DNA of 64,000 bases from Luteimicrobium xylanilyticum (GTDB lineage: Bacteria > Actinomycetota > Actinomycetes > Actinomycetales > Cellulomonadaceae): assembly GCF_009429125.1 (NCBI RefSeq), contig NZ_CP045529.1, forward strand, positions 3,162,001-3,226,000, given 5' to 3'. The position numbers and the translations under genes were made by a program. This document shows, in pieces, positions 1-64,000 of the stretch (its first letter is position 1; every line of letters starts with the position of its first letter). The notes under the pieces are model-generated. The model did not search any database, was not told where the DNA came from, and saw nothing but the letters and a program-made list of their open reading frames with translations.

Positions 1-479
1 TGCTCACGCACCCCGCCTACGGCAGGGAGGTGGGCGTGAACCCGGGCGCGACGCCGTCGTCGGCGATCCGGGGGGTCCTCCTGAACTGCGGCCCGTACGA
101 CCTCGGGCTCATCGACGGCTCCGAGCCCGGCCTCCTCGGCTGGGGGTCGCGCACGATCGGCTGGTCGTACCTCGGTGAGCGCGACTTCCTCGACGAGCCC
201 CTGACGAAGACGCTGTCCCTCGTCGACCACGTCTACCCCGGCTTCCCGCCGGTGTTCGTCTCCGGGGGGAACGACGACCCGCTGACCGCGGGCGCCAAGG
301 TCTACGCCGAGCGGCTCGCAGCCGCCGGCACCGACGTCGACGCCCTGTTCTTCCCGGGCGACTACGTCGACCCGGCATCAGGTAAGGCGCTCCCCCACGA
401 GTACCAGTTCGACCTGCGCCTCCACGCCGCGCAGACGTCGCTCGACCGCACCCTGGCGTTCCTCGCCCAGCACACCTGA
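1..479 (+). CDS. alpha/beta hydrolase (esterase/lipase-like), C-terminal part
   Basis: The reading frame is already open at base 1, so only the last 158 or so residues are present and the start lies outside the window. The remaining part looks like the second half of an alpha/beta hydrolase of the esterase/lipase (hydrolase_3-like) type. The run VFVSGGNDDPLT supplies the usual loop with the acid of the catalytic triad, and LPHEYQFD about 50 residues later supplies the probable catalytic His. The nucleophile serine would lie before the window, so activity cannot be confirmed. The gene converges on the SIMPL gene with a hairpin between them. Substrate unknown. Confidence 0.7.
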   Translation, partial: LTHPAYGREVGVNPGATPSSAIRGVLLNCGPYDLGLIDGSEPGLLGWGSRTIGWSYLGERDFLDEPLTKTLSLVDHVYPGFPPVFVSGGNDDPLTAGAKVYAERLAAAGTDVDALFFPGDYVDPASGKALPHEYQFDLRLHAAQTSLDRTLAFLAQHT

Positions 480-501
480 CGGTTGCGCAGGGGGAACCGT
501 C
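478..501. terminator. hairpin between convergent genes
   Basis: The arms GACGGTT (478-484) and AACCGTC (495-501) pair perfectly around a 10-nt loop, starting at the hydrolase stop codon and lying just downstream of the SIMPL stop on the other strand. There is no T-run, so a terminator role is inferred from position only. Confidence 0.4.
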
Positions 502-503
502 GC

Positions 504-1166
504 TCAGTCCGCGAACGCCCAGCGCACGGTGACGGAGGCCTGGACCTCCTGCTGCCCCGGTTCGACGACGAGCGCCGCCGACGCCTTGAGCACCCGCGGC
601 GCCGGTGCCCCGGGACCGCCGTCCTCACGCACGTCGAGCACGTCGCCGAGCGCCTTGCCGGCCAGCCGCGCGTACTGCTCCGCGCGGGCCCGAGCGTCGG
701 CGAACGCGGCCTCGCGCGCCTGCTCGGCGAGCGGGCCGACGTCGGACAAGGCGGTCGTGAGCGACTCCAGCCGCGCCACGGGTCCGGCTGCAGCGAGCGC
801 GTCCCGCACGACGGCGCCCGCCCCGTCCACGTCCCGCAGCACCACGCGCAGGGTCGCCCGGGCGGTGGTGCGACTCGGCGCGTCGTCGGCTCCGCCCGGC
901 GTGGGGCGCTCCGTCCAGGTCGAGGTCTGCGCGGTGCGCACGTTGCCGTCGGGCACGCCCGCCGACGCGAGCGAGGCGCGCAACGCCGCCAGACCCGACG
1001 TGGCGCCGTCGAGCGCGGCCTGGACGTCGGGCGCGACGGCCTCCGCCCCGAGCTCGGCCACCACCACGTCGGGGACGCCGCTCGCGCTGCCGCTCCCCGT
1101 CACCGTCACGCCGCGGCGGGGGCCGCGGGGTCGGTTGTCGTGCTCACGTCCGTCGGGCCAGGCCAT
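504..1166 (-). CDS. SIMPL (DUF541) domain protein
   Basis: This 220-residue protein has the SIMPL/DUF541 pattern: an early GSGSAS motif, long amphipathic stretches, and the central run ARARAEQYARLAGKALG, which is typical of the family, followed by a beta-rich C-terminus. Family members are often periplasmic or cell-surface proteins and their biochemical role is largely unknown. No clear signal peptide is seen, so it may be cytoplasmic here. The ATG is preceded by GGGAGG five bases upstream, which fixes the start. It lies just downstream of prs on the same strand and could be read through from the glmU-prs operon. Confidence 0.75.
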   Translation of the reverse strand: MAWPDGREHDNRPRGPRRGVTVTGSGSASGVPDVVVAELGAEAVAPDVQAALDGATSGLAALRASLASAGVPDGNVRTAQTSTWTERPTPGGADDAPSRTTARATLRVVLRDVDGAGAVVRDALAAAGPVARLESLTTALSDVGPLAEQAREAAFADARARAEQYARLAGKALGDVLDVREDGGPGAPAPRVLKASAALVVEPGQQEVQASVTVRWAFAD

Positions 1167-1192
1167 GGTGCCTCCCAGTCAGGAGTCGCTGT

Positions 1193-2179
1193 TCAGGAGT
1201 TGCCGTCGAAGAGCGAGGTGACCGAGCCGTCGTCGAAGACCTCGCGGATCGCGCGCGCGATCACCGGCGCGATCGAGAGGACGGTGAGCTGCCCGAACTG
1301 CTTGTCGGCCGTGATCGGCAGCGTGTCCGTCACGACGACCTCGCGCGCGCCGCACTCCGACAGGCGCTGCGCCGCCGGGTCCGACAGCACGCCGTGCGTC
1401 GCGGCGACGATGACGCTCTTCGCGCCCGCCGCGAGGACGACCTTCACGGCCTCGGCGATCGTGCCGCCCGTGTCGATGAGGTCGTCGACGAGCACGCAGT
1501 CGCGGCCCTCGACGTCGCCGACCACGCGGTTCGCGACCGACTGGTTGGGCCGCGTGATGTCACGCGTCTTGTGGACGAACGCGAGCGGTCCCCCGCCCAG
1601 CTTCGCCGCCCACTGCTCGGCGACGCGGATACGGCCGGCGTCGGGCGAGACGACCGTGACGTTGCCGAGGTCCACACGGCCCCGCACGTAGTCCGTGAGG
1701 ATCGGCATCGCCCACAGGTGGTCGACCGGGCCGTCGAAGAAGCCCTGGGCCTGCGCCGAGTGCAGGTCCACGCTCATGATGCGGTCCGCGCCCGCGGTCT
1801 TGAACAGGTCCGCCATGAGACGGGCCGAGATCGGCTCGCGCCCACGGTGCTTCTTGTCCTGGCGCGCGTACCCGTAGAACGGGACGACGACCGTGATGGT
1901 GCGCGCCGAAGCCCGCTTCGCGGCGTCGACCATGAGCATCTGCTCCATGATCCACTGGTTGATCGGCGCCGTGTGGCTCTGGAGCAGGAACACGTCCGTG
2001 CCGCGCACCGACTCGCCGAACCGCACGTAGATCTCGCCGTTCGCGAAGTCGTACGCCGTCGTCGGGAGCAGGTCGACGCCCAGCTCGCGCGCGACGTCCT
2101 TCGCGAGCTCCGGGTGTGCCCGGCCCGACGCCAGGACGAGCGTCTTGGTGTTCTTCTCGCCGGTGAGCAGCGTGGTCAT
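1193..2179 (-). CDS. prs: ribose-phosphate pyrophosphokinase
   Basis: Makes PRPP from ribose 5-phosphate and ATP, feeding purine, pyrimidine, NAD, His and Trp synthesis in the cytoplasm. At 328 residues it has the normal length for a class I PRPP synthetase. The flexible ATP-binding loop ([14 protein letters not shown]) is seen near residue 110, the metal-binding DLHSAQ motif near 140, and the PRPP-binding signature [12 protein letters not shown] near 230. Its ATG overlaps the glmU stop codon (ATGA), so the two are translationally coupled, as in many actinobacteria. Confidence 0.97.
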
Positions 2180-3945
2180 CGGTCGGTCCCCTCGGTACGG
2201 GCGGTGCGGATCGTGAACGTGTCGTCCAGCGCCTCCGAGTGGGGCGACGTCGGGCGTGGCTGGTCGGCGGCGTCGGCGTGCTTCGCGAGCTCGCGCAGCG
2301 CCTGAGCACCGAGGGCGGGCATGGCGCCCGTGAGCGTCGCGGGCTCGGTGGCCGGCACGACGGCGTCGTCCGAGGAGTCGTCGTCGCCCGTGGGCTCGAC
2401 GCCCTCGCCGCGGGCTGCGGCGGCGGCCTGCGCAGCCGCGGTGCCCGGACGACGGCGCTCGACCCAGCCGTCGATGTTCCGCTGCGCCCCCGCGCTCACC
2501 CCCAGCGCGCCCGCGGGCACGTCCTGGCGGATGACCGAACCGGCACCGGTGTAGGCGCCGTCGCCCACGGTCACCGGCGCGACGAACAGGTTGTCGGCGC
2601 CGGTGCGGGCGTGCGAGCCGATCGTCGTGTGGTGCTTGTGGACGCCGTCGTAGTTGACGAAGACCGTGGCCGCGCCGATGTTCGTGCCCTCACCCACCGT
2701 CGCGTCACCGACGTACGACAGGTGCGGGACCTTCGAGCCCGCGCCGATGTGCGCGTTCTTCGTCTCGACGAACGTGCCGATCTTGCCCTTCTCGCCGAGC
2801 ACGCTGCCCGGGCGCAGGTACGCGAACGGGCCGACGTTCGCCCCGGCGCCGATCACCGAGAGCGTCGCGTGCGTGCGCGAGACCACCGCGCCCTCGCCGA
2901 CCTCCACGTCCGTGAGCGTCGTGTCCGGGCCGATCGTCGCGCCCGCCGAGACGACCGTCGCGCCGTGGAGCTGCGTGCCCGGGAGGATCGTCACGTCCGG
3001 GGCCAGGTCGACGTCGACGTCGACCCACGTCGTCGCCGGGTCGACGATCGTGACCCCCGCCCGCATCCAGTCCTCCAGGACGCGGTCGTTGAGGATCCGG
3101 CCCAGCGTCGCGAGCTGCACCCGGTCGTTCACGCCCTCGACGGCGTACGGGTCCTCCGAGACGATCGCCCGGACCTGCCCGCCGTCCTCGCGGGCCAGCG
3201 CGACGACGTCCGTCAGGTACAGCTCGCCCTGCGCGTTGTGCTGCGTGATGCGGGCGAGGCCCGCGCGCAGGACGCCCGCGTCGAACACGTAGACCGACGT
3301 GTTGATCTCCGCGACCTCGAGCTCCTCGGCGCTCGCGTCCCGGTGCTCGACGATCTTCAGCACGTCGCCCGTGCCGTCCTCGCGGACCACCCGGCCGTAG
3401 CCCGTCGGGTCGGCCACGACCGTCGTGAGGACCGTGACCGCGTTGCCGTCCGCGACGTGCGACGCCACCAGCTCGCCGAGCGTCCCGGCGTCGAGCAGCG
3501 GCAGGTCGCCCGCGACCACCAGGACCGCGCCCTCCAGCCCGTCGCCCAGCACCTGGCCCTCCTGGCCCAGCGGCACGCCGTGCGCCGCGCGGTCGGCGTG
3601 GGCTGCGGCGTCGAGCACCGACAGCGCCGACCGCACCGCCGCACCCGTGCCCGGCAGCTCGTCCTGCTCGACGACGAGCACGCCCTCCGCGATCGCTCGC
3701 GCGTGCTCCGCGACGCGCTCCGCCTGGTGCCGCACGACGACGGCCGTCCGGCGGGCGTCGAGCTCCCGGGTCGCGGTCAGCACGTGACCCAGCAGGCTCC
3801 GACCACCGATCGTGTGCAGCATCTTCGGGGTGCTGGACCGCATCCGCGTGCCCTCGCCCGCCGCGAGGACCACCGCCGCGGCGAGGCGCGGCCTGTCCTG
3901 CGGGGTTCCGGAGTCGTCGGTGGTCGGTACGGTCTGGGCCGTCAC
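2176..3945 (-). CDS. glmU: bifunctional GlmU: GlcN-1-P acetyltransferase / UDP-GlcNAc pyrophosphorylase
   Basis: Catalyses the last two steps to UDP-N-acetylglucosamine for peptidoglycan. The N-terminal nucleotidyltransferase opens with LAAGEGTRM; the C-terminal half is a left-handed beta-helix of hexapeptide repeats containing [10 protein letters not shown], the region of the acetyltransferase site. The start is set at GTG 3945 with GGGAG upstream; an in-frame ATG at 4014 lies inside the tRNA gene and is not credible. The protein (589 residues) is about 100 residues longer than many GlmU proteins because of a low-complexity Ala/Asp/Glu-rich tail after the beta-helix. It is the first gene of the glmU-prs operon. 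Confidence 0.95.
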
Positions 3946-3975
3946 GTGAGCTCCCGTCGTCGTTCGTCGCGCTCG

Positions 3976-4047
3976 CTCCGCCCCCAGGGTTCGAACCTGG
4001 ACCAAGGGCACCAAAAACCCTTGTGCTGCCGATTACACCAAGGCGGA
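3976..4047 (-). tRNA. tRNA-Gln (anticodon TTG)
   Basis: A cloverleaf can be drawn on the minus strand: acceptor arms TCCGCCT/GGGCGGA, a D-arm containing GTGTAATCGGCAGCA, an anticodon stem AGGGT/GCCCT around the loop TTTTGGT (TTG at 34-36, reading CAA), and a T-arm with GGTTCGAACC. The discriminator base is G and no CCA is encoded. Placement directly before glmU-prs is common in Micrococcales. Confidence 0.93.
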
Positions 4048-4128
4048 CAGCCGGCGGAAGTTCTCTCCGCCGGGCGGGGGCGTGCACAGGTCGCGCGTCC
4101 AGCCCTAGTCTGCCAGGTCCGCGTGACC

Positions 4129-4455
4129 TCTCCGTGACACTGCTCGGTTCGCCGAGTGTGACGCTGCGGTCGCCGAGTGTGACGCTGGCTTCGCCGAGTG
4201 TGACGCTGGCTTCGCCGAGTGTGACCGCTCACGCGATGGCGGGCGCCCAACATGCGATCAGCCACCACCGGCGGCGGTCGACCATGCGCGCATCCTCCTT
4301 CTCGGCGCCCAACATGCGAGCAACCCCATGCTCGGCGCGAGGGGGCGTCGGCAACCGCATGGTCGAGCATGCCCGCCGACGACGACGCCCCGCACCACCG
4401 TCGCCGACGTCACCGTCGGCGAACGCAGCGTCACACTCGGCGAAGCCAGCGTCGG
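4129..4455. repeat. 21-bp tandem repeat array with inverted copies
   Basis: This gene-free stretch of about 430 bp holds four copies of CGCCGAGTGTGAC starting at 4150, 4171, 4192 and 4213, an exact 21-bp period, with a more degenerate unit before them. The same core reappears inverted as GTCACACTCGGCG at 4430, with a degenerate copy 21 bp earlier at 4409. Between the two halves, GCGCCCAACATGCGA occurs twice (near 4240-4260 and 4305-4320). A related array lies at 38583-38720. No ORF with coding character is seen. Confidence 0.85.
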
Positions 4456-4484
4456 CGGGCGGCCGACACAGGCACAATGGGGCG

Positions 4485-5132
4485 ATGACCCCGGAACCGA
4501 AGCGGCCTGCACGCTCCCGCATGACCGCGAGCCAGCGGCGCGAGCAGCTCCTCGCCGTCAGCCGGGGGCTGTTCGCCGAGAAGGGCTTCGACGGGACGAG
4601 CGTCGAGGAGATCGCCCAGCGCGCCGAGGTGTCCAAGCCGGTCGTGTACGAGCACTTCGGCGGCAAGGAGGGCGTGTACGCGGTCGTCGTGGACCGCGAG
4701 ATCCAGGCGCTCACGGCAGCCCTCACCGGCGCGCTGACGTCGCGCGGGCACCCCAAGGTGCTGCTCGAGCGGGCGTCGCTCGCGCTGCTGACCTACATCG
4801 AGAACTCCGAGGACGGCTTCCGGATCCTCGTGCGCGACTCCCCCGTGGCCCAGGCGACGGGCACGTTCTCGAGCCTGATCGGCGACGTGGCGACCCAGGT
4901 CGCCACGCTCCTGCGCGCCCAGTTCCGCGACCGCGGCCTGGACCCGAGGTACGCGGCGCTGTACGCGCAGATGCTCGTCGGCAGCGTCGCGCTGACCGGG
5001 CAGTACTGGCTCGACGCGCGCCGTCCCCCGAAGACGGAGGTCGCTGCGCACCTCGTCAACCTCGCCTGGAACGGCCTCTCGCACCTCGAGCGTCGGCCGG
5101 AGCTGCACGAGACTCCCGGCGCCGGCCGCTGA
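4485..5132 (+). CDS. TetR/AcrR family transcriptional regulator
   Basis: A 215-residue regulator. The N-terminal helix-turn-helix is clear (residues about 18-65: RREQLLAVSRGLFAEKGFDG, then SVEEIAQRAEVSKPVVYEHF). The C-terminal ligand domain is less conserved, so the effector is unknown. The start at ATG 4485 is the first one consistent with a TetR N-terminus; the frame upstream runs through the repeat array. The gene after it is about 210 bp away and probably separately controlled, so no target can be assigned. Confidence 0.88.
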   Translation: MTPEPKRPARSRMTASQRREQLLAVSRGLFAEKGFDGTSVEEIAQRAEVSKPVVYEHFGGKEGVYAVVVDREIQALTAALTGALTSRGHPKVLLERASLALLTYIENSEDGFRILVRDSPVAQATGTFSSLIGDVATQVATLLRAQFRDRGLDPRYAALYAQMLVGSVALTGQYWLDARRPPKTEVAAHLVNLAWNGLSHLERRPELHETPGAGR

Positions 5133-5200
5133 GGCCGTGTGCGGCACGAGGTCCGAGAACGGTCGTCGACGGCGCACGCGTGCCGGGCACGCCCTGACTG

Positions 5201-5214
5201 TGGAAGCGCTCCCA
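5201..5214 (+). promoter_or_regulatory. LacI-type (CebR/CelR-like) operator candidate
   Basis: TGGAAGCGCTCCCA differs by one base from TGGGAGCGCTCCCA, the palindrome bound by the cellobiose-responsive repressors CebR (Streptomyces) and CelR (Thermobifida). It lies about 130 bp before the surface-protein gene and just after the TetR gene. Regulation is inferred from the match only. Confidence 0.5.
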
Positions 5215-5344
5215 TGTGACGCGCGCCATACGGGTGAGGAATTCGCGCGAAACGTGTGAGAGGGACCTTTTGCTCGCGTCCCAGAGTGACACTTGGACAG
5301 ATGTCCCAGACAACTGTCCCACTCGGACTCGGAGCACAGAAACA

Positions 5345-6823
5345 GTGAAGAACCATCCCGCTCACACCACCCCTCACGGGCCTCGCCGCGTCCTCGCGAT
5401 CGTCGGTGCGGGCGCGCTCGTCCTCGGAGCGTCCACGCTGGTAGGCACCGGCCTCGCCGGCGACGCGAACGCCGCCGAAAGCACGGTCTGCACCGGCTAC
5501 GACACCGACGGGTTCACGATCTTCGTCCAGCACGACGTGACCCTCGGCAACGACGAGACCGAGGGCTCGCTCGCGCTGGGCGGCGACCTCCGGCTCACCA
5601 AGGGCACCAACCTCCTGCACTCCACGGGCCTCACGCCCGCCGGCTACAGCCTTCCCGTCGTCGACGGCGACCCCACCCGCCTGCTCGTCGGCGGCACGCT
5701 CGACCTCACGTCCCAAGGCGACCTGCAGGTCACGTCGGCAGGTCGTTCCGACGCGAGCCAGCTCGGTGCGATCAAGTTCGGCGACACCGCGGGCCTCGAG
5801 CTGACTTCGCGGGACGGAGTCGACCGCCTCCACGAGGCCGGCGGGAGCATCGACGCCGACCCGTACGTCGACGTGAACGACGCGGCCGACCAGACCTTCG
5901 ACGGCGACCACGCCGTCACGTACGCCGGCAGCGCCGACGTCGTCACGAGCCGGTTCCCCCGGCTCGTCGCGCAGGGCGAGTCGCTCCGGACCGCGAGCGG
6001 AGACGGCGTCGCCCAGGCGACGGTGCACGCGAACGGGTCGGACGGCTCCCTGAGCCTGACCGCGGGCAAGCTCAACGTCCTCACGATCGACGCCTCGACG
6101 CTCGGCGCGTTCACCGCCCTCACCTTTGCGGGCGTCACGCCTGGCGACGGCACCGAGCTCGTCGTGAACGTCACGGGTACCGGCGGGACCGTGCGCGTTC
6201 CCCCGCTGCGTGGTGCCGACATGCCGGGTCAGCCGGACGCCACCCATCCCAACCCGTGGGCCCCCTACGTCACGTGGAACCTCACGGGTGCGGGCACGAC
6301 GACCGTGACCGGCGACCTGGTCACCGGCACGATCCTCGCGCCCGACGTCGACCTGACCGTGGACGCGAACAGCCCGGTCGAGGGGCAGATCGTCGCGAAG
6401 TCCCTGGTCACCCGGGGCGGCGAGATCCACCAGTACCTCGCGGCGTCGTCGTGCACGACCCCGCCGCCCACGCCGACGGAGACGACGACCACCCCCGCAC
6501 CGACGCCCACCGACACCACCCCCGCACCGACGCCCACGGACACCACCCCCGCGCCGACCCCGAGCGGGACGACCACGACACCGGCACAGCCGACGACCAC
6601 ACCGGCGCCGTCGTCGACCACGACGAGCCCGGCGCCGGTCGCCCCGGTCACGTCGTCCACCCCGACGACGGAGGTCCTCGCCACCGGCGGCACCGCACCG
6701 TCGTCGGGCGGCAGCCTCGCCACCACGGGTGCGTCCGTCGTCGGCCCGCTCGTCGCGGGTGCCGCGCTGGTCGTCGGCGGGCTCGTCCTGCTGCTCGTCC
6801 GACGCCGCTCCGCCCGCGGCTGA
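5345..6823 (+). CDS. choice-of-anchor A domain surface protein with LAxTG sorting signal
   Basis: A secreted, probably wall-anchored protein of 492 residues. It has a signal peptide at residues about 14-45 (hydrophobic core VLAIVGAGALVLGASTLVGT, then AGDANAA), a beta-rich choice-of-anchor A domain starting at GYDTDGFTIFVQHDVTLGND and running to about residue 370, a Thr/Pro repeat stalk (TPTDTTPAP units) and a C-terminal LATTG motif, hydrophobic helix and RRRSARG tail. LAxTG is the motif used by actinobacterial class E sortases. Start chosen at GTG 5345, where the signal peptide begins sensibly; GGAG lies upstream. A hairpin follows the gene. Ligand unknown. Confidence 0.82.
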   Translation: MKNHPAHTTPHGPRRVLAIVGAGALVLGASTLVGTGLAGDANAAESTVCTGYDTDGFTIFVQHDVTLGNDETEGSLALGGDLRLTKGTNLLHSTGLTPAGYSLPVVDGDPTRLLVGGTLDLTSQGDLQVTSAGRSDASQLGAIKFGDTAGLELTSRDGVDRLHEAGGSIDADPYVDVNDAADQTFDGDHAVTYAGSADVVTSRFPRLVAQGESLRTASGDGVAQATVHANGSDGSLSLTAGKLNVLTIDASTLGAFTALTFAGVTPGDGTELVVNVTGTGGTVRVPPLRGADMPGQPDATHPNPWAPYVTWNLTGAGTTTVTGDLVTGTILAPDVDLTVDANSPVEGQIVAKSLVTRGGEIHQYLAASSCTTPPPTPTETTTTPAPTPTDTTPAPTPTDTTPAPTPSGTTTTPAQPTTTPAPSSTTTSPAPVAPVTSSTPTTEVLATGGTAPSSGGSLATTGASVVGPLVAGAALVVGGLVLLLVRRRSARG

Positions 6824-6840
6824 CCCACGCTGCACCGCAC

Positions 6841-6872
6841 GGCCCCGGCCCCGCACGAGCGGGTCCGGGGCT
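6841..6872 (+). terminator. G+C-rich hairpin after the surface protein
   Basis: Two 14-nt arms (6841-6854 and 6859-6872) pair at 12 of 14 positions around the tetraloop ACGA. It lies 17 bp past the stop. No T-run follows, as is common for actinobacterial hairpins. Confidence 0.55.
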
Positions 6873-6973
6873 GTCGCGCGTCATGCTCGACATGGTTGCC
6901 TCGGGTGTGGTTCGGTGTGTGCCGTGGCGCCGGTAACGCGCCCGCACGGAAAGCCGACGGAGCCTGGAGCGCG

Positions 6974-7924
6974 ATGCCCACCCTCGAGATCGACCACCTC
7001 GACAAGGCGTACGGCCCGGTCCGCGCGCTGCGCGACATGACGTTCGACGTCCCGTCGGGTGAGATCTTCGGCTTCGTGGGGTCCAACGGCGCCGGCAAGA
7101 CGACGACCATGCGGATCGCGCTCGGCGTCCTCGCGCCCGACTCGGGTCAGGTCCGGTGGGACGGTCGCCCGGTCGACCTGGAGGTGCGGCGCCGGATCGG
7201 CTACATGCCGGAGGAGCGCGGCCTGTACCCGCGGATGCGCGTCGACGAGCAGCTCGTCTACCTGGCGCGCCTGCACGGCAAGACCCCGGCCGAGGCCAAG
7301 GACGCGATGGAGCGTTGGACCGAGATCCTCGGCGTCGCACACCGCCGTACCGACGAGGTGCAGAAGCTCTCGCTCGGCAACCAGCAGCGCGTCCAGCTCG
7401 CTGCGGCGCTCGTCCACGACCCGGAGATCCTCGTCCTCGACGAGCCGTTCTCGGGCCTCGACCCCGTCGCCGTCGACGTGATGAGCGGGGTGCTGCGCGA
7501 GCGCGCCGAGGCCGGCGTCCCCGTCCTCTTCTCGTCCCACCAGCTCGACCTCGTCGAGCGCCTGTGCGACCGGGTCGGGATCATCAAGGACGGTCAGATG
7601 GTCGCGGAGGGCGCCATCGAAGAGCTGCGCTCGGAGGGCCGCCTCCAGTGGTCCGTCGACGGCGCACCCGCGAGCGCCTGGGCGCCGTCGCTGTCCGCCG
7701 GCAGCGGGCTGCGGGTCGTGAGCTCGGAGGGGCCGCGCACCGTCGTCGAGCTCGACGGCGTCTCCGCCGCCGCCCGCACGTCCACCGCCGACGACGCAGC
7801 CCAGGCCGTCCTGCGCGCCGCGCTGGCCGCGGGGCCCGTCCGCAGCTTCACGCCCGTCCGCCACTCGCTCGTCGAGCTGTACCGCGACGTGGTGTCCACC
7901 CCGACCGAGGAGCCGGCAGCATGA
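6974..7924 (+). CDS. ABC transporter ATP-binding protein (ABC-2 type)
   Basis: Energises the membrane partner encoded next. The 316-residue protein has Walker A GSNGAGKTTT near residue 35, a signature region LSLGNQQRVQLAAAL near 135, Walker B ILVLDEPFSGLD near 155 and the switch His in FSSHQLD. The signature reads LSLGNQQR, as in the NatA/YhaQ subgroup, rather than LSGGQ. The C-terminal 80 residues form the domain typical of NatA-like ATPases. It overlaps the permease by ATGA, so the two form one operon. Substrate unknown; NatA/B-type sodium or drug export is the family precedent. Confidence 0.92.
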   Translation: MPTLEIDHLDKAYGPVRALRDMTFDVPSGEIFGFVGSNGAGKTTTMRIALGVLAPDSGQVRWDGRPVDLEVRRRIGYMPEERGLYPRMRVDEQLVYLARLHGKTPAEAKDAMERWTEILGVAHRRTDEVQKLSLGNQQRVQLAAALVHDPEILVLDEPFSGLDPVAVDVMSGVLRERAEAGVPVLFSSHQLDLVERLCDRVGIIKDGQMVAEGAIEELRSEGRLQWSVDGAPASAWAPSLSAGSGLRVVSSEGPRTVVELDGVSAAARTSTADDAAQAVLRAALAAGPVRSFTPVRHSLVELYRDVVSTPTEEPAA

Positions 7925-9132
7925 GCGCGTCCCCGATCGTCCCGTCGTCGGGCTGGTCCACCGTGCGCCTCGTCGCGGGGCGCGAGCTGACGACGCGGAT
8001 GCGGTCACGCGCGTACGTCGTCACGACGCTCGTGATGCTGGTCGCGGTGGTCGTGGGCGGGGTGGTGCTGCACCTGGCGCAGGGGTCGTCGTCGGCGAAG
8101 GTGGTCGGCCTGACCCCGCAGACGACGTCCCTCACCCAGCCGCTCGAGGCCGCGGCGAAGGCCGCGGACGACGACGTCGAGGTCAAGCCGGTCCCCGACG
8201 ACGCGGCAGCGAAGGCCGGCGTCGAGGACGGCTCGCTCGACGCGGCGCTCACCGGGGACCCGACCTCGTTCACGGTCGTGGTGAAGAAGGACCTCGACTC
8301 GACGAGCGCCGCGGTGCTCACGAGCCTGCGCCAGCAGACGGCGCTCGCCAACGCCATCCAGAAGCTCGGCGGCGACCCGAGCGCGGTGTCGCAGCAGCTC
8401 AGCGACGTCCAGCTCGACGTGGCTCCGCTCCAGCCGCAGGCGCAGCGCGACGGCGCGCAGATCGTCGCGGGCTACGTCGCGGGGATCCTGCTGTTCATCA
8501 CGCTCCAGACGTGCGCGCAGCTCGTCGCGCAGGGCGTGGTCGAGGAGAAGTCGAGCCGGGTCGTCGAGCTGCTCCTCGCGACGGTCCGGCCCTGGCAGCT
8601 CATGGCGGGCAAGGTGCTCGGCATCGGTGTGGTGGGCCTGGTGCAGGTCGGGGTGGTGGTGCTCGGCGGGGCGGGGACGGCGGCGGCGCTGGGCCTGGTG
8701 AAGGCCAGCGACATCGACCTCGGCGCCACGGCGCTGTGGGCGCTGGTGTGGTTCGTGGTCGGGTTCCTGATGTACTCGCTCGCGCTCGCCGCCCTCGCGG
8801 CACTGGTCTCGCGGCAGGAGGACATCGGCTCCGTCACCGCGCCCGTCGTGATGCTCATGATCGTGCCGTACGTCATCGGGATCTCGATCGCGCCGTGGAA
8901 CCCGGACAGCCCGATCGTCGTGTGGCTCAGCTACCTGCCGTTCTGCGCGCCGCTCGTCATGCCGATCCGGATCGCGCTCGGCACGGTCGAGACGTGGCAG
9001 GCGATCGTGTCGGTGCTGATCTCGCTCGCTCTGCTGCCGGCGCTGGTCTGGCTCGCGGGCCGCATCTACTCGAACGCCGTCCTGCGCACGGGCGCGCGCG
9101 TGAAGCTCAAGGACGCCCTGCGGGCCGCGTGA
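7921..9132 (+). CDS. ABC-2 type transporter permease (NatB/YhaP-like)
   Basis: A 403-residue membrane protein with one N-terminal membrane segment (TTLVMLVAVVVGGVVLHLA), an external domain of about 140 residues, then five or six hydrophobic segments from about residue 180. The conserved EEKSSRVVELLLATVRPWQL stretch after the second segment is diagnostic of the ABC-2/NatB permease family. Start coupled to the ATPase (ATGA). Likely an exporter; the substrate cannot be read from the sequence. Confidence 0.9.
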   Translation: MSASPIVPSSGWSTVRLVAGRELTTRMRSRAYVVTTLVMLVAVVVGGVVLHLAQGSSSAKVVGLTPQTTSLTQPLEAAAKAADDDVEVKPVPDDAAAKAGVEDGSLDAALTGDPTSFTVVVKKDLDSTSAAVLTSLRQQTALANAIQKLGGDPSAVSQQLSDVQLDVAPLQPQAQRDGAQIVAGYVAGILLFITLQTCAQLVAQGVVEEKSSRVVELLLATVRPWQLMAGKVLGIGVVGLVQVGVVVLGGAGTAAALGLVKASDIDLGATALWALVWFVVGFLMYSLALAALAALVSRQEDIGSVTAPVVMLMIVPYVIGISIAPWNPDSPIVVWLSYLPFCAPLVMPIRIALGTVETWQAIVSVLISLALLPALVWLAGRIYSNAVLRTGARVKLKDALRAA

Positions 9133-9174
9133 GCGCGTCCGGATGACGACGACGCCCGGGCGCGTTGAGCGGAC

Positions 9175-10329
9175 GTGACCCTCTCCCCGACCACGGCGCC
9201 CGACCCGCGCGGGCTGGACGACGCCGGGACGGTGGACGTCGCGGTCGTCGGGGCCGGGCAGGCGGGGCTCTCGGCGGCGTGGCACCTCCGACGCCGTGGT
9301 TTCGTGGCGCCGTGGGAGCCGGCTGCGGCCGGGCGGCGCACGTTCGTGGTGCTCGACGGCGAGGACGGTCCGGGCGGGGCGTGGCGGCACCGGTGGAAGT
9401 CGCTGCGCATGGCGACGGTCAACAAGGTCCACGACCCGCCCGGCATGGCCCTGCCGACCGTCGACCCGGCCGAGCCGTCCCGCGACGCGGTGCCCCGTTA
9501 CTACGCGGCGTACGAGCGCGAGGCGGACCTCCCGGTGGTGCGTCCGGCGCGGGTGACCCGGGTGGAGTCGTCGCGTCCCGACGACGGCGCCTCGCCCCTG
9601 CGCGTCACGCTCGCCGACGGACGGACCCTGCTCGCCCGGACGCTGGTCAACGCGACGGGCACGTGGACCAAGCCGTTCTGGCCGTACTACCCCGGCCAGG
9701 AGACCTTCCTGGGCCGTCAGCTCCACACGGCCGACTACGTGCGCGCGGAGGACTTCGCGGGGCAGCACGTGGTCGTCGTCGGGGGCGGGATCAGTGCGGT
9801 GCAGCTGCTCGCGGAGATCAGCGAGGTCGCCACGACGACCTGGGTCACGCGGCGCGAACCGGTGTGGCGGGACGACGAGTTCACGCAGCGGGCCGGGCAC
9901 GACGCGGTCGCGCTCGTCGACGAGCGGGTGCGCGCCGGGCTGCCGCCCGGGTCCGTGGTGAGCGTGACGGGCCTGATCCTCACGCCTGCGCTGCGTGCGG
10001 CCGCCGCCCGCGGGGTGCTGGTGCGCCGGCCGATGTTCGACCGGATCACACCTGACGGCGTGGCGTGGGCCGACGGCACCGAGCAGCACGCCGACGCGAT
10101 CCTGTGGGCGACCGGCTTCCGCGCGGCGCTCGACCACCTCGCCCCGCTGCACCTGCGTGGGCCGGGCGGCGGGATCGTCATGGACGGCACGCGCGTCGTC
10201 GGCGAGCCGCGCGTGCAGCTCGTGGGGTACGGGCCGTCGGCGTCGACGATCGGCGCGAACCGCGCGGGCCGCGACGCCGCCCGCGAGGTCTCCCGCTACC
10301 TCGACGCCCTCCCCGCCCCCGCGAAGTAG
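9175..10329 (+). CDS. FAD-dependent oxidoreductase (flavin monooxygenase-like)
   Basis: A 384-residue flavoprotein. An N-terminal Rossmann motif VAVVGAGQAGLSAAWHL binds FAD and a second one, VVVVGGGISAVQLL near residue 200, would bind NAD(P)H. ATGF near residue 320 is the typical late FAD-contact motif. This two-dinucleotide-site layout is that of the YdhS/CzcO/FMO-like group. Start GTG 9175 has only a weak ribosome site. The TAG stop lies inside a dispersed repeat (see 10321-10384). Substrate unknown. Confidence 0.85.
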   Translation: MTLSPTTAPDPRGLDDAGTVDVAVVGAGQAGLSAAWHLRRRGFVAPWEPAAAGRRTFVVLDGEDGPGGAWRHRWKSLRMATVNKVHDPPGMALPTVDPAEPSRDAVPRYYAAYEREADLPVVRPARVTRVESSRPDDGASPLRVTLADGRTLLARTLVNATGTWTKPFWPYYPGQETFLGRQLHTADYVRAEDFAGQHVVVVGGGISAVQLLAEISEVATTTWVTRREPVWRDDEFTQRAGHDAVALVDERVRAGLPPGSVVSVTGLILTPALRAAAARGVLVRRPMFDRITPDGVAWADGTEQHADAILWATGFRAALDHLAPLHLRGPGGGIVMDGTRVVGEPRVQLVGYGPSASTIGANRAGRDAAREVSRYLDALPAPAK

Positions 10330-10384
10330 TACGGCCGCCGGCATACCTCGCGAAGTAGTACGGCGGCCGTACTACTTCGCGAGG
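10321..10384. repeat. palindromic dispersed repeat, probable bidirectional terminator
   Basis: Contains one direct GAAGTAGTACGGCCGCC unit and then a perfect 19-bp inverted repeat (10346-10364 and 10366-10384) around a single central base. The unit is the same as the triple repeat at 25147-25233. It starts inside the last codons of the oxidoreductase gene and supplies its TAG stop. It ends 8 bp before the fdhA stop, so it sits exactly between convergent genes. Confidence 0.85.
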
Positions 10385-10391
10385 GTGCGGG

Positions 10392-11618
10392 TCAGGCGGC
10401 CTTGGTGCCCAGGTAGCCGTTCGCGTCGAGCACGAACTTCTGCGCGGCGCCGGAGTCGAACTCGGCGTACCCGCGGGGGGCGTCGTCGAGGCCGATGGTG
10501 GTCGCGCCGACGTTCTTCGCGATGTGCACGCGGTCGTGGAGGATCGCCTGCATGAGCCCGTAGTTGTACTTCATGACCGGACACTGGCCGGTCGTGAAGG
10601 ACAGCGACTTGGCCCAGCCCGTGCCGAGGCTCAGGGACAGCGAGCCCTTCTTCGCGGCCTCGTCGATCCCGCCGGGGTCGCCGGTGACGTAGAGCCCGGG
10701 GATGCCGAGCGCGCCGCCCGCGGCCGTGAGGTCCATGAGGTCGTTGAGGACGGTCGCGGGCGCCTCGCTCGCCCCCGCACCGTGCCCCTTGGCCTCGAAC
10801 CCGACGGCGTCGACGCCGCAGTCCACCTCGGGCACGCCGAGGATCTGCTCGATCTGCTCGATCGGGCCGCCCTTCGTGAGGTCGACGGTCTCGCAGCCGA
10901 ACGACCGGGCCTGGGCGAGGCGGTCGGCGTTCATGTCCCCGACGATGACGGCGGCCGCGCCGAGCAGCAGCGCGCCCGTCGCCGCGGCGAGGCCCACCGG
11001 CCCGGCGCCCGCGACGTACACCGTCGAGCCGACGCCGACGCCCGCCGTCACGACGCCGTGGAAGCCGGTCGGGAAGATGTCCGACAGCATCGCCAGGTCG
11101 AGGATCTTCTCCATCGCCCGGTCCTTGTCGGGGAACACGAGCGCGTTGAAGTCGGCGTACGGGACGAGCACGTAGTTCGCCTGCCCGCCGACCCAGCCGC
11201 CCATGTCGACGTACCCGTACGCGCTGCCCGGCCGGTCGGGGTTCACGTTGAGGCAGATCCCGGTCTTGCGCTCCTTGCAGTTCTTGCACCGCCCGCAGGC
11301 GATGTTGAAGGGCACCGAGACGAGGTCGCCGACCTTGACGAACTCGACGTCGGGCCCGACCTCGACCACCTCGCCGGTGATCTCGTGGCCCAGCACGAGG
11401 TTCTGCGGGGCCGTGGTGCGGCCGCGGACCATGTGCTGGTCCGAGCCGCAGATGTTGGTGGCGACCGTCTTGACGATCGCGCCGTGCGGGACCTTGCGGC
11501 CCACGTTCGCCGGGTTCACGCCCGGTCCGTCCTTCAGCTCGAAGGTCGGGTAGTCGATGTCGATCACCTCGACCTTGCCGGGGCCTTCGTACGCGACCGC
11601 GCGGTTCTTCTCCGCCAT
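10392..11618 (-). CDS. fdhA: glutathione-independent formaldehyde dehydrogenase (zinc MDR family)
   Basis: A 408-residue zinc alcohol-dehydrogenase-like enzyme. It matches the Pseudomonas-type FdhA in its N-terminus (NRAVAYEGPGKVEV), catalytic zinc ligands in NICGSDQH and GHEITGEV, four structural-zinc cysteines in CGRCKNCKERKTGIC and the NAD-binding VAGAGPVGLAA. It would oxidise formaldehyde to formate with tightly bound NAD; related proteins act as aldehyde dismutases or on other alcohols, so the substrate is an inference. It faces the MarR/MFS pair with a palindromic operator between. Confidence 0.88.
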   Translation of the reverse strand: MAEKNRAVAYEGPGKVEVIDIDYPTFELKDGPGVNPANVGRKVPHGAIVKTVATNICGSDQHMVRGRTTAPQNLVLGHEITGEVVEVGPDVEFVKVGDLVSVPFNIACGRCKNCKERKTGICLNVNPDRPGSAYGYVDMGGWVGGQANYVLVPYADFNALVFPDKDRAMEKILDLAMLSDIFPTGFHGVVTAGVGVGSTVYVAGAGPVGLAAATGALLLGAAAVIVGDMNADRLAQARSFGCETVDLTKGGPIEQIEQILGVPEVDCGVDAVGFEAKGHGAGASEAPATVLNDLMDLTAAGGALGIPGLYVTGDPGGIDEAAKKGSLSLSLGTGWAKSLSFTTGQCPVMKYNYGLMQAILHDRVHIAKNVGATTIGLDDAPRGYAEFDSGAAQKFVLDANGYLGTKAA

Positions 11619-11719
11619 CGTCGATCCTCCTCGATCACGACCTCCCGGGGGTCTCCCGGGGTTCCTCCGACGGTACGCGCGAACGGTCGACCTACGCAGG
11701 CCGGCGAGCTCGCGGCCCC

Positions 11720-11742
11720 GTCAAGAGTCTTGACGTCAAGAG
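11720..11742 (+). promoter_or_regulatory. palindromic operator candidate before MarR
   Basis: GTCAAGAGTCTTGAC (11720-11734) is a perfect inverted repeat with one central base, followed at once by a third half-site GTCAAGAG (11735-11742). It lies 19 bp before the MarR start codon and in the fdhA-marR intergenic region, where an autoregulatory MarR site is expected. Confidence 0.6.
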
Positions 11743-11760
11743 ACGGGATACGCTCGCCCC

Positions 11761-12264
11761 ATGCCCGCCGCCCAGCATCCCGACGAGGTCGACCGCATCG
11801 TCGCCGCGTGGCAGCGCGTGCGCCCGGACCTCGACGTCGAGCCCCTCACCGTCTTCTCGCGCGTGAGCCGGCTGGGCCGCCACCTCGACCTCGCCCGCCG
11901 CGGCGCGTTCGCCCGGTCCGGCCTCGAACCGTGGGAGTTCGACGTCCTGTCGGCGCTGCGCCGCGCCGGGGAGCCGTACCGCCTGTCGCCCGGCGCGCTC
12001 GTCACCCAGACGCTCGTCACGAGCGGCACCATGACCAACCGCATCGACCGGCTCGAGGAACGCGACCTCGTCCAGCGCCACCGCTCCCCCGACGACCGCC
12101 GTGGCGTCCTCGTCGAGCTCACCGAGGTGGGCCTGCGCCGCGTCGACGACGCCATGACGGAGCTGCTCCAGGTCGAGGCCGGCATCCTCGACGTCCTGCC
12201 TGCCGCGGACCGGTCGCGCCTCGCCGCCCTGCTGCGCGTCGTCGTCGGCCCGTTCGAGGGCTGA
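11761..12264 (+). CDS. MarR family transcriptional regulator
   Basis: A 167-residue winged-helix regulator. The family pattern is clear: FDVLSALRRAG, then the recognition helix in VTSGTMTNRIDRLEERDLV and the wing RSPDDRRGVLVELT. It is followed after 2 bp by an MFS transporter gene, and its promoter carries a strong palindrome, so autoregulation plus control of the transporter, and perhaps of the divergent fdhA, is the likely arrangement. Ligand unknown. Confidence 0.92.
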   Translation: MPAAQHPDEVDRIVAAWQRVRPDLDVEPLTVFSRVSRLGRHLDLARRGAFARSGLEPWEFDVLSALRRAGEPYRLSPGALVTQTLVTSGTMTNRIDRLEERDLVQRHRSPDDRRGVLVELTEVGLRRVDDAMTELLQVEAGILDVLPAADRSRLAALLRVVVGPFEG

Positions 12265-12266
12265 GC

Positions 12267-13487
12267 ATGAGCACCCCGTCCACATCCAGACGTCTGCCCG
12301 CGGGCGGCGCGTCCGGCCTGCTGCTCGCGGCCGTCGTGCTGGTCGCGCTCAACCTGCGCACCCCGATCGTCGCCCTCGCACCGGTGACCGGGGACGTCCG
12401 CGCCGACCTCGGCCTGTCCGCGGCCGCCGTCGGCGTGCTCACCGGCCTGCCGGTGCTGTGCTTCGCCGTCGCGTCCCCGCTCGCGTCCGCCGCGATCGCA
12501 CGGCTCGGGATCGAACGGGTCGTGCAGCTCGCGCTCGCCACCATCCTGCTCGGCACGGTCGTCCGCTCGGCCGGGTCGTTCCCCGCGGCGCTCGCGGGGA
12601 CCGTCCTGATCGGGCTCGCGATCACGGCCGGGAACATCGCGGTACCGCTCGTCGTCGCGCGCGACTTCGCCGCCAACGCGGCGCGGGTCACCGGGCTCTA
12701 CTCGGCGGCCCTCAACGGCGGAGCGGTGCTCGCGACCGCGTTCACCGCGCCGCTCGCCGACGCCGTCGGGTGGCGGTGGGCGCTCGTCGCGTGGGCGCTG
12801 CTCGTCCCCGTCGCCTGGGTGGCCTGGCAGGCCGCGATCCGGCGCCGCGGCGTCGAGCCCACCCCCCGGACGGTGCAGCCCAGCGCCGCCGACGAGGCGC
12901 ATGCGCTGCGCCGCCCGCTCACCTGGCTGCTCGTCGCCATGTTCGCCGGCCAGTCCTTCGGCTACTACGGCACGACGGCGTGGCTCCCGACGATCCTCCA
13001 CGACACCCGCGGCCTCGATCCGAGCGCCTCCGGAGGCGCCGCCGCGCTCTTCCAGCTCTTCGGGGCCGTCGGCTCCGTCGCGATCCCGCTCGTGCTGGGG
13101 CGGCGGGTCACGCCGCGCGGAGCGTTCTGCGTGATCGCGGTCGCCTGGCTCGCGCTGCCTCTCGGGCTGCTGCTCGCCCCCGGGCTGTGGCCGCTGTGGG
13201 CGTCCCTCGCGGGAGCCGCGCAAGGCGCCAACTTCACGGTCATCTTCACGATCGTCGCGGTCCGCTCGACCAGCCTGCGCGAGGCCCGGACCACGTCCAC
13301 CGCCGTGCAGACGTTCGGGTACGTCATCGGCGCGCTCGCACCGTCGGTCATGGGGGCCGTCCACACCGCGTCCGACGGCTGGACCGCACCCCTGGTCCTG
13401 CTGCTCGTCGTCGTCGCGGTCATGGTCGCCGCGGGCCTGCTGGCGACCGCGCCGCACACGCCCGACGCCCGGCCGACATCTGGCTAG
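12267..13487 (+). CDS. MFS transporter, CynX/NimT-like
   Basis: A 406-residue major facilitator protein with about 12 hydrophobic segments. NLRTPIVALAPVTGDVRADL in the first loop is typical of the CynX/NimT (cyanate/2-nitroimidazole) branch. The start lies 2 bp after the marR stop, so both are one transcription unit. Members export or import small organic anions and drugs; the substrate here is not evident. Confidence 0.9.
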   Translation: MSTPSTSRRLPAGGASGLLLAAVVLVALNLRTPIVALAPVTGDVRADLGLSAAAVGVLTGLPVLCFAVASPLASAAIARLGIERVVQLALATILLGTVVRSAGSFPAALAGTVLIGLAITAGNIAVPLVVARDFAANAARVTGLYSAALNGGAVLATAFTAPLADAVGWRWALVAWALLVPVAWVAWQAAIRRRGVEPTPRTVQPSAADEAHALRRPLTWLLVAMFAGQSFGYYGTTAWLPTILHDTRGLDPSASGGAAALFQLFGAVGSVAIPLVLGRRVTPRGAFCVIAVAWLALPLGLLLAPGLWPLWASLAGAAQGANFTVIFTIVAVRSTSLREARTTSTAVQTFGYVIGALAPSVMGAVHTASDGWTAPLVLLLVVVAVMVAAGLLATAPHTPDARPTSG

Positions 13488-13604
13488 ACTCGGTCCGTCG
13501 AGGCGGGCCGGGCCCGCCGGCGCCCTCAAAAGGGGTGCGCGCGGGCGCGGTGCGCCCCGGGACACATACGGCAGCACATCCGTCAGTGTCACCGTGAGGT
13601 CCCC

Positions 13605-15278
13605 GTGCCCGCAGCCACCACCGTCTCCGCCCACGTCGCCCGCACCCTCTCCCGCCACGTCGACCACGTGTTCGGCGTCATGGGCAACGGCAACGCCTGG
13701 TTCCTCGACGCGCTCGAGCGCGAGACCTCCGTCCCCTTCTCCGCCGTCCGCCACGAGTCGGGGGCCGTCGTCGCCGCCGACGCGTACTTCCGCGCGTCGG
13801 GCCGGACCGCCGCCGCGACCGCCACGTACGGCGCCGGGTTCACCAACACGCTCACCGCGCTCGCGGAGGCCGCCCAGGCGCGCGTGCCGCTCGTGCTGCT
13901 CACGGGCGACGAGCCGACGTCGGGACCGCGCCCGTGGGACGTCGACCAGATCGCGCTCGCCGCGGCCGTCGGCGCCCGCACGTACACCGTGGGCCGCGCC
14001 GACGCGGCCGCGACCACCGTCATCGCGATCGAGCACTCGCTCGCCTACCGGGTGCCTGTCGTGCTCGCGATCCCCTACGACGTCGCCGCCCTCGATGCCG
14101 GGCCGCTCCCCGAGCCGCCCGCGCCCGTGCTGCCCGGGCCCCTCGCTCCGGCGGGCCCCTTCGACGCCGCGGCGATCGAGGAGGTGGCGCGCCTCCTCGC
14201 GGGCGCCGAGCGCCCGCTCCTGCTCGCAGGCCGGGGCGCCTGGCTCGCGGGCGCCGGGGCGGCCCTCGGCGAGCTCGCGGAGGCGACCGGCGCCCTCACC
14301 GTCAGCACCGCGCTGGGCCGCGGCGTCTTCCCCGACGGCCGCTACGACCTCGGCGTCGCCGGCGGGTTCGGGGCCGACGGCGCGATGGCGCTCGTCCGCG
14401 AGGCCGACGTCGCGCTCGTCGTCGGGGCGTCGCTGGGCCAGTTCACGATGCGGTTCGGCGAGCTGTTCGCGCCGGGCACGCGCGTCGTCCAGGTCGACAC
14501 GGCGCCCTCGGCGACGCATCGGCACGTCGGCACGTTCGTGCGCGGGGACGCCGGGGTCGTGGCGCGCACCCTCGTCGACGCCTTGCGCGCCGCCGACGCC
14601 GAGCCGTCCGGCTGGCGCGAGACCGTCGACGTCGACGGCGCCCGCTGGTACGCCACCGGTCCCGTCGACGGGATCGCCGCCGACGGCCGCCTCGACCCGC
14701 GGACCGTCGCGCACCGCCTCGCCGCGCTCCTGCCCGAGGACCGGGTCGTCGTGTCCGACGGGGGCCACTTCATCGGCTGGGCCAACATGTACTGGCCCGT
14801 CGCCTCGCCCGACCGGATGCTCATGGTCGGCACGGCCTACCAGTCCATCGGCCTCGGGTTCCCGAGCGTCGCGGGGGCGGCCGCGGCCCGGCCGGGCTCC
14901 GCCGTCGTCCTCACCACCGGCGACGGCGGCGGGCTCATGGCCCTCGCCGACCTCGAGACCGCGGTCCGCACCGCGGGCGGCCGGGGGCTGGCCGTCGTCT
15001 GGAACGACGCGGCGTACGGGGCCGAGGTGCACGTGTACGGGCGCCAGGGCCTCACCGACGGGCCCATGCGCATCCCGGAGGCCGACTTCGCGGCGCTCGC
15101 CGGCGCCGTCGGTGCGGAGGGCGTCGTCGTGCGGGCCCTGGCCGACCTCGACCGGGTGGCGACGTGGCGCGACGAGGCGGTGGACGACCGCCGGTTCCTG
15201 CTGCTCGACTGCCGGGTGTCACCGGGCGTCGTCGCGCCCTACCAGGAGGAGATCCTGCGGGCGAACCGCCGCCACTGA
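13605..15278 (+). CDS. thiamine-pyrophosphate-dependent enzyme (acetolactate synthase-like fold)
   Basis: A 557-residue ThDP enzyme with the usual three parts: a pyrimidine-binding domain with the catalytic Glu in VRHESGA near residue 50, a central domain (about 190-320), and a diphosphate-binding domain with the motif GDGGGLMALADLETAV ending in the metal-contact Asn of WNDAAYG. It is related to acetolactate synthase, benzoylformate decarboxylase and sulfopyruvate decarboxylase, but the features that separate these cannot be read with confidence. GTG start. No ilvN partner is nearby, which argues against a biosynthetic acetolactate synthase. Confidence 0.85.
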   Translation: MPAATTVSAHVARTLSRHVDHVFGVMGNGNAWFLDALERETSVPFSAVRHESGAVVAADAYFRASGRTAAATATYGAGFTNTLTALAEAAQARVPLVLLTGDEPTSGPRPWDVDQIALAAAVGARTYTVGRADAAATTVIAIEHSLAYRVPVVLAIPYDVAALDAGPLPEPPAPVLPGPLAPAGPFDAAAIEEVARLLAGAERPLLLAGRGAWLAGAGAALGELAEATGALTVSTALGRGVFPDGRYDLGVAGGFGADGAMALVREADVALVVGASLGQFTMRFGELFAPGTRVVQVDTAPSATHRHVGTFVRGDAGVVARTLVDALRAADAEPSGWRETVDVDGARWYATGPVDGIAADGRLDPRTVAHRLAALLPEDRVVVSDGGHFIGWANMYWPVASPDRMLMVGTAYQSIGLGFPSVAGAAAARPGSAVVLTTGDGGGLMALADLETAVRTAGGRGLAVVWNDAAYGAEVHVYGRQGLTDGPMRIPEADFAALAGAVGAEGVVVRALADLDRVATWRDEAVDDRRFLLLDCRVSPGVVAPYQEEILRANRRH

Positions 15279-15348
15279 CGCGCGTCGCCCGGGCCCGCGT
15301 CACAGCCGACCGCTAGGTTGGGCAGCACCGTCGTACGCAGGAGGACGC

Positions 15349-15870
15349 ATGGCCGAGCCGCGCTGGCTCACCGCCGACCAGATGCGCAGCTGGCTGCGCC
15401 TGCAGGCCGTGGTCGAGCTGCTGCCGGGGGTCCTGGACCAGCAGCTCCAGCGCGACGCGCAGCTCACCCACTACGAGTACCTGGTGCTGGCGATCCTGTC
15501 CGACGCACCCGAGCGGTCGTTGCGGATGTCCGACCTCGCGCGCCGCACGAACGCGACCCTCCCCCGGCTGTCGCACGTGGTGCGACGCCTCGAGGACCGC
15601 GGTTTCGTGCAGCGCGCGCCGGTCCCCGACGACGGCCGGGTGACCATCGCGTCGCTGACCGACGCGGGCTGGGCCAAGGTCGTGGCGTCCGCGCCGGGAC
15701 ACGCGCGCACGGTCCTCGAGCACGTCTACGACCGGCTCGACGAGGAGGACGTCGCCGACCTCAACCGGGTGCTCGCGAAGGTGGTGCGCGGCATCGACCC
15801 CGGCGACCGGTTCGGTGCGCTCGCCGACGACCACCCCGCGATCCACGACGACGGCACGGTCAGCCGCTGA
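15349..15870 (+). CDS. MarR family transcriptional regulator
   Basis: A 173-residue regulator with LTHYEYLVLAILSDAP, the recognition-helix region MSDLARRTNATLPRLSHVVR and the wing PVPDDGRVTIASLTDAG. A strong AGGAGG precedes the ATG. It lies between the ThDP enzyme and fdhD on the same strand. No obvious palindrome is seen in the 70 bp before it, so its targets are not predicted. Confidence 0.92.
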   Translation: MAEPRWLTADQMRSWLRLQAVVELLPGVLDQQLQRDAQLTHYEYLVLAILSDAPERSLRMSDLARRTNATLPRLSHVVRRLEDRGFVQRAPVPDDGRVTIASLTDAGWAKVVASAPGHARTVLEHVYDRLDEEDVADLNRVLAKVVRGIDPGDRFGALADDHPAIHDDGTVSR

Positions 15871-15951
15871 CGTCCCGTTGTGCGAACGGGCCGCACGCTG
15901 GTAGGCCTGGGGTATGGACGACGACGCTCCCCTCTCCCCCCGGGTCGCCTC

Positions 15952-16893
15952 GTGAACCGGGTCACCGCGCGGCGGAGGGTCAGCCGGATCCGCTTCGACA
16001 CCGCTGAGACGCCGAGCGTCTCGGTCCGCGAGGACGTGCTCGCCGTCGAGGAGCCGCTCGAGATCCGCGTCGGCGGACGCTCGTACGCGGTCACGATGCG
16101 GACCCCGGGCCACGACGTCGAGCTCGCCGCGGGCTTCCTCGTCTCCGAGGGGATCGTCACGCGGGGCGAGCACCTGGCGGCAGCCCGCTACTGCGCAGGC
16201 GCGACGGCGACGAGCCCCGCGGGCACGCCCGAGAACACGTACAACGTGCTCGACGTCGGCCTCGCGCCCGGCGTGCGTCCGCCCGACCCGGCGCAGGCCC
16301 GCGAGTTCTTCACCTCCAGCTCGTGCGGACTGTGCGGCAAGGCCTCCGTCGACGCCGTCCGCACCCGGTCGGCCTTCACCGTCGCCGACGACCCGCTCGC
16401 GCTCGCCCCGGAGCTCCTCGCCACGTTCCCCGACCGGCTGCGCGCCGCCCAGGCGATCTTCGAGCGCACAGGCGGACTGCACGCCGCGGGCCTATTCGAC
16501 GGGCGCACGGGCGAGCTGCTCGTCGCCCGCGAGGACGTCGGCCGCCACAACGCCGTGGACAAGGTCGTCGGGTGGGCGCTCCAGCACGACCTGCTGCCCC
16601 TGCGCGGGACCGTGCTCATGGTGTCGGGGCGCGCGAGCTTCGAGCTCACGCAGAAGGCCCTCATGGCGGGGATCCCGGTGCTCGCCGCGGTGTCGGCGCC
16701 GTCGTCGCTCGCGGTCGAGCTCGCCGACGACGGCGGCCTCACGCTCGTGGGCTTCCTCCGGGGCGCCTCCATGGTGGTCTACGCCGGGGCGGGGCGGTTG
16801 CGGAGCGAGAACCGGGACGGTGCCGACGGGGCGAGCGCCGTCGTCGGGCAGGACGGAAGCACGGGCGCGACGAGCAAGGCGGGTGCGGCATGA
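15952..16893 (+). CDS. fdhD: formate dehydrogenase accessory sulfurtransferase FdhD
   Basis: Transfers sulfur from a cysteine desulfurase to the molybdenum cofactor before insertion into formate dehydrogenase. The 313-residue protein has the family signature [11 protein letters not shown], whose CxxC cysteines carry the sulfur, and the [16 protein letters not shown] motif. GTG 15952 is preferred because the protein then starts [10 protein letters not shown], as in other actinobacterial FdhD proteins; an in-frame GTG at 15880 would add 24 unlikely residues. The stop overlaps the next ATG (ATGA), so FdhD and its client are coupled. Confidence 0.95.
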
Positions 16894-19259
16894 GCGTGGA
16901 CCAGGGCCAGGGCGGGCTCCCTGCGGGGACCCCGAAGCACGACGTCGGAGCGGACGACGACGGCCTCGAGGTCGGCCCGCCCAAGACGTGGGCGGCGGGG
17001 GTCCCGGGCATCCTGCACGCGCTCGACCCGTCCCTCAAGGGGATGGGACCGACGCGGACCGCCAAGCTGCTGCTCCGCATGAACCACAAGCACGGCTTCG
17101 ACTGCATGAGCTGCGCCTGGCCCGACCCGGACCGCCGCAAGCCGGCCGAGTTCTGCGAGAACGGCGCCAAGGCCGTCAACTGGGAGGCCACGCCGCTCAC
17201 CGTCGACCCGGGTTTCTGGGGCCAGCACAGCGTGACCGAGCTCGCCCGGCAGTCCGAGTACTGGCTGGGGCAGCAGGGCCGCCTCGTCGATCCGGTGTAC
17301 AAGGCGGCGGACTCCGACCACTACGCGCCCGTCTCGTGGGAGCACGCGTTCCGGATCCTCGGCGGACACCTCGCCGACCTCGACTCACCCGACGAGGCCT
17401 CGTTCTACACGAGCGGGCGCACGTCCAACGAGGCGGCGTTCGCGTACCAGCTCTTCGCGCGGACCTTCGGCACCAACAACCTGCCCGACTGCTCGAACAT
17501 GTGCCACGAGTCCACGGGCGCCGCGCTCGGGGAGACGATCGGCGTCGGCAAGGCGACCGTCCTCTACGACGACTTCCCCCAGGCCGACCTCATCATCATC
17601 ATGGGCCAGAACCCCGGCACCAACCACCCGCGCATGCTGACCGCGCTCGAGGAGGCCAAGCGCGCCGGGGCCAGCATCGTCGCCGTCAACCCGCTGCCCG
17701 AGGCCGGCCTGCTGCGGTACAAGAACCCGCAGACGCCGCGTGGGATCGTCGGGCGCGGGACGGCGCTCGCCGACCAGTTCGTGCAGGTGCGGCTCGGCGG
17801 CGACATGGCGCTCCTGCAGGCCGTGAGCAAGCGGGTGCTCGACGCCGAGGCGCGGCACCCGGGCGACGTGCTCGACCACGACTTCCTCGACCGGTACACG
17901 ACAGGGCTCGACGAGCTCGCCGCGTCGCTCGCCGACCTCGACGAGGCCGAGGTGCTCGCCGCGACGGGCGTCACGAGCGCCGAGATCGACGAGCTCGCCG
18001 ACCGCTACCTCACGGCGCAGCGCGTGATCATCACGTGGGCGATGGGCCTGACCCAGCACAAGAAGGCGGTGGCGACCCTCAAGGAGGTCGTCAACCTCCT
18101 GCTCCTGCGCGGGAACATCGGGCGGCCGGGGGCGGGCGCCTCGCCGATCCGCGGGCACTCCAACGTGCAGGGCGACCGGACGATGGGGATCTGGGAGCAG
18201 ATGCCCGACGCGTTCCTCGACGCGCTCGACGGCGAGTTCGGCATCTCGGTGCCGCGCGCGCACGGGCTCGACGCCGTCGGGACCATCGACGCGATGCGCC
18301 AGGGCAGGATCCGGACGTTCGTGTCGCTGGGCGGCAACCTCGTCGCGGCCGTGAGCGACACGGGCGCGGCCGAGGAGGGGATCGCCCGGTGCGACCTCAG
18401 CGTCCAGGTCTCCACCAAGCTCAACCGCTCCCACACCGTCACGGGCCGTGAGGCGCTGATCCTCCCGTGCCTCGGGCGTACGGAGATCGACCGGCAGGTG
18501 TCCGGGGAGCAGTTCGTCTCCGTCGAGGACACGGTCTCCGCCGTGCACGCGTCCCGGGGCGCCGTCGAGCCCGTCGGCACGAACCTCCTGTCCGAGGTGG
18601 CGATCGTCGCGCGGATCGCCCGCGCCGTCGCCGACGCCCGGCGCGAGCGCGGCGCCGACGCCCACGACCTCGACGCCGTCGACTGGGCGGCCTTCGAACG
18701 CGACTACGACGTGGTCCGCGACCACATCGCCGCGGTCGTGCCCGGCTGCGACGACTACAACGCGAAGATCCGTCAGGAGAGCGGGTTCGTGCTGCCGCAC
18801 GGTCCGCGTGACTCCCGCACCTTCCCCACCTCCGACGGCAAGGCCCACCTGACCGTCAACGCGCTCGAGCACGTGGCGTGCCCGCCCGGCCGGCTCCTGC
18901 TGCAGACCGTCCGCGCGCACGACCAGTTCAACACCACCATCTACTCCCGCAACGACCGGTACCGCGGCATCAAGGGCGGGCGCGACGTGGTCTTCGTCAA
19001 CCCCGACGACGTCGCCGAGCTCGGGCTGCACGACGGCCAGCAGGTCGACGTGCACAGCGAGTACGAGGACGGCGTCGACCGGGTCCTGCCCGACGTGCGC
19101 GTCGTCGCGTACCCGACGGCGCGCGGGTGCGCGGCCGCGTACTTCCCCGAGGCGAACGTGCTGGTCCCGCTGGGCGCCGTCGCGGAGAAGAGCAACACCC
19201 CGATCTCCAAGGCGGTCGTGGTCCGCCTGGAACCGGTCGAGGTCCCCGCCCCGATCTGA
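16890..19259 (+). CDS. FdhF/YdeP family molybdopterin oxidoreductase (formate dehydrogenase alpha-like)
   Basis: A 789-residue molybdoenzyme of the FdhF/YdeP branch. The N-terminus holds the Cys pattern FDCMSCAW...EFCENG in place of the classical ferredoxin-like Fe-S domain; the cofactor domains follow ([47 protein letters not shown]), and a C-terminal molydopterin-dinucleotide domain contains [18 protein letters not shown]. The Cys in NMCHES is at the place of the Mo-ligand Cys/Sec of FdhF. No NADH-linked or membrane subunit is nearby. YdeP is tied to acid resistance and its reaction is uncertain; formate oxidation is suggested by FdhD coupling. Confidence 0.9.
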
Positions 19260-19347
19260 CGCTCGCCGGTTACCCGTCGTTCGGGCGGACCGTCGTGGCT
19301 CGGTCGGGTGCGGCGGAAGTGGCGCGCCACCCCGGCTCGACGGCGCG

Positions 19348-19399
19348 AGAGGTCACGATCGGCAACGTCCGAGCGAACTCGGTGCCGATCGTGACCTCT
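19348..19399. repeat. nested perfect hairpin
   Basis: Outer arms of 17 nt (19348-19364 and 19383-19399) are perfectly complementary; inside lies CCGAG-CGAA-CTCGG, a second stem closed by a tetraloop. It follows the molybdoenzyme gene by about 90 bp and could terminate it, or be a mobile REP-like palindrome. It abuts the truncated end of the lipase remnant. Confidence 0.75.
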
Positions 19400-19712
19400 A
19401 ACGCCGCAGAAGCCGACCGTCGACGAGCGGTCTGGCCCCGCCGCCGGTCCAGCGGGCTGCGGGTTGAGGTAGGCACCGGTGACGGCCGCGGTGCGTCCGG
19501 TGCTGTCCGTCGTCGTGTACATGAGGCGGGTCGTAGAACGACGGGATGGTGACGCCGCGGTACACCTCGCGGGTGCCGTCCGCGGCCTGGGCGGGTGCGA
19601 CCGTGAGGGTCGCGACGACGGCGCCGGTGGCCAGGGCTGCGGCGAGCAGGCGGCCCGTGCGTCGGCGGCGTGGGCGGTCGGCCCCGTTGCCGACCAGGTC
19701 GCGCGCTAGGAC
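19400..19712 (-). pseudogene. remnant of a secreted (secretory-type) lipase
   Basis: Reading the minus strand from about 19710, one frame gives a signal peptide (RRTGRLLAAALATGAVVATL then APAQA) followed by REVYRGVTIPSFYDPP, the start of a secretory lipase with its FYxPP motif. A different frame then gives VMYTTTDSTGRTAAVTG, which matches the MYxSTDxTGxxxAVTG segment that normally comes several tens of residues later. So an internal deletion or frameshift has joined the pieces, and the rest of the enzyme, including the catalytic triad, is gone. No start codon is evident. The remaining 520 bp between the molybdoenzyme and ABC-F genes hold only this and the hairpin. Confidence 0.65.
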
Positions 19713-19780
19713 TCCAGGACCGGCGGTACCGGATACCGCCGTCGTGAGGACCAGGCACTCGACCCGACTACCCTTTCCAG

Positions 19781-21730
<1,950 letters not shown>

Positions 21731-21743
21731 CCGCGCCGGCGGG

Positions 21744-22409
21744 TCAGACGGCTGGGCTCGCGACGACGTGAGCGTTCAGCCTCGGTGCGCGAGGGAGCAC
21801 CTCGTTCGTGTCGGCCGTCCGGAGGGCGGCGACGGCGAGCGCCGCGAACCGCCGTGCCGCCGCGGGCCGGTCCGCGACGGGGGTCGCCGCGAGGCCTCGG
21901 CCGGCCAGGAGGATCAGCAGGAGGTCGTCGAGCTCGTAGTCGCCGCGCAGCCCCCCGGAGGCCTGGGCGCGCTCGCCCAGCCGGGCGAGCCTCTGCAGCA
22001 GGGCGGCGCGGTGCGTCACGAAGGCGTCGGCGTGCGGATGAGCGGACATGAAGGCGTCGACGAAGCCGCGGTTGCGGGCGTTGAGGACCGTGAGCTCCTC
22101 GACGACGGCACGGAACCCACGCCACGGGTCCGGGTCGGCGCACGCGTCGTCCACGATCTGCGCGCAGGCGCGCAGCTCGTCGGCGAACGCCTCGTCCACC
22201 AGGCTCTGCCGGGTCGGGAACCGGCGGTAGAGCGTCGCGGGCCCGACGCCGGCGCGCCGTGCGACCTCACGCATCGTCACGTCCAGGCCGCGTTCGGCGA
22301 ACAGCGCCCGGGCGGCGTCGAGGACCCGGTCGCGGTTCTCGCGGGCGTCGCTGCGGAGCGTCCGGGGCATCTGAGGTATCTGAGGCATCTGAGACATCTC
22401 CTCGCGCAT
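21744..22409 (-). CDS. TetR/AcrR family transcriptional regulator
   Basis: A regulator of about 221 residues with a clear N-terminal HTH (ARALFAERGLDVTMREVARR, then AGVGPATLYRRFPTR). The C-terminal domain resembles the YxaF/SACE_7040-like group that often controls adjacent oxidoreductases. Several starts are possible (GTG 22418, ATG 22409, ATG 22400); 22409 has GTGAGG just upstream. The first residues (MPQIPQMP) come from a short direct repeat in the DNA. It is divergent from the quinone-reductase-like gene, its probable target. Confidence 0.88.
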   Translation of the reverse strand: MREEMSQMPQIPQMPRTLRSDARENRDRVLDAARALFAERGLDVTMREVARRAGVGPATLYRRFPTRQSLVDEAFADELRACAQIVDDACADPDPWRGFRAVVEELTVLNARNRGFVDAFMSAHPHADAFVTHRAALLQRLARLGERAQASGGLRGDYELDDLLLILLAGRGLAATPVADRPAAARRFAALAVAALRTADTNEVLPRAPRLNAHVVASPAV

Positions 22410-22430
22410 GATCCTCACTTTCCGTCGAGC

Positions 22431-22444
22431 GGACGCAGGCGTCC
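22431..22444. promoter_or_regulatory. palindrome between divergent TetR and oxidoreductase genes
   Basis: GGACGCAGGCGTCC has 6-bp perfect arms with AG in the centre and sits in the 90-bp divergent intergenic region, 22 bp before the TetR start. A TetR operator is the natural reading. Confidence 0.45.
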
Positions 22445-22500
22445 ACTACGGTCACGACGGTAGCGCGGTCGGGACCGCGCAGACCTACGAAGGAGGCACC

Positions 22501-23463
22501 GTGCAGGCTGTGACGATCGAACGGTTCGGCGACCCGAGCGGGATGGTGACGACCGACCTGCCCGTCCCCGAGCCCGGACCCGGCCAGGTCGTCGTCGCGA
22601 CGGAGGCGATCGGCGTCGGCGGCGTGGACGCCGTCATCCGCCGCGGGACCCTCTCCGGGTACGGGTTCGCCGCGGGGCTGATTCCCGGCGGCGAGGTGGC
22701 CGGCGCGGTCGCGGGCGTGGGACCGGACGTCGATCCCGGTTGGCTAGGGCGGCGCGTCTGGGCGTCCACGGGCACGGGCGGCGCGTACGTCGAGCTGGCC
22801 GTCGCGCGCGTCGCCGACGTGGTCGAGCTTCCCGACGGCCTCTCCGCGGTGGACGCGGTGACGCTCGGCAGCGCCGCACCGGTCGCGCACTTCGCCCTCG
22901 AGCACGCCCGCTTCGGTGCCGGCCAGTCCGTCCTCGTCCGCGGTGCCGCCGGCAGCATCGGGATCGCTGCGGTGGAGCTGGCCGCGCGGGGTGGCGCGAG
23001 CGCGATCGCGGTGACGACGTCGTCGGCCGGACGGGGAGCCAGGCTGCGCGAGCTCGGCGCGACCCACGTGCTCGACCGGCTCGGTGTCGGAGAGCCGGAC
23101 GCCCCCGCGGCCTTCGACGTGGTCGTCGACGTCGTCGGCGGTCCCGACCTGCCCGCGTTCCTCGACCGGCTCGCCCCGAACGGTCGGTTGGTGCTCGTCG
23201 GTGCGGTGGCCGGGATGCCGCCCGCGGACTTCGGGACACGGCTGATCCGCTCGTTCCAGCAGTCGCGCTCGTTCGCGACCTTCAGCCTCGACACCGTCCC
23301 CACCGCAGCCAGGGACACCGCGCGCGCCGACCTGTTCGCCGCGGCCGCACGCGGCGAGCTGCACGCCGTCGTGCACGACGTCGTTCCCCTGAGCGCTGCG
23401 GCCGAAGCCCACCGCCGCATGGACGACGGCAGCGTCTTCGGGCGGATCGTCCTCGTGCCCTGA
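22501..23463 (+). CDS. NADPH:quinone reductase-like oxidoreductase (MDR superfamily)
   Basis: A 320-residue medium-chain dehydrogenase/reductase without the zinc ligands of alcohol dehydrogenases, so it belongs to the quinone reductase/zeta-crystallin branch. The NADPH motif appears as VRGAAGSIGIAAVELA near residue 145, and the C-terminus ends in the common HRRMDDGSVFGRIVL. GTG start with AAGGAGG upstream. Divergent from a TetR gene with a palindrome in between, an arrangement typical of inducible enone or quinone detoxification. Substrate unknown. Confidence 0.88.
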   Translation: MQAVTIERFGDPSGMVTTDLPVPEPGPGQVVVATEAIGVGGVDAVIRRGTLSGYGFAAGLIPGGEVAGAVAGVGPDVDPGWLGRRVWASTGTGGAYVELAVARVADVVELPDGLSAVDAVTLGSAAPVAHFALEHARFGAGQSVLVRGAAGSIGIAAVELAARGGASAIAVTTSSAGRGARLRELGATHVLDRLGVGEPDAPAAFDVVVDVVGGPDLPAFLDRLAPNGRLVLVGAVAGMPPADFGTRLIRSFQQSRSFATFSLDTVPTAARDTARADLFAAAARGELHAVVHDVVPLSAAAEAHRRMDDGSVFGRIVLVP

Positions 23464-23636
23464 GCCTCGGCGACGCGACGGCGGCCGCGACGCGGTTCGG
23501 CTGGCGCACAGCGGGGGCCGGTAGCTTCATGGGCACCGGACGGCCGCCCCCGGCTCGAGGAGCGGCAACCCGGGACGTCCGAGATGATCGGGTGACTAAC
23601 CGCAGGGGATCAGTCGGCTGAGCCGGAGGTTCGCTC

Positions 23637-25154
23637 ATGGCGTTCGCTGTCCGTCGTCGTCCCCCGCGCTCGGGCACCCGTGCTGTGCGCCGCGTGAGCG
23701 CCGTCGGTGCGGGCATCACCGTTGCGCTCGTGGCTGCGGGTTGCTCCGGGAACGACGACGCCGCCGTCACCGACCCCACGGACCCGCCGGCCGTCGCGCA
23801 CACGTACGTCACCCGCCCCGACCTGACGCCGCCCGTCATGCGGGCGACCGTCGGCTCGCTCCCCCACGACGCTGCGGACGACGCCGCCGAAGGCAACGTC
23901 CTCGCCCTCGGCCCCAAGGACGAGGACCAGCAGCCGGCCATGCAGGGCGCGCTGCTCGTCGACCCGACGGGCGAGCCCGTGTGGGTCTCCCCCATGAAGG
24001 TCGGCCCGTTCGACGTGCGGGTCCAGGAGTACCAGGGCGAGCCGGTGCTCACGTACTGGGAGGGCACGTCGACGGACTCGGGCACGGGCACCGGACGCGT
24101 CGTGCTGCTCGACGACCACTACCGGAAGATCACGGACGTCACGACCGGCGGCGACGTGGGCGCCGGCAAGGCCGACATCCACGAGACCACCATCACGCCG
24201 TCGGGCACCATCCTCCTCACCGCGTACGTCCCCGCCCAGGCCGACCTCAGCGCCGTCGGCGGTCCGAAGGACGGCTGGGTCCAGGAGGGCGTCGCGCAGG
24301 AGGTCGACATCGCGACCGGGAAGGTCGTGTGGGAGTGGCGCTCGCTCGACCACGTCCCGGTGACGCAGACGTACTCGCACCTGTCGAAGGGCATGGGCAC
24401 CAAGGACAAGCCGTTCGACTACTTCCACATCAACGCGATCGCCCTGGACGGCGCCGAGGCGCTCCTCGTCTCGGCGCGCAACACCCACACGGTCTACAAG
24501 GTGGACCGCGGGTCGGGGACGGTCGACTGGCACCTGGGCGGCAAGAAGAACGAGTTCGTCCAGGGCGCAGCGTTCGCGTGGCAGCACGACATCCGCCTGC
24601 AGGACGACGGCACGCTCACCCTGTTCGACAACGAGGGCTCCCCGCGGGTCGGGCCGACGTCGCGGGGGCTGCGCCTCTCCGTCGACGAGAAGACGATGAC
24701 GACGTCGACCGTCGCCCAGTACCTGCCACCGACCGCCCGGCACTCCGACACCCAGGGCAACGTGCAGGTCCTGCCCGACGGGAACGTCGTCGTCGGCTGG
24801 GGGCAGCGGCCGTACGTGACCGAGTACGACGGCGGCGGGAACCTCCTCGGTGAGCTCTCCTTCTCGTCGGGCTCGAGCTACCGGGCGTACCGCGTCACCT
24901 GGCACGCGACGCCCACGGACCCGCCGGACGTCGTCGTGCGGGGCGACACCGTGCACGTGAGCTGGAACGGGGCCACGGACGTCGCGACCTGGCGGGTCGT
25001 GAGCGGGGCGGACGAGGCGTCGGCGAAGCCCGTGGCGACGAGCGCGAAGAAGGGCTTCGAGACGACGCTCCACGCCTCCGGCCTGGGCGCCTACGTGGCC
25101 GTGCAGGCCCTCGACACGGACGGGAAGGTCCTGGGTACCGGCACCCCGAAGTAG
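23637..25154 (+). CDS. arylsulfotransferase (ASST-like) family lipoprotein
   Basis: A 505-residue exported protein. The N-terminus is a lipoprotein signal (VALVAAGC, with the lipobox Cys near residue 36). The rest is a repeated beta-propeller with HETTITPSGTILLTAYV, VWEWRSLDHV, DYFHINAIA, WQHDIRLQDDGTLTLFDN and TQGNVQVLPDGNVVVGWG, the pattern of arylsulfotransferase_2-type proteins. Whether it is an active sulfotransferase is uncertain; many relatives have no known activity. GGAGG lies before the ATG. The TAG stop is provided by a dispersed repeat. Confidence 0.8.
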   Translation: MAFAVRRRPPRSGTRAVRRVSAVGAGITVALVAAGCSGNDDAAVTDPTDPPAVAHTYVTRPDLTPPVMRATVGSLPHDAADDAAEGNVLALGPKDEDQQPAMQGALLVDPTGEPVWVSPMKVGPFDVRVQEYQGEPVLTYWEGTSTDSGTGTGRVVLLDDHYRKITDVTTGGDVGAGKADIHETTITPSGTILLTAYVPAQADLSAVGGPKDGWVQEGVAQEVDIATGKVVWEWRSLDHVPVTQTYSHLSKGMGTKDKPFDYFHINAIALDGAEALLVSARNTHTVYKVDRGSGTVDWHLGGKKNEFVQGAAFAWQHDIRLQDDGTLTLFDNEGSPRVGPTSRGLRLSVDEKTMTTSTVAQYLPPTARHSDTQGNVQVLPDGNVVVGWGQRPYVTEYDGGGNLLGELSFSSGSSYRAYRVTWHATPTDPPDVVVRGDTVHVSWNGATDVATWRVVSGADEASAKPVATSAKKGFETTLHASGLGAYVAVQALDTDGKVLGTGTPK

Positions 25155-25233
25155 TACGGCCGCCGGTATACCTCACGAAGTAGTACGGCCGCCGGTATAC
25201 CTCACGAAGTAGTACGGCCGCCGGTATACCTCA
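25147..25233. repeat. three tandem 29-bp repeats
   Basis: Three near-identical units start at 25147, 25176 and 25205 with the core GTAGTACGGCCGCCGGTATA. The first unit begins in the last codons of the arylsulfotransferase-like gene and gives its stop. The same unit occurs singly and as a palindrome at 10321-10384. No spacers of unique sequence separate the units, so this is not CRISPR. Confidence 0.9.
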
Positions 25234-25260
25234 CGAGGACGGGGTTCCCGCCCCACGACG

Positions 25261-25306
25261 ACGGGGTCCGCGTCCGTCAGCACGAGCTGACGGACGCGGA
25301 CCCCGT
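25261..25306. terminator. strong bidirectional hairpin
   Basis: A perfect 20-bp stem (25261-25280 with 25287-25306) closed by a 6-nt loop lies between the convergent lipoprotein and symporter genes, with TTT just after it on the plus strand. Confidence 0.85.
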
Positions 25307-25346
25307 GTTTCGGCACCAGGGGGCTCGTGTCGAGGGGCGGACGACC

Positions 25347-27068
25347 TCAGGAGAGCTCGGCGCGGAGATCCTCCGGCACAGGCTGGACGCGGACGTCGTC
25401 CTCGTCGACCTCGTAGTCCGTCGACCGGGTGCTGTCGGCGGTGTCCTTGACCTTGAACGCGCGCAGGACGAGCGTCCCCACCGTGGCGACGACGGCGTTG
25501 AGCACGAACGCCGTCACCCCGATGTAGACGGTGGTGTCGGTCCCGGGGATCGCGGCGATCGAGCCGCCGAAGTGCTTCCCGGTCGCCGGGTTCACCACGT
25601 CGTACGCGGCGATGGTCCCGTAGACCATGCCCGCGGCCCAGCCGACGAGCAGCGCCCACTTGTTGAACCACCGCGTGTACAGGCCCGCGACGATCGCCGG
25701 GAACGTCTGCAGGATCCAGATGCCGCCGAGGAGCTGCAGGTTGATCGCGGACGACTGGTCCATCCCGAGCACGAAGACGAGCGCCCCGACCTTGACGAGC
25801 AGCGACACGAGCTTCGAGATCTTGGCCTCGGTGCGCGGCGTGACGTCGGGCTTGATGAGGTCGCGGTAGATGTTGCGCGTGAACAGGTTGGACGCGGCGA
25901 TCGACATGATCGCGGCGGGCACGAGGGCCCCGATCGCGATCGCGGCCAGCGCGACCCCCGCGAACCACGACGGGAAGCTGTCGAGGAAGAGCTGGGGCAC
26001 GACGAGCTGCGCGTTGATCTTGCCGTTGGTGTCGACGGGCATCGTGCCCGCCTTGATCGCGACGTACCCGAGCAGGGCGAGGAAGCCCAGCATGAGCGAG
26101 TACAGCGGCAGCACGACGGCGTTGCGGCGGATCGTGTTGCGGCTCTTGGTCGCGAGGACGCCGGTGATCGAGTGCGGGTACATGAACAGCGCCATCGCCG
26201 AGCCCAGCGCGAGGGTCCAGTAGGCGTTGAAGCTGGTCGCCCCCGGGATGAGCGCGCCGGCAGGCTTGCCCGTCGCGGGGTTGGTGGTGGACAGCTTGTG
26301 GTCCGCGGCGCCGAAGATCGAGCCCCACCCGCCGAACTTGCTCGGCAGGTAGATCACGGCGACGACGATCGCCAGGTAGATCAGCAGGTCCTTCACGACG
26401 GCGATGAGCGCCGGGGCCCGCAGGCCACCCGTGTAGGTGTAGGCGGCGAGCACGACGAACGCGATGATCAGGGGCAGGTCGTTGACGAACGAGTTGCTGC
26501 CCGAGCCGAGGCCGAGGACGGTGAGCACGGCCTTCATGCCGACGAGCTGGAGGGCGATGTACGGCATGGTCGCGACGATGCCGGTGACGGCGATCGCGGT
26601 GGACAGCACCTTGCCGCCGTACCGCCCGCCGACGAAGTCCGCCGGGGTCACGTAGCCGTGGCTGCGCGACACCGACCAGAGCCGGCTCATCAGGATGAAG
26701 ACGATCGGGTAGAGCACGATCGTGTACGGGACGGCGAAGAAGCCGGACACCGCGCCCGTCGCCCACATGGCGGCGGGGACCGCGACGAACGTGTACGCCG
26801 TGTACAGGTCGCCGCCGAGCAGGAACCAGGTCACCCAGGACCCGAAGCCGCGGCCTCCGAGCCCCCACTCGTCGAGGCTGTGCAGCCCGCGCTCCTCGGA
26901 GCTCGTGCGCCAGCGGGACGCGAGGAACCCGATCGCGGCCACGACGAGGAACAGCAGGATCACGACGACGAGCGCGCCGCCCGCGATCGACCGGTGGCCG
27001 CCCGCGTCCGGCACGTCGGCCGGCGTGGCGAGGGACAGGGAGGCGGGGAGCGCCAGGACCGCGTTCAC
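25347..27068 (-). CDS. sodium:solute symporter (SSS family)
   Basis: A 573-residue membrane protein with about 13 hydrophobic segments. The family regions are visible: WGLGGRGFGSWVTWFLLGGDLYTAY after the first segment, GYVTPADFVGGRYGG, and the sodium-site region LVPAAIMSIAASNLFTRNIYRD. Start GTG 27068 overlaps the DUF3311 stop (GTGA). Relatives with a DUF3311 partner transport monocarboxylates such as acetate or pyruvate, but the substrate here is not determined. Confidence 0.92.
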   Translation of the reverse strand: MNAVLALPASLSLATPADVPDAGGHRSIAGGALVVVILLFLVVAAIGFLASRWRTSSEERGLHSLDEWGLGGRGFGSWVTWFLLGGDLYTAYTFVAVPAAMWATGAVSGFFAVPYTIVLYPIVFILMSRLWSVSRSHGYVTPADFVGGRYGGKVLSTAIAVTGIVATMPYIALQLVGMKAVLTVLGLGSGSNSFVNDLPLIIAFVVLAAYTYTGGLRAPALIAVVKDLLIYLAIVVAVIYLPSKFGGWGSIFGAADHKLSTTNPATGKPAGALIPGATSFNAYWTLALGSAMALFMYPHSITGVLATKSRNTIRRNAVVLPLYSLMLGFLALLGYVAIKAGTMPVDTNGKINAQLVVPQLFLDSFPSWFAGVALAAIAIGALVPAAIMSIAASNLFTRNIYRDLIKPDVTPRTEAKISKLVSLLVKVGALVFVLGMDQSSAINLQLLGGIWILQTFPAIVAGLYTRWFNKWALLVGWAAGMVYGTIAAYDVVNPATGKHFGGSIAAIPGTDTTVYIGVTAFVLNAVVATVGTLVLRAFKVKDTADSTRSTDYEVDEDDVRVQPVPEDLRAELS

Positions 27069-27457
27069 CGGGCACCCCCGTCCTCGGTGGCGTCACCGGA
27101 GACGTCGGTCGCCGCCGCGTGCCGTGGCGGGTGACTGTCCGGGCCCGAACCCTGGGCGGCGCGGACGACGTCGCGCCGTCGGCGGTCCTCCTTGCGCATC
27201 AGCGTGTACGCCACGAAGAGCAGCCCGGCGTCGATGAAGACCCACAGGAGCTGGTACCAGTAGAAGAACGGCATCCCGGCGAGCTCCGGGTCGTGGCGCG
27301 CGTAGATCGGCACGACGAGCGGCAGCACGATCCCGATCGCGACGAGCACTCCGGCTGCCACGTACGGGCCGGGGCGGGCCGGCCCTCGGACCGGCGTGTC
27401 GGGACGCAGGGCACCGCCGTGTCGGGGCGCGTCGGGGCTGGGCACAGGTTGGGGCAC
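27065..27457 (-). CDS. DUF3311 small membrane protein
   Basis: A 130-residue protein with two membrane segments (VAAGVLVAIGIVLPLVVPIY and YQLLWVFIDAGLLFVAYTLM) joined by ARHDPELAGMPFFYW, the hallmark of DUF3311. It overlaps the SSS symporter gene by 4 bp. This pair is recurrent in actinobacteria, so it is probably a small subunit or assembly partner of the symporter; direct evidence is lacking. Confidence 0.85.
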   Translation of the reverse strand: MPQPVPSPDAPRHGGALRPDTPVRGPARPGPYVAAGVLVAIGIVLPLVVPIYARHDPELAGMPFFYWYQLLWVFIDAGLLFVAYTLMRKEDRRRRDVVRAAQGSGPDSHPPRHAAATDVSGDATEDGGAR

Positions 27458-27559
27458 GTTCGACTCCTTCGTCTCTTCGTTGAGCGAAGTCCATCGGGTC
27501 CGCGCCGGGGTCTCCGGCGGGGCCTGAGCCCGATCCGCGGACGGTCCGACGGGGTGGCG

Positions 27560-28504
27560 TCAGACGATCCGTGCCCCGGGCGATGGGCCGACGGCAGTAT
27601 AGACATCGTCGGCCGCCCCGACCGCGGTCCACGACGCCGCGATGGCGAGCGCGTGCTGCCGGCTCCGGGCGAGCGCGGCGACCGTCGGCCCCGACCCGGA
27701 CAGCATGACGCCGAGCGCCCCGGCGTCGAGGGCGACCTCCATGGTCTCGCGCAGGTGCGGCGCGAGCCCGAGCGCAGGCTCCTGCAGGTCGTTGTGGAGC
27801 AGGGCGCCGAGGGCCGTCGGGTCGCCCGCGCGCAGGGCCTGCATGAGCGGGGTGTCGTCGGCGAGCGCCGGGTCGGAGGGGACGCGGCGGTCGCCCGCGT
27901 GGGCGGCGTCGAAGGCGTCGAACACGCGCGCGGTCGACAGGCCCTCGTCGGTCACGGCGAGCGCCCAGAAGAACTCGCCCCGCACCATCGCGGGCGTCAG
28001 CTCGTCCCCCCGTCCGACGCCGACGGCGACGTGGCCGTGGAGCGCGAACGGGACGTCCGCGCCGAGCGCGGCAGCGAGGTGCGTGAGCTCGTCGCGACCG
28101 AGGCCGGTCTCCCACAGGGCGTCGCACGCGACGAGCGCGGCGGCGGCGTCGGCGGAGCCGCCCGCCATCCCGCCGGCGACGGGGACGCCCTTGACGATCG
28201 CGAGGTGGACGTCGGGCTCGACCCCCGCGCGCTCCGCGAGGAGCTCGGCGGCCCGCCAGGCGAGGTTCGTCCGGTCGGTGGGGACGCGGTCGGCGTGCGG
28301 GCCCGCGACGGCGATCGACACGCCTCGGCCCGCCGGTACCGCGGTCGCGGTGACCTCCTCGTAGAGGGAGACGGCCTGGAAGATGTTGACGAGCGGGTGG
28401 TACCCGTCCGGTCGCACGCTCCCGACGCGCAGCGACAGGTTGACCTTGCCGGGGGCGCGGACGGTGACGGAGGGCTCGGGCGCGGCCGCGAGGTGCGCCG
28501 TCAT
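27560..28504 (-). CDS. ispE: 4-diphosphocytidyl-2-C-methyl-D-erythritol kinase
   Basis: Phosphorylates CDP-methylerythritol in the MEP route to isoprenoids. A GHMP kinase of 314 residues: [12 protein letters not shown] at the start contributes the catalytic Lys, [17 protein letters not shown] near residue 108 is the ATP loop, and [11 protein letters not shown] near 270 is the third GHMP motif. The ATG overlaps the rsmA stop (ATGA), the usual rsmA-ispE order of actinobacteria. Confidence 0.96.
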
Positions 28505-29370
28505 GCGGCACCCTGGGCGGCGAAGGCCTCGGCGATGCGCGCGAAGTCCGTCACGGTGAGGGTCTCGCCGCGCGCCGACGGGTCGACGCCCGCGGCGACG
28601 AGCACGCGCTCGGCGGCCTCCCCCGACCCTGCGGTGCGGGCCAGGGCGGCGCGCAGAGTCTTGCGGCGCTGGGCGAACGCGGCGTCGACGACGGCGAACA
28701 CCTCCTCGCGCGTCGCGGACGTGGCGGGCGGGTCGCGTCGTTCGAGCGCGACGAGCGCCGAGTCGACGTTGGGCACGGGCCAGAAGACGCTGCGGCCCAC
28801 GGTCCCGGCCCGGCGCGCGGACGCATACCAGGCGGCCTTGACGCTCGGCACGCCGTAGACCTTCGAGCCGGGCGCGGCGGCCAGGCGATCGGCGACCTCG
28901 GCCTGCACCATGACCAGCACGCGCTCGAGGCTGTCGAACCGCTCGAGGAAGGTGAGGAGCACCGGGACCGCGACGTTGTACGGGAGGTTCGCGACGAGCG
29001 CCGTGGGCGGCTCGCCGGGCAGCTCGGTGACGTCGAGGGCGTCCGCGGGCACGACGGTGAGCCGCGCCGTCAGGTCCGCCGAGCGGCCCGCGACGGTCTC
29101 GGGGAGCTGGCGGGCGAGCGTCGGGTCGATCTCGACCGCGACGACGCTCGCGCCGGCCTCGAGCAGCCCGAGCGTGAGTGAGCCGAGCCCCGGCCCGACC
29201 TCCACGACCCGCTCCCCCGCCTCGACGCCCGCGGTACGGACGATGCGACGGACCGTGCCGCCGTCGTGCACGAAGTTCTGGCCCCACGTCTTGGTGGGGC
29301 GGACGCCGAGACGCCCTGCCAGGTCCCGGATCTCGGCCGGGCCCAGCAGGGCGCCTCGGTGGTCGGTCAT
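28501..29370 (-). CDS. rsmA: 16S rRNA (adenine1518/1519-N6,N6)-dimethyltransferase
   Basis: Dimethylates the two adjacent adenines near the 3' end of 16S rRNA (KsgA). The 289-residue protein has the N-terminal [10 protein letters not shown], the SAM motif [15 protein letters not shown] and the catalytic [11 protein letters not shown]. It follows the rpfB-like gene after 38 bp and is coupled to ispE. Confidence 0.97.
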
Positions 29371-29408
29371 GGCGGTGAGCCTACCGGCCGGGGGTTCTTC
29401 TCGAACGC

Positions 29409-30773
29409 TCAGCGCAGGCCGAGCTTGGCCGAGCAGGCGGGCCACTGGCCCCAGCCCGAGCGCGCCTGGAGCTTCTTCGCGAGCGCGGTCTGCGTCGCGG
29501 CGGAGGCGTCCGTCGGCAGGCCCGTGCCACCCAGCGAGTGCCAGGTGCCGACGGTGAACTGGTAGAGCCCGTAGTACCCGGCCGGGTTGACGGCCTTCGG
29601 GTTGCCACCCGACTCGCACGCCGCGAGCTTGGCCCACACGCCCGAGACGGACGCGCTGCTGCCCGACGAGCTCGACGACGTCGAGCTGCCCGACGAGCTC
29701 GACGACGTCGAGCTGCTCGACGAGGACTTCGAGCTGCTCGAGCTCGACGAGGACTTCGACGAGGAGGACTTCGACGACGTGGACTTCGACGAGCTCGAGG
29801 ACGTCGCGGTGACGACGGGCTTCGGCTTCGGCCGTGCCTTGGTGCCGGTCACGACGACCTTGGACACGGGCTTGGTGGTCACGCCCTTGTCCGTCACGGT
29901 CTTCGTCTCGACCTTGCCGTCGACGTAGGTGACCTTGTAGGTCGTCGTGTAGACGCCCTTCTTGCCGGCCTTCGAGACGACCGAGCCGAGGTCGGCGTAG
30001 CGCGAGGCGTCCTTCTTGTGGACGGTCTTGAACGCGACCGGCTTGGTCTTCTTCTCGGTCTTGACCTCGACCCGCTGGACGACGAGGGCGACGTCGGGCG
30101 AACCCGCGTGCGGCTCGACGGACACCCGGTCGCGGGCGCCGAGGGTGATGTCGAGCTGCTTGAGGACGCTGTCGACGCCCTGGCTCGGGTCCTGCACGAC
30201 GCGCGTCTTCCCGTCGGCGACGACGGCCACGGGGCCGGAGTCGGCGAGCTCGACGCCGAGGGCCGGGCGGCCGTCGGACTGCGAGCGGTTGGCGACGAGG
30301 CTGACGTCGGAGCCGCGGGCCTCGAGCGCGCCGAGCGCCTCGCCGGCGTCGAGCGCCGTGGTCCAGACGGTGGTCTTGGTGCCGTCGACGTCCACGGTGA
30401 CCTGGTGTCCGTAGCGGACGACGATGCGCTCGCCGTCGTGCAGCGACGAGCTCGGGGCGGGCGAGACGACGTCGTGCTCGCCGAGCTCGATCCCCTTCTT
30501 CTCGAGGAGGTCGCCGACGCTCCCGGAGAACGTCCCGGTCTTGGAGGTCTCGCCGGCCACGTCGAGCGTGACGGACTTGTGGGCGCCGGCATAGACGGCG
30601 CCTCCGCTCACGAGGACCGCGACGGCGGTCCCGGCGGCGATCCAGGGCCAGCGGCGGTGGCGGGCCCGGGGGGTGGTGCCAGCCGAGTCGCCCGGCGTGG
30701 TGCCGGCGGTGCTGGGCTGGGGGGTGTCCTGCGGAGAAGTCACTCGAGTCCAGTCGTCGAGCTTTCCGGGCAC
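29409..30773 (-). CDS. RpfB-like resuscitation-promoting factor (DUF348, G5, Ser-rich linker, Rpf domain)
   Basis: An exported muralytic protein of 454 residues. After a cytoplasmic start and one membrane segment ([20 protein letters not shown]) come two ubiquitin-like DUF348 units (about 68-205), a G5 domain (about 215-315), a Ser/Lys linker of roughly 55 residues, and a C-terminal Rpf/transglycosylase-like domain with [30 protein letters not shown]; the Glu in ACESGG is the expected catalytic acid. Rpf proteins cleave peptidoglycan and promote regrowth of dormant cells. GTG 30773 is used, but GTG 30743 is an equally plausible start. It is the family member next to rsmA-ispE, the position of rpfB in relatives. 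Confidence 0.9.
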
Positions 30774-30891
30774 GGAGGCGAGGTGGCGCGCGGGGCGCCC
30801 CGGGTGCTGGGTCGCGGGGTTGCCGCGACTCGTGCGGCGGGCCGTGGCCCGCCCGGTTCTCGTACTCCGATCCGGCTGTCAGCGTCCGACC

Positions 30892-30907
30892 GTAACCGAT
30901 CCGTGAT
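30892..30907 (+). promoter_or_regulatory. GTNAY-N6-GTNAY box before the rpfB-like gene
   Basis: GTAAC (30892-30896) and GTGAT (30903-30907) form a direct repeat with an 11-bp period, about 120 bp before the start codon. This resembles binding sites of the response regulator MtrA, which is known to control rpf genes in other actinobacteria. Confidence 0.45.
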
Positions 30908-31009
30908 CTACTACGAAACCCCTGTGCGGACTTGTGTCCGGTATTACCGGAAACTTATCCACGGCAGTGGGAATTCGCGGAGAAAACGGCGGGAGACGGT
31001 CACGGCCGG

Positions 31010-31960
31010 TCAGTACCAGCCGTAGTGGTGCGAATGGGACAGTGCACCACAAGGCGTGTGGTATCGGCCCTTGATGTAGCCGAGGCCCCACGTGATCTGG
31101 GTCTTCGCGTTCGTGCGCCAGCCCGGGCCGGCGCTCGCCATCTTGCGGCCCGGAAGGGCCTGCGGGATGCCGTGCGCACCGCTGCTCGCGTTGTGCGCCG
31201 ACACCCGCCAGCCCGACTCGCGATTCCACAGCGAGACGAGGCACTGGTACTGGCGGCTGCTCCAGTGCTTGCGACGGACGAGGTCCTTCGCGATCGCCTT
31301 CGAGTACCCGACGGTGGCGTGCTTGGGGCTCTTGCGGGTGCCCTTGACCACGACCTTCGTGACCATCGTCGAGTGCTTCTTCAGCACCTTGCGAGCCGTG
31401 ACCTTGCCGTCGACGCGCGTCACGCGGGTGACCGTGGTGCGGGTGCCCGCGTGGCCCTTGCGCTTCACGTAGGAGCCGAGGACCTTGTAGCGCTTGTGGC
31501 TCTTGACGACCTTCGTCGTGCGCTTGGCGTGCTTCTTCGTCGTGACCTTGCCGACCGTCACGCGCTGGACGGTCACGGTCGCCGCGACGCCGGCACGCTT
31601 GTCGGCGGCGCTCGCCGGGCCGAGCCGCAGGCGGTCGTTGCCGTCCGGGCTCACCTTCTTGGCGGAGAGGAGCGCGCCGACGGTCGTCGGCGCGGTCGTC
31701 ACGAGGTTCCGCTTCCAGCTCTTCGCGACGAGGCGGACCGTCGTGCCGGCGGGCAGCCGGGTGGCGCGGTGCGCCGTGGTGGTCTTGGTGACCGCACCGG
31801 CGACGGGCGCGGCGGCCGTCGCCGCGCCCGCGGTCGTCGGGGCGAGCGCGACGCTGCCGGTGACGCCGACGCTCGTGAGCGTCAGGGCGACGAGGCCGGA
31901 CATCAGCGCGCGGCGGGGGCGACGGCGCGGGGCCGCGCGGTCCAGGGGGCTCGGGGCCAT
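31010..31960 (-). CDS. rpf-like G5 protein with APF C-terminal-like transglycosylase domain
   Basis: A 316-residue secreted protein with a signal peptide (LMSGLVALTLTSVGVTGSVALAP then TAGA), a Lys/Thr-rich middle with one DUF348-like unit (about 70-140) and a G5-like domain (about 140-225), and a C-terminal lysozyme-like domain with YQCLVSLWNRESGWRVSAHN, GIPQALPGRKMAS and NAKTQITWGLGYIKGRY, ending in GWY. This C-terminus is the 'aggregation-promoting factor C-terminal-like' fold and differs from the Rpf domain next door; the Glu of NRESGW is the likely acid. Start ATG 31960 has GAGGA upstream. A paralogue of the two genes that follow. Confidence 0.88.
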   Translation of the reverse strand: MAPSPLDRAAPRRRPRRALMSGLVALTLTSVGVTGSVALAPTTAGAATAAAPVAGAVTKTTTAHRATRLPAGTTVRLVAKSWKRNLVTTAPTTVGALLSAKKVSPDGNDRLRLGPASAADKRAGVAATVTVQRVTVGKVTTKKHAKRTTKVVKSHKRYKVLGSYVKRKGHAGTRTTVTRVTRVDGKVTARKVLKKHSTMVTKVVVKGTRKSPKHATVGYSKAIAKDLVRRKHWSSRQYQCLVSLWNRESGWRVSAHNASSGAHGIPQALPGRKMASAGPGWRTNAKTQITWGLGYIKGRYHTPCGALSHSHHYGWY

Positions 31961-32042
31961 GGGAAGAGTCCTCAGGTCGTGCCGCACGGCCCTCCCGGAC
32001 CCGGCGCGGGGCCGGCGGAGAGGACCGAGGAAAAGTGCGGTC

Positions 32043-32058
32043 GTGATCGTTTCGTGAT
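32043..32058 (+). promoter_or_regulatory. GTNAY-N6-GTNAY box before gene 31010-31960
   Basis: GTGAT (32043-32047) and GTGAT (32054-32058) repeat with an 11-bp period, 83 bp before the start codon. The same architecture as the boxes at 30892 and 35692. Confidence 0.45.
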
Positions 32059-32102
32059 AGCGCGAAAAGCGCGCTCTCGTTGCCCGACAGGGCGGACGGC
32101 GG

Positions 32103-32138
32103 CCGCGCGCCGGCATTTCGAGAAATGCCGGCGCGCGG
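32103..32138. terminator. 16-bp hairpin between two rpf-like genes
   Basis: CCGCGCGCCGGCATTT (32103-32118) pairs perfectly with 32123-32138 around the loop CGAG. It lies 50 bp past the stop of the upstream paralogue, so the paralogues are probably separate transcription units. Confidence 0.75.
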
Positions 32139-32188
32139 CGGCGGTCAGGTGCGGGACGGCTTCGCCGGCGCCCCGCCCTGTGTGCCGG

Positions 32189-33265
32189 TCAGTACCAGCC
32201 GGTCGCCTGGGAGTGACCCCAGGCACCGCACGGGGTGCCGTACGAGCCGGCGATGTAGTTCAGACCCCAGGTGATCTGGGTCTTGGCGTTCGTGCGGTAG
32301 TCGGCGCCGGCCGAGGCCATCTTCGACGCGGGCAGCGACTGCGGGATGCCGTAGGCGCCGCTCGACGCGTTGGTCGCCGTGACGCTCCAGCCGGACTCGC
32401 GGTTCCAGAGGTTCACGAGGCACTGGAACTGGTCGCTGCCCCAGCCGCGGGCCGAGACCATCGCCGCGGCGATCGCCTTGGCCCCCGAGGGGCCGGCCGG
32501 CTTCGGGTCGGCCTTGGTGCCCTTGACGAGGATCGCGTCCACCGCGGTGTCCGTCGTCTTGAGCGTCTTGCGGTCGGTGACCTTGCCGTCGACCGTCGTC
32601 ACGCGCTGCACGGTGGTCTTCACGCCGTTCTTTCCGGCGCGCGTGACCTTGGTCCCGGCCGACGCGAGCCGCGACGAGTCCTTCTTGACGACCGTCCCGG
32701 CCTTGGAGGCCGTCTTCGTGGTCTTGTTCGCGACCTGCACCTTGTGCACGGTCACCGTCGCGACCACGCCCGCCTTCTTGTCGGCCGCGGCCGGGGGCGT
32801 CAGGACGATCTGGTCGTTCGAGTCAGGACGCACGTCGTGCGCGGCGAGCACCTTGCCGACGGTCGTCGGCGTGGTACCCGTGGCCGTCGTCGTGCGGACC
32901 TTCCACGACGTCGCGACGACGTGGATCGTCCCGGTCGGCAGGGTGGTCGACGTCTTGACGCTCTTCTTGGCGCTGATCGGGGTCCCGGTCAGCGGGGCGC
33001 GGCCGTTCGTGAGGTCGCGGCTCGCGTGCTGGCCGCGGTCGAGGGCGGTGGTGGAGCTGGGCGACGCGGCGGCCGCGTCGGCGGCGGTGCTGCCGAGGCT
33101 CGAGGCCTGGGCGACCGCGATGCCGCCGACGACGGCGAGGCCGCCGACCGTGGCGCCGATGCCCATGAGGCGGCGGCGAAGGCGGCGCGCGTGCTCGGCG
33201 CGGTGTCGCGCGGCGCGGGTGTCGAGGGTGCTGGTGGGCTCGGAGTGCGGGCGAGGCGAAGTCAT
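32189..33265 (-). CDS. rpf-like G5 protein with APF C-terminal-like transglycosylase domain
   Basis: A 358-residue paralogue of the gene before it. It has a cytoplasmic Arg-rich start, a membrane segment or signal (IGATVGGLAVVGGIAVAQAS), a DUF348-like unit (about 105-165, ending VATVTVHKVQVAN), a G5 domain (about 170-260) and the C-terminal domain with FQCLVNLWNRESGWSVTATN, GIPQSLPASKMAS and TQITWGLNYIAGSYG, ending GWY. The ATG has AAGGA upstream. Probably a peptidoglycan hydrolase at the cell surface; the assignment rests on the shared fold and the neighbouring rpf genes. Confidence 0.88.
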   Translation of the reverse strand: MTSPRPHSEPTSTLDTRAARHRAEHARRLRRRLMGIGATVGGLAVVGGIAVAQASSLGSTAADAAAASPSSTTALDRGQHASRDLTNGRAPLTGTPISAKKSVKTSTTLPTGTIHVVATSWKVRTTTATGTTPTTVGKVLAAHDVRPDSNDQIVLTPPAAADKKAGVVATVTVHKVQVANKTTKTASKAGTVVKKDSSRLASAGTKVTRAGKNGVKTTVQRVTTVDGKVTDRKTLKTTDTAVDAILVKGTKADPKPAGPSGAKAIAAAMVSARGWGSDQFQCLVNLWNRESGWSVTATNASSGAYGIPQSLPASKMASAGADYRTNAKTQITWGLNYIAGSYGTPCGAWGHSQATGWY

Positions 33266-33600
33266 GCAGATCCTTGCTGGTGCCATCCGGGCACGACGGG
33301 CGGTGAGGCGTGACAGCGCTCCCAGCCAAGGGCCCCCGAGGCGTGACGGGACGCGACGCGCCGCGAGGCTGCGCCGGACCCGGGACGAGCTCCAGGGCAC
33401 GGTTCGGGCGACGCCCGTAGCGTCGCCCGGTGGCTCCGTCCGCCGATCCGGCGGTTCGAGAGCAAGACGCTAGGCGGCGCTCGGGCGCCTACCAAACCGC
33501 CGGTGCGAGGTGTGCGAGGTCGCGCCCGGTTCATCCGTAACGGAAGCCGAGATCTTCACCGGGCGAGCACAGGCCGTCCGAGGGACCGTCCAAACTGGGA
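33266..33600. other. leader region of gene 32189-33265, no gene
   Basis: About 335 bp without a coding frame. TGACAGCGCTCCCA at 33311-33324 matches the CebR-type palindrome at 12 of 14 positions, 46 bp before the start codon. CCGTAACGG near 33537 gives a single GTAAC half-site but no second half 11 bp away. I looked for a ydaO (c-di-AMP) riboswitch, known before other rpf genes, and could not match its conserved parts. Confidence 0.4.
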
Positions 33601-33635
33601 CGACTGTCCAACTGGACGAGCGACCTGGACAGTCG
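33601..33635. terminator. hairpin after gene 33652-35580
   Basis: CGACTGTCCA (33601-33610) and TGGACAGTCG (33626-33635) are perfectly complementary with a 15-nt loop, 17 bp past the stop codon of the upstream gene on the minus strand. Confidence 0.5.
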
Positions 33636-33651
33636 CCCTACGTCGTCCGGA

Positions 33652-35580
33652 TCAGTACCAGCCCGACGCCTGCGAGTGCGCCCACGCGCCGCACGGCGTG
33701 CCGTACCGGCCCGCGATGTAGTTCAGGCCCCACGTGATCTGGGTCTTGGCGTTCGTCCGCCAGTCCGACCCGGCGCTCGCCATCTTCGAGCCCGGGAGCG
33801 CCTGCGGGATGCCGTACGCACCGCTCGGGTTCGCCGCGTTCACGCGCCAGCCCGACTCGCGGTTCCACAGCGACACGAGGCACGAGAACTGCGACGAGTC
33901 CCAGCCCCGGTCGGCGACCATCGCCTTCGCGATGGCCTGCGCCGAGCCCGGCGAGACCACGACCGTCGCCGGGTCCGGCACGTCCATCGTCCCGACCAGG
34001 ACGACCTCGTCGACCGGCTCCGCGGTGACCTTCTTGCTGAGCAGCGTGCGCGAGACCTCGACGCCGCCCTTCGTCGCGACCTTGTACGTGCTCTCGATCG
34101 TGCCCACCCGGCCGGCGGTCTTGACGACCTTCTGCCCCTTGGGGAGCGAGGAGTCCTCGACCTGCTTCGAGTCGTAGGCGATCACCTGGGTGACGTGCGA
34201 CGTCGCGGACTTCCCGCGGTTCACCACGACCACCATGCCGTCGACGGCGGCCGCATCCGCGGGCGCGGACGTCGTGTCCTTCGACCCCAGCTCGACGCCC
34301 GCGGCGGAGAGCACCTCGCCGACCGTCGACGCCGTCGTCGTCACCGGGACGTCCTGGCCGTCGACCAGCACGTGCACCGACTTGGTCGTGGAGATCCGCA
34401 GCGGCTGGCGGCCCAGCGCCTCCGAACGGGACGCCGTCGAGACGGCCCCGTCCGCGCGGTCGCCGAGCGCGTCCATCAGCTCGCCGACCGTGGACGCGGT
34501 CGTCGTGACGGTCTTCTGCTCGCCGTCGACCTCGATCTGCACCTGGCGGCTCGTCTTCACGACGATCTGGTCGACGCCGCGCGCCGGCGCGGACAGCGCG
34601 GGCTCCACGACGTCCCCGGCCTTGACCGCGACGTGCTGCTGCTTGAGGACGTCGCCGACCGTCCACCCGTACGCGTCGACGCTGCGTGTGTTCCCGTCGA
34701 CGTCGAGGTCGAGGTGCCGGTGGTAGACGGTGAACGCGCCGGTCGTGCCGACGACGGCCGCCAGGACCATCGCCTGCGCGCCCCAGCGCACGTGCCGGCT
34801 CGGGCCGTGGCTGCGCTCGCGGGTGCGGGTCCGTTGCGACCGCGTCTGCGCGCGGAACAGCGCAGGGTGGGCGTCGGCGGTGTGTCGCACCTCCGCGTCG
34901 ACGGCGAGCTCGACGTCCGGGGCCGGCGGCGGCGGCGGTGCGGTCGGGGCCGCGCCCGCCGCCCACGGCAGCGTGACCCGCGGCGCGACCGTCGACTCGA
35001 CGATCGGGGCCTCGGCGCGCAACGCGGCGGCCGTCGTCGAGACTGCCGGCACGACCGGGACCGGACCCGACGGCGTATCGATCATCGGCATCGGGCCCGA
35101 CGGCGCCTCGGCGATCGGGACGGCCCCCGACGGCGTCTGCAGCATGCCCCACGGAGGCGGAGGCACCGGCGGCGTGGAGGCCGCTGCCGGCGCCGGGAAC
35201 GTGCGGCGCGACCACGCCCCCGCGAGCCGCGGGACGTCGACGTCGCGGGCCCCGCGGTGGGCGACGTCGTCGGCCCGGTGCGGGCGCGTCGACGCGGGGC
35301 GGGCCGGGCCGGGCAGCGGGGACGGCGCGGGGCGTGTGCTCGCGTGCCGTCCCGCCGTGACGTCCCGGGCGCGCGTCGGCGGGCCGGCGTGCAGCGATCC
35401 CGTCGAGCGCGACGGGTCCGGGGCGCCGCCGACGGGGGCGAAGTGGAGCTCGCGTCGCAGCACGGTCTCCGGCGCCGGGTGGTTCGCGGCCTGCTCCCGG
35501 CTCAGCTCGCGGGCGCGCTCCTCGCGCTCGCGTGCCTCGCGCAGCTCACGGCGCGTCGGAAAGACCCGGGTCGCGGGCAT
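33652..35580 (-). CDS. large rpf-like protein: Pro-rich cytoplasmic region, DUF348 repeats, G5, APF-like domain
   Basis: The longest of the four paralogues (642 residues). A long Pro/Ala/Arg-rich N-terminus (about 280 residues, with PSGPMPM/PSGPVPV-like repeats) precedes one membrane segment (AQAMVLAAVVGTTGAFTVYH). Outside come three DUF348 ubiquitin-like units (HLDLDVDGNTRSV, QVQIEVDGEQKTV, SVHVLVDGQDVPV), a G5 domain (about 480-560) and the lysozyme-like end with FSCLVSLWNRESGWRVNAAN and GIPQALPGSKMAS, finishing GWY. ATG 35580 is chosen; earlier GTG/TTG codons up to 35628 are possible. The intracellular tail is unusual for this family and could be an interaction region. Confidence 0.85.
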   Translation of the reverse strand: MPATRVFPTRRELREAREREERARELSREQAANHPAPETVLRRELHFAPVGGAPDPSRSTGSLHAGPPTRARDVTAGRHASTRPAPSPLPGPARPASTRPHRADDVAHRGARDVDVPRLAGAWSRRTFPAPAAASTPPVPPPPWGMLQTPSGAVPIAEAPSGPMPMIDTPSGPVPVVPAVSTTAAALRAEAPIVESTVAPRVTLPWAAGAAPTAPPPPPAPDVELAVDAEVRHTADAHPALFRAQTRSQRTRTRERSHGPSRHVRWGAQAMVLAAVVGTTGAFTVYHRHLDLDVDGNTRSVDAYGWTVGDVLKQQHVAVKAGDVVEPALSAPARGVDQIVVKTSRQVQIEVDGEQKTVTTTASTVGELMDALGDRADGAVSTASRSEALGRQPLRISTTKSVHVLVDGQDVPVTTTASTVGEVLSAAGVELGSKDTTSAPADAAAVDGMVVVVNRGKSATSHVTQVIAYDSKQVEDSSLPKGQKVVKTAGRVGTIESTYKVATKGGVEVSRTLLSKKVTAEPVDEVVLVGTMDVPDPATVVVSPGSAQAIAKAMVADRGWDSSQFSCLVSLWNRESGWRVNAANPSGAYGIPQALPGSKMASAGSDWRTNAKTQITWGLNYIAGRYGTPCGAWAHSQASGWY

Positions 35581-35691
35581 CTCGTCGATCACGCGTGATC
35601 CGATCGTCGGCGGGACAGGGCGGTCCAAGCAGGCACTTCGTCGTTCCCCCTGACCGTCGGCAGCCGTGCCCGCCGGTCGTTGGAGACGAAG

Positions 35692-35707
35692 ATAACGGAC
35701 GGGTCAC
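35692..35707 (-). promoter_or_regulatory. GTNAY-N6-GTNAY box before gene 33652-35580
   Basis: Read on the minus strand, GTGAC (35707-35703) and GTTAT (35696-35692) repeat with an 11-bp period, about 112 bp before the start codon. Compare the boxes at 30892 and 32043, which are on the opposite strand relative to their genes. Confidence 0.4.
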
Positions 35708-35749
35708 GGTATGCGTCAATCCACCGACCTCCTCGACCCGCCCGCACGC

Positions 35750-36745
35750 TCACCACGAGCCGTACACCTCGGCGGTGTTCCGGACGACCGCGGCGCAGAA
35801 TTCCGCCAGTTCCAGCCCCTTCACCTCGGCGGCCCGACGGACCGTGTGCGGCAGGAGGTAGGGCGCGTTCGGGCGTCCACGGAACGGATGGGGCGTGAGG
35901 TACGGGGCATCCGTCTCGACCAGGACGCGGTCGAGCGGCGTCACCGCGAGCGCCGCGCGCAGGGCGTCGTTGGCCCCGAAGGTCAGCGGCCCGGCGAACG
36001 ACAGGTACCAGCCGTGGTCCGCTGCGAGACGGGCCAGCGCGGCGTCGCCCGAGAAACAGTGGAAGACCGTTCGCTCGGGGGCGCCGTCGGCGAGCAGGAC
36101 CTCGACAACCTCGGCGTGGGCCTCCCGGTCGTGGATCTGGAGGGGCAGGCCGAGCTCCTTGGCGAGCGCGAGGTGCGCCCGGAACGACTCGCGCTGGACC
36201 CGCTCCCCCTGCGGCCCGGTGCGGAACAGGTCCATGCCGGTCTCGCCGATCGCGCGGATGCGAGGGTTGTCCCGGGCGGTGGCCGCGACCCGGGCGATCG
36301 CGTCGTCGAGCGGCACCTCGTGGCGCGGCTGCGGGTCCGGCTCGAGCCCGTCGGGGCCGACCTCCCGCACGCCCGCGTGCAAGACGGCCTCGTTGGGGTG
36401 GATCGCCACCGCGCCGACGAGCGCGTCGTGCTCGCGCACCGCCGCGTCCGTCCAGGTGACGGCGTCGAGGTCGCAGCCCACGGTCACCAGTCGGGGCACG
36501 CCGACCGCGGCCGCCCGGGCGAGGTGCTCGGCGACCGTCGGGACGTGCACGGGCTCGTGGACGTGCTCCGGGCCGTCGCCGTCCGGATACCACTCACCGC
36601 CCGGCTCGACCCCGCCGAGGACGTGGTGGATCGAGTCGAGGTGGGTGTGGTTGTCGACGACCGGGCCCGGGAGGGGCTCCGGGTCCGGCGGCCAGGCGTA
36701 CCGCTCCCTACGACGACGCTGTCGTTGCTCGCTCGACGGCGTCAC
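35750..36745 (-). CDS. tatD: TatD family metal-dependent hydrolase (DNase)
   Basis: A 331-residue TIM-barrel metallohydrolase. The ligands are in place: VVDNHTHLD at the N-terminus, AIGETGMDLF, LPLQIHDREAH, TVFHCFSGD and LVETDAPYLTPHPFRG. TatD enzymes are 3'-5' exonucleases or DNases. The GTG start lies 1 bp after the metG stop, as in the conserved metG-tatD-rpfB order. The 169 bp downstream of it separate it from the rpf-like genes and hold one GTNAY box. Confidence 0.95.
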   Translation of the reverse strand: MTPSSEQRQRRRRERYAWPPDPEPLPGPVVDNHTHLDSIHHVLGGVEPGGEWYPDGDGPEHVHEPVHVPTVAEHLARAAAVGVPRLVTVGCDLDAVTWTDAAVREHDALVGAVAIHPNEAVLHAGVREVGPDGLEPDPQPRHEVPLDDAIARVAATARDNPRIRAIGETGMDLFRTGPQGERVQRESFRAHLALAKELGLPLQIHDREAHAEVVEVLLADGAPERTVFHCFSGDAALARLAADHGWYLSFAGPLTFGANDALRAALAVTPLDRVLVETDAPYLTPHPFRGRPNAPYLLPHTVRRAAEVKGLELAEFCAAVVRNTAEVYGSW

Positions 36746-36746
36746 C

Positions 36747-38540
36747 TCAGGCCTTCTCGCGCAGCCGCTCGAGCTCCTCGTCGACGATCGAGTCGTCGAG
36801 CTTCGTGAAGATCGGCGCCGGCTTCGCGACCGGCGTCCCCGGCACGACGGCGCGCGGCTCCCACGTGAGCAGGTCGCCGCCCGTGTAGTCGCCGGTGATG
36901 ACCGGGTAGTGCCGGGAGTCGTCGTCGAGGTCCGTGACCTCCTCGATGCGCGGCAGCGGCGTGACCGTGCCCGACCCGCCGAACGTCTCGTGGACCTGCT
37001 GCGCCGAGTGCGGCAGGAACGGCGCGAGCAGCGTGTTGCAGTCGCTCACGGCCTGCGTCACCGTGTGCAGCACCGTCGCGAGCCGGTCCGGGTCGGACTT
37101 GAGCTTCCACGGCTCGGTGTCCGAGACGTACTTGTTGACGTCGCCGACGACGCGCATCGCCTCGCCGATCGCCGCGCGCTGGCGGTGCGTCTCCAGCAGG
37201 TTGCCGACCGTGCCGAACGCCGACGTCGTGGTCGCCAGGAGCGCCTCGTCGACCGGCTGCCGCTGGCCCGGCGTCGGGATCGCGCCGAAGTTCTTGTGCA
37301 CGAGGTTCGCCGTGCGGTTCACCAGGTTGCCCCAGCCCGCGACGAGCTCGTCGTTGGTGCGACGCAGGAAGTCCGCCCACGTGAAGTCCACGTCCTGGCT
37401 CTCCGGACCGGCCGCCGCCACGTAGTAGCGGAACGCGTCCGTCTCGTAGCGCGCCAGCATGTCGCGCACGTAGATGACGACGCCGCGCGAGGACGAGAAC
37501 TTCTGCCCCTCGACGTTGAGGAACTCGCTCGACACGACCTCCGTCGGCAGGTTCAGCTCCCCGTACGGGCCCGGAGCCCCACCCTTCGCACCCTTGCCCG
37601 CGTAGGCCAGCAGCTCCGCCGGCCAGATCTGCGAGTGGAACGTGATGTTGTCCTTGCCCATGAAGTAGTTCGACACCGTCGCCGGGTCGTCCCACCACGC
37701 GCGCCACGCCTCGGGGTCGCCCGACCGGCGCGCCCACTCGATCGACGCCGACAGGTAGCCGATGACCGCGTCGAACCACACGTACAGGCGCTTGTTCGGG
37801 TTGTCCTCCCAGCCCTCCAACGGAACCGGGATGCCCCAGTCGATGTCGCGTGTCATCGCGCGCGGGCGGACGTCGTCGAGCAGGTTGAGGGAGAACTTCA
37901 GGACGTTGGGGCGCCAGTTGGTGCGCGTGCGCAGCCACGCGTCGAGCGCGTCCACGAGCGCCGGCAGGTCGAGGAAGAAGTGGTTCGACTCCACGAACTT
38001 CGGGGTCTCGCCGTTGATCCGGCTCACCGGGTTGATGAGGTCGATCGGGTCGAGCTGGTTGCCGCAGTTGTCGCACTGGTCGCCGCGCGCGCCGTCGTAC
38101 CCGCAGATCGGGCACGTGCCCTCGATGAAGCGGTCCGGCAGCGTGCGGCCCGTCGACGGCGAGATCGCGCCCATCGACGTCTGCTCGACCATGTAGCCGT
38201 TCTTGTGGACGGTGCGGAACATCTCCTGCACGACGGCGTAGTGGTTGCGCGTCGTCGTCCGCGTGAACAGGTCGTACGACAGGCCCAGGTTCGCCAGGTC
38301 CTCGACGATCACCCGGTTGTAGCGGTCCGCGAGCTGCTGCGGGGTCACGCCCTCCTGCTCCGCCTGCACGAGGATCGGGGTCCCGTGCTCGTCCGTGCCC
38401 GACACCATGAGCACGTCGTGACCCGCCATCCGCATGTGCCGGGAGAAGACGTCCGACGGGACACCGAAACCAGCGACGTGACCGATGTGGCGCGGGCCGT
38501 TCGCGTACGGCCACGCCACGGCCGAGAGGATGTGGGTCAT
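36747..38540 (-). CDS. metG: methionyl-tRNA synthetase
   Basis: Charges tRNA-Met. A class I synthetase of 597 residues with HIGH at residues 18-21, a zinc knuckle of two CxxC pairs ([17 protein letters not shown], about 143-160) and the KMSKS-loop variant KFSSSRG near residue 350. It lacks the C-terminal dimerisation domain of the longer E. coli enzyme, as usual in actinobacteria. The ATG has AGGA upstream. First gene of a likely metG-tatD operon; the repeat array at 38583-38720 lies just upstream. Confidence 0.97.
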
Positions 38541-38582
38541 GGCGACATCCTAGGTGGGCGCCCGCCGACGGCGACGCCGCGT

Positions 38583-38720
38583 CCACCGAGTGCGACGTGC
38601 AGGCCCACCGAGTGTGACGTGCAGGCCCACCGAGTGTGACGTGCAGGCCCACCGAGTGCGACGCCGTCGCACTCGGCGAACCGGGCGTCGCACTCGGCGA
38701 GAGGGGCGTCGCACTCGGCG
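38583..38720. repeat. 22-bp tandem repeats followed by inverted 21-bp copies
   Basis: Four units with CCACCGAGTG(C/T)GACG start at 38583, 38605, 38627 and 38649 (22-bp period); then the inverted core GTCGCACTCGGCG starts at 38666, 38687 and 38708 (21-bp period). The core is the same as in the array at 4129-4455, with the same head-to-head layout. It fills the gap between the metG promoter and the end of the sugar dehydrogenase gene. Confidence 0.88.
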
Positions 38721-38740
38721 AACCGGGCGAGCCGGCTGGG

Positions 38741-40066
38741 TCAGCCCGCGCTCGGGACCGTCACGCGCAGGAGGCGGTCGTCGTCCGACGACGGCGTGCC
38801 CCGGCCGTCGGTGTTGCTCGTCAGGACCAGGAGGGTGTCCGTCGAAGCGGTGTCCTTCACCGTCGGGTCGAGCACGACGGTCCGCAGGCGCCCGTAGGTG
38901 CCGTGGAGGAGCCGCTGCGGCGTGCCGACGGTCGCACGGGCGGAGGTCGGGGCCCCCGCCGCGGCCGGTTGCAGCGGCACGCGCCAGAGCGCCGCGCCCG
39001 GCGAGCCGCCGAGGCCGCCCAGCGCCGCGACGTAGATCGCCGAGTCGGAGACCGCCAGGCCCGACGGGCTCGCCTCGGAGGTCCGCCACGTCACGAGGGG
39101 ATCCATGTAGCGGGCGGGCGGGTTCGACGGGTCGGTGCCGGCGCCGTCGGACTTCTTTCCCTCGACGTCCGGCCAGCCGTAGTTGCGACCCGGGACGATC
39201 TGGTTGAGCTCGTCCCACGTGTCCTGCCCGAACTCGCTGGCGAACATCCGCTTGCTCGCGTCCCACCCGATGCCCTGGACGTTGCGGTGCCCGAGCGTCC
39301 ACACCCGTGTCCCGGACGGGTTCCCGGGGGCTGCCTTGCCGTCCTGGGTGACCCGGAGGATCTTGCCGCCCAGCGAGTCCGGGTCCTGGGCGTTGGTGCC
39401 GTCCGTCGCGTCGCCCGTCGTCACGTACAGGTCGCCGTCGGGCCCGAACGCGAGCCTGCCCCCGTTGTGGAACTGGGCGGACGGGATGCCCGACACGATC
39501 GTCGTGAGCTCCCCCAGGCTCGGCGACGAGCCGAGCGTGAGCCGCGCCCGGACGACCTCGTTGCCCTGCGCCGTCGTGCGGTAGAGGAACACGCGCCCGT
39601 CCGACGCGAACGACGGCGACACCGCGACCCCCAGCAGGCCGCTCTCGCCGTGGTGCACCGTGCTGTCGCGCAGCTCGCTCGCGCCCGCTCCCCCGACCTC
39701 GGTCTGCTTCCCCGACGCCAGGTCCACCACGACGACGTGCGCGTGGTCACGCTCGGTGACGAGGACCTTCCCGTCCGGCAGCGCGGCCAGCCCCCACGGG
39801 GTGTCCAGGTGCGTCGCGAGCACGGTCACCTTCGGCGTCCCGGCTTTCGCGGGCATCGTTGGCTCCGCCGACGACGACGTCCCTCCCGTCCCCGGCGACG
39901 TCGCCGACACGGTGGGCGAGCCGGCGGTGATGGCGGGCGCCGTCGTCGGCGACACCGAGGACGGTGCGGGGGCGGGCGACGAACCCGTGCACCCGGCGAG
40001 CGCGAGCGCGGCTGCGGCGCCGACGGCGGCAAGCCGCGGGGCGGTGGACCTTCCGGCGTGAGCCAT
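38741..40066 (-). CDS. PQQ-dependent sugar dehydrogenase-like lipoprotein
   Basis: A 441-residue exported beta-propeller of the glucose/sorbosone dehydrogenase family. The N-terminus is a lipoprotein signal (AAVGAAAALALAGC), followed by a Ser/Pro/Thr spacer. Family blocks include DTPWGLAALPDGKVLVTERD, HHGESGLLGVAVSP, HNGGRLAFGPDGDLYVTTGD, RVWTLGHRNVQGIGWD and FGQDTWDELNQIVPGRNYGWP. Members oxidise aldose sugars with PQQ at the cell surface. No PQQ synthesis genes are in the window, so the cofactor state is unknown. Confidence 0.9.
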   Translation of the reverse strand: MAHAGRSTAPRLAAVGAAAALALAGCTGSSPAPAPSSVSPTTAPAITAGSPTVSATSPGTGGTSSSAEPTMPAKAGTPKVTVLATHLDTPWGLAALPDGKVLVTERDHAHVVVVDLASGKQTEVGGAGASELRDSTVHHGESGLLGVAVSPSFASDGRVFLYRTTAQGNEVVRARLTLGSSPSLGELTTIVSGIPSAQFHNGGRLAFGPDGDLYVTTGDATDGTNAQDPDSLGGKILRVTQDGKAAPGNPSGTRVWTLGHRNVQGIGWDASKRMFASEFGQDTWDELNQIVPGRNYGWPDVEGKKSDGAGTDPSNPPARYMDPLVTWRTSEASPSGLAVSDSAIYVAALGGLGGSPGAALWRVPLQPAAAGAPTSARATVGTPQRLLHGTYGRLRTVVLDPTVKDTASTDTLLVLTSNTDGRGTPSSDDDRLLRVTVPSAG

Positions 40067-40122
40067 ACCTCATCGTCCGACGCGAGGTAGCACCGCGCGA
40101 CCGCCCGTGACACGGTGAAGGC

Positions 40123-40968
40123 ATGGCTGATGCGACCGTCCCCCAGATCATGCTCAACAACGGCGTCCGGATCCCGCAGCTCGGCTTCGGCGTCTTCCAG
40201 ATCCCGCCGGAGGAGACGCGCGACGCCGTCGCGACGGCCCTCGAGGTGGGTTACCGCCACATCGACACCGCGCAGATGTACCGGAACGAGCAAGGCGTCG
40301 GCGAGGCGGTGCGCGCCTCGGGGATCCCGCGCGACGAGATCTTCGTGACGAGCAAGCTGTCCAACGCGTTCCACGACCACGACGCGGCGCTGGCCTCGTT
40401 CGACCGCTCGCTCGAGACGCTCGGGTTCGACCAGCTCGACCTGTTCCTCGTGCACTGGCCGCTGCCCGAGGTCGGGAGCTACGTCGACACGTGGAAGGCG
40501 ATGGAGGAGATCTACGCGTCGGGCCGGGCGCGGGCGATCGGGGTGTCGAACTTCCAGCCGCACCACCTGCGCCGTCTGCACACCGAGACGACCGTCGTCC
40601 CCGCGGTGAACCAGGTCGAGGTCCACCCGTACCTGACCCAGGACGAGCTGCGGGCGTTCGACGCCGAGCACGAGATCGCGACCGAGGCGTGGTCCCCGAT
40701 CGCGCAGGGGCTCGTCCTCGACGACCCGGTGATCGTGCAGATCGCGAAGGACCACGACCGCACGCCCGCCCAGGTGGTGCTGCGCTGGCACGTGCAGCGC
40801 GGCGAGATCATCTTCCCCAAGTCGGTGACGCGCTCGCGCGTGGAGGAGAACTTCGCGCTCTTCGACTTCGAGCTCGAGGACGCCGACGTCGCCGCGATCT
40901 CCGCGCTCGACCGGGGCCAGCGCACCGGCGCGGACCCCGACACCTTCAACTGGGTCCCGGAGTCGTGA
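40123..40968 (+). CDS. aldo/keto reductase
   Basis: A 281-residue NADPH-dependent reductase of the AKR5-like group (2,5-diketogluconate reductase type). The catalytic Tyr is in IDTAQMYRNEQGVGEA, the Lys in FVTSKLSN and the His in LFLVHWPLP; the cofactor region IFPKSVTRSRVEEN is near residue 230. GAAGG precedes the ATG. Coupled to a second AKR gene by a GTGA overlap. Small aldehydes and ketoses are the usual substrates. Confidence 0.93.
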   Translation: MADATVPQIMLNNGVRIPQLGFGVFQIPPEETRDAVATALEVGYRHIDTAQMYRNEQGVGEAVRASGIPRDEIFVTSKLSNAFHDHDAALASFDRSLETLGFDQLDLFLVHWPLPEVGSYVDTWKAMEEIYASGRARAIGVSNFQPHHLRRLHTETTVVPAVNQVEVHPYLTQDELRAFDAEHEIATEAWSPIAQGLVLDDPVIVQIAKDHDRTPAQVVLRWHVQRGEIIFPKSVTRSRVEENFALFDFELEDADVAAISALDRGQRTGADPDTFNWVPES

Positions 40969-41828
40969 CCGGTCCCGACCGCACCCCGGCGCTCCCGGCA
41001 CGGTCCGTCACCCTGAACAGCGGCACGACGATCCCGCAGCTCGGCTTCGGGACGTACAAGATGCCGCCCTCGGACACCGCGCACCTCGTCGGGACCGCGC
41101 TCGAGCTGGGGTACCGGCACGTCGACACCGCCGAGATGTACGGGAACGAGCGCGAGGTCGGCGAGGCCGTGCGCGACTCCGGGCTCCCGCGCGACGAGAT
41201 CTTCGTGACGAGCAAGCTCGACAACCCGCACCGCACGCCCGACGAGGCGCGTGCCGCGTTCGACCGCACCATGGACGACCTCGGTCTCGACCAGGTCGAC
41301 CTGTTCCTCATCCACTGGCCCCTGCCGACCGTGACCGACTACGTCGCGCGGTGGCGTGTCCTCGAGGAGGTCTACGCGGAGGGGCGTGCGCGGGCGATCG
41401 GGGTGTCGAACTTCCAGGTCGCGCACCTGCAGCGACTTCTCGACGAGGCCGACGTGGTGCCCGCGGTCAACCAGGTCGAGGTCCAGCCGTACCTCGTCCA
41501 GGACGAGCTGCGCGCGTTCCACGCCGAGCACGGCATCGTCACGGAGGCGTGGTCGCCGCTCGCGCGCGGCAAGGTCCTCGACGACCCCGTCGTCGGCCAG
41601 GTCGCTGCCCGGCACGACCGTTCCCCCGCCCAGGTGGTGCTGCGCTGGCACCTGCAACGGGGCGACGTCGTCATCCCCAAGGCGTCGAGCCGTGCGCGGA
41701 TCGCGGAGAACGGGAACCTGTTCGGCTTCGTCCTCTCCGACGACGACATGGCCGCGATCACCGGGCTCGACCGGGGCGAGCGCACGGGCAGCGCGGACCC
41801 GGACACGTTCGACGGCGTCCGGGGCTGA
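40965..41828 (+). CDS. aldo/keto reductase (paralogue)
   Basis: A 287-residue protein closely similar to the preceding gene across its length (VDTAEMYGNEREVGEA, FVTSKLDN, LFLIHWPLP, VIPKASSRARIAEN), so the pair arose by tandem duplication. All four catalytic residues are kept. GTG start overlapping the first gene's stop. Both end in a similar DRGxRTGxDPDTF segment. Confidence 0.92.
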   Translation: MTGPDRTPALPARSVTLNSGTTIPQLGFGTYKMPPSDTAHLVGTALELGYRHVDTAEMYGNEREVGEAVRDSGLPRDEIFVTSKLDNPHRTPDEARAAFDRTMDDLGLDQVDLFLIHWPLPTVTDYVARWRVLEEVYAEGRARAIGVSNFQVAHLQRLLDEADVVPAVNQVEVQPYLVQDELRAFHAEHGIVTEAWSPLARGKVLDDPVVGQVAARHDRSPAQVVLRWHLQRGDVVIPKASSRARIAENGNLFGFVLSDDDMAAITGLDRGERTGSADPDTFDGVRG

Positions 41829-41883
41829 GAGGGAGTCCGAGAACGCGGGGCGCCGTCGCCGCACCCGCGAAACCGGCCGGGTG

Positions 41884-42981
41884 TCAGCCGGCGGCGGCCC
41901 CGGCAACTGCTCCAGCGCGCAGGCGCGGGACCAGCGCGTCCCCGACGCGGACCGTCTCCTGCCGGTAAGGGGTGTCCGACAGCACGAAGTGCGTGACGCC
42001 CAGGTCCGCGTACCGGCGCAGCGCGGCCGCGACGTCGTCGGCGGACCCGACGAGCCACGTCGTTCCCGCTCCCCCGCCGCCGTGGCGGCCCGGGGCGGTG
42101 TACAGGTTCTCGTCGAGGACGTCGCCGCGCTCCGCGAGCTCGAGGAGGCGCCGCTGCCCGACGGCGGTCTGCCGCCGGAAGGCGGGCGTCAGCCGCTCTC
42201 CCTGGCGTTGCGCGAGCTCAGCGACCTTCGCCTCGGCGTCGCGCCACGCCTCCTCGGTGGTGTCCCGCACGAGCGTCGTGACACGCAGCCCGAACTCGAG
42301 CGGGGGCAGGTCGCGGTCGAGGTCCCGGGACAGCTCGCGGAGCCGCGCGATCCTGGCCTCGATCCCGTCGAGCGGCTCACCCCAGAAGAGCTGCACGTCC
42401 GCCTCGGTGGCCGCGACCCGCTCCGCGGCCGGCGACGCGCCCCCGAAGTACAGCCGGGGCGCGCCGCCCGGGAGCCGCGGCACGACCGTCGAGTCGGTGA
42501 CGCGGAAGTGCTCGCCCTCGAACGTCACGCGCTCCTCGGCCCACAGCCGTCGGACCAGCCGCATGAACTCCTTCGTGCGGGCGTACCGCTGCGTCTGGTC
42601 ACCCTCGACGTCGCCGTAGGCTGCGAGGTCGTCCTGACCGCTCACGATGTTGACCAGCAAGCGGCCCCGGCTCAGGCGCTGGAGCGTCGCCGCGGCGCTC
42701 GCGAAGTGCGCGGGCTGCCAGTACCCGGGCCGGATCGCGACGAGCGGGCGGAACGTCGTCGTCAGGGCGGCGACGGCCGTCGCGACCGTGAACGTGTCCG
42801 GTCGGCCCCAGCCCGTGCCGAGGAGCGCGCCCGACCAGCCGTGCGCCTCGGCGGTGCGTGCCAGGTCGACGGTGAAGTCGAGCGTGCCCCAGCCGTCCGC
42901 GCTGAAGTCACCGCGGTGGCCAGGCTCGACGGTGTTGGGGATGTACCACAGGAGCTCTGGCTCGCGCGGGTCGGCGCCCAT
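41884..42981 (-). CDS. LLM-class flavin monooxygenase, SsuD-like alkanesulfonate monooxygenase
   Basis: A 365-residue FMNH2-dependent enzyme. LLWYIPNTVEPGH at the start, GALLGTGWGRPDTFTVATAVAA, LVAIRPGYWQPAHFASAAATL and LLVNIVSGQDDLAAYGD match the SsuD/MsuD branch of the bacterial luciferase family, which cleaves the C-S bond of alkanesulfonates to sulfite and aldehyde. Start at ATG 42981, just after the stop of the upstream gene. It is the last gene of the organosulfur operon. The name ssuD is probable but not proven against close relatives. Confidence 0.88.
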   Translation of the reverse strand: MGADPREPELLWYIPNTVEPGHRGDFSADGWGTLDFTVDLARTAEAHGWSGALLGTGWGRPDTFTVATAVAALTTTFRPLVAIRPGYWQPAHFASAAATLQRLSRGRLLVNIVSGQDDLAAYGDVEGDQTQRYARTKEFMRLVRRLWAEERVTFEGEHFRVTDSTVVPRLPGGAPRLYFGGASPAAERVAATEADVQLFWGEPLDGIEARIARLRELSRDLDRDLPPLEFGLRVTTLVRDTTEEAWRDAEAKVAELAQRQGERLTPAFRRQTAVGQRRLLELAERGDVLDENLYTAPGRHGGGGAGTTWLVGSADDVAAALRRYADLGVTHFVLSDTPYRQETVRVGDALVPRLRAGAVAGAAAG

Positions 42982-42982
42982 C

Positions 42983-44356
42983 TCAGGCGACCCCCGCCGT
43001 GACCCGGCCCAGCTCGGGGACGCCCGCGCCGTCGTCATGCCGGTTGCGGGGACGCGCGAGACCGTAGTGCTCGCGGAGCGTCGTTCCCTCGTACTCGGTG
43101 CGGAACAGCCCGCGCTCCTGGAGGATCGGCACGACCTGCGACGCGAACGCCTCGAGCCCCGACGGCAGCACCGCCGGCATGATGTTGAAGCCGTCGGCCG
43201 CGCCGTTCTCGAAGTAGTGCTGGATCGTGTCCGCGACCTGCACCGCGGTGCCCGTGAACGTGCGGTGGCCGCGCCCGCCGCCGAGCTTCCCGATCAGCTC
43301 GCGCACCGTGAGGCGGTCGCGTCGGGCCCAGTCCACGATGAGCGTGCGGCGGCTCTTCGCGCCCTCGATCTCGTCCTCGTCGGGCAGGTCGAGCGGGAGG
43401 GGTTCGTCGAGCGAGAGCCGGTGCGGGTCGACCTTGAGGGTCCGGGCGAGCGTCGTCAGCGCGTACTGCGGGGCGATCAGCCGGTCGAGCTGAGCGTCCA
43501 GCTCGCGCGCCTCGGCCTCGGTCTCGCCGATGACCGGGACGATGCCCGGCAGCACGACGACGCCGTCCGGGTCGCGCCCGACGGCGCCCGCCCGCCGCTT
43601 GAGGTCCGCGTAGAACGCCTGGCTCTCCTCGAGCGTCGGCTGGGCCGTGAAGACGGCCTCGGCCCACCGGGCCGCGAACTCCTTGCCGTCCTCGGACGAC
43701 CCGGCCTGCACGAGCAGCGGGTAGCCTTGCGGGGAACGCGGCACGTTGAGCGGGCCGGCGACGCGGAAGAACTCGCCCTCGTGGCCCGCCGGGCGCACGT
43801 GCGAGCCGAGCGCGTGGACGCCGCTCGCCTTGTCGGCGACGACCGCGTCGTCGGACCAGGAGTCCCAGAGCTTGGTCGCGACGTCGAGGAACTCGTCCGC
43901 GCGCTCGTACCGCGCCCTGTGGAGCGGCTGGTCGTCGAGGCCGAAGTTCCTCGCCGCGCCCTCCCCGGCAGTCGTGACGATGTTCCACCCGGCCCGCCCG
44001 CCCGAGAGGTGGTCGAGCGACGCGAACCTCCGCGCCAGGTTGTACGGCTCGTTGTACGACGTCGACGCGGTCCCGATCAGGCCGATGCGGCTCGTGCTGA
44101 CCGCGAGCGCCGCGAGCAGGACGGTGGGCTCGAGCTTGCCCGACGGGCGCCGGCCGGGGTCGCTCCACAGGACGGGGCTGTCGGCGAGGAAGATCGAGTC
44201 GAACTTGGCGTCCTCGGCCACGCGGGCGAGGTGCTGGTGCGCTGCGAGCGACAGGTTCGACGTCGGGTCGGCGCCGGGCAGGCGCCACGACGCCTCGTGG
44301 TGGCCGGTGTCGTGGAGGAACAGGTTGAAGTGCAGGGTGCGGGGGCGTGCGGGCAT
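42983..44356 (-). CDS. LLM-class flavin monooxygenase, NtaA/SnaA/DszA family
   Basis: A 457-residue FMN-dependent monooxygenase. The N-terminus LHFNLFLHDTGHHEASWRLP, then SIFLADS, NEPYNLARRFASLDHLSGGRAGWNIVTTA and PLLVQAGSSEDGKEFAARWAEAVFT are typical of the nitrilotriacetate/dibenzothiophene-sulfone monooxygenase group. In sulfur operons such enzymes cleave organosulfur compounds like dimethylsulfone or sulfonates. AAGGAG precedes the ATG, 10 bp after ssuB. It needs a flavin reductase, which is not encoded here. Confidence 0.9.
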   Translation of the reverse strand: MPARPRTLHFNLFLHDTGHHEASWRLPGADPTSNLSLAAHQHLARVAEDAKFDSIFLADSPVLWSDPGRRPSGKLEPTVLLAALAVSTSRIGLIGTASTSYNEPYNLARRFASLDHLSGGRAGWNIVTTAGEGAARNFGLDDQPLHRARYERADEFLDVATKLWDSWSDDAVVADKASGVHALGSHVRPAGHEGEFFRVAGPLNVPRSPQGYPLLVQAGSSEDGKEFAARWAEAVFTAQPTLEESQAFYADLKRRAGAVGRDPDGVVVLPGIVPVIGETEAEARELDAQLDRLIAPQYALTTLARTLKVDPHRLSLDEPLPLDLPDEDEIEGAKSRRTLIVDWARRDRLTVRELIGKLGGGRGHRTFTGTAVQVADTIQHYFENGAADGFNIMPAVLPSGLEAFASQVVPILQERGLFRTEYEGTTLREHYGLARPRNRHDDGAGVPELGRVTAGVA

Positions 44357-44366
44357 GGCGGTCTCC

Positions 44367-45170
44367 TTAGGAGGGCGTGGCCGACGAGGCGCGGCGGCGG
44401 CCGGGGGCGATGAAGTCGGCGCCGAGGTGCTCGTGCACCCCGAGGCGTCCGAGGAGGAGGTCGCGGAGCTCCCCGAACCCGGGCGCGGCCGGCGTGCGTT
44501 CGGTGAGCTCGACGCGCACGTCGGTCTGCACGCTCCCGCCGTCGAGGACGACGATCCGGTCCGCGAGGACGATCGCCTCGTCGACGTCGTGGGTCACGAG
44601 CAGGACGGCGGGCCGGTGGACCTCGCAGAGCCGGCGCAGGAGCTCGTGCATCTTGATCCGGGTGAGGGCGTCGAGGGCCCCGAACGGTTCGTCGGCGAGC
44701 AGGAGCTGCGGCTCGCGGACGAGGGACCGGGCCAGCGACGCGCGTTGCGCCTCGCCGCCCGACAGCTCGTTGGGCCATGCCCGTTCGCGTCCGGCGAGGC
44801 CCACCTCGGCGAGGGCGCGGCGTCCGCGCTCGTCGGCGTCGGGGGTGCGCAGGCCGAAGGTGACGTTGTCGAGCAGCTTCCTCCAGGGCAGGAGGCGCGA
44901 GTCCTGGAAGACGACGGACACCGCGACCGGGACCTCGATCTCCCCGTGGCCGTCGACGTCCCGGTCGAGGCCGGCGAGCGCCCGCAGCAGGGTGCTCTTG
45001 CCGGTTCCCGAGCGCCCGAGCACGGCGACGAACTCGCCGGGCGCGACGTCGAGGTCGAGTCCGTGCAGCACCCCGCCGGACCGGTTGAAGCTGCGGTGCA
45101 GGTCCCGGACTCGGACGGCGGGGGCCGCGACGGCCGTGGTCGCGGTCAGCCCTCCAGGGTGCGTCGCCAT
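44367..45170 (-). CDS. ssuB: sulfonate ABC transporter, ATP-binding subunit
   Basis: A 267-residue nitrate/sulfonate/taurine-type ATPase: Walker A GRSGTGKST near residue 52, the Q-loop VFQDSRLLPWRKLLDNVTFG, signature LSGGEAQR, Walker B LLLADEPFGALDALTR and the switch His in LLVTHDVDEA. It starts 25 bp inside the permease gene. SsuB is favoured over TauB because the ssuD-like gene is in the same operon. Confidence 0.92.
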   Translation of the reverse strand: MATHPGGLTATTAVAAPAVRVRDLHRSFNRSGGVLHGLDLDVAPGEFVAVLGRSGTGKSTLLRALAGLDRDVDGHGEIEVPVAVSVVFQDSRLLPWRKLLDNVTFGLRTPDADERGRRALAEVGLAGRERAWPNELSGGEAQRASLARSLVREPQLLLADEPFGALDALTRIKMHELLRRLCEVHRPAVLLVTHDVDEAIVLADRIVVLDGGSVQTDVRVELTERTPAAPGFGELRDLLLGRLGVHEHLGADFIAPGRRRASSATPS

Positions 45171-46015
45171 GACAGCGCCCTCCTCTCGATCAGCCGGACG
45201 GCGGTGTCGGCGAGGAAGCCGAAGACGCCGTAGATGACGAGGCCGACCACGATCACTGAGGTCTGGCCGTACTGCTGGGCGAGGGTCATGACGTGCCCGA
45301 TGCCCGACTCGGAGTTGAACTGCTCGACGACGACGAGCCCGAGGAGCGACACGGTCACCGCGAAGCGCAGCCCGAGCAGGAACCCGGGCAGGGCGCCCGG
45401 GAGGACGACGTGCCGCACGAACTCGACGCGCCCGATGTCGAGGGTCTCCGCAAGCTCCGCGTACCGGCCGTCGATGCCGCGTAGGGCGTTGTGGGTGTTG
45501 ACGTAGATCGGGATCAGCGTGATCAGGGCGATCGTCGTGACCTTCATCGACTCGCCGATGCCGAACCAGGCGACGAACAGCGGGATGAGCGCGAGGGTCG
45601 GGATCGACCGCTTGATCTGGACCGGGCCGTCGATCAGCGCCTCGCCCACCCGGGACAGCCCGGACGCTACCGCGAGGACGACGCCGCCCAGCACCCCGAG
45701 GGTCAGCCCGACGGCGGAACGTCGCAGCGACGTTCCGATGTTGCCGAGGAGGTCGTGGTCGACCCACTGGTTCTGGAACTCCTTGGCGACGTCCCAGGGC
45801 GCGGTCAGAACGGCGGGGCTGACGAAGCCGGCCCACGAGCCGACGGCCCAGATCGCGAGCAGGAGCACCGGTCCGACCCAGAAGGACAGCCGGGTCCGTG
45901 GCCCCGGACCGAGCCGGCGCCGCACGACGCGCACGTCCGGGTGGACGCCGGCTGCGGTCGGCGACGGGATCGCGGGCGCGAGGTCGGCCCGGGTCGCGGC
46001 GGTCGCGGCGGTCAC
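45146..46015 (-). CDS. ssuC: sulfonate ABC transporter, permease subunit
   Basis: A 289-residue permease with about six membrane segments and the EAA-loop ELAETLDIGRVEFVRHVVLPGALPGFLLGLR, which contacts the ATPase. Start GTG 46015 overlaps the ssuA stop (GTGA). Confidence 0.92.
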   Translation of the reverse strand: MTAATAATRADLAPAIPSPTAAGVHPDVRVVRRRLGPGPRTRLSFWVGPVLLLAIWAVGSWAGFVSPAVLTAPWDVAKEFQNQWVDHDLLGNIGTSLRRSAVGLTLGVLGGVVLAVASGLSRVGEALIDGPVQIKRSIPTLALIPLFVAWFGIGESMKVTTIALITLIPIYVNTHNALRGIDGRYAELAETLDIGRVEFVRHVVLPGALPGFLLGLRFAVTVSLLGLVVVEQFNSESGIGHVMTLAQQYGQTSVIVVGLVIYGVFGFLADTAVRLIERRALSWRRTLEG

Positions 46016-47127
46016 GACGCGTCACCCGTCACGACGGCGGAGCCTGCGGCGGCCGCCTCGACTGCGGCGAAGCGCGTGTCGACGACCGTGTGGACGTCGA
46101 ACTTCGGGTTGTCCTGCTCGGAGGCGAGCAGGTCGGCTGTCGCCTGCAGCCGTTCCACGGCGGCGTCCCACGTCTTCGGGATCCCCTTCGTGCCGGCGGC
46201 CTCGACCGCGGCGGCCGCGTCGGCGGCGTTCAGGCCCTGGTTCTTGACGTAGTAGGCCTGCTCCCACTCCTCGGGGTGGTCGTTCTGCCACAGGAGCGCC
46301 TTGGTCCGTGCGGCCACGTAGACCCGGAGGGCCGCGGCCTTGGCGGGATCCTTGACGGCCTTCGTGAGGCAGTAGACCGTGGAGGCGTCGTCGCGGATGC
46401 CCGTGTCGATCGCCGTCGCGCCGGGGTACTGGCTCAGGTAGGCGCTCTGGATCGTGGCTCTGCCGAGGGGGGCGACGTCGACCGCGCCGCTACCGAGCGC
46501 CTGCGCGTAGGTGCTTGCGGTGCTGGGCAGCTCGACGAGCTTGACGTCGCTCTTCGTCAGCCCCGCCTTCTGCAGGACGCGCAGCACGAGCGCGCCCTGA
46601 GCCTGCCCCGCCGAGTACGCGATCTTCTTGCCCTTGAGGTCGGCGAGGGTCGTGACGTGCGCACCCGGCGCCACGCCGAGCTGGTAGATCGGGTGCTCGA
46701 GCGGGTCGACCGTCACCGACTGGAAGACGATCCGGGTCGACGTCCCGGTCCAGTGGGCGAACAGCGAGGGGATGTCGGCGACCGAGCTGCAGTCGAGCTT
46801 GTCGGCGCGGAACGCCTGGATGCTCTGCGGGCCGCCGCTGATGTTGGCCCACTGGACCTTGACGCCGGCGTCGCTGATCTCCTTGTCGAGCCCGGAGGCC
46901 TGGAGCGCGACCTGGGTCGTCGGGTCGCCGATGCGGAGGACGGTCCCTCCCGGGACCGTCGTCGGCAGGGGCGCGTCGAGCGCGAGCGCCGAGGCGGAGT
47001 CGCCGCTGCAGGCCGTGAGCCCCGGCACGACGGCGACGAGCGCGGCCGCGAGGACGGCGGCGGCACCGCGGCGGGAGCGCAGCAGGCGGTGGGGGCCGGG
47101 TGGCGGGCGGAGTCGGGCGTGGTTCAT
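46012..47127 (-). CDS. ssuA: sulfonate/aliphatic sulfur ABC transporter, substrate-binding lipoprotein
   Basis: A 371-residue binding protein. The N-terminal signal ends in a lipobox (VVPGLTAC, Cys near residue 40). The mature part is a type II periplasmic-binding fold with GPQSIQAFRADKLDCSSVADIP and KGKKIAYSAGQAQGALVLRVLQKAGL, typical of SsuA. GAGAGGA precedes the ATG. It is the first full gene of an operon of five (ssuA-ssuC-ssuB and two flavin monooxygenases), so expression of all depends on the 330-bp leader upstream, which carries a Cys-rich short reading frame. Confidence 0.9.
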   Translation of the reverse strand: MNHARLRPPPGPHRLLRSRRGAAAVLAAALVAVVPGLTACSGDSASALALDAPLPTTVPGGTVLRIGDPTTQVALQASGLDKEISDAGVKVQWANISGGPQSIQAFRADKLDCSSVADIPSLFAHWTGTSTRIVFQSVTVDPLEHPIYQLGVAPGAHVTTLADLKGKKIAYSAGQAQGALVLRVLQKAGLTKSDVKLVELPSTASTYAQALGSGAVDVAPLGRATIQSAYLSQYPGATAIDTGIRDDASTVYCLTKAVKDPAKAAALRVYVAARTKALLWQNDHPEEWEQAYYVKNQGLNAADAAAAVEAAGTKGIPKTWDAAVERLQATADLLASEQDNPKFDVHTVVDTRFAAVEAAAAGSAVVTGDAS

Positions 47128-47335
47128 GTCGGTCCTCTCGGGAGGCTGGAGGGTCGTGCCGACGACGCCTCCCGGCCGGGCCGGTGAGGCGGGTGCGTCG
47201 TGCGAGGAGGGGGCTGCGCCGTCGGGCGGGCGGGGTGCCTGTGCCGTGTGCGGCGTCCTGGGAAGGAAGGCCGGATGGGCGCCACGAGACCGCGGGAGAT
47301 CGTGCCCGTCGGGTGGGTGGCGCGGGTCGCGTGCG
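47128..47335 (-). promoter_or_regulatory. ssu operon leader between sORF and ssuA
   Basis: About 208 nt between the leader sORF stop and the ssuA ATG. It contains CGGGAGGC/GCCTCCCG arms (47139-47146 and 47167-47174), a possible stem that ends just upstream of the ssuA ribosome site. The sequence is C-rich on the transcribed strand, as in long actinobacterial attenuator leaders. No known riboswitch was recognised. Confidence 0.4.
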
Positions 47336-47404
47336 TCAGCGACAGCGACAACAGCCACGGAGACAGCGGCGCGGCGAGGGTGCCGCGGGTGCGCTCGTGG
47401 TCAT
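47336..47404 (-). CDS. Cys-codon leader peptide (putative sulfur attenuator)
   Basis: A 22-codon frame that ends CLRGCCRCR-stop. Four of the last nine codons are Cys and all four are TGT, the codon almost never used for Cys in the surrounding genes. It starts with ATG and sits upstream of the ssu operon on the same strand. Cys-rich leader ORFs upstream of sulfur genes, where slow translation at Cys codons signals low cysteine, are known in mycobacteria and other actinobacteria. The coding nature is inferred from codon content and position; it is not overlapped with ssuA as the mycobacterial example is with its downstream gene. Confidence 0.6.
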   Translation of the reverse strand: MTTSAPAAPSPRRCLRGCCRCR

Positions 47405-47457
47405 GCCCTCAGACTGTGGCAGCACGGGCCCCCCTCACAACAATGCAACGAACTGAA
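47405..47457 (-). promoter_or_regulatory. candidate promoter for the ssu leader
   Basis: On the minus strand TTGTGA, 16 bases and CACAGT end 8 bases before the sORF ATG, which would give a nearly leaderless start. Just upstream is an AT-rich patch (TTAATTCAGTTCGTTGCATT) that directly adjoins the ROK gene's stop and may hold an operator. Confidence 0.35.
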
Positions 47458-48729
47458 TTAACGACGAGCGACGCGCAGCGGGGACGCGTACAGCCCTTCG
47501 AGTCCGACGGCGGCCCCCGCGACCGCGAGCGCGTGCCCCGGGAAGCTGGTCCGGTGAACCACGGCGGCCGGGTCGGTGCAGGTCGCGGACGCCCGCGCGA
47601 CGGTGTCGCGCACGAGCTCGAGGGAGCCGGGCACGCGTGAGACCCCGGGCTCGACGACGGTGAGCAGCTCCGGGTCGAACAGGTCGAGCAGGAGCGCCGC
47701 GGCCCGCCCGACGTCGCGGGCTCGCTCGTGCAGCAGCGCGACGGCACCCGCGCGACCGCCGACGGCGGCGTCGACCAGCGCAGGGAAGCCGGAGCCCGGC
47801 GGCACGAGGCCCCGGCCGACGGCGCGGCGCAGCAGCGTCTGCTCGGAGACCGTGGCCTGGAAGCAGCCGCGCCGCCCGCAGGGGCACGGCTCGTCGCTCC
47901 CCTCGACGGGCAGGTGTGCGACGACGCCCGCGGCCGCGTGGGGTCCGGTGTGGACGCCGCCGTCGGTCGCGAAGCCCGCGTCGACGACATTGCCCACGAA
48001 CAGGTTGACCATGCTCGACCGCGCCCGCGCCCGGTGCTCCCCGAAGAGCTGCTCGGCGTGCACAAGGGCCCGCGCGTGCCCGTCGATCCGCACGCGCATC
48101 CCGAGACGCTCCCCGACCACGCGCCCGACGGGGACGTCCCGCCACCCGAGCAGCGGGTGGTCGACGACGGTCCCGGCGTCGGCGTCGACCCAGCCGCCGG
48201 TCGCGAGGCCGACCCCGCCGACGCGCCACCGGTCGGAGTGTGCGGCGAGCAGCTCGCGCAGGTGGTCGGCCAGGTCGCCGAGGACGACGTCCGGGTCGGC
48301 CGACCGGTGCGGGTCCCGGCGCTCGGCGACGACCCGCCCACGCAGGTCGACGATCGCGAGGGTCGTGTGCGGGACGGCGACGTGCGCGCCGACGACGTAC
48401 GCGCCGTCGGGCCGGACCTCGAGCGGGACGTGCGGGCGGCCGACGCCCTTGGGGGGCGCGTGCTCCGGCGCCTCGCGTACCAGGCCACGCTCGACGAGCC
48501 GGCCGACGAGCCCGGTGACGCTCGCCGGCGACAGGTTGGTGAGCCGGGCGACGGTACTCCGGGCGACGGGCCCGTGGTCGAGGACGGCGCGCAGCACCGT
48601 ACCGGCGGTCTGCGAGGTGCGCTCCTGCACGGGTGCGGGTCGCGGCCGGCCGACGGCGGCGAGGGCGGTCGGAACGTCGGCGCGCCGGACGCGCGGGGTG
48701 CTGCGCTCCGGGCTGCGAAGGGTCGGCAT
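47458..48729 (-). CDS. ROK family transcriptional regulator
   Basis: A 423-residue regulator: an N-terminal winged-helix region (RAVLDHGPVARSTVARLTNL, then SPASVTGLVGRLVERGLV) followed by a ROK sugar-kinase-like domain with GGVGLATGGWVDADAGTV and the zinc-binding CPCGRRGCFQATVS motif. ROK repressors usually respond to sugars or their phosphates. It lies upstream of the ssu operon on the same strand, and NagC/XylR-type proteins next to ssu operons are common in actinobacteria, so it may control it. Start ATG 48729. Confidence 0.9.
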   Translation of the reverse strand: MPTLRSPERSTPRVRRADVPTALAAVGRPRPAPVQERTSQTAGTVLRAVLDHGPVARSTVARLTNLSPASVTGLVGRLVERGLVREAPEHAPPKGVGRPHVPLEVRPDGAYVVGAHVAVPHTTLAIVDLRGRVVAERRDPHRSADPDVVLGDLADHLRELLAAHSDRWRVGGVGLATGGWVDADAGTVVDHPLLGWRDVPVGRVVGERLGMRVRIDGHARALVHAEQLFGEHRARARSSMVNLFVGNVVDAGFATDGGVHTGPHAAAGVVAHLPVEGSDEPCPCGRRGCFQATVSEQTLLRRAVGRGLVPPGSGFPALVDAAVGGRAGAVALLHERARDVGRAAALLLDLFDPELLTVVEPGVSRVPGSLELVRDTVARASATCTDPAAVVHRTSFPGHALAVAGAAVGLEGLYASPLRVARR

Positions 48730-48746
48730 GAGGCACGCTAACCAGC

Positions 48747-48763
48747 CGTCCAGCGTCTGGACG
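48747..48763. promoter_or_regulatory. palindrome before the ROK gene
   Basis: CGTCCAG-CGT-CTGGACG has 7-bp perfect arms, 18 bp before the start codon of the ROK gene. A site for autoregulation is inferred. Confidence 0.4.
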
Positions 48764-48970
48764 AGGCCCGGTCCGCGGTGCGGCCGGACGTTTCCCTGCG
48801 GGTGTTGCCGCGGGTTACCGCGTCTCAGCGCGCGCGGTCGCCGTCTCACTCTGTGTGCGCGCGTGTGCGCCCGCCCGGGCGTGGCGCCGCGCGCGACGGC
48901 GCTCCGAAGCGCATCGTGGAAGTGACCCGAGCGTCCCGACGACGGGACCTCGCCGACAGGAGGCACTGCC

Positions 48971-49405
48971 ATGAGCCCCAGGATCGTCAGCTTCGTCGTC
49001 GCAGCGATCGCCTACGGCGTCCTGCTCATCATCGCCAACCTCGTGCTGTCCGGGATGAGGATCGGGTGGCTGTGGGGCATCGTCGCGGTCGCCCTGTTCA
49101 CGGTCCTGATCTCGATCGTCCGGCCGCTCCTCACGAAGTTCCTCACCAAGCACGTGCACGAGTACACGTGGGTGATCGGGATCGCGACCGTGCTCGTGTC
49201 GCTCATCCTCACCGTGATCCTGTCCCCCGAGTCCGGGTTCTCGATCCACGGGTTCTCGACGTGGGTGTGGGCCACGCTCATCGTGTGGGTGGGGACGCTG
49301 ATCTACGACGTCGTCGACGACCGCCTCGTCGCGATGGCGCAGAAGCACGTCGACTCGCGCAGGGCCAAGGGGTCGGGCACGACGTCGGGCGCCGCGTCGG
49401 CCTGA
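48971..49405 (+). CDS. small four-helix membrane protein, annotated as phage-holin family in relatives
   Basis: A 144-residue protein with four hydrophobic segments (FVVAAIAYGVLLIIANLVL, GWLWGIVAVALFTVLISIV, VIGIATVLVSLILTVIL, TWVWATLIVWVGTLIYDVV) and a charged C-terminal tail. The pattern fits the actinobacterial 4-TM 'phage holin family', but there is no endolysin or other phage gene nearby, so a chromosomal membrane function is more likely. AGGAGG precedes the ATG. Confidence 0.7.
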   Translation: MSPRIVSFVVAAIAYGVLLIIANLVLSGMRIGWLWGIVAVALFTVLISIVRPLLTKFLTKHVHEYTWVIGIATVLVSLILTVILSPESGFSIHGFSTWVWATLIVWVGTLIYDVVDDRLVAMAQKHVDSRRAKGSGTTSGAASA

Positions 49406-49409
49406 GCGC

Positions 49410-50603
49410 TCAGAGCCGCTCCAGCCCCCGCTTGAGTCCGCGGACGGCCTGCCCGATCCGGTGCTCGTTCTCGATCAGTGCGAACCGCACGAACCCGTCG
49501 CCGCCGGGCCCGAACCCCACACCCGGCGACACGGCGACGTCGCACCGCTCGATCACGTGGGTCGCGAACTCGATCGAGTCCATGTCGCGGTACGGCTCGG
49601 GGATCCGGGCCCACGCGAACATGGTGCCGCCGGGCTTGTGGATGTCCCAGCCGATGCGCTGCAGACCGTCGTAGAGGGCGTTGCGCCGCGACTCGTAGAC
49701 CGCCGAGACCTCCTGCGGGTACTCGGTCGCCTCGTTGAGCGTGACCGTCGCGGCGATCTGGACGGGCTGGAACGTCCCGTAGTCGAGGTAGCTCTTGAGC
49801 TTCGCGAGCGCCTGCACGACGTCCTTGCGCCCCACGAGGAACGCGACGCGCCAGCCCGCCATCGAGTAGGACTTCGTCATCGAGTACAGCTCGACGGCGA
49901 CCTCCTTGGCGCCCTCGCACTCCATGATCGACGGGGGCCGGAACCCGTCGAACGTCATGTCCGCGTAGGCGAGGTCGTGCACCAGCACCACGTCCCGCTC
50001 GCGCGCCCAGTCGACGAGCCGCTGCAGGTCCTCCTTGGTCGCGATCGTCGTCGTCGGGTTGTGCGGGAAGCTCAGCACGACGACGCGCGGCTTGGGCCAC
50101 CCGTACTCCCACGCCTCCATCACGCGGTCGATGTAGCCGGCCGCGTCGGTGCCGTCGCCGATGTCGACCTGGCGCGCGTCGGCGCCCGCGAAGTACGGCC
50201 CCCAGATGTGGATGGGGTAGCTCGGCGTCGGGACGATCGCGGCGTCGCCCGGCTGCAGCAGCACCCACATGAGGTGGCTGAAGCCCTCCTTGGCGCCGAT
50301 CGTCGAGATGATCTCGGTGTCCGGGTCGAGCGTGACGCCGAACCGCCGCTGGTACAGGCCCGCGACGGCCTCACGCAGCTTCGGGATGCCGCGCGACGCC
50401 GAGTAGCGGTGGTTGCGCGTGTTGTGCGCGGCCTCCGCGAGCTTCTCGACGGCGATCTCCGGGCTCGGGAGGTCCGGGTTTCCGAAGCCCAGGTCGACCA
50501 CGTCGCGCCCCGCCCGGCGTGCCTCGATCTTCAGCGCGTCGATGATCGTGAAGACGTACGGCGGCAGGCCGGGGATGCGGCGGAACTCGATCTCGCGGGG
50601 CAT
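49410..50603 (-). CDS. class I/II aminotransferase, AlaC-like
   Basis: A 397-residue PLP enzyme. The N-terminus FRRIPGLPPYVFTIIDALK, DLGFGNPDLPSP, RYSASRGIPKLREAV, FPHNPTTTIA and the PLP-lysine region ELYSMTKSYSMAGWRVAFLVG match the AlaC (YfdZ) group, which interconverts alanine and pyruvate with glutamate/2-oxoglutarate. LL-diaminopimelate aminotransferases are close relatives and cannot be excluded by eye. It converges with the membrane protein gene, 4 bp apart. Confidence 0.9.
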   Translation of the reverse strand: MPREIEFRRIPGLPPYVFTIIDALKIEARRAGRDVVDLGFGNPDLPSPEIAVEKLAEAAHNTRNHRYSASRGIPKLREAVAGLYQRRFGVTLDPDTEIISTIGAKEGFSHLMWVLLQPGDAAIVPTPSYPIHIWGPYFAGADARQVDIGDGTDAAGYIDRVMEAWEYGWPKPRVVVLSFPHNPTTTIATKEDLQRLVDWARERDVVLVHDLAYADMTFDGFRPPSIMECEGAKEVAVELYSMTKSYSMAGWRVAFLVGRKDVVQALAKLKSYLDYGTFQPVQIAATVTLNEATEYPQEVSAVYESRRNALYDGLQRIGWDIHKPGGTMFAWARIPEPYRDMDSIEFATHVIERCDVAVSPGVGFGPGGDGFVRFALIENEHRIGQAVRGLKRGLERL

Positions 50604-50679
50604 GTGACGCAGGTTACCCGCGGCCCTCAGCAGCGGCGGCGCGCGTCCGCAGGACGACCCGCCGATCCCCGCGGGATCC

Positions 50680-51063
50680 TCACGCGCCGGCGCGCAGGTT
50701 CTCCGCGATCCGCCGCAGCACCTCGATCGCCCGCCCCAGCTCGGTCGGGTCGATGCCCGCGGTGACGCGCTCGCGGGCGGCGGTGACGTCGTCGAGCAGG
50801 CGCTGGTAGGCCTTCTGGCCCTCCGCGGTGATGGCCCAGCCCTCCGACGTGCCCTGGACCCAGCCGCGGGACACGAGGTCCTGGACCTCGGTCTCGAAGC
50901 CGTGCAGGACGCCGTCGGGCGTGTCCGCCTGTGCCGCCCCGCCCGCGAGAAGCGTGAGGACGTGCCAGTGCCGACGGCCGAGGCCGGCGTGCGGGAGGGC
51001 GTCGTCGAACCGCTCGTCCAGCAGCCTCGCCACGAGGCTCACCCAGTACCCGATCGTCTCCAT
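50680..51063 (-). CDS. MarR-like winged-helix protein
   Basis: A short regulator (127 residues) with the layout helix (IGYWVSLVARLLDERF), RRHWHVLTLLAGG, a helix-turn-helix region and the wing QGTSEGWAITAEGQKA, ending in the C-terminal dimerisation helix. Smaller than usual MarR proteins but in a range seen in actinobacteria. A good GAGGAGGTG precedes the ATG. Neighbours give no hint of its target. Confidence 0.75.
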   Translation of the reverse strand: METIGYWVSLVARLLDERFDDALPHAGLGRRHWHVLTLLAGGAAQADTPDGVLHGFETEVQDLVSRGWVQGTSEGWAITAEGQKAYQRLLDDVTAARERVTAGIDPTELGRAIEVLRRIAENLRAGA

Positions 51064-51143
51064 CGACCCACCTCCTCGGGTCCACGGTAGGCCCGACGGC
51101 GCAGCCCCGGCGCGGGGGGCGGCGCGGGTGGCACAGTGGAGCC

Positions 51144-51728
51144 ATGAGCGAGGAGAACCGCCGGGCCCTGGTCGTCGTCGACGTGCAGCCGACGTTCTGC
51201 GAGGGCGGCGAGCTCGGCGTCGAGGGTGGCAACGACGTCGCGCGGCGCATCGCCGACTACGTGGCGGCGCACCGCGACCGGTACGTGTTCGTCGCGACGA
51301 CGCAGGACTGGCACATCGACCCGGGCGACCACTTCTCCGCGACCCCGGACTTTGTCGACACCTGGCCGCCGCACGGTCTCGCCGGCACGCCGAACGCCGA
51401 GCTCCACCCCGCGCTCGCAGGCCTCGACGCCGACGTGAGCGTCAAGAAGGGCCAGCACGCCGCGGCCTACTCCGGCTTCGAGGGAACCGATCCCACCGGC
51501 CGTCCGCTCGCCGAAGCCCTGCGGGACGCGGGCGTGGACGCGGTGGACGTCGTCGGGATCGCGGAGTCGCACTGCGTCAAGGCGACCGCGCTCGACGCGC
51601 ACGCGCTGGGGCTCCCGACACGCGTCCTGACCGACCTGACCGTGCCGGTCTCCCCCGAGCTCGGCGCCGCGGCACGCGAGGAGCTCGCGGCGGACGGCGT
51701 CGAGCTCGTGCCGTCGTCGGCCGCCTGA
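51144..51728 (+). CDS. pncA: nicotinamidase / isochorismatase-family hydrolase
   Basis: Hydrolyses nicotinamide to nicotinate for NAD salvage. The 194-residue protein has the catalytic Asp in VVVDVQPTF, the metal-site run TQDWHIDPGDHF, the Lys in VKKGQ and the nucleophile Cys in GIAESHCVKATALDA, the set that marks PncA within the isochorismatase superfamily. GGAG precedes the ATG. It is followed by a tandem repeat. Confidence 0.92.
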   Translation: MSEENRRALVVVDVQPTFCEGGELGVEGGNDVARRIADYVAAHRDRYVFVATTQDWHIDPGDHFSATPDFVDTWPPHGLAGTPNAELHPALAGLDADVSVKKGQHAAAYSGFEGTDPTGRPLAEALRDAGVDAVDVVGIAESHCVKATALDAHALGLPTRVLTDLTVPVSPELGAAAREELAADGVELVPSSAA

Positions 51729-51732
51729 CCCG

Positions 51733-51848
51733 CCAACCTGTCAGGCGCTCGCCGCTCTCCACCCCCGAGAGAGCCTGACACGCCGCAGAGCGTGCCAACC
51801 TGTCAGGCGCTCGCCGCTCTCCACCCCCGAGAGAGCCTGACACGCCGC
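51733..51848. repeat. two identical 54-bp repeats, 62-bp period
   Basis: Bases 51733-51786 recur exactly at 51795-51848. Each copy has GTCAGGC near its start and GCCTGAC near its end, so each could form a stem-loop. They fill the convergent gap between pncA and rsmI and may terminate both. Confidence 0.85.
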
Positions 51849-51856
51849 GGGAGAGG

Positions 51857-52765
51857 TCAGGACGAGCGCGCCGCGAGCGCCGCCGCGTACAGGTCGCGCT
51901 TGCTCACGCCTCCGCCGCCGACGCCGGACGCCTCCGCGACCGCGGCGACGGCCTCCTTGAGCCGCTCGCCCGCGGCGACGCGCTCGAGCACCTCGTCGAC
52001 GAGCTCCTCGACGCTCGCACCCTGAGCCGGGGAGGCCCCGGCGACGACGACGGCGATCTCCCCGCGCAGCGGCTCGGCCTGCGCGCGCTCGGCGAGCTCC
52101 CCGAGCCCGCCGCGCAGCACCTCTTCGTACGTCTTGGTGAGCTCCCGGCAGACGGCGGCCGGCCGGTCCGCACCGAACGCCTCCGCCATCGCGGCGAGAG
52201 TGTCGGCGATCCGGTGGGGGGCCTCGAAGAAGACCATGGTCCGCGGCTCGCGAGCCAGCGCCTCGAGCGTCCGACGGCGTTCGCCGGGCTTGCGGGGCGG
52301 GAACCCCTCGAACGTGAAGCGGTCGGTCGCGATCCCGGACACGGCGAGCGCCGCGAGGACCGCGGACGGCCCGGGCGCCGTCGTGACGGGCAGGTCCCGC
52401 TCGACGGCGCGCGTCACGACGCGGTACCCGGGGTCGGACACGGACGGCATCCCCGCGTCGGTCACGACGAGCACCGTCCCGCCGCCCTCGACGACGTCGA
52501 GCAGGTCGTCGGCGCGGGCCGTCTCGTTGTGCTCGTGATAGCTGACGACGCGGCCTCCGACCTCGAGGCCGAGCCGGCCGGCGAGCGCGTGCAGGCGTCG
52601 CGTGTCCTCGGCGGCGACGACGTCCGCCTCGGCGAGGAGACGGCGCAGGCGGGGCGACGCGTCGTCGGCGTTGCCGATGGGGGTGGCGGCGAGGACGAGG
52701 ACCCCTCCGTGGTGCGCGACGGCACGGTCGGCACGGTTCTCGGCTCGGGTCTGGGCACCGCTCAT
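51857..52765 (-). CDS. rsmI: 16S rRNA (cytidine1402-2'-O)-methyltransferase
   Basis: A tetrapyrrole-methylase-fold enzyme of 302 residues: [16 protein letters not shown] at the start, [28 protein letters not shown] and [15 protein letters not shown]. It methylates C1402 of 16S rRNA with RsmH. The start ATG 52765 is 25 bp from the start of pmt on the opposite strand; the rsmI/pmt divergent pair is conserved in actinobacteria. Confidence 0.96.
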
Positions 52766-52790
52766 GGCCCCCACTGTCCCACGCCGTACC

Positions 52791-54578
52791 ATGACGGTCG
52801 TGTCCGCCACGAGCAGCGCCGACGAGCAGCCCCCCGCGTCCGAGCCGTCGTCCGGCGCGCCCGCGGGCGAGGCCCCGGGAGGGCGCCACGTCGCAGGCCC
52901 CGCCGTCGACGAGCCCCCGTTCGGCTCCACCGATCCCGACACGACCCGGGACGCGGGCGACGGGACCGCCGAGCCGGGCGCCGCGCCGTCGTCGGACGCA
53001 CCGGAGCCGAGCCCCCGGGACCGCTACCTGCTGAAGCTGTTCGGGCCGCGCCGCCTGGCGCTGGGCTCGACGGCGCGCGACCGCCTGTGGGGCTGGCTGG
53101 GCCCGCTTCTCGTCACGGCGCTGGCCGCCGTGCTGCGCCTGTACCACCTCGGCTACCCCAAGACCCTCGTCTTCGACGAGACGTACTACGTGAAGTACGC
53201 CTACTCGCTGCTGAGGTCCGGGTACGAGGCGAAGTGGCCCGACAACCCGAACCCGGCCTTCGAGTCGGGCCACGTCGACACGTACCTGCACCAGGCCGAC
53301 TACGTCGTCCACCCGCCGCTGGGCAAGTGGATGATCTCGCTGGGCCTGCGGTTCGGGGGTGCGGAGAACCCGTGGGCGTGGCGCATCAGCACCGCGATCG
53401 TCGGGATCGCCGCGGTGTGGATCGTGGCGCGGATCGCGCGCCGGATCTTCGGCTCGACGCTGATCGGCGTCCTCGCGGGCCTGTTCATGGCCGTCGACGG
53501 CGAGGCGATCGTCCACTCGCGCACCTCGCTGCTCGACAACTTCGTCATGTTCTGGGGGCTGGTGGCGTTCGCGTTCCTGATCCTCGACCGGGAGCAGGCC
53601 AGACGACGGCTCGCGGACCGGTGCGCGGCGATCGTCGAGGCGGGCGGCGAGATCGGGAAGTACGGGCCCCGGCTCGGCTGGCGCTGGTACCGCTTCCTGG
53701 CCGCCGTGTCGCTGGGCCTGATGTGCGGGACGAAGTGGTCGGGCATCTACTTCATCGCGGTGTTCGGGCTGCTCACGGTCGGCTGGGACATGACGGCGCG
53801 ACGCGCCGTCGGGGTCAGGCGCTGGTGGGAGGACGCGATCCTCGTCGACGGCATCCCCGCCGCGCTGATCATGCTCCCGACGGCGCTGATCGCCTACCTG
53901 GCGACGTGGTGGGGCTGGTTCCGCAACCCGATGTCGTACATGCGGCAGTGGGCCGAGCAGAACCCCGGCGAGGGCGTGAGCTGGCTGCCGCCCGCGCTGC
54001 GGTCGTTCTGGCAGTACCACGTCCAGATGTGGCACTTCCACAACACGCTCGACACCCCGCACCCGTACCAGGCGAACCCGCTCGGCTGGATGCTGCAGTG
54101 GCGGCCGACGTCGTTCTACTACGAGTCGATCCAGCCGGGGCAGCAGGGCTGCGGGTCCGCGCCCTGCTCGCAGGCCGTGACGTCGCTCGGGAACCCCGTC
54201 CTGTGGTGGGCGGGCGCACTGTGCCTCGCGGTCGCCCTGGTGTGGCTGTTCATCGCGAAGGACTGGCGCGCCACCGCGGTGCTCGCGGGCGTCGTCGCCG
54301 GGTGGTTCCCGTGGTTCGCCTACATGCACCGGACGATCTTCACGTTCTACTCGATCGTCTTCACGCCCTGGGTCATGATGGGCGTCGCCTACGTGATCGC
54401 GCTGTTGCTCGAGGAGACGCAGGGCGAGAGACGCGCCCGACGGCGCGTGGTCGTCGGGGTGAGCGTCTTCGTGACCGTGGTGGTCGCGGTGAGCCTGTTC
54501 TTCTACCCGATCTGGACGGCGCAGACGGTGCCCTACACCTTCTGGCACCTGCACATGTGGCTGCCGAGCTGGATCTGA
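52791..54578 (+). CDS. pmt: polyprenyl-phosphate-mannose protein mannosyltransferase (PMT family)
   Basis: A 595-residue integral membrane glycosyltransferase (GT39) that adds mannose to exported proteins. An extra Ser/Pro-rich cytoplasmic N-terminus (about 80 residues) precedes about 11 membrane segments. [16 protein letters not shown] in the first external loop contains the catalytic Asp-Glu pair, and [29 protein letters not shown] and [10 protein letters not shown] are family blocks. Such mannosylation in actinobacteria acts on Thr/Pro-rich proteins like the surface protein at 5345. Confidence 0.94.
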
Positions 54579-54583
54579 CCGTC

Positions 54584-55159
54584 GTGACACGACCCGACGA
54601 CGCCGCACGCTCCCGGCCGACCGGGCTGATCGGCGGGATCGAGAAGCGCGAGATCAGGATCGTGCCGGCGGACCCGGCGTGGCCGGGCAGGTTCGAGGCC
54701 GAGCGGGACCGGATCCGGACGGCGCTGGGCGCGAGGGCGATGCGGATCGACCACGTCGGGTCGACCTCCGTCCCCGGCCTGGCCGCGAAGCCGATCGTCG
54801 ACATCGACCTCAGCGTCGCGGACGTCGAGGACGAGGACGACTACCTGCCCGCGCTGCTGGACGCGGGCTACGTGCTGCGCGTCCGGGAGCCGGGGCACCG
54901 CCTGGTCCGCACCCCGGAGCTCGACGTGCAGGTCCACGTCTGCCCCACCGGGAGCGACTGGGAGCGCCGCCACCTCCTCTTCCGCGACCGCCTCCGCGAC
55001 GACGACGCGGACCGCCGCCTCTACCAGGACCTCAAGCTCCGTCTGGCCCAGCAGGACTGGCCGGACATGAACGCGTACTCCGACGCCAAGGGCCCCCTGA
55101 TCGCGGAGATCCTGGTCCGCGCCGAGGAGTGGGCCGCCGCGACGGGATGGCGTCCGTAG
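54584..55159 (+). CDS. GrpB family protein (nucleotidyltransferase-like fold)
   Basis: A 191-residue GrpB/UPF0157 protein with the signature IRIVPADPAWPGRFEAERDR, IDHVGSTSVPGLAAKPIVDI and VHVCPTGSDWERRHLLFRD. The fold resembles nucleotidyltransferases and the function is not established. GTG start 6 bp after pmt, so probably co-transcribed. Confidence 0.9.
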   Translation: MTRPDDAARSRPTGLIGGIEKREIRIVPADPAWPGRFEAERDRIRTALGARAMRIDHVGSTSVPGLAAKPIVDIDLSVADVEDEDDYLPALLDAGYVLRVREPGHRLVRTPELDVQVHVCPTGSDWERRHLLFRDRLRDDDADRRLYQDLKLRLAQQDWPDMNAYSDAKGPLIAEILVRAEEWAAATGWRP

Positions 55160-55169
55160 GCTGTCGGTC

Positions 55170-56138
55170 GTGCCCACCCGCCTCGTCCTCGACTGCGACA
55201 CCGGCACCGACGACGCCGTGGCGATCATGGCCGCCGTCGGGCACCCGGACCTCGACCTGCTCGCCGTGACGACGGTCAACGGGAACGTCCCCCTGCCCCG
55301 GGTCACGGAGAACACCCTCCGGGCGCTCGACGTCGTCGGCGCCCCGGTGCCCGTGCACGCTGGCGCGCCCCGCCCGCTCCTGCGGCCGGACTTCCCGATC
55401 CCCCGCGACGAGCTCAACGGGCGCGACCCCGACTTTCAGCCCGCCTCCCTCGACCTGCCGCCGGCCCGCAGCCGGGTCGCGTCGCACGAGGCCGTCCGGT
55501 TCCTCGTGGACTTCTTCCGCGACGACGCGCACGACGACGTCACGCTCGTCGCGACCGCCCCGCTCACCAATGTGGCGCTCGCGCTGTCGGTCGCGCCGGA
55601 CCTGCGCGACCGCATCCCCCGGCTCGTGCTCATGGGCGGCGGGGTCGCGGGCGGGAACGTGACCGCCGCCGCGGAGTTCAACCTGTGGGTCGACCCGGAG
55701 GCGGCGCGGATCGTGCTCGAGGCGGGCATCCGCGACGTCACGATCCTGCCGCTCGACGCGACGCAGAGCGTCCCGCTGACGCTCGCCGACTGCGACGCGC
55801 TCGACGCCCTCGGCACGCCCGGCGCGGTCGCGGCGGCCCGGCTCGTGCGGCACCGGATCGAGCACGACCCCGACGAGGAGCGCGCCGCGGCGTTCGGCCC
55901 GTGCGCTCCCGTGCACGACGCGCTGTGCGTGGCGGCGCTCGTCGACCCGGGCGTGGTCACCGAGTCCGTGACGTGCCCGGTGACGGTCGAGACGAGCAGC
56001 GACCGCACGCTCGGCGCGCTGCTCCTGGACCGCCGTTCCTGGACCACCGACCCGCCGAACGCGACCGTGGCGCTGCGCGCCGACCGCGACCGCTACCTGG
56101 CCTTCCTCACGGACGCGCTGGGCGGCCGAGCAGTTTGA
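55170..56138 (+). CDS. nucleoside hydrolase (IunH-like)
   Basis: A 322-residue enzyme that would cleave ribonucleosides to base and ribose. The calcium-binding LDCDTGTDDAVAIMAAV is at the N-terminus, TVNGNVPLPRVTENTLR follows, and LVLMGGGVAGGNVTAAAEFNLWVDPEAA and VHDALCVAALV complete the family pattern. GTG start, 10 bp after grpB. Base specificity cannot be read. Confidence 0.93.
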   Translation: MPTRLVLDCDTGTDDAVAIMAAVGHPDLDLLAVTTVNGNVPLPRVTENTLRALDVVGAPVPVHAGAPRPLLRPDFPIPRDELNGRDPDFQPASLDLPPARSRVASHEAVRFLVDFFRDDAHDDVTLVATAPLTNVALALSVAPDLRDRIPRLVLMGGGVAGGNVTAAAEFNLWVDPEAARIVLEAGIRDVTILPLDATQSVPLTLADCDALDALGTPGAVAAARLVRHRIEHDPDEERAAAFGPCAPVHDALCVAALVDPGVVTESVTCPVTVETSSDRTLGALLLDRRSWTTDPPNATVALRADRDRYLAFLTDALGGRAV

Positions 56139-56141
56139 TCC

Positions 56142-56169
56142 TTGCGCAGATGATCTACGCGCGTACTAT
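56142..56169 (+). promoter_or_regulatory. promoter with palindromic operator for the SRPBCC-MarR operon
   Basis: TTGCGC (56142-56147), 16 bases and TACTAT (56164-56169) resemble a -35/-10 pair; the expected start point falls on the ATG at 56177, so the mRNA may be leaderless. Between the boxes lies GCGCAGATGATCTACGC (56144-56160), a palindrome with one mismatched pair, a likely site for the downstream MarR protein. Confidence 0.6.
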
Positions 56170-56176
56170 CTCTCGT

Positions 56177-56632
56177 ATGTGGACCTTCGAGCACACCGCA
56201 CCCACCACCGCCTCCCCCGACGCCGTGTGGGCCCTGTGGTCCGACGTGGGCACGTGGAAGGCCTGGAACGCCGACATCATGGCCATGGACCTGCGCGGCC
56301 CCTTCGCCTCGGGCACGGCGTTCACCATGAACCCCGGCCGCGAGGACGCCGTCGAGCTCGTCCTCGCCGACGTCGTCCCGGGTGAGTCGTTCACCGACGA
56401 GGCGCGCTTCGGCGACCTCGTCCTGCGCACCACGCACCGGATCGAGCACGTCCCCGGTGCAGGGTCCGACGATCCGGGGCCCGACGGCGCAAGGCCGGGT
56501 CTCCGCGTCGTCTACCGGATGGAGATCTCCGGCCCCGGCGCGGACGAGGCGGGTCCCGAGCTCGGCCCGCAGATCACGTCCGACTGGCCCGAGACGATCG
56601 CCGCACTCGTCGCACTGGCCGAGGCGCGCTGA
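56177..56632 (+). CDS. SRPBCC (START/Bet v1-like) family protein
   Basis: A 151-residue polyketide-cyclase-like fold: WTFEHTAPTTASPDAVWALWSDVGTWKAWN at the start and a hydrophobic cavity pattern through to the C-terminal helix. Members bind hydrophobic ligands. It overlaps the MarR gene (TGATG), so the two are an operon. The start ATG follows directly from the -10 region, which fits a leaderless message. Confidence 0.85.
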   Translation: MWTFEHTAPTTASPDAVWALWSDVGTWKAWNADIMAMDLRGPFASGTAFTMNPGREDAVELVLADVVPGESFTDEARFGDLVLRTTHRIEHVPGAGSDDPGPDGARPGLRVVYRMEISGPGADEAGPELGPQITSDWPETIAALVALAEAR

Positions 56633-57075
56633 TGGCCCTCCGCCCCGGCGAGAGCCCCGGCTTCCTCCTGTGGCACGCGACCCTGCGCTGGCAGCGCGAC
56701 GTCACGGCCGCGCTCGCACCGCTCGACCTCACGCACGTCCAGTTCGTCCTGCTGGCGTGCACGTGGTGGCTCCAGACGCACGGCGAGCATCCCAACCAGG
56801 TCGCCGTCGCGCGCCAGGCGGGCACGGACTTCCGGATGACGTCGCAGGTCGTGCGGGCGCTCGAGGCCAAGGGGCTGCTGGTCCGCGACCCCGACCCCGC
56901 CGACGCGCGGGCGCGGCTCCTGCGCGTGACCGACGCGGGTCTCGCGCTCGCCCCGCGCGCGGTCGAGGCCGTCGAGGCCGTGGACCGGGCGTTCTTCGGG
57001 GCGGACGCCGAGACCGCGACCGACCTGTTCCGCAGGCTCGCCCGGCCTGACGACGTCGCCCACCTCGAGGGCTGA
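56632..57075 (+). CDS. MarR family transcriptional regulator
   Basis: A 147-residue winged-helix protein with LDLTHVQFVLLACTWWLQ, then VARQAGTDFRMTSQVVRALEAKGLL and the wing PDPADARARLLRVTDAG. Its start overlaps the SRPBCC stop. The pair is common in actinobacteria; the palindrome at 56144-56160 is its probable operator, giving autoregulation. Confidence 0.9.
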   Translation: MALRPGESPGFLLWHATLRWQRDVTAALAPLDLTHVQFVLLACTWWLQTHGEHPNQVAVARQAGTDFRMTSQVVRALEAKGLLVRDPDPADARARLLRVTDAGLALAPRAVEAVEAVDRAFFGADAETATDLFRRLARPDDVAHLEG

Positions 57076-57201
57076 CATCGCCCGGAAGCTTCAGAAGCTC
57101 GTGCGGGAGCCTTGCGAGCTTCTGACCGCTCGCAGCATCGAGTGGTGCACGTCAGATGCCGACGACGCGGGGCTGAGTCCGAGCTGCACGCGAGCGGCCA
57201 G

Positions 57202-57278
57202 TTCCGACTTTGAACACCGGCTGGTGCCGACTTTTTATGGCGGCCGATTCCGACTTCCAGTGGCGGCTGATTCCGACA
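57202..57278. repeat. 23-bp tandem repeats resembling IS21-type element ends
   Basis: TTCCGAC recurs at 57202, 57225, 57248 and 57271, an exact 23-bp period, with the consensus TTCCGACTTNNANTGGCGGCTGA in the three full units. IS21-family elements carry multiple such repeats at their ends. No istA/istB gene is present, so this would be a terminal remnant. It lies 18 bp before the DUF4143 gene. Confidence 0.6.
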
Positions 57279-57296
57279 CGAAGGTAGCCTGGGCGG

Positions 57297-58547
57297 GTGA
57301 AGGACATGGTCGCACGTCGCCTGTCACCCCTCGTCCGCGCGCGCGCATCGAACACTCCCGTCCTCCTTCTCGAGGGACCACGCGGGGTCGGGAAGTCAAC
57401 GCTCCTGGCCGGACTGGCCGCCGACTCCGCCGCCGTGGTCATCGACCTCGACAGAGAGGACTACCTCCAGCTCGCCCGGAGCAGTCCGTCGACGGTGGTC
57501 GGCGAGGACCCGCCGGTGCTCATCGACGAGTACCAGAAGGCGCCCGCCCTGCTGGACGCGATCAAGGCACGACTGAACCGCGAGACCCGGGCCGGCATGT
57601 TCGTCCTCGCCGGCTCGGCGAGCTACGACGCGCTGCCACGAGGCACGCAAGCGCTGACAGGACGACTCCAGAGGCTTCCGGTCATGCCCTTCACACAAAC
57701 CGAGATCGACGCGACGCGCAACGAGCTCATCGCTCGCGCGTTCGACGGGGACGTTCAGCACAGCGCCCGACCTGCGACCACGTCACGCGACGAATACGTC
57801 GAGCGCGTGATGCGTGGCGGGATGCCTTTGGCGCTCACCCAGCCCACGGAGGCTGACCGATCGCGCTGGTTCGACGCGCACGTCCGGCAGTCGATCGACC
57901 GAGATGCCCGCGAGCTCCGACGCATCGGAAGGAAGTCCGACCTCCGCGACGTCCTGATCCGTACGGCAGGACAGACGGCGGGCGTCCTCAACGTCGCGAA
58001 GGTCGCCTCCGACGTCTCACCTTCGTGGGACACGACCGCGGCGTACATCGAGCTTCTCGAGTCGCTGTTCCTGGTCCAACGGCTGCCCGCCTGGGGCCCG
58101 ACCGTACTGCCGCGAAGCATCGAGTCGCCGAAGATTCACGTGGTCGACTCCGGTGTGGGCGCACATCTGCTGCGGCTCAGCGCCGCCAAGATGCGACGCC
58201 TCGACCCGTCGGCACTTACGGAGTTCGGCCACCTGCTCGAGTCCTTCGTCGTCCAGGACGCCATCCGCCAAGCGACCTGGATGGACGACCCCGTCACGGC
58301 CGGCCACTGGCGCACTAAGGACAACGTCGAGGTCGACCTCGTGCTCGAGCGCTTCGACGGCGCCGTCGTCGCGATCGAGGTCAAGGCGGGTGACCACGTC
58401 AAGCGGAGCCAGCTCTCCCCACTGGTGGCTCTCCGCGAACGCCTGGGTGCCTCGTTCGCCGCCGGGATCGCCTTCTACCTGGGCGCCACCGGGTATGAGG
58501 CTGACGACCGAATCCATGTTCTGCCCGTCGAGCGACTCTGGACCTGA
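57297..58547 (+). CDS. AAA-type ATPase with DUF4143 domain
   Basis: A 416-residue protein with Walker A LLEGPRGVGKSTLL near residue 25, Walker B PPVLIDEYQKAP near 72, and a C-terminal DUF4143 region: HWRTKDNVEVDLVLERFDG and AIEVKAGDHVKRSQLSPL near residues 340-375, which resembles a restriction-endonuclease-like core. Function of the family is not established. Codon use is less G+C-biased at third positions than its neighbours, and it sits behind IS-like repeats, which suggests acquisition by transfer. GTG start. Confidence 0.85.
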   Translation: MKDMVARRLSPLVRARASNTPVLLLEGPRGVGKSTLLAGLAADSAAVVIDLDREDYLQLARSSPSTVVGEDPPVLIDEYQKAPALLDAIKARLNRETRAGMFVLAGSASYDALPRGTQALTGRLQRLPVMPFTQTEIDATRNELIARAFDGDVQHSARPATTSRDEYVERVMRGGMPLALTQPTEADRSRWFDAHVRQSIDRDARELRRIGRKSDLRDVLIRTAGQTAGVLNVAKVASDVSPSWDTTAAYIELLESLFLVQRLPAWGPTVLPRSIESPKIHVVDSGVGAHLLRLSAAKMRRLDPSALTEFGHLLESFVVQDAIRQATWMDDPVTAGHWRTKDNVEVDLVLERFDGAVVAIEVKAGDHVKRSQLSPLVALRERLGASFAAGIAFYLGATGYEADDRIHVLPVERLWT

Positions 58548-58559
58548 GCCCGGGAGGCG

Positions 58560-60002
58560 CTACGCCCAGTCGACGCCCGGGCTCGCGTGGAACGTGAGCC
58601 CGCGCTCGCGCCACCCGGCCGACTCGCGGGAGACCCGCGACGCGAAGTCGTCCCACGACCGCGCGTCGGCGGGCGTCCACGCCACCTCGGCCGACGCCGC
58701 GAGCCGCGGCAGCAGTCGCATGAAGAGGGTGTCCTCGTCGGGGATCCGCTCGCTCCAGATCGCGGCCTCGACGCCGACCACCGCGTCCCCGTCGACCCCC
58801 TCGACGGCCGCGTCGGGCTCCCAGTCGTAGGAGTCGCGCAGCTCGACGGGCGGCATGGAGGCGCCCCAGTCCTGGCCGCGCACGTCGTCGGCGTCGTACT
58901 TCATGTCGAGGTAGACGCGGTCCGCGGGCGACAGGAGGATCTTGGCTCCGCCGTCGACCGCCCGCCGCAGCGGCTCGGTGTCCTTGCGGGTCTCCCAGTA
59001 CTGCACGACCGTGCCCGCGGGCAGCTCGGCCTCGGCTATCTCCTGCCAGCCCACGACCTTCTTGCCGGCCGCGGTGACGACCTCGTGCGCGAGCAGGACG
59101 AACCGGCTGTACTCCTCCGCGCCCAGCGTGAAGACCTCGTCGCCGCCGATGTGGACGTACTCGCCCAGTGTCGCGGCGGCCATGTCGCCGAACACGTCGC
59201 GCAGGAACGGCTCGGTCCCCGGCAGGTCGAACGACAGCTTGCTGAACCCGACCTCCTCGCCGCCGAACCGGTCGGTCGGCTCGCCGCCCGGCACCAGCTC
59301 GCCGTACGCGTGCGTCGCGGCGTTGGTGTGGCCCGGCATGTCGAACTCGGGTACGACCTGAACGTAGCGCTCGGCCGCGTACTCCTGCAGCCGGCGGAAC
59401 TCGTCCATCGTGTAGAACCCGCCGACCCCGTCGCCGATCTCGCCCTTGCCCGAGATCTCCGTGAGCAGCGGGCGCGACGGCAGCTCGAGCCGCCAGCCCT
59501 GGTCGTCGGTCAGGTGCAGGTGCAGCACGGACAGCTTGTAGCGGGCCATCTCGTCGATCACGCGCTCGACGACGTCGGGCTCGAAGAAGTGCCGCGCCAC
59601 GTCGAGGGAGAGGCCGCGCCACGCGTACCGCGGGGCGTCCTGCACGACGACGGCCGGCAGGACTGTGCGGCCCTCGCCGTCGGTGGTGGCGAGCTGGGCG
59701 AGCGTGGTGAGGCCCCGGAACAGGCCTTCGGTCGTCGGCGCCGTCACCGTGGCGCCGGCCGGTGCGACCTCGACCGTGTACCGCTCGGGCGACGTGGCGT
59801 CGTCGGGCCCGGCAGCGTCGTCGAGCGTGAGGACGAGCGCGGGGCCCCCCGAGGTCTCCCCCGCGGGGCCCAGCAGGTCGCGGGCCACGGTCGCGAGGCG
59901 CTGCTCCTCGGCGGACGGCCCGGCGACGACGCGCAGACCGTCGAGCGGCAGGCTCCCGTCGGTGGTCCGGACCTGTGCGGGGAGCGGGACGAGCGGGGGC
60001 AT
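58560..60002 (-). CDS. beta-N-acetylhexosaminidase, GH20
   Basis: A 480-residue glycoside hydrolase. An N-terminal GH20b-like domain (about 1-115) is followed by the TIM barrel starting YAWRGLSLDVARHFFEPDVVERVID, then HLHLTDDQGWRLEL, VPEFDMPGHTNAA and the catalytic pair in VHIGGDEVF. It would release GlcNAc/GalNAc from chitin oligomers or glycans. No signal peptide is seen, so it acts inside the cell on imported sugars. AAGGA precedes the ATG. Confidence 0.93.
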   Translation of the reverse strand: MPPLVPLPAQVRTTDGSLPLDGLRVVAGPSAEEQRLATVARDLLGPAGETSGGPALVLTLDDAAGPDDATSPERYTVEVAPAGATVTAPTTEGLFRGLTTLAQLATTDGEGRTVLPAVVVQDAPRYAWRGLSLDVARHFFEPDVVERVIDEMARYKLSVLHLHLTDDQGWRLELPSRPLLTEISGKGEIGDGVGGFYTMDEFRRLQEYAAERYVQVVPEFDMPGHTNAATHAYGELVPGGEPTDRFGGEEVGFSKLSFDLPGTEPFLRDVFGDMAAATLGEYVHIGGDEVFTLGAEEYSRFVLLAHEVVTAAGKKVVGWQEIAEAELPAGTVVQYWETRKDTEPLRRAVDGGAKILLSPADRVYLDMKYDADDVRGQDWGASMPPVELRDSYDWEPDAAVEGVDGDAVVGVEAAIWSERIPDEDTLFMRLLPRLAASAEVAWTPADARSWDDFASRVSRESAGWRERGLTFHASPGVDWA

Positions 60003-60079
60003 GCGAATCCTTTCGACCGAGCGTGAAGCACCGATGCTCTCACGGCCTTGTCACGTGCGTGTGACGACCGCTGCACCTG

Positions 60080-60499
60080 TCAGGTGGTGATGCCCGGGAC
60101 CTCGACGGTCGTACCGCCGTTCAGGCCGTGCGCACCGAGGAACAGCGCGACGGCGAGGACGAGGAGCACGATCGTGGCGCCCGCGATCGCGACCCCGGCG
60201 ATCGCGAAGCCCCGGCCCCGCTGGCCGGTCCGCTTGATCTGCCGCAACGCCACGAGCCCCAAGACCAGCGCGACGACCGATCCGACGCCCCAGAGCCACA
60301 CGAGCGACAGCACGAACGACGCGATCGCGAGCCCCGACATGGGCGCCTGGACCGGGTACGGCGGGTAGCCGTAGCCGGGATACGGCGGGTACCCGGGCTG
60401 GGGCGGCGGGTAGGCGCCGTAGGGCTGCTGCGGCGCCTGCGGCTGCGGCTGCGGCTGGACGTACGGTCCGCCGGGCTGCGGCGGGTACGGGTCGCTCAT
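60080..60499 (-). CDS. DUF4190 small membrane protein
   Basis: A 139-residue protein with a Pro/Gln/Tyr/Gly-rich N-terminal cytoplasmic tail (about 50 residues, YPPYPGYGYPPYP-like) and two membrane helices (GLAIASFVLSLVWLWGVGSVVALVLGLVAL and GRGFAIAGVAIAGATIVLLVLAVALFLG), joined by RQIKRTGQ, the DUF4190 pattern. Function unknown. Its ATG overlaps the stop of the Nif3-like gene upstream. Confidence 0.85.
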   Translation of the reverse strand: MSDPYPPQPGGPYVQPQPQPQAPQQPYGAYPPPQPGYPPYPGYGYPPYPVQAPMSGLAIASFVLSLVWLWGVGSVVALVLGLVALRQIKRTGQRGRGFAIAGVAIAGATIVLLVLAVALFLGAHGLNGGTTVEVPGITT

Positions 60500-61314
60500 G
60501 CCGGGAGTATGGCACCGCCGAGGGTCCGGTAGGGGTCGGTCGCGGGGAGGAACTGCACGGGGATCTCGGGGACGACGTCGCGCAGCCAGCGGGCGGCCTC
60601 GGCCATGCCCTCCTGCTCCGACGGCACGTGCCCGACGACGACCAGCCCCTTGGCGATCCCCGCCGCCTCCAGGTCGGCCGCGTAGGCGCCAGTCTCCCAC
60701 TCGTGCCCCTCCCCGATCACGGCGACGTCGACGTCGTCGCGCTGCAGAAGGTGCCGGTTGCGCTCGAAGCCGCGGAACCCGAGATCGAACCCGACCCCGG
60801 ACACGGACAGCGCCGGGTCACCCACGAACCGGAGCGCCCGCGCCCCCAGCGCGGACGCGACGTGCGCGGCGAGCTCGCCGAGCGTCGTCGGCTCGAGCGC
60901 GTAGACCCCGGCCGCGCCGGGGACCTCGCGGCCCGTCCAGCCGAGCGCGCGCGCGGTCCCGTCGTCGACGCCGTCGGGCCGGCGGTCGTGCCACGCGTCG
61001 TGCAGGTGCCAGACGCGCAGCCCGTGCTCGGCGACGAACGCCGCCTTGGCCCTGTAGACGGGGTCGTCCTCCGCAGCGAGGCGTGGTTCGGCCTCGTTGC
61101 GGTGGTCGTAGTAGAGCGGCTCGTGCGTGATCACGAGGTCGAGGCCCTCGTCCGCCGCGCGGCGCAGGACGTCGAACGTCGCCATCATCGTGACCGCGAC
61201 CCCGGACACGGAGGCGAGCGGATCGCCCGCGAGGAACGTGTCGACCGTGTCCGGGCGGCGTGCAACCCCGACGCGCTGGGTGATCCGGTCGACGACGTCC
61301 TGCGCACTCGGCAT
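60496..61314 (-). CDS. Nif3-like dinuclear metal centre protein
   Basis: A 272-residue member of the NIF3/DUF34 family with VAVTMMATFDVLRRAADEGLDLVITHEPLYY near residue 40-70, giving the metal-binding His in ITHEP. The cognate activity of this family is not settled. It starts 10 bp after the GH3 gene's stop and is coupled to the DUF4190 gene. Confidence 0.85.
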   Translation of the reverse strand: MPSAQDVVDRITQRVGVARRPDTVDTFLAGDPLASVSGVAVTMMATFDVLRRAADEGLDLVITHEPLYYDHRNEAEPRLAAEDDPVYRAKAAFVAEHGLRVWHLHDAWHDRRPDGVDDGTARALGWTGREVPGAAGVYALEPTTLGELAAHVASALGARALRFVGDPALSVSGVGFDLGFRGFERNRHLLQRDDVDVAVIGEGHEWETGAYAADLEAAGIAKGLVVVGHVPSEQEGMAEAARWLRDVVPEIPVQFLPATDPYRTLGGAILPA

Positions 61315-61324
61315 GGCGCCCACC

Positions 61325-63190
61325 CTAGACGCGGCCGAGCCCGTGGCCCGCACGGAACAGCGGGTGGGCGGTGTCGTGAGCGACGTCGGGCCGTGACTCG
61401 ACGACGGCGGCCATCGACGACGGCAGGTCGAAGGGCAGCCGTCCGCGGGCCGGCTCGGCACCGGTCAGCGCGTCGAGAAGCGCCTCGCCGGACGCCCCGT
61501 ACTCCGCGACGAGCGACGCCGCCCGCCCGACGAACGGGGCGAGCACCGCGGGCCGGTCGAGGTAGACCGCAAGGACGGTCGGCACGGCGTCGCAGACCGC
61601 GAGGACGCGCTCGACCTCGGCGGCGGGGAACTCGAGCGACCCGGCGTGGAAGAGCTGCTCGAACCCGGGACCGCGGTCCTCGAAGGGCGCCGTGAGCCGC
61701 AGCACCGCGACGTCCGCCTCGGCAGGGGTCGCGACGGGCTCGCCGTACCCGGCGACGACGTCGGCAGGCACGCCTTCCGCGTAGACCCGGAGGCCGCGCG
61801 TCAGGGGAAGGTGGGCGGCGCCGTCGGGCGCGGAGGTCAGCACGGTCACCGCGGCCGACTGGGCCGCCCGCCCGGCGGCTCGCGCCTCGGGCGTCCCGAC
61901 CAGCCGCGCGGCCGCCTCGACGGCGACGTACCGCTGCTCGTCGAACAGGCCCAGCAGGAACTTCTCTCGCAGCAGACGACGGACCGACACGTCGAGCCGC
62001 TCCTCCGGGACGCTCCCGTCGCACACGAGGTCGACGACGATCTCCGGGCACGCCTCCCCGCCGAGCTGGTCGCAGCCCGCGTCGAGGATCGCGGCGACGC
62101 GCTCGTGCCGCGACAGGCGCTCGACGCCCCACGCCCGCGCGGGGAACGGGCGGCCCATGATCTCGGCGTCGGACACGAGGCCCCAGTCGGTGCACACGAC
62201 GCCCTCGTAGCCGAGGGTCTCGCGCAGGAGGCCCGTGATGATCGGCCGGTTGAAGCCGAACCCGACCTGGGGCACGGGCCGCCCGTCGACCTCGAGCCCG
62301 ACCGGCATGCCGTAGTACGGCATGAGCTGGCGCGTGCCCGCGGCGATCACGGCGCGGAACGGCTCGAGGTGCTCGGCGAACCGCCCGCCCGGGTACACCT
62401 GCTCGCGCCCGTACGCGAAGTGGGGGTCCTCGCCGTCGAGCTGGGGGCCGCCTCCCGGGAAGTGCTTGGACATCGCGGAGACGGACGCCGCCCCGAACGC
62501 GCCGTCGAGCCCTCCCTCCCTCGCGACCGCGCCCGTCCCCTGCAGCCCGTGGACGTAGGCCACGCCGAGCGCCGTCGTGAGCGCGACGTCCTCGCCGAAG
62601 GTGCCCGACGCGCGGGCCCAGCGCGGCTCGGTCGCGAGGTCGACCTGCGGGTGCAGGGCCGTCCGCAGCCCGGTCGCCACGTATTCGCGGCGCACGGTGT
62701 CGGCGAACCGCTCGACGAGGTCGGGGTCGCCGATCGCAGCCAGGCCGAGGGTCTCCGGCCACTGCGAGAACGGGCCCGCCGCGAGTGCGGCGAGCGGGTT
62801 GTCGCTGAACGCGTGCCGCGGGTCGCTCGCGATCGTCACCGGGATGCCGAGCCGGGTCGAGGCCGCAACCTCCTGGACGCGGTTGTGCCAGGCCGCGAGG
62901 TCCGTGGCGGTGCCGGGGGCACCGAGCACGTTGAGGTGCGTCATGTGCTTCTCGACCACGTACTCGTGGACGCTCGGCGTCCCGAAGACGGCGTCCGGCT
63001 CAGCCAGGGTGCCACCCTCGCCGACGGTCACCATGTCCTGGAACAGCTGGCCGGCCTTCTCCTCGACGGTCATCCGCGCGAGGAGGTCGTCGAGCCGCTC
63101 CTCGACCGGGCGGGACGCGTCCTTGTAGGGCGCGTCGTCGGGCACGGGCGCGATGACGTCGGGTCGCCCGGCCTCGGCCGCCGCGGTCAT
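61325..63190 (-). CDS. glycoside hydrolase family 3 protein without Fn3 domain
   Basis: A 621-residue GH3 enzyme. The N-terminal barrel opens DLLARMTVEEKAGQLFQDM and contains GIPVTIASDPRHAFSDN, SAMSKHFPGGGPQLDGEDPHF and the nucleophile Asp in VVCTDWGLVSDAEIM; the second domain follows from about 430 to the end. It stops after LPFDLPSSM, so the fibronectin III-like C-terminal domain common in GH3 enzymes is absent. ATG 63190 overlaps the stop of the second GH3 gene. Probably a beta-glucosidase or exo-glycosidase; specificity unknown. Confidence 0.92.
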   Translation of the reverse strand: MTAAAEAGRPDVIAPVPDDAPYKDASRPVEERLDDLLARMTVEEKAGQLFQDMVTVGEGGTLAEPDAVFGTPSVHEYVVEKHMTHLNVLGAPGTATDLAAWHNRVQEVAASTRLGIPVTIASDPRHAFSDNPLAALAAGPFSQWPETLGLAAIGDPDLVERFADTVRREYVATGLRTALHPQVDLATEPRWARASGTFGEDVALTTALGVAYVHGLQGTGAVAREGGLDGAFGAASVSAMSKHFPGGGPQLDGEDPHFAYGREQVYPGGRFAEHLEPFRAVIAAGTRQLMPYYGMPVGLEVDGRPVPQVGFGFNRPIITGLLRETLGYEGVVCTDWGLVSDAEIMGRPFPARAWGVERLSRHERVAAILDAGCDQLGGEACPEIVVDLVCDGSVPEERLDVSVRRLLREKFLLGLFDEQRYVAVEAAARLVGTPEARAAGRAAQSAAVTVLTSAPDGAAHLPLTRGLRVYAEGVPADVVAGYGEPVATPAEADVAVLRLTAPFEDRGPGFEQLFHAGSLEFPAAEVERVLAVCDAVPTVLAVYLDRPAVLAPFVGRAASLVAEYGASGEALLDALTGAEPARGRLPFDLPSSMAAVVESRPDVAHDTAHPLFRAGHGLGRV

Positions 63191-64000
63191 CGGGCACCCG
63201 CCCTGTACGCGGCGTCGGCCTGCGCGGCAAGGGTCTCGAGCTCGGCCTCGGGCACGGGGAACCCGGGGAACCGGGCGATCCGGCGCAGCGGGATCGCCCG
63301 CATCATCTCGCCGACGCCGGGTGCGAAGAACATCGCCGCCGCGCGTGGCTCCGCCTCGAGCTGCGCCCGTAGTCCCGGCCCCGCGACGGGGTGCGCGAGC
63401 CACGCCTCGACGGTCGAGTCGACGGTCAGCTCGGGCACGACGACCTCGCCGGCGAGCTCGATCTCGGCTACGAGCCGCACGTCCCGCGACGACGCACCCA
63501 CGCGGATCCCGAACCGTCCCGGCTCGACGACCCACCGCGCGACCTCGGGGTGCCAGAACTGGAAGGCGCGGGCGTCGAGCTCGACCTGCACCCGCTCCGT
63601 CGCCCCCGCGGCGAGCTCCACGACGCCGAAGCCGCCCAGCTCCTGGACGGGGCGGAACACGCTCGACTCGGGATCGGTGACGTACACCTGGACGACCTCG
63701 TTGCCCGCGCGCTCGCCCGTGTTCTTCACGGTGAGGGCGACGCGCACGCGCGGGGTGGGACCGTCGTCGAGCACGTCGACCGCGAGGTCGGAGTACGCGA
63801 ACGTCGTGTACGACAGCCCGTGCCCGAACGGGAACGCGACCTCGAGGTCCCGCGCGTCGTACCAGCGGTAGCCGATGAGGAGGCCCTCGCCGTAGCGGAC
63901 GTGGCCGGCCTCGCCGGGGAAGTTCCCGAGCGCGGGGTTGTCCTCGTAGCGCAGCGGGAAGGTCTCGGCGAGCCGCCCGGACGGGTTGGCGCGGCCGAGC
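63187..64000 (-). CDS. glycoside hydrolase family 3 enzyme, C-terminal part (continues past the window)
   Basis: The start lies beyond base 64000; only about 270 C-terminal residues are seen. They begin with NPSGRLAETFPLRYEDNPAL, then YGEGLLIGYRWYDARDLEVAFPFGHGLSYTTFAYSDL, which is the typical end of the GH3 second domain, and continue as the fibronectin III-like domain (RVALTVKNTGERAGNEVVQVYV, VQELGGFGVVELAAG), followed by an extra helical tail. A canonical beta-glucosidase layout. It overlaps the next GH3 gene by ATGA, so the two GH3 enzymes are made together. Confidence 0.93.
   Translation of the reverse strand, partial: LGRANPSGRLAETFPLRYEDNPALGNFPGEAGHVRYGEGLLIGYRWYDARDLEVAFPFGHGLSYTTFAYSDLAVDVLDDGPTPRVRVALTVKNTGERAGNEVVQVYVTDPESSVFRPVQELGGFGVVELAAGATERVQVELDARAFQFWHPEVARWVVEPGRFGIRVGASSRDVRLVAEIELAGEVVVPELTVDSTVEAWLAHPVAGPGLRAQLEAEPRAAAMFFAPGVGEMMRAIPLRRIARFPGFPVPEAELETLAAQADAAYRAGAR

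Follow-up and report, generated by a model that had tools for sequence, protein, structure and literature searches.

A putative cysteine-sensing leader peptide in front of a sulfonate-use operon of Luteimicrobium

What does a 22-codon frame with four cysteine (Cys) codons do at the head of a sulfonate-use (ssu) operon? The frame, hereafter the uORF, lies in a 64,000-nucleotide stretch of Luteimicrobium xylanilyticum DNA (the window), from a 4.21-Mb genome congeneric with that of L. album (G001; ssuA identity 92-93%). From its sequence and its recurrence in relatives, we consider it very probable that the uORF is a cysteine-sensing leader peptide and would act as an attenuator of the ssu operon, of the kind published for mycobacteria; its translation and its response to cysteine are inferred. 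Reading along the minus strand, the leader comes after a ROK-family regulator and before ssuA-, ssuC- and ssuB-like genes, which precede an NtaA/DmoA-family and an SsuD-like monooxygenase, the ssu gene names being those of the best profile matches, all of which fall below the curated cut-offs:

46012..47127, minus strand: ssuA-like lipoprotein substrate-binding protein (TIGR01728, 6e-28, below the curated cut-off)
45146..46015, minus strand: ssuC-like permease (NF008470, 7e-55, below cut-off)
44367..45233, minus strand: ssuB-like ATPase (NF008420, 1e-63, below cut-off)
42983..44356, minus strand: NtaA/DmoA-family FMN monooxygenase (TIGR03860, 3.4e-165, over cut-off)
41884..43038, minus strand: SsuD-like alkanesulfonate monooxygenase (NF001939, 3e-72, and TIGR03565, 5e-71, below cut-offs)
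47458..48972, minus strand: ROK-family regulator upstream of the leader (PF00480, 2e-26; true start inferred at 48729)
47336..47404, minus strand: Cys-rich leader uORF of 22 codons, MTTSAPAAPSPRRCLRGCCRCR-stop (Cys codons 14, 18, 19 and 21, all TGT; kept in L. album)
47336..47425, minus strand: alternative 29-codon form of the uORF from a GTG at 47425 (GAGG 7 nt upstream, kept in L. album)

An initial sequence-only reading had given the position, strand and length of the shorter form, its CLRGCCRCR-stop ending and its four TGT codons, and each of these was confirmed, as was a distance of 208 nt between the uORF stop and the ssuA ATG (47127). The same reading had set TGT in the uORF against TGC in its surroundings; indeed, the five operon genes and the ROK gene together hold no TGT and 9 TGC. 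The in-frame GTG at 47425, with GAGG upstream, competes with the ATG as a possible start codon. With at least four Cys in its last nine codons, the uORF is the sole such frame of 10-60 codons (ATG, GTG or TTG start, both strands) in the whole 64 kb of the window; when the 330-nt leader was dinucleotide-shuffled 5000 times, no such Cys-rich frame appeared. The claim that it is the only Cys-dense unit in the leader held for ATG and GTG starts but failed for TTG: a frame at 47401-47448 on the minus strand, LHCCEGGPCCHSLRA, packs 4 Cys into 15 codons, ends in a stop that overlaps the ATG of the uORF (ATGA), and has Cys codons that L. album keeps. We rejected this frame as a second leader, given its TTG start, the lack of a visible Shine-Dalgarno (SD) sequence and its place upstream of the inferred transcription start; a leaderless start would put it outside the transcript, and it is probably untranslated.

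Relatives provided a check that had been named beforehand, namely that the Cys codons should be kept while the rest of the leader drifts, and they bore it out, both in L. album and in more distant ssuA orthologues. The L. album uORF, MTTSAPAALSPRRCRRGCCRCR, keeps the frame, the stop and the same four TGT codons, and differs at 3 of 69 bases, compared with 54 of 228 fourfold sites in ssuA. Two of its three substitutions are non-synonymous and none alters a Cys, so that beyond the Cys codons there is no sign of protein selection within Luteimicrobium. A third Luteimicrobium genome has no close ssuA (best match 30% identity). For the wider survey we drew ssuA relatives from samples of 79 relatives' genomes and 396 genomes of the order, and scored frames of 9-60 codons with at least three Cys in the last 14 codons, within 700 nt or 1.5 kb upstream of ssuA. 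Such a uORF precedes five of the six ssuA orthologues at 48-100% identity (G000, which is the window, G001, G028, G035 and G160), the orthologue in G032 being the one without it, a point against the sensor reading; the G035 and G028 uORFs end in SCLHTARQGCRCRRCR and WCLCGCPCRPCCR, that of G160 reads MTTAPHPAAALVLLVRACRSCPATSCR, and they are otherwise unlike in sequence. The background, 27 such frames over 363 kb of strand or 0.052 per 700 nt, itself includes leader-bearing loci; against it, five of six has P = 1.9e-6, a count that includes both the window and its sister L. album; leaving out the two Luteimicrobium genomes, three of four orthologues have the uORF (P = 5e-4). No such uORF was found at the five ssuA relatives with 38-39% identity, and among 22 weaker relatives with upstream DNA (excluding L023 and L024, which have 6 and 50 nt of it) two had one, both TTG-started.

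The TGT preference noted in the sequence-only reading extends to other leaders. In 12 leaders, a count that leaves out the near-identical one of L. album, 26 of 40 Cys codons are TGT; in gene-like frames taken from the window and from six loci, 22 of 215 are. The P value of this difference (Fisher 6e-13) serves only as a guide, because selection of the gene set by GC3 biases it slightly against TGT and several leaders are related. The non-Cys codons of the leaders stay GC3-rich (227 of 251). This bias was unexpected.

We then asked whether the peptide belongs to a catalogued family. It matched none at E <= 10 in NCBIfam, including NF042933, NF042936 and NF042934 (cut-off 27 bits), and the L. 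album peptide likewise matched none of the NCBIfam leader models at that threshold; Pfam gave no match at E <= 1, DUF2946 included, and the RAPP motif is absent. In the leader region near 47 kb, Rfam returned nothing over its gathering score, the single match being to a miRNA family at 18.2 bits versus 150. A literature search (titles, and the abstracts shown) turned up no paper on Cys leaders in front of ssu operons; one may be mentioned in Canestrari et al. 2020 (Mol Microbiol), which reportedly treats the polycysteine leaderless short ORFs of mycobacteria. PMC11550727 makes no mention of cysteine.

The nearest known systems are the mycobacterial ones. Cys-rich uORFs of mycobacteria were first noted by Shell et al. 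2015, where the accessible text describes them as leaderless and treats RTGA-coupled frames as a separate class (PMC4633059). The window uORF resembles the mycobacterial polycysteine uORFs in being a short frame with clustered Cys codons near its end, possibly leaderless, that heads a sulfur operon, and in the conservation of the Cys cluster among relatives (five of six orthologues); it differs in its sequence, which matches neither NF042933 nor NF042936, in its lineage, and in preceding an ssu rather than a cysA2 or nirA operon. The sequence-only reading had contrasted it with a directly overlapping, translationally coupled design in mycobacteria. That contrast does not hold: as far as the accessible portions of the two papers go, the mycobacterial Cys-rich leaders are uORFs said to act by (translation) attenuation, distinct from the RTGA-coupled frames (PMC13236596, PMC4633059), and the 208-nt gap therefore does not set the Luteimicrobium uORF apart. 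A further likeness is to the MetL leader of the Streptomyces lividans metNIQ operon, MSTTSDRTPATEATTTPGARCMCRRMCAF, which the accessible part of its description presents as leaderless, with a Cys-containing C-terminus, in front of a sulfur amino-acid transport operon and lacking a typical Rho-independent terminator; its sequence is unlike that of the uORF, and its authors discuss a methionine leader (PMC8079986).

The following elements lie between the ROK stop and the uORF:

47405..47457, minus strand: AT-richer promoter/operator block, with 4 of 53 bases different in L. album
47411..47416, minus strand: candidate -10 element CAGTCT, which reads CAGGCT in L. album and stands 6 nt ahead of the uORF ATG
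47435..47440, minus strand: candidate -35 element TTGTGA, recognised by eye at a distance of 18 nt from CAGTCT

A consensus promoter scan of the leader region found no promoter. The looser motif YANNNT, picked post hoc after inspection of the leaders, stands 6 or 7 nt before the ATG in all five ssu leaders and at 48 of 1692 background ATGs, and the stricter TANNNT in two of the five. This promoter-like spacing suggests that RNA polymerase probably starts at or near the uORF ATG, which would make the uORF leaderless.

Downstream of the uORF, the stretch that would carry the output step comprises:

47128..47335, minus strand: untranslated spacer of 208 nt, C 50% and G 28% by base composition, a candidate Rho-loading region
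47128..47212, minus strand: 3' block ahead of ssuA, containing the ribosome-binding site (RBS) and a G+C-rich hairpin and differing from the aligned L. album sequence by one substitution and two single-base indels
47134..47139, minus strand: SD sequence GAGAGG of ssuA, for which local pairing with CCTC stretches immediately upstream is predicted

We propose that transcription would start at or near the uORF ATG and that a ribosome would translate the uORF at once. With ample Cys-tRNA, this ribosome would pass the TGT cluster and the stop codon and then leave, and on the bare C-rich spacer transcription would be cut off before ssuA, most likely by Rho. When cysteine is scarce, the ribosome would wait on the TGT cluster, within nine codons of the stop, where it would cover the start of the exposed RNA or alter its folding, and the ssu operon would be expressed. 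Provided that the sensor reading is right, we regard the Rho step as having an even chance of being correct, and release of the RBS as less likely.

The sequence-only reading had suggested that the leader may work through alternative structures, which our results do not support as stated. No intrinsic terminator (G+C hairpin and U-tract) of the classical trp-type was found between 47000 and 47700. In folding models, a stall at the Cys codons raised opening of the ssuA RBS from 0.45 to about 0.6 in the window leader and from 0.37 to 0.39-0.53 in G028, with no gain in L. album, G035 or G160, that is, in two of the five ssu leaders only. A ribosome parked at the uORF stop opened the RBS of the window leader equally (0.60), so that the effect is not stall-specific, and with a longer 5' end it vanished in the window leader and was practically absent in L. 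album. These results bear directly on a second output for the same sensor, translation attenuation, in which the ssuA SD would be paired at rest and opened by a stall at the Cys codons. This is the output reported for mycobacterial cysteine genes, in general as unmasking of the SD by a stalled uORF ribosome in the accessible part of PMC13236596, and it would agree with the predicted SD pairing, with the modelled gains in the window leader and G028, and with the near-identity in L. album of the 85 nt before ssuA. We nevertheless judge it, although the main rival to Rho, rather unlikely, given the stop-codon result, the three leaders without gain, the loss of the effect with a longer 5' end, and the local nature of the SD pairing, which does not involve the uORF; in the folding of the ssu leaders, pairing between the Cys tract and the SD was not found consistently.

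Termination by Rho is favoured because there is no intrinsic terminator, the RBS is not consistently exposed, the spacer is C-rich, a rho gene is present in the genome and control of leaders by Rho is reported in Mycobacterium tuberculosis (PMC12810186, abstract). In all five ssu leaders the spacer is rich in C and poor in G, with a C-excess at the 97.4th-99.9th percentile of same-length windows. Among 58 ordinary upstream gaps, which include leader-bearing loci, those with a C-excess as extreme number 1 for the window leader, 0 for G035, 0 for G160, 7 for L. album and 4 for G028, which makes the excess clear in the first three leaders and mild in the last two, the skews of G035, G028 and G160 being taken from rounded values. 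In the L. album alignment the middle of the spacer carries large insertions. A C-rich, G-poor region after the uORF is what a Rho-dependent attenuator would have, and is suggestive; judged from base composition, a spacer suited to Rho appears at least as good a lead as alternative leader structures.

Could the main control instead lie in the promoter block, with a ROK-family repressor acting on 47405-47457 and the uORF merely incidental? The ROK gene adjoins the leader and is codirectional with it, the block is highly conserved, and ROK-like frames, read by eye, also lie upstream of ssuA in Rugosimonospora and Actinoplanes (loci L032, L033 and L035). Such neighbours at several ssu loci suggest a ROK regulator of sulfonate use. 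As the main control this is improbable, since it leaves unexplained the Cys cluster and its recurrence in relatives whose uORFs are otherwise unlike; promoter control by ROK and attenuation are, moreover, compatible.

A further rival is that the Cys-rich frame arose by chance, from a short CTGTCG repeat in G+C-rich DNA, and was conserved only through its overlap with a promoter. Its C-terminal part is repeat-like (TGTCGCTGTCGC), and a family-wide 20-mer search gave 30 CCRCR-stop matches in 25 of 221 genomes, of which 8 have a start codon within 60 codons and 22 do not, which indicates that the motif also arises by chance; of those 8, we judged 5 leader-like (G000, G001, G026, G045 and G120). 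Across the order the CCRCR-stop pattern occurs in 196 of 396 genomes, and among the 30 loci listed 19 lack an in-frame start codon; of the remaining 11, two (L109 and L135) were inspected. Against chance stand the shuffles, the uniqueness of the frame in the window, the frame and TGT codons kept in L. album, and the three of four orthologues outside the genus with different Cys arrangements, and we hold this explanation to be very improbable. Two other searches were discarded. The pattern TGYTGYNNNTGY was uninformative in the genome itself, where it matched 162 times on the forward and 145 times on the reverse strand and the control more often (754 and 764). A search of 200 family genomes at the DNA level (E <= 10) gave matches in all 200, the hit to L. 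album (5.5e-62) being followed by G045 (5.5e-7), barely ahead of short matches from 4e-6.

Scarcely probable, finally, is a metal- or redox-sensing nascent peptide whose Cys bind copper or are oxidised: the nascent chain would be Cys-dense, and the abstract on the copper-responsive CruR describes a uORF with Cys and Rho-dependent control between uORF and operon (PMC9426467), but CruR is a DUF2946 protein with CXXC, a RAPP arrest motif and a copper signal (PMC9426467), and the sulfur-gene context, the absence of RAPP and of Pfam or NCBIfam matches, the varied Cys spacing in relatives and the TGT bias all point away from it.

A few frames seen in these surveys deserve mention in their own right. 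In another family of the order, MRMCCCRCR-stop occurs near 1490-1518 (plus strand) of locus L109; an SD-like stretch accompanies it, and roughly 45 nt further on lies what appears by eye to be an ABC-transporter ATPase gene. Polycysteine uORFs, MCCVVVPAAAPALLAGACCRCR and MRCVVVPAAAPVTLAGACCRCR, occur in two genomes of another genus (L104:2080-2148 and L139:6320-6388), followed by a gene for a protein of 51-72 aa with no Pfam match over cut-off and then, by eye, a T-box-like leader and ileS.

A catalogued leader that occupies a comparable place before ssu relatives is NF042934 ('putative leader peptide', cis_reg_atten, SALC type). It differs in usually having a single Cys in a (V/I)DxxRxxSALC-like motif, which the Luteimicrobium uORF lacks. 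In a scan of contigs from which L046, a 64-residue match, was dropped, nine of 15 ssuA relatives, these nine from outside the order, have an SALC-type leader upstream on the same strand, and one other is L. album itself; by the pattern used, none was found at four Actinoplanes-type loci and one Advenella locus, two of which have other Cys-rich frames 1.4-2.3 kb upstream. The nine loci speak for the sensor reading, and the five against it. Other genes often intervene between SALC-type leaders and ssuA. Scored against NF042934, the peptides of three loci fell over the cut-off (Streptomyces) or below it (Glycomyces and Actinoallomurus); the leaders at the other loci were recognised by the pattern alone. 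At Glycomyces loci L039-L042 and L045, SALC-type leaders come in pairs upstream of ssuA in four cases and singly in the fifth. Thus cysteine-type leaders before sulfonate operons recur in Actinomycetota, and the Luteimicrobium one is polycysteine and has no NCBIfam or Pfam match.

In the genome that holds the window, NF042934 at E <= 10 gave 11 matches, none over the cut-off. One of these peptides, MLERLFTVRRDVDYRRVASALCR (L101:4395-4466; 20 bits versus a cut-off of 27), precedes a DctA/GltP-type symporter, perhaps an importer of a sulfur compound; only its context supports it, because the same search also matches below the cut-off in 10 of 14 control genomes.

Sulfonate use is not the only setting of such frames. 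One match of the family-wide pattern lies in G120: here a cysteine dioxygenase (CDO) type I gene (PF05995, 2e-17) is preceded by MTRPTSPSHVLPLPVAVTLSAAGATGRGCCRCR, and a search of 121 family genomes with that CDO gave six matches, five of them at 58-99% identity. At each of these five loci (L176-L180) a uORF carries two or more Cys among its last 14 codons, against a background of 0.15 such frames per 600 nt (P = 5e-5), and at three of them it carries three or more; the sixth, CDO-like match (E 6e-4, 34% identity) lies outside this count. SD-like stretches are visible by eye upstream of the CDO uORFs, three of which read SCPACCQ or SCPARCQ. If the dioxygenase is catabolic, induction by scarcity is odd, and this counts against the sensor reading.

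Taken together with the ssu leaders, these loci may tentatively be grouped: the sulfonate-use and cysteine-dioxygenase genes of Luteimicrobium and its relatives could be headed by a class of cysteine leaders that evolves fast and is so far uncatalogued, in which all that is kept would be a Cys cluster near the stop, the rare TGT codon, which would sharpen stalling as charged tRNA-Cys falls, and a C-rich spacer for Rho. The finding would add sulfonate-use operons to those with cysteine-sensing leader peptides, in a lineage whose leaders the tested profile models miss, and suggests that such leaders may be recognisable from their clustered Cys and their preference for TGT, not from their sequence. 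They also offer a naturally occurring series of dissimilar leaders that share one logic and lend themselves to direct tests of the codon-bias and Rho hypotheses.
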